Shown here: positions 1 to 21,226 of the stretch, one piece after another | Numbering within the stretch: position 1 is the stretch's first letter | How the letters are laid out: the number at the start of each line of letters is the position of its first letter | Virus record (IMG/VR): IMGVR_UViG_3300046758_000095 | Location: 1 to 21,226 of that record | Length of the DNA: 21,226 bases | DNA from: a virus | Strand: one strand, 5' to 3' | Position numbers and translations under genes: made by a program | The notes under the pieces: generated by a model | Told to the model about the DNA's origin: nothing | Databases searched by the model: none | Seen by the model: the letters and a program-made list of their open reading frames with translations, nothing else

Positions 1-3000
1 AAGTAGTATAATCAACAGCACCGCCACCGGCAACAGTACCAGCCAGGAAGTTTTTAGATTCTGCATCGTCTAAATTTACTATTTTACCAGCTTGAACTGC
101 TGCGTTATCTTCCACAAAGTCAATACTTGTTGCACTTGCAACAAACAATTCTCCGCCTAAAATATTTACATAAGCACGTTTTTCAACTGAAGCAACTTCA
201 ATTTGAAATCCACTACCTGTGCCGCCAACGCTACTTGCAAGAACACTAACTATATCGCCAACTGCGTATCCTGTTCCGCCTGTTTTTACATCAACATCTG
301 TAACTTGTCCTGCTGTAATAGTTATATCTGCTGTTGCTCCAGTACCAGATCCTGATACATTAGTTAGTGCTACATCTAGATAAGTTTCTGTACCGCCTGT
401 TGGTGTATATAAACTACCACCTGTAATTTCACCGTTATCTACATTAGTTAATACGCCTTCTCTAATTTCACTTACTGCACCTTGAGCGTTTCCGTCTGCA
501 CTTGTAACAATAGTTCTTACTGTTCCTGTGTCAGAAGTACTGCCAACATCTGCACCAGTATTTGCAATAGTAAATGTTGTTGCGCTCGGTGTGCTTAATA
601 CTTTACCGTTTACAGTAAACAATGTATTTGCATCAACTACAACCTGTACATTGTTGTCTATGTTTAAATTATGTGCTCCGGTTGTAGTAATAGTAGCAAT
701 ATTACTTGTACGCTGTATATTTGTTATTGTTTGACTTGTAAATGTATATGTATCGTCAGGATCTAAAACTAAGAACTGACTTGTGTTAGATGAACGTAAG
801 AAGAAGTTATCAACAATTGCAGAACTTGATCCTTTAGTTGTAATATTAACACCGCTATCTACACCGTTAATAAAGATATTACCAGCATTTACTTCCCATG
901 GATCTCCTGTGCTATCTTCGTTCTCGTCCCATGCTTCGCCAACAGTAGCTACAAGCATATTGCTGCTAAGTGAATATTCACCTTTTGCATATGCTATTGC
1001 GCCTGCTACACCAGGCTGAGTAATTGTATCACCGTCTTCTGCATTTACAGTACCGCTAAAATTAAGTTCTACTTGTTCATAATTTTCAGTAGCAATGTCA
1101 CCCGCTTTAAGATCAGATGGAGGAACATTATCAACTTGTAAAAGTCTTGATAGATATCCATTTGTATTTGTGTTTGTAAACTGTCTTGTTGCAGGAATCA
1201 AATCTGGATTAAGTTGTCCATTAGTATTCAATTGAACAATAGCACCTGGAACAGCCGCAGTTGACACAGTTTTGTCAACAAAGCCTCCTAATCTATTACT
1301 AATAAAGCTTCTAACTGCTAACTGGGTAGACAATCTTTCATTTTTAGGTCCACCAATTTCGTCATCGCCTAAGTTAACACTAGTTGAAATTTCTTCAATA
1401 GCGACATCAGAAAGACTTAGTCTTAGAGCATCTAGCTCGTCTACCTGTACTTTGTTTCTAAAGGTAATGTTACCTGTTCTGTTAAACGCTGTAATAAAGT
1501 CACCAACTTTAAAGTCACCAAGTTCGTTTGTACCTGATGAGTAACAACGTCCTGGCAATTCTTCAAACTGTTCAAATTCCTGTCTTGTATTACCACCGTT
1601 TTGCGGTAATGCGTTATAGTCTGTACCTGAACCAGCAAATTCCCAAGTGTGCGAAGAACTGTTAACAATACTTGGTCTGTGTAACCAAATTCCTGTTTCA
1701 GGCAAGTTTCCTAGATTAGTTAATGCATTACTACCGTCTGTTGCTTGTAAACTAAATGTAGCAGTACCGAGATCTCTTCTTGCACTTACTTCGTTAATAC
1801 CAATTGCAGTATTTGGAGATCCAGCATGGTCGCTTGTAATTGTACTTGTAGCATCAAATTGTATACGTAATGTACTTGATCCTACTGTTACTAATTCAAT
1901 ACTTACAATTAGTTTTCTATCAATCGGAACCCATTCGTGTACAATAGCACTGTTATTTTGTGCGCCTGTTGTACCTTGAATTTGTCTACCTGGTACAAAT
2001 TCATAGTTTTCAGCACCTGACTCAAGAATCAATTCTTGATAAGTTGTGTGGCTACTTGTAACTTCTTTTACAAAGAATTCGATAATATTAGATTGGAATT
2101 TATGTGTGCCTGTATTATTAAAGCCAGTAAACAAGTTAACATCAAACGCTAAACTTTCGTCAAATGTTAAGGTAAATTCGTTTTCGTCAATAAGTTTAAT
2201 GTAATATGTTTGTTCTGGATCTAAGCCGCCAATTGGTGGATTTCCATCAGGATCGTAAATAACCTTTTCGCCATTAGTATAACCGTGACCGGTAATAGAG
2301 AAAATATTAGTTACCGGATTTACTGCTGTAGCTGCATTAAAGGTTTGTTCTACAGGTGCTGATTTAAAGTTGTTTGTAACATCACCTTCTGAACTAACTT
2401 CTGCATATTGAGGAATATCACCTGGATCTCTTATTGCTTCTTTAACAATTTCAAATCGCGAATCAATAAAGTCTTCAATTGCTAATGTAATACCTGCTTG
2501 TCCACTAATTGCGGTATTTGTTAATTCACTTGCTTTTTCAATGGCTGCAATTGTTTGTCTTTCTTGTCCACTAATTTGACTTCTACTACTGTCTGCTAGG
2601 TTATTAGTGTAGTATGATAAGCCTGCTGCTCGTGTATATCTGTTACCAGTATCCCATGTATCTTGTGCAACTGCTTCTACAATTAGTCTAGTATCTCTGC
2701 GACATTTTTCAACATCATAAGTAAATCCGTACCATATATTTGCAGCAATTTGTTGCTCAATATATTCGTTGACATTTTGCGCAATATTAATTCTTGTGGT
2801 ATAATCTAAAATATTATAACTATTTTGCAGACTAGCTGCTGTCCATGTAATGTCTGGATAATCTTGTTCAAGTTCACTTATTGTTGCATCGCCGTCTGCA
2901 TCAATGTAATCTATAATTTCCTGCACAAGTGCTTGAGCTTTGGCCGATGCAGTGGCGCTACCAGCAGTACCGCTTGTATCTTGTGTTTCAGTTGTTCCAG

Positions 3001-5212
3001 TTGATGTAGTAACTGTGGTTTCTAATATAACTTGACCAATAACTTCTACAAGTCTGTCATAAGCAGCAATAGTTTCTTCTTTTTTACCAGATCCGTATTG
3101 TGCTACTGTTCCTACAAAGTACGCTAATGCAGCGTCATATGTTTGTAAGTTACCACCATAAGTTAAATCATAAACTAATGCATCTACGATTAAACCAATA
3201 TCTTCTTGACATTTAGCACTATTATAGTTGAAGCTAGGTGTAAATGGTGATATACCTGCTGAAACTTGATCTGCAATCCAAGCAGTAACTTCGTCTTGAA
3301 CAAATGCTTTGTTTGCAATTAATTGTTGTACTGCATTTGCGTAACCAGAATCACTAGCATTGTTTGATCCGCCTGTAGGAGTTGGAAAACTATATGCATC
3401 TGCGGCGCTTTCGCCATTGTCAACAATATCAATAACTTCATCCCATAGTGCATTAACACGAGATATAAATGTGCTATCTGCAAGATAATCATCTGTAATA
3501 CTTTTTGCATATGTAAATGCTGCTACATGTTGATCTCTTTGGCTTGGTAGTAAATCAAATGTTCCATTATAATAACGCAAAGCTGCACTAACACTTCTAT
3601 AATTACTATTAAATGCAGCGTCTTGTCGTATAGCATCTAGTAATAGGTTAGTATCACGTTTACATTTTTCAACATTATATTCAAACCCTGCCCATATACT
3701 AGGCGAGGCGCCTGCTATTTGTGCTTGTATCCATGTAACTGTATCGTCGGCAATTGTATTCTTCTGTGCTAGTATACTATTATACGCAATCTTGTATCCT
3801 GTATCTCTAAAGCGTAAAACAAATTCTTCAACCGGTGTTTCTCTATTAATACCAACAAGTGTAATTGTTTGTAAGCCTTCGAACTGACCTGTAGCTGTTA
3901 CAGTAGCACGATCAAATTCAAATGCTTTTGGTGAATAACCACTAGATCTCAACGCATACAAACCAAAGTTTGTCGCGGAGTTAGTAATGGAACAATAACC
4001 ACCGGACTGTGTGTAAACACCATTTAGTAGGAAAATTTGGAAACACGAAACGATCTGTGCGTAAGCATCGTTGAGTAGTCTCCAACCTGTACCACCAAAC
4101 GAAAGCATAGTGTATGCGTTAGCAACCATTGATTTACCTTGTTCAGGTACAGCACCAGCAACAGGATTTTCAGCTTCAATAGCAAAGTCTGGAACGTTTG
4201 GAGATTCAACTAATGCACCGTCAATCTTAGCACCACTACCGCCTAAGAAACTAATAATTGAACAGTTCTGTGTATATGGCGATGTAAAAATTCTTGGTTT
4301 TGTGTTAGGTAAGTTTGTATATTCTGCACGGTCAGTAACGTCTGTAGCGTTTGGATCATCAAACACTGTAGCATAGTCCCAAGTAATAGTTGGAATACCG
4401 TTAGCATCAATACCGTCTCTAAATGTAAATTCACCAAAGTAACATGCGTTACGAACACGGAACATGTCTAAGTTTGCATTGGCTGGACGTACAATACAAC
4501 CACGTAGGCCGTCACCTTTGACAACAACATTGTCTGGAATAATAACTGGGTTATCTTCTGTATAGTCACCAACAGCAACTTTAATGTTTACTCTAGTAGC
4601 GGACAATGTTCCGTCAGGATTATAAACAATTGCTGATGCTAATTTACATGCTGCCTTAATAGTTCTAACCGGTGCACTCTGTCCATCGTTTGCATCGTCA
4701 CCTTGCTCTTCACTAACATAAATGACGTTACCGCCAAAAATGTCTGGATCTGTAAAACTTAAATTACCTGCTCCGTCTGTTTTTAAAAGCTGACCAATAG
4801 TACCTGTAACCGGAGGCAATGTTAAGGTATATCCGTCTGCTAAAGTATCAGGTGATTTAAGACTAACACCGTCATCACCTGACGCAGTTAATTCTTTGAA
4901 TGTAAGAGTATTTGCGTCTTCAATATTAACTCTATCTTTTAAATTAATATCAGTGTCATTAATAATCATGCGTTCTGTATTGTTAACAGTCATGGTAACC
5001 TGGGCTTGATCTGCTGCGCCTAGGTCATCTACTTTAACTTCAGTATCGCCTTCAAAAATTCTTTTTGTAATATCTTGTACTGTGTTATCATCTCTTAGTA
5101 AATAAACTTTACCGTCGGCTGTGTTAATTGCTAATTCGCCGGAACTGAGTTGTGATACTATTGGCTGTTTTCCAGCCACAGCACTACGCTTGTGTCTTAA
5201 TGTTGTTGCCAT
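1..5212 (-). CDS. Giant tail-fibre/adhesin-like virion protein, partial (3' end beyond the left edge)
   Basis: An unbroken reading frame runs from ATG at 5212 to base 2, at least 1737 codons, with no stop. A strong AGGAGG lies about 9 nt before the ATG. The N-terminus (residues 4-50) has an LRHKRS motif, then GELAIN and DGKVYL, as in virion-attached fibre proteins of marine T4-like phages. Residues about 165-440 look like a parallel beta-helix: YVSEEQGDDANDG, RTIKAA and GDYTEDNP recall DUF1565/pectin-lyase folds, followed by QIVSCF, GGYCSITNS and FGLY. Residues about 500-935 hold three CxRD modules (Cys 517, 668, 837). Residues about 1190-1240 carry a TDYNALPQNGG/GDFKVGDF domain, and about 1308-1340 a PGAIVQLNTNGQLNPDLIP fibre motif. 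The visible C-terminal end has Gly-rich GTGY-type beta repeats. It is a paralogue of the 2528-aa protein encoded just upstream. I infer a receptor-binding or fibre role. The enzyme-like fold shows no catalytic residues I could assign. Confidence 0.85.
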   Translation of the reverse strand, partial: MATTLRHKRSAVAGKQPIVSQLSSGELAINTADGKVYLLRDDNTVQDITKRIFEGDTEVKVDDLGAADQAQVTMTVNNTERMIINDTDINLKDRVNIEDANTLTFKELTASGDDGVSLKSPDTLADGYTLTLPPVTGTIGQLLKTDGAGNLSFTDPDIFGGNVIYVSEEQGDDANDGQSAPVRTIKAACKLASAIVYNPDGTLSATRVNIKVAVGDYTEDNPVIIPDNVVVKGDGLRGCIVRPANANLDMFRVRNACYFGEFTFRDGIDANGIPTITWDYATVFDDPNATDVTDRAEYTNLPNTKPRIFTSPYTQNCSIISFLGGSGAKIDGALVESPNVPDFAIEAENPVAGAVPEQGKSMVANAYTMLSFGGTGWRLLNDAYAQIVSCFQIFLLNGVYTQSGGYCSITNSATNFGLYALRSSGYSPKAFEFDRATVTATGQFEGLQTITLVGINRETPVEEFVLRFRDTGYKIAYNSILAQKNTIADDTVTWIQAQIAGASPSIWAGFEYNVEKCKRDTNLLLDAIRQDAAFNSNYRSVSAALRYYNGTFDLLPSQRDQHVAAFTYAKSITDDYLADSTFISRVNALWDEVIDIVDNGESAADAYSFPTPTGGSNNASDSGYANAVQQLIANKAFVQDEVTAWIADQVSAGISPFTPSFNYNSAKCQEDIGLIVDALVYDLTYGGNLQTYDAALAYFVGTVAQYGSGKKEETIAAYDRLVEVIGQVILETTVTTSTGTTETQDTSGTAGSATASAKAQALVQEIIDYIDADGDATISELEQDYPDITWTAASLQNSYNILDYTTRINIAQNVNEYIEQQIAANIWYGFTYDVEKCRRDTRLIVEAVAQDTWDTGNRYTRAAGLSYYTNNLADSSRSQISGQERQTIAAIEKASELTNTAISGQAGITLAIEDFIDSRFEIVKEAIRDPGDIPQYAEVSSEGDVTNNFKSAPVEQTFNAATAVNPVTNIFSITGHGYTNGEKVIYDPDGNPPIGGLDPEQTYYIKLIDENEFTLTFDESLAFDVNLFTGFNNTGTHKFQSNIIEFFVKEVTSSHTTYQELILESGAENYEFVPGRQIQGTTGAQNNSAIVHEWVPIDRKLIVSIELVTVGSSTLRIQFDATSTITSDHAGSPNTAIGINEVSARRDLGTATFSLQATDGSNALTNLGNLPETGIWLHRPSIVNSSSHTWEFAGSGTDYNALPQNGGNTRQEFEQFEELPGRCYSSGTNELGDFKVGDFITAFNRTGNITFRNKVQVDELDALRLSLSDVAIEEISTSVNLGDDEIGGPKNERLSTQLAVRSFISNRLGGFVDKTVSTAAVPGAIVQLNTNGQLNPDLIPATRQFTNTNTNGYLSRLLQVDNVPPSDLKAGDIATENYEQVELNFSGTVNAEDGDTITQPGVAGAIAYAKGEYSLSSNMLVATVGEAWDENEDSTGDPWEVNAGNIFINGVDSGVNITTKGSSSAIVDNFFLRSSNTSQFLVLDPDDTYTFTSQTITNIQRTSNIATITTTGAHNLNIDNNVQVVVDANTLFTVNGKVLSTPSATTFTIANTGADVGSTSDTGTVRTIVTSADGNAQGAVSEIREGVLTNVDNGEITGGSLYTPTGGTETYLDVALTNVSGSGTGATADITITAGQVTDVDVKTGGTGYAVGDIVSVLASSVGGTGSGFQIEVASVEKRAYVNILGGELFVASATSIDFVEDNAAVQAGKIVNLDDAESKNFLAGTVAGGGAVDYTT
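2420..3715 (-). repeat. Three CxRD helical modules in the partial giant protein
   Basis: Protein-level repeat inside the giant gene. Cysteine codons at 3662-3664 (CKRD, residue 517), 3209-3211 (CQED, residue 668) and 2702-2704 (CRRD, residue 837) each start a helix of the form CxxDxxL(I/L)(V/L)(D/E)A. The first is the short subtype (AIRQD, then NSNYR; 151 residues to the next Cys). The second is the long subtype (ALVYD, then YGGN, with a TGTTETQD insertion; 169 residues). The third is more divergent (DTGNRY). The modules match those of the 2528-aa paralogue. Confidence 0.85.
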
Positions 5213-5226
5213 TTGCAACTGCCTCC

Positions 5227-5297
5227 TATTTAGGTACGGGTCAGGTCTATATAGACGCCCAATCTACACGATAGTAATCGTTGTATAGTTATTTATC
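5227..5297 (-). promoter_or_regulatory. Late-promoter-like GATAAATA and structured leader of the left giant gene
   Basis: GATAAATA (minus strand, 5297-5290) matches the T4-type late promoter core TATAAATA in seven of eight bases. The same octamer stands before the 121-aa gene at 14799-14792. The 78-nt leader to the ATG at 5212 holds two small hairpins: ACGAT/ATCGT around a four-base loop, and a perfect 12-bp palindrome GTCTATATAGAC at 5245-5256. It ends in the AGGAGG ribosome site at 5226-5221. The assignment rests on motif, position just after a terminator-like hairpin, and recurrence. Confidence 0.6.
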
Positions 5298-5309
5298 ATA
5301 GGAGTAAAA

Positions 5310-5333
5310 TGGTAGCTTAATTAAAAGCTACCA
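5310..5333 (-). terminator. Hairpin across the stop codon of the 2528-aa gene
   Basis: Perfect 9-bp inverted repeat TGGTAGCTT/AAGCTACCA (5310-5318 and 5325-5333) with a 6-base AT loop. The gene's TAA stop (5323-5321) is in the loop. On the minus strand it is followed by ATTTTA, a short U tract, so it is a weak intrinsic terminator or an mRNA 3'-end stabiliser. A late-type promoter follows 13 bases on. Confidence 0.6.
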
Positions 5334-8300
5334 CCATCGATTGTGTCAGTCCAAACTGGTGTTGCATCTGAATCGCTTGTTACAGTTAGTATTTGGAAAC
5401 TATCACTTGCATCTGACGTACCTGCGGCTGCTGTTACCTTTACTGGGTTTGCAGTATCTCCGTAAAGTATACCATCTTCTGTAAATGTACTAACACCAGT
5501 ACCACCATATTGTACTTCTAAATCAATATTAGTTAATGCCAATGTTCCGTCAATTGTAACATCTTCGTTAACTTTTAAATTTTGATCTAGTGTTGTTAAA
5601 CCGCCTGTTGCACCGATAGCTATTGTTGTAGCAGCACCAGCAAAGTTTACTGTTGTTGCATCGGTGTTCAACAAATTAAATGTAGCTTGATTTGTACTTA
5701 TAGTGTCATTATTAACTGCAATGTCAGTAGTAAATGTTGAAACTTCTTCACCAAGTCTGAGTTTTTCAACTTGCGCAGTACCGCCTATCATTGTGCGGAA
5801 TACCATATCAAAGTCTTCTTGACCACTTGTTACATCAGTGCTTACGACTTCAACTTGACCTGCTAATTCAAAGTTGTTGTTTCCGGTTTCTAATTCAAAT
5901 TTTAGACCAGTACCGCTACCAGCTACAGGAGTTCCTGCTGCGTTATGATGTGCAAGTGTCATTGGATACACAATATCATCTGCTGCACTATCAGGTGCAT
6001 CAGTTAATAATTTAAATCCATCTGGTGATAAAATTGTATCTGCAGGTATTAAAAGTTTATCACTAGCTACATCTGTAAGTTGCAATACGCCGCTATTATC
6101 GCCGCTTATAAATCCTTGTACATGGATATTTTCAGCAACACCTAAACCACCTGCAATTGTTAACGCACCAGTTTGATAATCAATACTAGGTGTTGTTGCA
6201 CCTAAACTTAAAACCTCAATTGACGAATCAAATGCTGCTGTATTTTGATTAATGATAAATCTTTGTACATTAGCAGTAACAAATTTTAATTGATCATTAT
6301 CTGATCCAGGAGTATCTTCAGGACTAATAAATGTGTCTTGATCAACATCCTTAACGCCGCCAAGTGCGCCCCATGCTGTTCCATCATATCCTTCAAACGA
6401 ACTATCAGTAGTATTATATCTAATTTGACCTTGTACTTCTGTTGGACGTTCAGCTGTTGTACCAACCGGAACTTGTAAAGAGCTTGTACTATCAATTATT
6501 ACATCTTCTACGTTAATTGTAAGAGTACCAGTTGTTGCACCTATGTTAATAGTAGTAGCTGCACCGAACGCATTTATAGTAGTTGCATTTGTATTAAGTA
6601 AGTTAAATGCACCTGTTTCATCTGTAATAATGTTGGTACCATTTACTTCTATATCTCTATCAGCAATTAAGTCTCTATCAGCAACAATATCTTGCCCAGC
6701 ATGTATACTAAGCTGCGCACTCATACCACCAGTAACTTGTATTGCACCAGTTACATTATCAGTTGCATCATCGCCATTCAAAACAATTAAGTTTGGAACA
6801 GCACCAATTTCAACTATTGCAGCACCGTCCGTTGTGTTAATGCTAATATAATCATCAACGTTTTCATGTATTCTAAACACATCAACAGTATCATCAGGTA
6901 CATCGATATCTGTAATACCGTTTATATCAATACTATCTTCTGCTCTATCTGTTCCTAAGCGTGTATTTCCGTTTACATTTAAACTTAGATTAACAAATAA
7001 ATCTTCGCCAATACCAACACCACCGTCAACTACAAGAGCACCTGTAATAGGACTTGTACTTCCGCTATCGTTTTGAATTTCAACTCTTGGTTGTTCGCCA
7101 AACGTGAACTTTTCTTCGCCTTCTCTAGTATTAACACTTACATAATCTTCTGTACCAACGCTAATACTGTATGCTTGTAAACTTTGTACTGGAACAGTTA
7201 AAGCAACATCGCCGGTAAAGTTTATATTACCGTTTACAGTAAGAACACCTTCTACCAACATATCTGGGTTGATTGTAACTAAACCTGTTGCAGCACCTAT
7301 GTTTATTTCTGATGCTTCTCCACCAAAGTTAATAGTGTCAGCAGTTGTATTTAAAAGGTTAAATGTATCTACTGCGGTAGAAAGTACATCACCGTCAACG
7401 TCTAAGTTACCGTCTAGTACAACGTCTCCTGTAATTGTACCACCAGTAAGTTTGTTTAAGTATCTGTTTTCAACGTATGTTGCAACTGCTTTTTGTGTAG
7501 GAGATGTATTAATATCTTGTAAACCGTTACTAGCAGTCATGTTAGGGTTATTGCTAACTTCTTTAAGTTCTACACCAACTGGAATACCGTCTCTAATAAA
7601 CGGTCCAACACTTGTTAAACCTTGTAAGTCAATCTCGTTAGCGTTAAGTGTAATCGCACCTGTAAGTGCGTTAACACCAAAGAAGTTACCAACTCTAAAG
7701 TTACCAATTTGGTCAACTGTACCACCAGCAAAAACTTTACCTTGATCTGTTTCGATAATCTCTTGTTCAGCAATTGGCGAGCCACCAAAGAATGGAAGTG
7801 CGTTATATGTAATACCTGCGCCAACATATTCAAATGCATGTCCTGATGTACTAATTGTACTAACATTATACAATTGTCCTAGTGTATCGTTTTGAATAGT
7901 AATTATACCTGGACTTATTGTAATATCATATGTACCACCATATGTAGCATTGATTTGTTTAATTGCTTCGTCTACTACTGATTCAGTATTGCGCAAAATT
8001 ATTTCACGTTCAATATTATATGTACTATTTCCTAGTCCATAATTGTGATCTTGTTCTGTCCATCCAGTTGTATAACCTTCTTGTATAGACTGCGCAATTC
8101 TATCAATAAGTAGTTCTGCAACTTGTCCTGCTGCTAAACTACCGTCTGGTATACTAATATCCTGAGTTAATGTGTTACCAGGACTCTTCGTAATAGGATT
8201 GTTTTGTGCAATTTCTCTAAGTATATCTCCAAGATATCTATATGTTAATTCGGTAATTGATTCTTGCCCTGCAATAACCGCATTGTTATAATATGCTAAT

Positions 8301-11300
8301 CCTGCACGTCTAGTTTGTTTATTACCGCCATACATCATATCGTATACTACTGCATCTACAATATATTTTGTATCTCTTTCGCATACTTCAGTTTTATATT
8401 CAAAGTCAACAATGTCAGTAAAGATAAAACTTGTTACTGATGATTGTATTACTGCTTTTTGTGCTAATAATTGAGCTGCTGCGTTTTGTTGAGTAACATT
8501 TAACCAACTAAAGTTAGGTTGAATTTCTCCAGGTGTTCCGCTTAATGTTTGCGCTGTTACAGCATCTTCTATAATTTGTAATAAGTTTGAAGATGTTGTT
8601 GCTTCAACTGTAGTACCGTAATTGCCATTTAAACTTTGTGATTCATTGTTACCTGTGCTTGGTGTAACTGCAACACCTTGAATAACATCTTCAATAACGT
8701 CTGCTAAGTGTGCCCATGCTGCGCCAGTAACTGCTGCCTGTTCATCAGGTAGATATTCAGTTGCTCCTAAGAAATAAGCTCTAGTTGCAATTAACATCGC
8801 AATATTACCAGTATATAATAAATCATGGCAAAGTGCATCAATTACATATGCAGTATCACGTTCACATTTTTCTATGTCATATGTAAATCCATTGTAGGTT
8901 GTATTGATATAGTTTATTGTTTCAACTTGTAACGATGATTTTAAATCTATAAAGTCTTGTCTTGCAGATAATACTGCTGAATCAACCCATGCTGTACTTG
9001 GAGATACTGTTGCTGGCAAAGTGTCAATTCCAAATTCTACAACATCTTCTACAATTTGTACCAATGCTTCTACATCAGTTACTTCTGTTGAACTAGCATT
9101 AGAACCACTTGTATCCTGAGATTCACTATTACCTGTCTGTGCAGTTATTGAAGTGCCTAATAAAATTTCTTCTATAAGTCCTTGTAAGTGATTAAACCCT
9201 GCGGCTGTTTCTAATTGCTCACCTGGAACTTGTGTAGTTGCATTTTCAAAATATGACGAAGCAGCCAATTTAGTTGCTGTATTGCCGCCATAAACAATAT
9301 CGTATGTTAATGCATCTACAATATAACCAACATCTCTTTCACATTTTGTTGTGTTAAATGTTAAACTAGGAAAATTGTTTTGAATATAAGCTCTAGTGTC
9401 ATTTGCTAAGAATGCTCTATTGGCTTGTAATCTATCTCTAGCTGCTGTGATTGTTGCTGCTGCACCTGTAGGTATCGGAAATGATAAAGTGTCTGCTGCT
9501 GTATCTGTACTTACAACACCATTGTTTATAATGTCTACTATTTCGTCAAATGCTGCATTACTTCTAAGAACTGCTGTTGCATCAGCAGTCATAATAGTCG
9601 AAGCTCTTCCTTTTAAGAAGTTTATTGCCCCTACTGTTTGTGCTTTTTGATCGCTTTGTACATACGCACTTCCGGCTCTTTGATAAGCAAGTCCGTTTGT
9701 TACTGCATTATAGTTTGTTCCAAATGCAACATCAGATTGTACTGCATCAATTATTAAGCCTGTATCACGTGAGCATTTTGCACTGTCGTATACAAATAAA
9801 GTACCGCTTCCATTGTCATATACATTATTAATATATGCTGTAGTTTCTTTTGTCAAAAATTCACGGTTGTTAATAATTTGTTCAACTGCGTCAATTAAGT
9901 CTTGTCCAGCTGGTCCTGGACTTTCAAATGTTCTACCTTCACTTGGAATAGTATTATATTCAATAACTTCTAGGACATCGTCCCAACGATCAGATACTTG
10001 TTGTTTGATAAAACTATCTAAATCAACTGCTGCAACACTAAGTTCTTTTGCTTTCCTTAGTGCCATTATAGTTGCAGGTTTTTGTTGCTCATCAAAATAA
10101 GCAACATTAGCTCTATAATATGCCTGACCAGCTGTTAAACTGTTGTGATTAGTTCCTAGTTGAGCATCTCTATATACTGCATCAATTATTAATCCAGTGT
10201 CTCTTTCACATTTTGTTCTATCAAATGTATCATTAGGATAAGTTGCCAACAAGTAAGCGTTTGTTGCACTTATCATTGAAGTTGTATTGTTTAATATATC
10301 ATTTGCAGCATTTTGTTTTACTAATGTTTCGCTATCATATGTTGGATATGTTATAAGAGGTAATCTACTAGTTGTATTTTCTGCAACTACATCTTCAATA
10401 TTAAATAGTAAACTATCTAATGCATCTGCTTCAATACTAGTTGCTGCCGCATTACTAAAATCTTGTGTTTCTGTAGTGCCAGGGCTTTGTACTACAACTT
10501 GTTCTCTTACTACAGATTTTATAACATTACGCATTCTCGCAAAACCATCTGCAATTCTAGTTCTGTTAATTGCTGTGTAACTTGCTATTTTACGTCTGCT
10601 ATAGTATCTAAAACCTTCTCTAACAACACCACTGTTACCTGTGTATAATATATCGTAAGTTAAAGCATCTACAATTTTCTTAAAATCTTCATAGAAGTCT
10701 GTTTCGTCTTGTGCTGTCCAAGTGTCAGTTAGTGTCGGATGTTCGCTTTTCATATAAGCAACAAATTCGTCTGCTAAAAAGTCTTTGTTTGCTTGTAATT
10801 GATTTTTAGAATCTCTTCTATTTGCTTCTACACCGGCAAAGTCTGGGAAGTCAATTGTTATTCCTGAACTATCGCCATCATCAAAAATATTCACATAACT
10901 GTTAAACGATTCGTTAACAAATGTAGTCATTGCTCCGTCTGCTAGAACTTCTGTCAACGCTAGTGACCTAGTCTGCAAATCTTTCCAAGCATTTAAGTAT
11001 AATTCTTTTTGTGTATCTCTTACTACATATTCTTGTGCATCTCTTACTACATGATAATTACTTCCTAATGCACATGTATAAGCAACTGCCTTTAAAAGAT
11101 TAGTTGCATCAGTTTCAAACTGTGGAACATTGTAACTTAATTCAGTAAACTGATTTCTTATATATTCTGTAATTTCTTCTACAATGAAATCTTTATTTGC
11201 AACAATATTGTCTTTTGCTCTACGAACTCCTAAGTCAACAGTTGACAAATCATTATAATTAATATCAGGAGCAGCACTACTATCTTCGTTTGCAAGGAAA

Positions 11301-12907
11301 TTTGTAATAATTGCAAATTTTTCAGTTATTAATGTTTGCACCGCTACATTATTAGTTAATGCAATCATTTCGTCACGTGCAACATTAATACCAAATATTG
11401 TAGGAGTAAGTTGATCAAGTAGCACCTTACCTGATCTTGCTCTTAAATAACTTCTTCCAGCAGCAATAGCTTGATAATTTGTACCTAGTACAATATCGCC
11501 TACTACTGCATCTATAATAAATCTTGTATCTCTCTTACAAACTTCTTCATCATAAAAGAATGGTGGTGTAATTTGCTGAGATTCTGTAATATAATAAAAT
11601 TGCGAATCGTTTAAGAATCTTGCAATACTACCAACTTGTGGTTTATCTCTTAAACTACCAATTCGTATTATGCTATTTGTTTGTAAATTTGCAGTTGCAG
11701 ATGCAGCAATAGTAGGATCGCCGCCAATAAATCTTATAGCCGGAACTTGTTCATATCCAGATCCGTTAGATAAAACTGTAATACCAGCAATTTGTCCTGT
11801 TGTAGTATCTAAAACTGCTGATGCTGTAGCTTGTGTGCCGCCTGTGCCTGTTGGTGCATCAATGTCAACTGTAGGAACATTTGTATATCCATTTCCTGGA
11901 CTGTTAATTGTAATACTAGCAACACTAGAAAAGTAATCTTGTACTGGTCTTGCACTTGTATAACTTGTTGGATAATAACCATCTGCTACACATCCAAATA
12001 ACCCAAAGTCACTTACCGAGTTTGAAATACTTAGATATCCGCCTCTTGATGTTTTAAATCCTGTTGTACAGAAAACTGTAAAACAACTAACAATCTGAGT
12101 ATAACCAAAGTTTGTAATTTCAAATCCTGGGCCACCTTGTGCGATTTGTGTAAATGCATCAGCAACAAATGATTTTACAAGTGACGCTGGATTGTATTGG
12201 TCTCCGTCAACCAACATACCACCACCACCACCGTAGTCGTTTATTTGTTTTTCAAAAGGTAAATTTGGATAGTCTGCTAACAATAAAGGTCTTGCGCCTG
12301 GTTCAATGCCGTCAATTTGCACTGTTTCAAACGGAACAAATTCAGTTCCGTCATTTAACCAAGGACCGTTCATATTAGTACAGTTTTGTACATACGGAGA
12401 TGTAGTTACAAGTGCGCCGGGTCTAATACTAGCACACCATCCTGGAGCTCTCAATCCGCGGAATGTAAGCTGATACAAATAGCAACCGTTTCCTAATTTA
12501 AAAAAGTCGCTAGTTGGATTATTTGGAAACACTCTTGTATTACGTAGTTCTCCTGTACCTGTAATGGTTACAAAATCCGGCATACTAATTGGATTATTTT
12601 CGTAATAATCTCCCGGTGCAACCATAATAGTTGTACCTGGTACTGATACTGAAACAGCAGATTTAATAGTACGTTTAGCACCATCAGGTCCCATACTTTT
12701 ACCATCGTTGCTATCATTACCGTCTTGGTTAACATATATAATATCTGTTACTTCAGGGCCGCTAATATTACCTGTTACAGTTACATCAGCATCGATGTGC
12801 AATTCGCGACTAGGCGGATTAATTTCAACATCGCCGTCTGCTTTTAATATAACAGATTGGTCTTGTATTTTTCTTTCGTGTAGATTCTGACCCTTAAAAT
12901 ACCTCAT
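5321..12907 (-). CDS. 2528-aa modular fibre/adhesin-like virion protein
   Basis: Complete frame, ATG at 12907. A GGAAG ribosome site lies inside the last codons of the 110-aa gene, whose stop is 3 bases upstream. Residues about 55-340 resemble a parallel beta-helix (YVNQDGNDSNDGK, RTIKSA, PGDYYENNP, then QIVSCF, GGYLSISNS, FGLF). Residues about 345-410 carry a GNGYTNVPTV/GSGYEQVPAI beta repeat. Residues about 440-1660 form eight helical CxRD modules of 140-162 residues. A TYNALPFFGG/GNFRVGNFF domain lies at about 1690-1755. From about 1848 the chain is fibre-like, with three NLLNT/INIGATTG repeats, three TGAL.V.GG repeats, and GYDGTAWGALGG at about 2170. The C-terminus VWTDTIDGGSF is of a kind common in marine phage fibre proteins. 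Unlike its paralogue it lacks the LRHKR-type N-terminus. I infer a long tail-fibre or virion adhesin. Such length is unusual even for T4-like fibres (T4 gp34 is about 1290 aa). Confidence 0.9.
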   Translation of the reverse strand: MRYFKGQNLHERKIQDQSVILKADGDVEINPPSRELHIDADVTVTGNISGPEVTDIIYVNQDGNDSNDGKSMGPDGAKRTIKSAVSVSVPGTTIMVAPGDYYENNPISMPDFVTITGTGELRNTRVFPNNPTSDFFKLGNGCYLYQLTFRGLRAPGWCASIRPGALVTTSPYVQNCTNMNGPWLNDGTEFVPFETVQIDGIEPGARPLLLADYPNLPFEKQINDYGGGGGMLVDGDQYNPASLVKSFVADAFTQIAQGGPGFEITNFGYTQIVSCFTVFCTTGFKTSRGGYLSISNSVSDFGLFGCVADGYYPTSYTSARPVQDYFSSVASITINSPGNGYTNVPTVDIDAPTGTGGTQATASAVLDTTTGQIAGITVLSNGSGYEQVPAIRFIGGDPTIAASATANLQTNSIIRIGSLRDKPQVGSIARFLNDSQFYYITESQQITPPFFYDEEVCKRDTRFIIDAVVGDIVLGTNYQAIAAGRSYLRARSGKVLLDQLTPTIFGINVARDEMIALTNNVAVQTLITEKFAIITNFLANEDSSAAPDINYNDLSTVDLGVRRAKDNIVANKDFIVEEITEYIRNQFTELSYNVPQFETDATNLLKAVAYTCALGSNYHVVRDAQEYVVRDTQKELYLNAWKDLQTRSLALTEVLADGAMTTFVNESFNSYVNIFDDGDSSGITIDFPDFAGVEANRRDSKNQLQANKDFLADEFVAYMKSEHPTLTDTWTAQDETDFYEDFKKIVDALTYDILYTGNSGVVREGFRYYSRRKIASYTAINRTRIADGFARMRNVIKSVVREQVVVQSPGTTETQDFSNAAATSIEADALDSLLFNIEDVVAENTTSRLPLITYPTYDSETLVKQNAANDILNNTTSMISATNAYLLATYPNDTFDRTKCERDTGLIIDAVYRDAQLGTNHNSLTAGQAYYRANVAYFDEQQKPATIMALRKAKELSVAAVDLDSFIKQQVSDRWDDVLEVIEYNTIPSEGRTFESPGPAGQDLIDAVEQIINNREFLTKETTAYINNVYDNGSGTLFVYDSAKCSRDTGLIIDAVQSDVAFGTNYNAVTNGLAYQRAGSAYVQSDQKAQTVGAINFLKGRASTIMTADATAVLRSNAAFDEIVDIINNGVVSTDTAADTLSFPIPTGAAATITAARDRLQANRAFLANDTRAYIQNNFPSLTFNTTKCERDVGYIVDALTYDIVYGGNTATKLAASSYFENATTQVPGEQLETAAGFNHLQGLIEEILLGTSITAQTGNSESQDTSGSNASSTEVTDVEALVQIVEDVVEFGIDTLPATVSPSTAWVDSAVLSARQDFIDLKSSLQVETINYINTTYNGFTYDIEKCERDTAYVIDALCHDLLYTGNIAMLIATRAYFLGATEYLPDEQAAVTGAAWAHLADVIEDVIQGVAVTPSTGNNESQSLNGNYGTTVEATTSSNLLQIIEDAVTAQTLSGTPGEIQPNFSWLNVTQQNAAAQLLAQKAVIQSSVTSFIFTDIVDFEYKTEVCERDTKYIVDAVVYDMMYGGNKQTRRAGLAYYNNAVIAGQESITELTYRYLGDILREIAQNNPITKSPGNTLTQDISIPDGSLAAGQVAELLIDRIAQSIQEGYTTGWTEQDHNYGLGNSTYNIEREIILRNTESVVDEAIKQINATYGGTYDITISPGIITIQNDTLGQLYNVSTISTSGHAFEYVGAGITYNALPFFGGSPIAEQEIIETDQGKVFAGGTVDQIGNFRVGNFFGVNALTGAITLNANEIDLQGLTSVGPFIRDGIPVGVELKEVSNNPNMTASNGLQDINTSPTQKAVATYVENRYLNKLTGGTITGDVVLDGNLDVDGDVLSTAVDTFNLLNTTADTINFGGEASEINIGAATGLVTINPDMLVEGVLTVNGNINFTGDVALTVPVQSLQAYSISVGTEDYVSVNTREGEEKFTFGEQPRVEIQNDSGSTSPITGALVVDGGVGIGEDLFVNLSLNVNGNTRLGTDRAEDSIDINGITDIDVPDDTVDVFRIHENVDDYISINTTDGAAIVEIGAVPNLIVLNGDDATDNVTGAIQVTGGMSAQLSIHAGQDIVADRDLIADRDIEVNGTNIITDETGAFNLLNTNATTINAFGAATTINIGATTGTLTINVEDVIIDSTSSLQVPVGTTAERPTEVQGQIRYNTTDSSFEGYDGTAWGALGGVKDVDQDTFISPEDTPGSDNDQLKFVTANVQRFIINQNTAAFDSSIEVLSLGATTPSIDYQTGALTIAGGLGVAENIHVQGFISGDNSGVLQLTDVASDKLLIPADTILSPDGFKLLTDAPDSAADDIVYPMTLAHHNAAGTPVAGSGTGLKFELETGNNNFELAGQVEVVSTDVTSGQEDFDMVFRTMIGGTAQVEKLRLGEEVSTFTTDIAVNNDTISTNQATFNLLNTDATTVNFAGAATTIAIGATGGLTTLDQNLKVNEDVTIDGTLALTNIDLEVQYGGTGVSTFTEDGILYGDTANPVKVTAAAGTSDASDSFQILTVTSDSDATPVWTDTIDGGSF
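5585..7370 (-). repeat. Fibre-type C-terminal repeats of the 2528-aa protein
   Basis: Three copies of a beta repeat that begins FNLLNT, continues with ATTINFGGAAT-like sequence and ends INIGATTG (residues starting near 1848, 2099 and 2408; nucleotides about 7270-7365, 6520-6612 and 5585-5685). They alternate with three copies of a TGAL(V/T)(V/I)xGG(V/L)G(V/I)xE motif. Such repeats are typical of trimeric phage fibre shafts of marine myoviruses. The copies are diverged at DNA level, so this is an old protein repeat and not a recent duplication. Confidence 0.75.
7930..11590 (-). repeat. Eight-module CxRD helical array in the 2528-aa protein
   Basis: Marker residues lie at 457, 597, 738, 900, 1045, 1189, 1348 and 1509. 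Six are Cys in CxRD. The second and third are Phe (FETD, FYED; codons 11117-11119 and 10694-10696). Spacings are 140, 141, 162, 145, 144, 159 and 161. Each marker begins a helix with an (I/V)(I/V)DA core, then GTNY/GSNY/GTNH (short type) or YGGN/YTGN (long type), then an A.YY-like segment, ending in a predicted helix with NxxF and YI before the next marker. Long modules also carry a (S/T)xGxxx(S/T)Q loop about 66-75 residues after the marker. The order is S-S-L-S-S-L-L-L. Confidence 0.85.
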
Positions 12908-12910
12908 TCT

Positions 12911-13243
12911 TTATACTTCCAAATAACTTAATGTAACACTTAAATTAGTAGGCGGAGCGCCTACCATAATTATTCTATCACCTTCTTCTAATACCAGTCT
13001 TTCGACGTTAAATGTAAAGGTATCTGCAGACGGAACATCCAAATCATTTAACACTTGATTGTCGCTGCCCTTAGCATCTCCGTTAACAACAACATGCATA
13101 TCAAATGATGTATCGCCAATGCCGCTACCATCGTTTACCGCGGTGTTGCATACTAGAATAGTGGTAACAGCAAATTTTTTGCCAGCTGGAACAGTTAGTA
13201 TGGTAGTATCTGTTGCGCCTATGGTGTTGTTTACTATTGCCAT
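12911..13243 (-). CDS. 110-aa small virion protein, probable beta-sandwich
   Basis: ATG at 13243 with AAGGA about 8 nt upstream. It starts 9 bases after the stop of the 358-aa gene and ends 3 bases before the 2528-aa gene, so the three are surely co-transcribed. The sequence is almost all alternating beta strands: MAIVNNTIGATDTTI, AVTTILVCNT, DMHVVV, TFTFNVERLVLEEGDRI and LSVTLSYLEV. Small proteins of this pattern (strand-rich, with an ERLVLE.GD motif near the end) accompany fibre genes in marine T4-like phages, from memory and not checked. I infer a virion decoration or fibre-associated subunit. It has no signal peptide, membrane segment or catalytic motif. Confidence 0.75.
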   Translation of the reverse strand: MAIVNNTIGATDTTILTVPAGKKFAVTTILVCNTAVNDGSGIGDTSFDMHVVVNGDAKGSDNQVLNDLDVPSADTFTFNVERLVLEEGDRIIMVGAPPTNLSVTLSYLEV

Positions 13244-13252
13244 TTTCTTTCC

Positions 13253-14329
13253 TTAAAATATAATACTAAAAAGCAGAGCTTTGTTTCTGCTAATTAATTC
13301 GTCTTGTGTACCTATAGCGTTTCTAAAAAACACACCTGTGCCTCCATCTGCCTCTGGTTTACTGTATAAAAATACACCATCAGTAGGATCAGATGCAGGA
13401 TCAGTTTGTTCGGTTAGTTGTGCTACACTATCAATTTTTGCAACGCCGGTGCCTGAACCTTTTACAATAACATCACCAATCAAGTCTGGACTTGTAATAA
13501 TGTTGTCTGTTAAAAATACTTGCCCTATTGTTACACCGTCATCTTTGAAAACAGCAGCAGTTGAAGTATCAATTGTTATTTCTACTCTGCTATCTTCTGC
13601 AGGATCAATTTCAGTATCATAAACTCTAACTTCGGTTAAAGATGCTAAATCGTTAAATTTAATTCTATCTTGAAAGTTATATTTGTGATATTCTTTAACA
13701 TAATCCTTTAAAGTTTTTACAGTGATTAATGCGTCTATGTCACCAGGTGTAGCTAGTTTATCTGGATTAGAAGCGTTTGGTGTTATATCATCGCCGGTAT
13801 ATGGAAATACCTGTTTATGATAATCACTTGTGCCTCTAACACTTACAATGCCAGTGCCTTCTGCTAATAATATTAAATCATTATTTGCAAATGTTTTTAA
13901 ACCACTAGTGTAAAGTGTTTTTAATTTGTTTTGAGTATCACTCATAACAAATGCACCAGCATCTACATCTGGAAATGTTGCTAATGTTAAGCCGCCGTTA
14001 CCGGGTACAATGTTCTTCTGTGTTTCGTCAAAAAGTATACTTGCATTGAATCCTCCGGCACCTTCGCCGCGGTCAATAATAATACCGGCTTTTCTTTCGC
14101 CGTCTGCTTCACTAATACCTGGTCCTTGTTCGCCGTCGTTTACTGTAATTGTTCTGTCACGAACAACAACTTCGTTTACTTCGGTTTGTGTAATATTACC
14201 AGTAACACTCAAGCTACCAGTGATATTAACCTGACCTAAGTCGGTACCAGTATCAATAGTAAAAATTGCACTATCATTTAACTTAATCTTATAGGAATCG
14301 AGATCAAGTATTTCAACTCTTTGAGCCAT
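13253..14329 (-). CDS. 358-aa fibre-like structural protein
   Basis: ATG at 14329 with GGAG 7 nt upstream; starts 11 bases after the 121-aa gene. The N-terminus is beta-rich with ITGSLSVTGNIT, the repeat type used to build triple-stranded fibre shafts. It is followed by VVVRDRTITVNDGE and GIIIDRG. The middle is acidic and mixed. The C-terminus has DGVFLYSKPEADGGTGVFF, then DELISRNKALLFSIIF. That ending (a Gly-Gly-Thr-Gly segment, then ELIS.+KAL and a hydrophobic IIF end) is one I associate with virion proteins of marine T4-like phages, without having checked a database. Its place between a small virion protein and the giant adhesin supports a tail or fibre role. The exact position in the particle is unknown. 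Confidence 0.75.
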   Translation of the reverse strand: MAQRVEILDLDSYKIKLNDSAIFTIDTGTDLGQVNITGSLSVTGNITQTEVNEVVVRDRTITVNDGEQGPGISEADGERKAGIIIDRGEGAGGFNASILFDETQKNIVPGNGGLTLATFPDVDAGAFVMSDTQNKLKTLYTSGLKTFANNDLILLAEGTGIVSVRGTSDYHKQVFPYTGDDITPNASNPDKLATPGDIDALITVKTLKDYVKEYHKYNFQDRIKFNDLASLTEVRVYDTEIDPAEDSRVEITIDTSTAAVFKDDGVTIGQVFLTDNIITSPDLIGDVIVKGSGTGVAKIDSVAQLTEQTDPASDPTDGVFLYSKPEADGGTGVFFRNAIGTQDELISRNKALLFSIIF

Positions 14330-14340
14330 TACTTAACTCC

Positions 14341-14706
14341 TTAAACAGCAGTTAAACGTAGTAATGATTCTGTTGAGTCGTCTTCAACTGTCCACGAATA
14401 ACGATTTCCATTATAATCAACTGCGACTCTGTTGAAAATCTTTTTAATAGCAATTGCGCCGCCGCCTGCTCCAATACCTATGATTTGGCATTCTAAATCT
14501 GCGTTTGGTGCTGAACCATCTATTGTTAATCTGCAAATTCTTGTGATTGTATCGCCATCGTTTGAGCAATTAAATTTGTTTGTACCACGTTGTGTAAGAA
14601 TCTTACCTTCAATTAAATTTGATCCATCGTGGAATCTGACTGGAATCTTTGGTGTTGCATCAACACCCGTGGCTCCAAAGTTTCTGTTGTTTACTGGACG
14701 TCCCAT
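14341..14706 (-). CDS. 121-aa virion-associated protein (start corrected to 14706)
   Basis: The frame is open from 14766, but the start with a real ribosome site is ATG at 14706: AAGGAG lies 7 nt before it, and the protein then begins MGRPVNNRNFG. The 20 residues added by the longer start are highly charged, lie in the leader, and have no ribosome site. The N-terminus is basic with Asn and Gly. The rest is strand-rich: IPVRFHDGSNLIEGKIL, ITRICRLTI, ECQIIGIGAGGG, IKKIFNRVAVDYNGNRYSW. It is first in the operon after late-type promoter GATAAATA. I infer a small structural or head-tail protein from its neighbours; the family function is not known to me. Confidence 0.75.
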   Translation of the reverse strand: MGRPVNNRNFGATGVDATPKIPVRFHDGSNLIEGKILTQRGTNKFNCSNDGDTITRICRLTIDGSAPNADLECQIIGIGAGGGAIAIKKIFNRVAVDYNGNRYSWTVEDDSTESLLRLTAV

Positions 14707-14791
14707 TGTTTTCTCCTTATGTTGACGTTCTAGGTCTACGCGGTGGGTTTCCGCATAAGTCCTCATCTAGAGGTACTCTCTATGACATAAG

Positions 14792-14799
14792 TATTTATC
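14792..14799 (-). promoter_or_regulatory. Late-promoter-like GATAAATA before the 121-358-110-2528 aa operon
   Basis: GATAAATA on the minus strand, 86 bases upstream of the ATG at 14706 and about 33 bases past the terminator hairpin. It matches the T4 late core TATAAATA in seven of eight bases and is identical to the octamer at 5297-5290. As expected for T4-type late promoters, no -35 box is seen. Confidence 0.6.
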
Positions 14800-14830
14800 C
14801 AAAAAGAAAAAATGGGTTATAATGATACAG

Positions 14831-15076
14831 AAAAAGGCCTACCGCATCAGTGGGTAGACCTTTTAATAATAAAGTGATAGGTTGGACTTAATGATTACCA
14901 ACAACCTCCTAGTAGCTCATGCCAATTTCGGAGGAGCCTAGTATCGGATAGTTACTTCCAAAAACATATCTTTGTATCTCTACACTCATATGTTGCCACT
15001 ACAGCTACTAGCCAAGTTGTGTCACTACGCAACACCGTTCCTTGCACTATCTAATCTAAACCGTCGTCTAGCTTAT
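14831..15076 (-). ncRNA. Candidate phage small RNA, about 245 nt, structured
   Basis: The 400 bases between the 121-aa and cold-shock-like genes hold no frame longer than about 31 codons and none with a good ribosome site. A sigma70-like promoter (15110-15083) predicts a start near 15076 and the terminator above ends it. Inside are: a hairpin AACAUAU/AUAUGUU (14994-14988 with 14969-14963), a symmetrical 3x3 purine internal loop, a UGUA/UACA stem and a GAGA tetraloop of GNRA type; a 9-bp helix 15011-15003 with 14917-14909; and GAUAGU/ACUAUC (15051-15046 with 14952-14947). The last two would interleave, as in a pseudoknot, or be alternatives. There is also a CUCCUCC tract (14936-14930) and an AGGAGG (14910-14905). 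I recognise no known RNA family. The alternative is an ordinary leader or spacer. Confidence 0.55.
14832..14864 (-). terminator. Intrinsic terminator of the candidate small RNA
   Basis: A 12-bp stem joins 14832-14843 to 14853-14864 with a 9-base loop. In minus-strand RNA the one non-Watson-Crick position is a U-G wobble. In plus-strand RNA the same position would be a C-A mismatch, so the fold favours minus-strand transcription. The stem ends in a run of five U followed by CUG. Confidence 0.8.
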
Positions 15077-15082
15077 GTACTT

Positions 15083-15110
15083 AATATAACATATCTGTAA
15101 GAGAAGTCAA
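15083..15110 (-). promoter_or_regulatory. Sigma70-like promoter with extended -10
   Basis: Minus strand: TTGACT at 15110-15105, a 16-base spacer, and TATATT at 15088-15083 preceded by TGT, an extended -10. Five of six bases match consensus at each hexamer. The -35 box overlaps the stop codon of the cold-shock-like gene. This is a host-polymerase or early type of promoter inside a late gene block and is unlike the GATAAATA sites nearby. Confidence 0.65.
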
Positions 15111-15307
15111 CCTATTTTTTCAACATTTTCGGCATATCTTCTACCTTTTTTTTCTAGGTACGTATATACAACTTTGTCTCCATCTGAAAATTCATAATTC
15201 ACAGTTTCGTAGTAAACATCTTGTCTTAATGATTTCCATCGATCAGGCAGAATAGTGCCGTATTTTTTTCTTTTGCTGCTTTTTATAACTGTTCCTGTGT
15301 GTTCCAT
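15107..15307 (-). CDS. 66-aa diverged cold-shock-domain protein
   Basis: ATG at 15307 with GGAG 5 nt upstream. The length equals a single cold-shock domain (about 65-70 aa) and the motifs fall in order. GTVIKSSKRKKYGTILPD matches the GTVKWFN...KGFGFI.P region, with KYGTI as RNP1. DVYYET (residues 30-35) stands where CspA proteins have DVFVH, as RNP2. DGDKVVYTY matches EGQ.V.F, and RRYAENV matches the GP.A.NV ending. Aromatics Y16, Y32 and Y33 could stack on bases, but the usual KWFN aromatic is lost. Family members bind single-stranded RNA or DNA and act as RNA chaperones. It lies right after gp23 and its terminator and before the candidate small RNA. The assignment is by motif order, not a database hit. 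Confidence 0.65.
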   Translation of the reverse strand: MEHTGTVIKSSKRKKYGTILPDRWKSLRQDVYYETVNYEFSDGDKVVYTYLEKKGRRYAENVEKIG

Positions 15308-15336
15308 AATCGCTCCAATACAATGTACTTATCATA

Positions 15337-15362
15337 AAAATAGGCCCCGTAGGGCCTATTTT
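15337..15362 (-). terminator. Terminator after gp23
   Basis: An 11-bp perfect stem, 15337-15347 with 15352-15362, around a 4-base loop; the core is AATAGGCCC/GGGCCTATT. On the minus strand it ends in a run of U (UAUUUUUAUG). It lies about 20 bases after the gp23 stop, closing the core-protease-scaffold-capsid operon. Confidence 0.85.
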
Positions 15363-15381
15363 ATTAACTTTTATATTAGCC

Positions 15382-16554
15382 TTAGCTGAATGATACGTTT
15401 GCAACGCTTACACGAGCTAGGTAATCAGCAGCATTGCCTAAAGACGATGCTGTGTTGTTTAGCTCAACATAACCGTAACGTGTCATGAAGCTCACTACTG
15501 GCTCAAATGATGTTGGATCTAGTACAACACCACTTGACATTAGTGGGATATATGGGCAATAGAACGCTGCTGCGTCTGATTCAGAAGAACCTTTATAACC
15601 AATTAGTACATCTTGAGCGTCTGATGCATATGTGTTTACATATACTTTCATTGCGTTGTTTAATGTACCAACCATTTTAGTGTTAGTTGGTGCTTCGAAT
15701 GTGCCTTCTGTAGTACGTGCAAACGCTGAAGTTGTTGCAGACTGTAGGACTGTTAGTGTGTGTGGTGACACAACTGCCCAGTTACCTGCACCACGGCGTG
15801 TGCGCTGTGCAATTTTGTTAGATGCACGGTTAATCATAACTGCTAGAGCAGCATGTTCGTCACCAACAAATGTAGCTGTACCAGATACGCTGTTTTGATC
15901 AAACTGTACGTCTGATTCAGCTGAACCTGCTAGGCTGTATAGAGATGCAATGATCTCTTGGTCAATTTCAGCAGTAATTTCTTGTGCTAGAGCAGCCATA
16001 ATTTCTGCTTCAACATCGATACCGTGCTGTGATTGTGCATCCTGAGCTGCCTCAAAAGTCCAACGTGCTGATAGCTTACGTGTTTTAGCTTCAACAGTCT
16101 GTTTCAAGATCTGAATGCTTAGTTTGTTACCAGCTGTACCTTCCATTGCTGCTGTAGCGTTAGCTTTACCAGCATCGGAACCAGCTTCATCACCTGAATA
16201 ACCAATAGCTAGTTTGAATGGGCTTAATGCTTCTTCACCTGCTGTTGCGTCATCAGCTGTGTCTGAGTAACGTACTCTTAATGTGTGGATTTGACCCACT
16301 GGACCAGTCATTGGTTGTACACCCACAATCTCGTTAGCGATGACTGTTGGCATAACACGTCTGATTACTGGAAGAATCACACGATTTAGTGTTGCGATGT
16401 TACCGGCAGATGTAGCACCAGCAGTTGCAGTCTCCATTAAATACTTGCGAGTATTTTCTAGTGTGGAAGCCATTACTGCTTTCTTTGTGCCTGCTAGGCC
16501 TTCAAGAAGTGCGCTTTTTGTATCGTGCCAGCGACTTTCTAATAGTTCTGACAT
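15382..16554 (-). CDS. gp23: Major capsid protein gp23
   Basis: 390 aa from ATG at 16554, with AAGGAG 7 nt upstream and 13 bases after the gp22 stop. It belongs to the T4 gp23 family (HK97-type fold): VIRRVMPTVIANEIVGVQPMTGPVGQIHTLRVRY is the conserved block (T4 has RRAIP...FDICGVQPMNSPTGQ). NWAVVSPHTLTVLQS and FYCPYIPL, SFEPVVSFMTRYGY follow in the usual order. It is shorter than T4 gp23 (521 aa). The N-terminal 41 residues are the likely propeptide: KYLME|TA (after Glu41) fits the LxE cleavage rule of gp21, and LLE|G (after Glu18) is a second possible site. It forms the capsid hexamers. No gp24-like vertex protein follows it here. Confidence 0.95.
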   Translation of the reverse strand: MSELLESRWHDTKSALLEGLAGTKKAVMASTLENTRKYLMETATAGATSAGNIATLNRVILPVIRRVMPTVIANEIVGVQPMTGPVGQIHTLRVRYSDTADDATAGEEALSPFKLAIGYSGDEAGSDAGKANATAAMEGTAGNKLSIQILKQTVEAKTRKLSARWTFEAAQDAQSQHGIDVEAEIMAALAQEITAEIDQEIIASLYSLAGSAESDVQFDQNSVSGTATFVGDEHAALAVMINRASNKIAQRTRRGAGNWAVVSPHTLTVLQSATTSAFARTTEGTFEAPTNTKMVGTLNNAMKVYVNTYASDAQDVLIGYKGSSESDAAAFYCPYIPLMSSGVVLDPTSFEPVVSFMTRYGYVELNNTASSLGNAADYLARVSVANVSFS

Positions 16555-16567
16555 TGGTTTCTCCTTA

Positions 16568-17668
16568 TTATAATCCAGCTAAACGCTTAATAGCAACTAC
16601 GTTACTATCTTCTGCGCTTGCTTGTATGTCATTTGGTTGTGATTGCTCACGGTTGCCTGTTATTTCTTTTGCCTCTGCCAATACTGCCTTCTTCTTTGCT
16701 GGACTTTTACCGTCAATAACTGCCGGTAGATACTTGTCAAACGATTCACGAAGTTTCTTCGTTTGTACAGATTCCAGTAAGTCTGTCATAATTTCCTTTT
16801 GATCCTTGTTTAGAGGAGCAGTCAGTTCATTAATTGTGTCTTTGCGAGCGACTGACTCATTGATTTGTTTAATCTTTGTGTCTTGCGCTTCTGCAAGTCT
16901 TATTGCCTTTGCCGCAGCTTCACGAGCTTCGCTAATTTGCTTGTCTTTAGTGCTAACTACTTTTAATAGTTTTGCTGTTTCAGACTTTTCATTTAGTAAG
17001 CTATGTGTATATTCGTTGCTAAATGCTTCGAATATTTTGCGACCAAAGTCATTTTTACGTGCGCTATCAATATCTTCTTTAAGTGCGGTAATTTCTTGTT
17101 TCAATCCTTTACCTACTGTTTCCGATACTAATGCTGCACTTTTCTTGATAAAGTTAGACTTAACTTTTTCAAGTTGACTTTTACCTTCACGTACTAAACG
17201 TACTTTAGTTTCGGCTAGGTCCTTTTTATCTTCATAAAACTCTGCAAGTTCTTTAGCAAGTGACTCTACTACAAACTCTTCCATTGCAACAAACTTGTCA
17301 GCCATTGCTTTTTGATCTGAGTGTAATTCTGTTACTTCTTTTTTCAACGATTCTAACACAAAATCCTTTAGTAGGTTTGCGTTTTCACGTTGTGCAACAG
17401 CAAATTTAGCTTTTGCTTCTGCAAGCTGTCTACGATCGTCTTGGAATTCTGCAATTTCTTCAGCTAGTTTTTCAGTTACTAACGAATCAATTGCTTCAAC
17501 CATAGTTTGTTTGTCATGCTCATATTTGCCTGCAAACTCTTCACGTAGTTCAGCAGTAACAGCAAGGCGATTTTCTTTCACCTTAGCGTTCCATGCCTCT
17601 TCAAGTTCTGTACGAACTTCTTCTGAAATAGCAGTGTTTTCAAAGAGTGATTTCAGTGCATCATTCAT
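16568..17668 (-). CDS. gp22: Prohead scaffold protein gp22 (start corrected to 17668)
   Basis: 366 aa. The frame is open from 17686, but ATG at 17668 has AAGGAG 6 nt upstream and gives MNDALKSLFENTAISEEVR, so it is preferred over the start six codons earlier that overlaps gp21. The protein is almost wholly helical, rich in Lys, Glu and Ala, with predicted coiled coil from residue 50 to 275, as expected for the T4 gp22 core scaffold. LAE or ISE sites at Glu84, 153, 247, 260 and 332 fit cleavage by the neighbouring protease. T4 gp22 is destroyed by gp21 during maturation. The C-terminal 290-340 region (KDQKEIMTDLLESVQTKKLR, then a Lys-rich stretch) may contact gp23, by analogy with scaffold proteins. 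It lies 14 bases after gp21 and 13 before gp23. Confidence 0.92.
   Translation of the reverse strand: MNDALKSLFENTAISEEVRTELEEAWNAKVKENRLAVTAELREEFAGKYEHDKQTMVEAIDSLVTEKLAEEIAEFQDDRRQLAEAKAKFAVAQRENANLLKDFVLESLKKEVTELHSDQKAMADKFVAMEEFVVESLAKELAEFYEDKKDLAETKVRLVREGKSQLEKVKSNFIKKSAALVSETVGKGLKQEITALKEDIDSARKNDFGRKIFEAFSNEYTHSLLNEKSETAKLLKVVSTKDKQISEAREAAAKAIRLAEAQDTKIKQINESVARKDTINELTAPLNKDQKEIMTDLLESVQTKKLRESFDKYLPAVIDGKSPAKKKAVLAEAKEITGNREQSQPNDIQASAEDSNVVAIKRLAGL
17054..17497 (-). repeat. Internal helical repeats in the gp22 scaffold
   Basis: Four related helices with the pattern (F/L)VxESLxKELxEFxxDxKxLAE, at residues about 58-89, 101-126, 130-159 and 178-205. The third copy is EEFVVESLAKELAEFYEDKK; the first carries LVTEKLAEEIAEFQDD. 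Two copies end in an LAE cleavage-type site. Confidence 0.65.
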
Positions 17669-17682
17669 TTGTTTCTCCTTGG

Positions 17683-18306
17683 TCACTGGAGTTTGTCTAT
17701 TATATTTAATAGACTCTCTTTAATATATTTTTGTGCCTTTTTGTCGCCTTGTACTTCCCTAGCTGTATGGAACGCCTTTAAACCACCCTGGGTGTTCATA
17801 AGATGCTCATAAATTGGTGTAGGATAAGCACCGGGGGCGCTGGGCTGAGCCACTACGTCCACGGTGATTATTTCAAAATCAGTTACTTCTCCTGATCCAT
17901 CTTCTTTTACATTGCCGGACCCACGTGATGAAACACCTAGTTTAACGCCGCTTTCAAGCATTGTTTTAACTAATTGTCCCATTGGAGTCGGCAAGATTTT
18001 TAACTTGCCATAACCGTTTGGTCCATCCATCCACATTTCTGAGATCATATGGCTTACCCGGTCCAAGTTAATGTTAAGTCCTTCTGGATGATCTACTTCT
18101 CCCAACACTGAATAGCCACCACTTATTTGTTCGTTGAGTGTGGTGACAGCCCTGCCAATCTCGTTAACGGGATAAACACGCTGATTTGCGTTGCGTACTC
18201 CGCCTTGAATGCAAATACCTTTCATAAAAAGATCTTTGCCGTCATTAGCAGACTCAACAACAATTTTAGCTTGGTCGAAATTCAGATGTTCTTGAATTAA
18301 ATTCAT
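17683..18306 (-). CDS. gp21: Prohead maturation protease gp21 (start corrected to 18306)
   Basis: 207 aa. ATG at 18306 has AAGGA at a good distance; the frame could start one codon earlier at TTG, which is less likely. It is a T4 gp21-type prohead serine protease (herpesvirus-assemblin-like fold). GEVDHPE (residues 69-75) holds the expected catalytic His73, and KLGVSSRGSG (122-131) the catalytic Ser (126 or 127). EIITVDVVAQPSAPGA (145-160) is the conserved strand after it; I do not assign the third catalytic residue. Its length matches T4 gp21 (212 aa). It cleaves core and shell proteins after LxE or IxE inside the prohead and then digests itself. It is placed between the gp67-like core gene and gp22, as in T4. 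Confidence 0.94.
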   Translation of the reverse strand: MNLIQEHLNFDQAKIVVESANDGKDLFMKGICIQGGVRNANQRVYPVNEIGRAVTTLNEQISGGYSVLGEVDHPEGLNINLDRVSHMISEMWMDGPNGYGKLKILPTPMGQLVKTMLESGVKLGVSSRGSGNVKEDGSGEVTDFEIITVDVVAQPSAPGAYPTPIYEHLMNTQGGLKAFHTAREVQGDKKAQKYIKESLLNIIDKLQ

Positions 18307-18320
18307 CAATCAGTCCTTAA

Positions 18321-19301
18321 TTACTTTGCTCTTTTTGGAGCACCATTTAGCATTGAGCCAGCTGCTTTATCGTCGCTGCCTGCCATTGCTGGTTTTTTTG
18401 CTGCTGTCATTGACTTTGAAGCTTTACCACCTGGTTTGTTCACGTTACCGTGATCGTCAGTTTTTGGTGCTGCTGCTTTGCCGCCTGTTTCATCAGCTGA
18501 ACCTTTTGCAATATTAGCACTTGTTCCGCCCATATTGTTTGGTTTTGCTACTGCTGATTTTGTACCATCTGTACCTGCATCACCCATTGACGCTGCTACT
18601 TTGTCTGTGTACTCACGCATAATTTCGCCTGCTGACTTAGCAGATTCGTCAACTTCTTCATCAGTTGCTTCTTCTACTTCTTCGTCTGCTTCAAAAGCAA
18701 TTGCTTCTTCTTCAGCTTCGTCGTCGTCGCCTTCTTCTGAATCCATATCCATTGGCATTTCGTCGCCCATGTCTTCATCATCAGCTGGTGCTTCGTCGCC
18801 CATCATTTGATCAAATTCTGCTTTTAATTCGTCAAGCATATCTTCGATGTCAGTTAAACGATCTTCAACATCACCTTCGTCTTCGTCGTCCATGCCCATA
18901 TCTGGTTCCATGTCCATATCGCCAGCTTCATCGTCCATTCCAGGCATTTCAATTGCTGCTGCCATGTCGTCAGCTGGATCGCCTTCAACTTGTGGCTCAT
19001 CAAAGAAGCTTTCTTCTACTTCTTCGTCAGCTTCGTCTAATTCTTCTTCTGACTCATCAACTTCTTCATCAGTTGCTTCGTCTAGGTCTTCATCATCTGA
19101 TTCATCTAGATCTTCGTCAGTTGCTTCTTCTACTTCTTCATCAGTTGTTTCTTCAACTTCAACTTCTTCTTCAGATAGTAGTGTTTCATAAATGTCACGT
19201 GATTTTTCTACCACGATTTCATGGAAAAGTTCTTCTGCACCAGTACGATCTTCGTTTACTAGGCGCTCAAGCATCTCTTCAAACTTGTTGCGTTCAGTCA
19301 T
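18321..19301 (-). CDS. Large acidic prohead core protein, gp67-like
   Basis: 326 aa from ATG at 19301 with AAGGAG upstream. Its place just before the protease is where T4 has core genes 67 and 68. Residues 7-45 (FEEMLERLVNEDRTGAEELF, then HEIVVEKSRDIYETLL) resemble the short helical head of T4 gp67. Residues 44-219 are extremely acidic, with repeats of EEATDEEVDES and DEDLDE. Residues 220-326 form a Lys/Ala/Gly-rich, probably disordered tail. T4 gp67 has only 80 aa, so this version is about four times longer and has a basic tail. LDE|S and LDE|A (after Glu67, 75 and 90) fit gp21 sites. I infer a core component that is cleaved on maturation. It could also fuse gp67- and gp68-type functions. 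Confidence 0.75.
   Translation of the reverse strand: MTERNKFEEMLERLVNEDRTGAEELFHEIVVEKSRDIYETLLSEEEVEVEETTDEEVEEATDEDLDESDDEDLDEATDEEVDESEEELDEADEEVEESFFDEPQVEGDPADDMAAAIEMPGMDDEAGDMDMEPDMGMDDEDEGDVEDRLTDIEDMLDELKAEFDQMMGDEAPADDEDMGDEMPMDMDSEEGDDDEAEEEAIAFEADEEVEEATDEEVDESAKSAGEIMREYTDKVAASMGDAGTDGTKSAVAKPNNMGGTSANIAKGSADETGGKAAAPKTDDHGNVNKPGGKASKSMTAAKKPAMAGSDDKAAGSMLNGAPKRAK
18645..19172 (-). repeat. Acidic low-complexity repeats in the gp67-like gene
   Basis: Asp/Glu-rich tract (residues 44-219) with recurring EEATDEEVDES, DLDES and DLDEA units. The EVEEATDEEVDES unit near residues 57-65 and 77-84 recurs at about 208-220. On the plus strand it reads as repeated TCTTCGTC-type sequence. 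It produces long spurious open frames on the plus strand. Confidence 0.8.
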
Positions 19302-19348
19302 GTTTTTCTCCTTTGATTGTTACAAGGCTGTCTATTATATTTACACTT

Positions 19349-19356
19349 TATTTAAA
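19349..19356 (-). promoter_or_regulatory. Late-promoter-like TTTAAATA before the core-capsid operon
   Basis: TTTAAATA on the minus strand, 48 bases before the ATG of the gp67-like gene and 17 bases after the terminator hairpin. It matches the T4 late core TATAAATA at seven of eight bases. It is less certain than the two GATAAATA sites because the region is very AT-rich. Confidence 0.45.
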
Positions 19357-19372
19357 ATATACGCTTAAAATG

Positions 19373-19397
19373 GTGTAAAAACAGCGTGTTTTTACAC
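19373..19397 (-). terminator. Terminator after the portal operon
   Basis: Perfect 10-bp stem GTGTAAAAAC/GTTTTTACAC, 19373-19382 with 19388-19397, loop of 5. It includes the last codon and stop of the 202-aa gene. On the minus strand CCATTTTAAG follows. Because the stem itself is AT-rich it may be moderate in strength. Confidence 0.7.
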
Positions 19398-20000
19398 AGG
19401 TAATACTTTTAAGCTGAATTTTTGAACAAATTCAGGTATTGATTGATGATATAAGTTCTGCAAATCTTTTAATTGATCTGGTACAAATCCTCTATTGTTT
19501 TCTGTTACTCGGATGTATTTAGTCCTAGGATTGGTGTTTATAGTCATAGTAGTTTGACGTACCCAATTACCATAATATGTGGCACGTTCGTCGCTTCTTT
19601 TATAATTTTTTGTATCTGCAAATAGGTTATTTACTTTATCATTATCGCTACCGATACCTAAGTAATCAAACCCTAAAATGTAAATTGTTTTATACTTGTG
19701 TGTACTAGCCAACCATAAGGCAGTAGGACCACTACTCCATCCTTTATTAGGATTTAGTAAATTTAAACCTTCAACTGTTTGTGAATATTTGTTAGGATTA
19801 GTGTATACTTTGTGTTCTTTATAATAACCGTGGCTTGCAATTTCCATAACCATTTTAGTATCAACTGCAATTAAATGATCTACTGCACATTCTCTATAAA
19901 CTGCATTACAGGCATAGATAGTGCCATGTTCTTTTAGTGTAGGTATTGAAATTTGTTTTCGACTTGTGCCATTTCCAAGCACAAAGGCTATATCAGACAT
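19392..20000 (-). CDS. 202-aa protein with GNGTS Rossmann-like motif, possibly sugar/nucleotide-sugar related
   Basis: ATG at 20000 overlaps the stop of the 81-aa gene (TAATG), so the two are translationally coupled. Residues 5-13 (AFVLGNGTS) form a strand and Gly-rich loop. IYACNAVYREC (28-38), HLIAVD (42-47), SSGPTALWLA (89-98) and IYILGFDY (106-113) follow. This order (GNGxS, cNa.Y, D, GP.Al.lA, I.L.GfDy) is like that of DUF115/MAF-type proteins and of CstII-like sialyltransferases, which bind sugar nucleotides. The chain is too short to hold a full enzyme of either family, and no catalytic base is assigned. I am fairly sure of the fold class and unsure of any activity. It sits oddly between portal and core genes, a place held in T4 only by assembly genes. 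Confidence 0.6.
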   Translation of the reverse strand: MSDIAFVLGNGTSRKQISIPTLKEHGTIYACNAVYRECAVDHLIAVDTKMVMEIASHGYYKEHKVYTNPNKYSQTVEGLNLLNPNKGWSSGPTALWLASTHKYKTIYILGFDYLGIGSDNDKVNNLFADTKNYKRSDERATYYGNWVRQTTMTINTNPRTKYIRVTENNRGFVPDQLKDLQNLYHQSIPEFVQKFSLKVLPV

Positions 20001-20245
20001 TAAATTCCAGCTTGTGCTTGTGCTGCTATTCCATACATTTGTTTAACAAAATTTAACTCTTCGGCTTCTTCCGAACGTTTCATGTCACTTGCTTTACGCA
20101 CTTTATTGATGTCTTTGAGTGTAAGTTTTGCTTTTCTAGTATCAGACATTTGCATAATGCTCTTATCATCAGAAGCATCGTACCTATCATTTTCAGTAGG
20201 TTCTAAAGTTTCGTCATCAAAATAAAACAATTCTCTTAATATCAT
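20000..20245 (-). CDS. 81-aa protein following the portal gene
   Basis: ATG at 20245, 17 bases after the portal stop, with AAAGG upstream at a rather long spacing. The first 35 residues are acidic (FYFDDETLEPTENDRYDASDD). The rest is basic and helical: RKAKLTLKDINKVRKASDMKR and EEAEELNFVKQMYGIA. Small proteins with a TLKDIN.+RK helix occur directly after gp20 in T4-like marine phages, as I recall. It could be a prohead core piece in the position of T4 gp67, but it lacks the long acidic tail. I cannot name its function. Confidence 0.7.
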   Translation of the reverse strand: MILRELFYFDDETLEPTENDRYDASDDKSIMQMSDTRKAKLTLKDINKVRKASDMKRSEEAEELNFVKQMYGIAAQAQAGI

Positions 20246-20262
20246 AATACTATTTACCTTTA

Positions 20263-21226
20263 TTAAACTGTTTGATCTGTAGGCTCGCCTAAATCGGCAC
20301 CTCCTAAGTCGTCAGCTGTTGTAGTTTCGGGAGGAGTGTCCTCGCCTCCATCGACGCCGCCTAAGTCGTCATCTAATCCTGTTTCCAATCCACCTAAGTC
20401 TCCACCTAAGTCTCCACCAGTTACACCAGCTGAACGCATTTCTGCGCTGCCTTCTGCATCAGTTGGTTGTAGATTTTCATCGTTTTCTTCACGCCATAAA
20501 CGTTCATTCTCTGCAATTTCTTCTTCGCTCATTCCTAAGAAACGTGACATAGCAAATCTGTTAGAAATATAAGGTATAGCACTCATTTGTGAGAATGTAC
20601 CAATTCTATTATTATCAAGTTCTGCTTGACGATAACTTGCAAAGTTTTGTGGTGGATTTAGTTTTACATCAAACATTGCAAAGTCAACATTTGCACCTTT
20701 ACTATCTAGATATAATTTGAATTCTGTATTAAATACTTCCTCAACCATGCTTTGTAGTCGTTCGCAATACTTATTAAAGCGTAACTCTTGAATGTATGCA
20801 GTTCCTACTCTACCGTCGTTGTACTGACTTGCTCCGTCATCAGCCCCTGTAGGTAGATAGCTGGAAGGAATTCGTAAGCCGCGTACGAGCTTATTAGTAA
20901 AATATCTGAGATCATCAATTTCTCCTAAGTTAGTACCGCCTGGCAGTGTTTCGACTTTAGAGCCACGTCCTTCAGCAGTTTGTGGAAAAAAGTAGTCTTC
21001 GTTGATTGACAGCGGATTATAACTACTGTCTATGACATTTTGTCCTCCGCCAGTCTTAGATGGGATACGTCTTTGATGTATTTCCGTTTTAACACGTTCC
21101 ACAAATTGCATAGCAAGGTGTGATGGCATGTTGCCCACATCAACGTAGAATACTCTGCGCTCTGGCGCACGTTGTACTCGATAGATAATAATAGCATCTT
21201 CGAGTAATTCTTTTTGTTTGTATACT
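20263..21226 (-). CDS. gp20: Portal vertex protein gp20, partial (5' end beyond the right edge)
   Basis: The frame is open through the right edge, giving the last 320 residues or so (T4 gp20 is 524 aa). The GTG at 21138 is an internal Val, not a start: upstream in frame lie EDAIIIYRVQRAPERRVFYVDVG, the conserved gp20 block. QTAEGRGSKVETLPGGTNLGEI, then DLRYFTNKLVRGLRIPSSYL, and the AYIQELRFNKYCERLQ segment follow and are hallmark gp20 sequence. It forms the dodecameric portal that nucleates the prohead and passes DNA. The last 60 residues are an unusual Gly/Asp/Leu-rich tail (GGDLGGDLGGLETGLDDDLGG) of low complexity. The 81-aa gene follows 17 bases on. Confidence 0.95.
   Translation of the reverse strand, partial: VYKQKELLEDAIIIYRVQRAPERRVFYVDVGNMPSHLAMQFVERVKTEIHQRRIPSKTGGGQNVIDSSYNPLSINEDYFFPQTAEGRGSKVETLPGGTNLGEIDDLRYFTNKLVRGLRIPSSYLPTGADDGASQYNDGRVGTAYIQELRFNKYCERLQSMVEEVFNTEFKLYLDSKGANVDFAMFDVKLNPPQNFASYRQAELDNNRIGTFSQMSAIPYISNRFAMSRFLGMSEEEIAENERLWREENDENLQPTDAEGSAEMRSAGVTGGDLGGDLGGLETGLDDDLGGVDGGEDTPPETTTADDLGGADLGEPTDQTV
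20390..20418 (-). repeat. 12-bp tandem repeat in the gp20 tail
   Basis: CCACCTAAGTCT is repeated 2.4 times on the plus strand (20390-20401, 20402-20413, then CCACC). It encodes the GGDLGGDLGG part of the portal tail. The exact copies suggest recent slippage. Confidence 0.8.

Follow-up and report, generated by a model that had tools for sequence, protein, structure and literature searches.

Phycobiliproteins (PF00502), among them phycocyanin, phycoerythrin, and allophycocyanin, are proteins of about 140 to 165 amino acids with a globin-like core of helices A to H and a chromophore helix that bears the motif KCxRDxGY. In phycobiliproteins the chromophore is attached at the Cys of CXRD, and this motif is the hallmark of covalent bilin-binding globins (PMC10151467). 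Bilin-binding globins also occur in heterotrophs as bilin biosynthesis-associated globins (BBAGs), of which BBAG-1 and BBAG-3 have CXRD and bind bilins without a lyase; their genes lie in host HO-FDBR-V4R clusters (HO / FDBR / V4R or B12-domain) (PMC10151467). Phages carry bilin genes as auxiliary metabolic genes (hemO, pebS, pcyA, pcyX, and cpeT), and these have so far been explained as changing the host's pigments or metabolism rather than the virion (PMC2984593, PMC10452541, PMC11480375). What phages of cyanobacteria and of heterotrophs gain from their genes for heme oxygenase, bilin reductase, and CpeT is debated, chiefly for hosts that lack a standard phycobilisome (PMC2984593, PMC11480375). 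In the openly licensed PMC literature, no paper that we found describes phycobiliprotein-like domains in the virion proteins of phages; as far as we searched it, the fold and its motif are already known, and their tandem arrays in phage adhesins are apparently undescribed.

The arrays were found in a 21,226-base contig (IMG/VR virus record IMGVR_UViG_3300046758_000095, positions 1 to 21,226), and the whole of this stretch is referred to here as the window. Its main genes all lie on the minus strand and encode a gp20 portal, an S77 prohead protease, a scaffold candidate, the gp23 major capsid protein, small proteins, and two giant proteins, A and B, so that the genes for A and B follow gp23 within the block of structural genes. 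Between gp23 and A are a 358-aa gene (13253 to 14329), which had no PHROGs match and a weak DUF5649 repeat match below the cut-off, and a 110-aa gene (12911 to 13243), which matches phrog_1276. The nearest relatives of the portal are those of jumbo phages of Sinorhizobium (61%) and Agrobacterium (57%), related contigs reach 330 kb, and A and B are best ascribed to a T4-related phage, probably of the jumbo type. We found psbA or psbD in none of 15 related records, one of them 330 kb long, while the S-PM2 control gave two hits. A cyanobacterial host for this phage is thus unsupported, and a non-cyanobacterial host is likelier, given the relatives without psbA and psbD and the portal resembling that of rhizobial jumbo phages.

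Protein A (2528 aa; 5321 to 12907, minus strand) consists of an N-terminal domain, a beta-helix head, eight helical modules, and a beta-rich, fibre-like C-terminal half, and it matches PHROGs tail fibre and virion structural families. Protein B (at least 1739 aa; 2 to 5218, minus strand), which is cut by the contig end, has a beta-helix head, three modules, and a beta-rich part; its start is likelier to be the ATG two codons past the listed TTG than the TTG itself. The heads of the two proteins are 37% identical, and a beta-rich domain that follows the module array in A (residues ~1660 to 1830; 7418 to 7930, minus strand) is common to B at 33% identity. In the AlphaFold2 model of the head of A (residues ~50 to 320; 11948 to 12760, minus strand), which has a pLDDT of 74.6 overall, ~85 to 94 for residues 60 to 180, and lower values at ~185 to 230, we found a parallel beta-helix of the tailspike or pectate-lyase type. 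In the VIA comparison it came closest to the cyanophage Pam1 tailspike, whose receptor-binding domain (7eea_B) aligned with a Z score of 19.7 and an rmsd of 2.2 over 185 residues. We know of no solved phage tailspike in which phycobiliprotein-fold modules follow the beta-helix. A search for chromosomal or MAG homologues through the head of A returned two contigs, both without modules. The structural-family matches, the structural gene neighbourhood, and the receptor-binding-type beta-helix are best explained if A and B are giant adhesion or tail-fibre-type virion proteins, and the tailspike-like head of A places the modules within a predicted tailspike- or fibre-like adhesin. An earlier reading of the sequence alone had set the modules between a beta-helix head and a fibre shaft, and the head model and its VIA match bear out that arrangement, with a beta-rich, shaft-like part behind the array.

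That sequence-only reading had counted eight modules in A and three in B, and leave-one-out profiles, in which each module was searched with the other ten, confirmed the count, with 51.8 to 118.5 bits for all 11 modules against at most 10.6 bits in a control of 200 shuffles per module. The repeat unit is a whole domain of 135 to 165 aa rather than a short motif, and mean pairwise identity among the 11 modules is 25%. The positions of the Cys or its equivalent are 457, 597, 738, 900, 1045, 1189, 1348, and 1509 in A (spacings of 140, 141, 162, 145, 144, 159, and 161 residues) and 519, 670, and 839 in B (spacings of 151 and 169), in agreement with the 140 to 169 residues given earlier. The CxRD motif, which had been described as common to all copies, is literal in 8 of the 11 modules and reads FETD at A597, FYED at A738, and CQED at B670. 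The I/V-I/V-D-A helix and the G-T/G-N turn that had been named with it were likewise found, but not literally in every copy.

The modules of A follow one another on the minus strand, beginning with module 1 (residues 412 to 554; 11246 to 11674), which has CKRD. Modules 2 (555 to 690; 10838 to 11245) and 3 (691 to 856; 10340 to 10837) have lost the site, module 2 reading FETD with Thr89 gone and module 3 reading FYED with both Gln85 and Thr89 gone. Module 4 (860 to 996; 9920 to 10330) has CERD and module 5 (999 to 1141; 9485 to 9913) has CSRD, and CERD recurs in modules 6 (1147 to 1305; 8993 to 9469), 7 (1306 to 1464; 8516 to 8992), and 8 (1467 to 1622; 8042 to 8509). In B, also on the minus strand and with approximate ends, the three modules are at residues ~472 to 615 (CKRD; 3374 to 3805), ~622 to 780 (CQED; 2879 to 3355), and ~791 to 930 (CRRD; 2429 to 2848). 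There are two length classes, and the long type, to which A738, A1189, A1348, A1509, and B670 belong (modules 3, 6, 7, and 8 of A and module 2 of B), has an additional loop that joins its last two helices. This loop, SPGNTxTQD, lies between helices G and H at the place of the second bilin loop of beta phycobiliproteins and has no Cys.

A Pfam scan of the whole of A and B gave no match, and PF00502 was revealed only through the modules of relatives. The Pfam Phycobilisome family was matched by 18 of 67 module triples from relatives (best E, 7e-7), and the next family was matched by 4; counted by record, it exceeded the curated gathering cut-off in 1 of 32 and reached an E value of 0.01 or lower in 14 of 32, with no match for the window's own protein. 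When the module profile was searched against PDB sequences, phycocyanin was the top and only strong theme and was colinear over helices A to E. AlphaFold2 prediction of modules 5 to 7 of A gave a repeated globin-like domain (pLDDT, 91.3) with core helices A, B, E, F, G, and H, so the earlier description of the module as helical is borne out. Foldseek matched this model to phycobiliproteins with a probability of 1.00, and the best 50 VIA-align rows were all phycobiliproteins or close kin, with Z scores of 14.0 to 16.7, the upper value being reached with module 6, and a best rmsd of 2.1 over 133 residues. In hhalign comparisons with CpcA, ApcA, and CpcB, whose reference sequences were checked against the PDB, the profile matched with a probability of 91% and an E value of 1e-6 and set KCxRDxGY on KC84ARDIGY; the module HMM, run against three sequences, found CpcA at 2e-6 and CpcB at 6e-5. 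Convergence of an all-helical domain that carries a chance CxRD would be in keeping with the identity to phycobiliproteins of only 13 to 17% and with the modest raw scores (E, 0.04 for the PDB search and 0.09 to 0.7 for Foldseek), but it is very improbable, since those best 50 VIA rows include no globins or other bundles and CxRD lands on the bilin Cys in both the sequence and the profile alignments. We regard it as settled, from the profile comparisons and the predicted structure, that the fold is that of phycobiliproteins, or bilin-binding globins. The earlier statement that no named domain could be attached to the module therefore does not hold, as the module matches a known fold and has its bilin-anchoring residues.

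The modules share with phycobiliproteins the globin-like core, the KCxRDxGY helix, and the domain length, but they differ in being tandem domains inside viral adhesion proteins of 1600 to 5000 aa, in having no N-terminal X-Y hairpin, the element for alpha-beta pairing, of their own that we could see, and in the module-specific conserved residues D52, D57, N63, and Y73. Each module begins at helix A, and several VIA rows align only from about residue 29 to 34 of the phycobiliprotein chain. Since neither the X-Y hairpin nor the chromophore of phycobiliproteins was seen in the modules, we would file them, on sequence and model comparisons, as a new lineage with this fold rather than as phycobiliproteins. 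A comparison with the published description of BBAGs finds CXRD (types 1 and 3) and the bilin-binding-globin fold in common, but the phage modules are repeated in tandem within virion-type proteins and are not set in an HO/FDBR/V4R cluster.

C-x-R-D of the modules aligns without gaps with Cys84-x-Arg86-Asp87 of phycocyanin alpha, its covalent bilin site, and in MAFFT alignments T89 falls on Tyr129 and Q85 on Ser125 of the same protein. In phycocyanin, Asp87 and Arg86 hold the bilin nitrogens and propionate, and the Tyr129 region lines the pocket. CxRD is present in 392 of 526 unique modules. Among 483 unique modules, those with Cys43 have R45 in 94%, D46 in 100%, Q/E85 in 97%, and T89 in 90%, compared with 19%, 53%, 33%, and 16%, respectively, in those without it, while A53, G61, and A92 hardly differ between the two groups. 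When the set was thinned to 60% or 45% identity, the four residues that correlated most strongly with Cys43 were T/S89, R45, D46, and Q/E85. Some losses that look recent retain T89, as expected if decay is gradual. Cys, Arg, Asp, Gln/Glu85, and Thr/Ser89 disappear jointly from modules that still have the fold residues, and they thus behave as one predicted ligand site. On another explanation, the modules descend from bilin-binding globins and are now only structural beads, with CxRD retained because it helps packing or touches the neighbouring module or chain. The persistence of some site-less modules in the arrays is in its favour, but beads of this kind need not lose the five residues jointly while the buried fold residues remain, and we consider this explanation possible but doubtful.

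An iterated profile found the modules in nearly all of 80 related loci, with a median spacing of 150 residues. Counting them showed 6, 8, 10, 11, 12, or 16 copies in orthologues of A and 1 or 3 in orthologues of B, and the variable copy number that had been proposed is therefore confirmed. In one relative (L006, 7803 to 18352), the A-orthologue runs through 7 modules and then continues in a second reading frame, owing to a frameshift or a sequencing error. In another (L084, from 10654; an ORF of 3623 aa), all six modules are without Cys, and most retain R-D (TERD, GERD, INRD, TQRD, and AQRD). Variation in copy number is what a spacer would show, and this also suits the structural-bead explanation. 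The narrower proposal that the main function is to tune fibre length, with modules added or removed to set it, is compatible with the range of copies in both proteins, but it leaves the conserved site unexplained and does not account for C, R, D, Q, and T being kept and lost as a set. A passive length-tuning spacer is possible, and length tuning as the main function is extremely unlikely.

The same modules are present in giant tail proteins of marine cyanophages, with profile E values down to 1e-46. In cyanophage annotations these giant proteins go only under short tail fibre, tail fibre, virion structural, or baseplate wedge protein (PHROGs 5342, 4527, 701, and 18802; S-PM2 p091), and they share with A and B both the modules and the beta-helix and beta-rich neighbours. 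At 18 cyanophage loci the Cys is kept in 80 of 89 profile matches, mostly as KCxRDxGY, together with E85 and S/T89. These cyanophage modules (L089 to L106) are more compact than those of the window and have a second conserved Cys within DPxSCA(N/D)VQ, a motif of the loop that precedes the last helix; in the most compact modules that helix may be either H or the first helix of the next module. In MAFFT alignments the second Cys shares a column with Cys153 of phycocyanin beta, a site served by T-type lyases (PMC10452541). It is absent from the window's modules and from other non-cyanophage records. The site could instead bind some other ligand (heme or another tetrapyrrole, a host pigment breakdown product, a metal, or a lipid), or its Cys could form disulphides, and the two cysteines of the cyanophage modules are in favour of this rival. 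However, the conserved residues are those that serve for bilins (PMC10151467), and an intra-module disulphide cannot be general, as window-type modules mostly have a single Cys per repeat; we judge another ligand or a disulphide to be distinctly unlikely.

Bilin genes occur in some module-bearing phages. A gene of the CpeT bilin-lyase family is present in 21 of 24 module-bearing cyanophage genomes and in none of the four without modules (P-SSM2, P-SSP7, S-SM2, and S-SSM7), an association with a one-sided Fisher P value of 0.0017 when phage kinship is ignored. In ten module-bearing cyanophage genomes the CpeT gene lies ~0.3 to 5 kb upstream of the giant module gene; it stands shortly upstream among tRNA genes in L093, L094, L095, L096, L099, L105, and L106 and in S-PM2, S-H9-1, and S-H9-2, and at these loci a 2OG-Fe(II) oxygenase gene often adjoins it. 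Purely structural beads would leave both this association and the second Cys unexplained. We found CpeT in none of nine non-cyanophage records and in neither B23 nor DSL-LC03, which have both module cysteines.

Heme oxygenase and bilin reductase genes stand side by side, with overlapping reading frames, in 2 of 50 non-cyanophage module-bearing records (L086, 861 to 2061; L085, 726 to 1866), and in both they lie elsewhere in the record than the module genes. One of the two reductases shares 51% identity with the enzyme of Pelagibacter phage Mosig. Such enzymes were not found in the other 48 records, which are mostly fragments; that most records were seen without bilin enzymes again accords with structural beads. 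The Mosig genome has a heme oxygenase and a reductase and no modules, its pair (L151, 1945 to 3181) lying directly before neck genes and next to three 2OG-Fe(II) oxygenase genes. P-SSM2 likewise has a bilin reductase and no modules, and a strict one-to-one tie of bilin reductases with modules is ruled out by these two phages.

Because bilin enzymes and modules do not go strictly together, we put covalent bilin binding by the modules with a full site, with those lacking it being structural, at about an even chance. In the arrangement that we propose, a tailspike-like beta-helix head would be followed by tandem phycobiliprotein-fold domains and a beta-rich shaft, and a linear tetrapyrrole (bilin) would be supplied by host or phage enzymes. 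Modules with the full set of (K)C-x-R-D, Q/E85, and T/S89 would bind it during assembly, most likely through a Cys thioether, and modules without this set would be purely structural, so that the mature fibre would present a row of chromophores. The phage of the window and many marine cyanophages may thus build virions that hold a light-absorbing bilin pigment, as judged from sequence and predicted structure. Possible roles for such a chromophore are light-gated adsorption, photoprotection, and rigidity.

A bilin-binding-type domain repeated in phage tail proteins is a candidate acceptor for which the host need have no phycobilisome. Pigmented virions, if real, would provide a virion target for the phage bilin-synthesis and lyase genes and a mechanism for the light-dependent adsorption seen in several cyanomyoviruses (PMC2984593). 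P-HM2 does not adsorb in the dark, and P-SSP7 infects in the dark (PMC7112961); we found the modules in P-HM2 and not in P-SSP7, a contrast that is suggestive only, as it involves two phages of different families. The fuller proposal, that covalent bilins in the tail adhesin, loaded in cyanophages by the phage CpeT, act as a light sensor or a light-gated attachment switch, is unlikely. Even without a pigment, the modules would give the phycobiliprotein fold a new home and would put a name to a large share of the "unknown" sequence of giant proteins in at least 168 phage records; in tblastn searches these were all from cyanophages or marine viruses.

Follow-up and report, generated by a model that had tools for sequence, protein, structure and literature searches.

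The stretch from about 15076 to 14831 on the minus strand of the window (the whole 21,226-nt DNA analyzed here, IMG/VR record IMGVR_UViG_3300046758_000095) is likely a discrete phage RNA gene, whose product would be an early, terminated, and free manA-type RNA acting in trans. Taken part by part, we hold an autonomous manA-type RNA gene to be very probable, and we favor action of the RNA in trans with more modest confidence. Comparison with related viral copies reveals a conserved promoter, fold, and terminator, homology to manA, varied neighbors, and no matched pairing between terminator and RNA. The occurrence of the RNA with its own promoter and terminator in many aquatic T4-like viruses suggests a free RNA and not only a switch acting on a neighboring gene. 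The initial annotation of this DNA had proposed a stand-alone RNA equipped with a promoter and a terminator, and the relatives bear that proposal out, as every part is conserved in about 100 viral copies, compensatory changes are present, and the neighbors vary.

Organization of the RNA gene and its neighbors

The features of the region are collected in Table 1.

Table 1. Coordinates of the RNA gene and of neighboring features in the window
Feature	Position	Strand	Basis or remark
Major capsid protein gp23	15382..16554	-	PF07068, E 8e-100; two genes upstream of the RNA
66-aa cold-shock-domain-like gene	15107..15307	-	PF00313, E 0.0078, below cut-off
sigma70-type promoter of the RNA (predicted)	15083..15110	-	Sequence and conservation in relatives
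manA-type structured RNA (RF01745)	14871..15071	-	Covariance-model match, covariation
Intrinsic terminator (predicted)	14831..14864	-	12-bp stem with one U-G wobble, 9-nt loop, U5
T4-late-type promoter box GATAAATAC	14791..14799	-	Downstream of the terminator, serves the next gene
Freshwater-2 RNA (RF02980)	14704..14775	-	53.1 bits, above gathering score; leader of the 121-aa gene
121-aa gene, function unassigned	14341..14706	-	Downstream of the RNA; own late-type box and leader

The minus-strand promoter described in the initial annotation was confirmed in letters and spacing and is kept in relatives, with the -35 box TTGACT at 15110-15105, a spacer of 16 nt, and an extended -10 element TGtTATATT at 15091-15083 (hexamer TATATT at 15088-15083). 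Its TTGAC box overlaps the TGA stop codon of the preceding 66-aa gene. Transcription is predicted to start at about 15076, a few bases ahead of the first hairpin of the RNA, and with an end at 14831 the predicted transcript measures about 245 nt. The same annotation had placed a 12-bp stem and U5 some 220 bases past the promoter and had described the stem as complete in the minus-strand RNA through a U-G wobble; the distances agree, and the stem AAAAGGUCUACC/GGUAGGCCUUUU joins 14864-14853 to 14843-14832 in 12 pairs, one of them the U-G wobble. The U5 is partly counted within this stem and is followed by CUG, and the U run is short. Between promoter and terminator, where no convincing frame had been seen, the only ORFs encode 26, 31, and 42 aa, and none is conserved among the relatives, in which the longest open stretches across the RNA vary in frame and length. 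A small protein was thus rejected because its frame is not conserved, and a tRNA or tmRNA was rejected because none was found in the window.

The RNA does not occupy a 5' UTR position in the window, since between it and the next gene lie its own terminator, a late-type box, and a further leader. This leader, the freshwater-2 RNA, adjoins on the same strand as a further structured element and differs in being the leader of the 121-aa gene behind the late-type box, past the terminator; it is a separate element and not part of the small RNA. The motif ATAAATA, which we take to be the T4-late-type promoter box, was found no more than 90 nt past the terminator in 63 of 68 copies (among the matches listed) versus 31 of 1360 random positions (2.3%), and it never occurred in the RNA's own promoter region among the window-type copies scanned. 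The sigma70-type promoter without a late box, together with the ATAAATA motif past the terminator in 63/68 copies, lends indirect support to the earlier proposal that the RNA may be made at a different time than the flanking genes.

Several further observations concern the neighborhood. Homologues of the 66-aa cold-shock-domain-like protein directly precede the RNA in many loci, the freshwater-2 core GACTTATG lies behind many related capsid genes, and a strong two-way terminator-like hairpin AAAATAGGCCCCGTAGGGCCTATTTT is located at 15337-15362, after gp23. The capsid protein of the carrier is nearest to those of jumbo T4-like phages, not cyanophages.

Assignment to the manA family

The initial annotation recognized no known RNA family, a statement that did not survive the Rfam search, which instead returned RF01745 (manA) over the whole model. 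The match runs end to end (positions 1-192 of 192) with 46.6 bits and an E-value of 9.4e-11 in 711 bases, and this score lies under the curated Rfam gathering score of 55.2 bits for RF01745. At gathering thresholds only freshwater-2 is reported in this region, and manA emerges with E-values. Six related copies exceed 55.2 bits, namely L112 (79.9), L023 (62.5), L015 (59.0), L084 (56.4), L040 (56.3), and L017 (55.4). Of these, blastn aligned both L015 (72% identity across about 480 bases) and L017 with the window. Moreover, RF01745 matches were obtained in 36 of the 48 source records of related loci versus 0 of 14 control genomes. Because the relatives above the cut-off include two that are alignable with the window, we assign the window copy by way of its orthologues and class it as a divergent manA-type RNA.

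Among phage isolates, no close sequence match to the RNA was found, and a search with strict filters found no manA in the isolated jumbo relatives Vibrio 2.275.O, Phosso, PA5oct, GAP32, PBECO4, and CBB. A weak manA match (25.9 bits) was seen in the Pelagibacter phage HTVC008M (NC_020484, 5037-5223), just upstream of a single-stranded DNA-binding protein gene. The family was described as cis-regulatory, a probable riboswitch, from marine sequences, cyanophages, and two gamma-proteobacteria (Weinberg et al. 2010, PMC2864571), its structure was corrected in Rfam 14 (PMC7779021), and the S-CREM1 paper lists manA as cis-regulatory with a role that needs verification (PMC9964418). In the open-licence literature, we found no report of a stand-alone form of manA and, since the 2010 description, no paper testing its function.

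Fold and compensatory changes

The window RNA shares with manA the overall fold, consisting of a 5' hairpin (15071-15056), a closing helix in which GAUAG at 15051-15047 pairs with CUAUC at 14880-14876, internal helices, and a 3' hairpin of the form GGUAnn...UCC, present here as UUGUUGGUAAUC...GUCCAAC. Folding of the RNA region was moderately better than in shuffles (z -3.0). The compensatory changes in relatives, which the initial annotation had named as a check, are present: using the Rfam structure on a 23-sequence alignment, both partners vary in 30 of the 54 pairs, paired cells make up 84.5%, and the covariation score is 0.297 versus 0.172 in shuffles. When the partners were slid by 1-3 columns, paired cells dropped to 31-44%, and the main helices were recovered independently by RNAalifold.

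The closing helix GAUAG/CUAUC is invariant in the window group (23/23), unlike the GGGAG/CUCCC of classical manA, which appears as GGGAG/CTCCC in 106 classical copies, so that the helix has switched as a whole; L069 carries CTTAG/CTAAG. Since a MAFFT alignment of window-type and classical manA was wrong in the middle and in the 5' closing strand, the closing helix of the classical copies was taken directly from sequence.

Conservation of the unit among viral contigs

A pattern scan of viral contigs yielded at least 109 distinct window-type copies, which are related by descent, so that the counts that follow are not independent. Among the matches listed, the promoter was present in all 108 copies with enough upstream sequence, in the form TTGA(C/T), a spacer of 15-19, and a TATATT- or TATTAT-like box, and it began 56-59 bases before the anchor in 104 of these 108; the same pattern was met at 182 of 4870 random positions of the same contigs (~4%). 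In the same scan, 85 of 99 classical manA copies also carried a promoter at the 5' end of the RNA.

Among the matches listed, a hairpin with a U run lay within 165-330 nt in 76 of 90 window-type copies, with the terminator close behind the RNA in 68 of these, and 14 of the 90 had no terminator within 330 nt. The terminator stems drift in sequence and stay paired. In 62 distinct copies, 42 different stems occur (again among the matches listed), examples being AAAGGTCTGC..GCAGGCCTTTTTTT, AAAGCTCTAGC..GTTAGAGCTTTTTT, and AGAGCCCGCC..GCGGGCTTTTTT. Own promoter and own terminator, the pair of features that marks a stand-alone phage sRNA, are thus both conserved.

Genomic settings of manA

The copies are found beside capsid genes, in tRNA arrays, and next to phage bS21-like genes. 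Among the matches listed, gp23 precedes 93 of the 109 window-type copies and the others sit elsewhere, and the gene just upstream may be cold-shock-like, bS21-like, a membrane protein, or another (assigned by eye except for the cold-shock-like genes). Immediately behind the RNA, L053 and L123 carry a tRNA-Gly, and tRNA genes are near it in L351, L363, L376, and L401. Among isolated cyanophages, manA is located directly between tRNA-Leu and tRNA-Asn in S-CREM1 (10215-10429) and directly between tRNA-Arg and tRNA-Asn in ACG-2014f, the tRNA-Gly of S-SSM7 begins at the base next to manA, and in P-SSM2 and P-SSM7 manA lies between protein genes. For the roughly 100 copies of classical cyanophage manA, the distance to the next gene is often just 10-60 nt (by eye, some of these genes begin like gp32 or transaldolase), and for this reason classical manA may still serve in a 5' UTR.

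Other elements were noted in these loci. The four loci L351, L363, L376, and L401 contain, after manA, a conserved micro-ORF (about 20-25 codons, with an end resembling WPP..WGMF), possibly a leader peptide, then a terminator and a tRNA-Trp. In nine others (L299, L325, L343, L348, L354, L386, L389, L400, and L412), manA is directly followed by a conserved element, about 110 nt in length and bearing a long terminal stem AGTGTTTTGAAATACACACCAGAGTAGATGCACC...GTGTGTATTTCAAA, for which no Rfam match was found in the three loci scanned (L299, L325, and L354). The ORF before manA resembles, by eye, the phage-encoded ribosomal protein bS21 in L299, L313, L343, L354, L378, and L386, and the viral contig L299 also carries a permuted tmRNA (RF04321, 118 bits) at 12927-13260 (+).

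Competing explanations and proposed mechanism

The window by itself would not exclude that promoter-like and terminator-like strings arose by chance in an intergenic stretch: it holds 51 promoter-like sites versus 53.5 expected from shuffles, so that the promoter alone does not rise above the shuffled expectation. Covariation and the retention of every part across more than 100 viral copies nevertheless leave this explanation with next to no probability, and it was rejected by way of these relatives. A more substantial rival is a riboswitch or attenuator in which ligand sensing by the manA fold would determine whether the terminator hairpin stops transcription before the 121-aa late gene. Such a role agrees with the filing of manA as cis-regulatory and a probable riboswitch by Rfam and Weinberg et al. 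2010 (PMC2864571), with a terminator right behind an aptamer-like fold, and with the many classical copies that closely precede genes. Yet the terminator arms pair no better with their own RNA than with RNAs swapped in from other viruses (mean z 0.04 and -0.05), and one conserved fold is followed by the 42 different terminator stems counted among the matches listed. Moreover, a separate late-type box and the freshwater-2 leader serve the 121-aa gene, and across the copies the downstream neighbors include tRNA genes and other RNAs and the upstream genes vary. We consider a riboswitch here quite unlikely.

It is also rather unlikely that promoter and fold form a cassette with a stable leader, in which a structured 5' end protects or processes the RNA that follows (an mRNA in cyanophages, a tRNA in some cases) and in this virus group merely precedes a terminator. 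Promoter and manA do occur jointly in both groups, the start lying near the first hairpin, and what lies behind manA varies among protein genes, tRNAs, and terminators, as such a cassette would have it. Most window-type copies, however, have only a terminator behind the RNA and hence no cargo to protect, and compensatory changes nonetheless preserve the fold.

For the free manA-type RNA that we prefer, host-type (sigma70) RNA polymerase would start at the conserved TTGAC/TATATT promoter, copy the manA-type fold of about 200 nt, and stop at the intrinsic terminator. The resulting free RNA, about 245 nt long, would probably be made early in infection, and the flanking head genes would be served by T4-late-type promoters. 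This RNA may then act in trans, its conserved folded core being presented to a protein, a ribosome component, or a small ligand.

Relation to known RNAs and significance

A strong promoter at the 5' end of the RNA is common to the window RNA and classical manA. The window copy differs from the classical form in scoring below the family cut-off, in being closed by its own terminator where the classical RNA runs into a gene, and in a carrier whose capsid points away from cyanophages. Phage T4 encodes in its tRNA cluster the stable RNAs C and D, which are structured, located with tRNAs, and of unknown function. Compared by description, manA resembles them in sitting with tRNAs in S-CREM1 and ACG-2014f, and the window copy differs from them in lying outside a tRNA cluster with its own promoter and terminator.

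More tentatively, manA RNAs as a whole may not be riboswitches but autonomous phage RNAs, made early from the promoter at their 5' end, freed by terminators or tRNA processing, and acting in trans, in which case the 5'-UTR placement in cyanophages would simply follow from genome compactness. Since 2010, manA has stood as an orphan "riboswitch candidate". In a large group of aquatic viruses it forms a complete unit of promoter, RNA, and terminator; it can consequently be studied as a free molecule, and its cis-regulatory label in Rfam needs review. Window-type manA would enlarge the small set of structured RNAs other than tRNAs known from T4-like phages.
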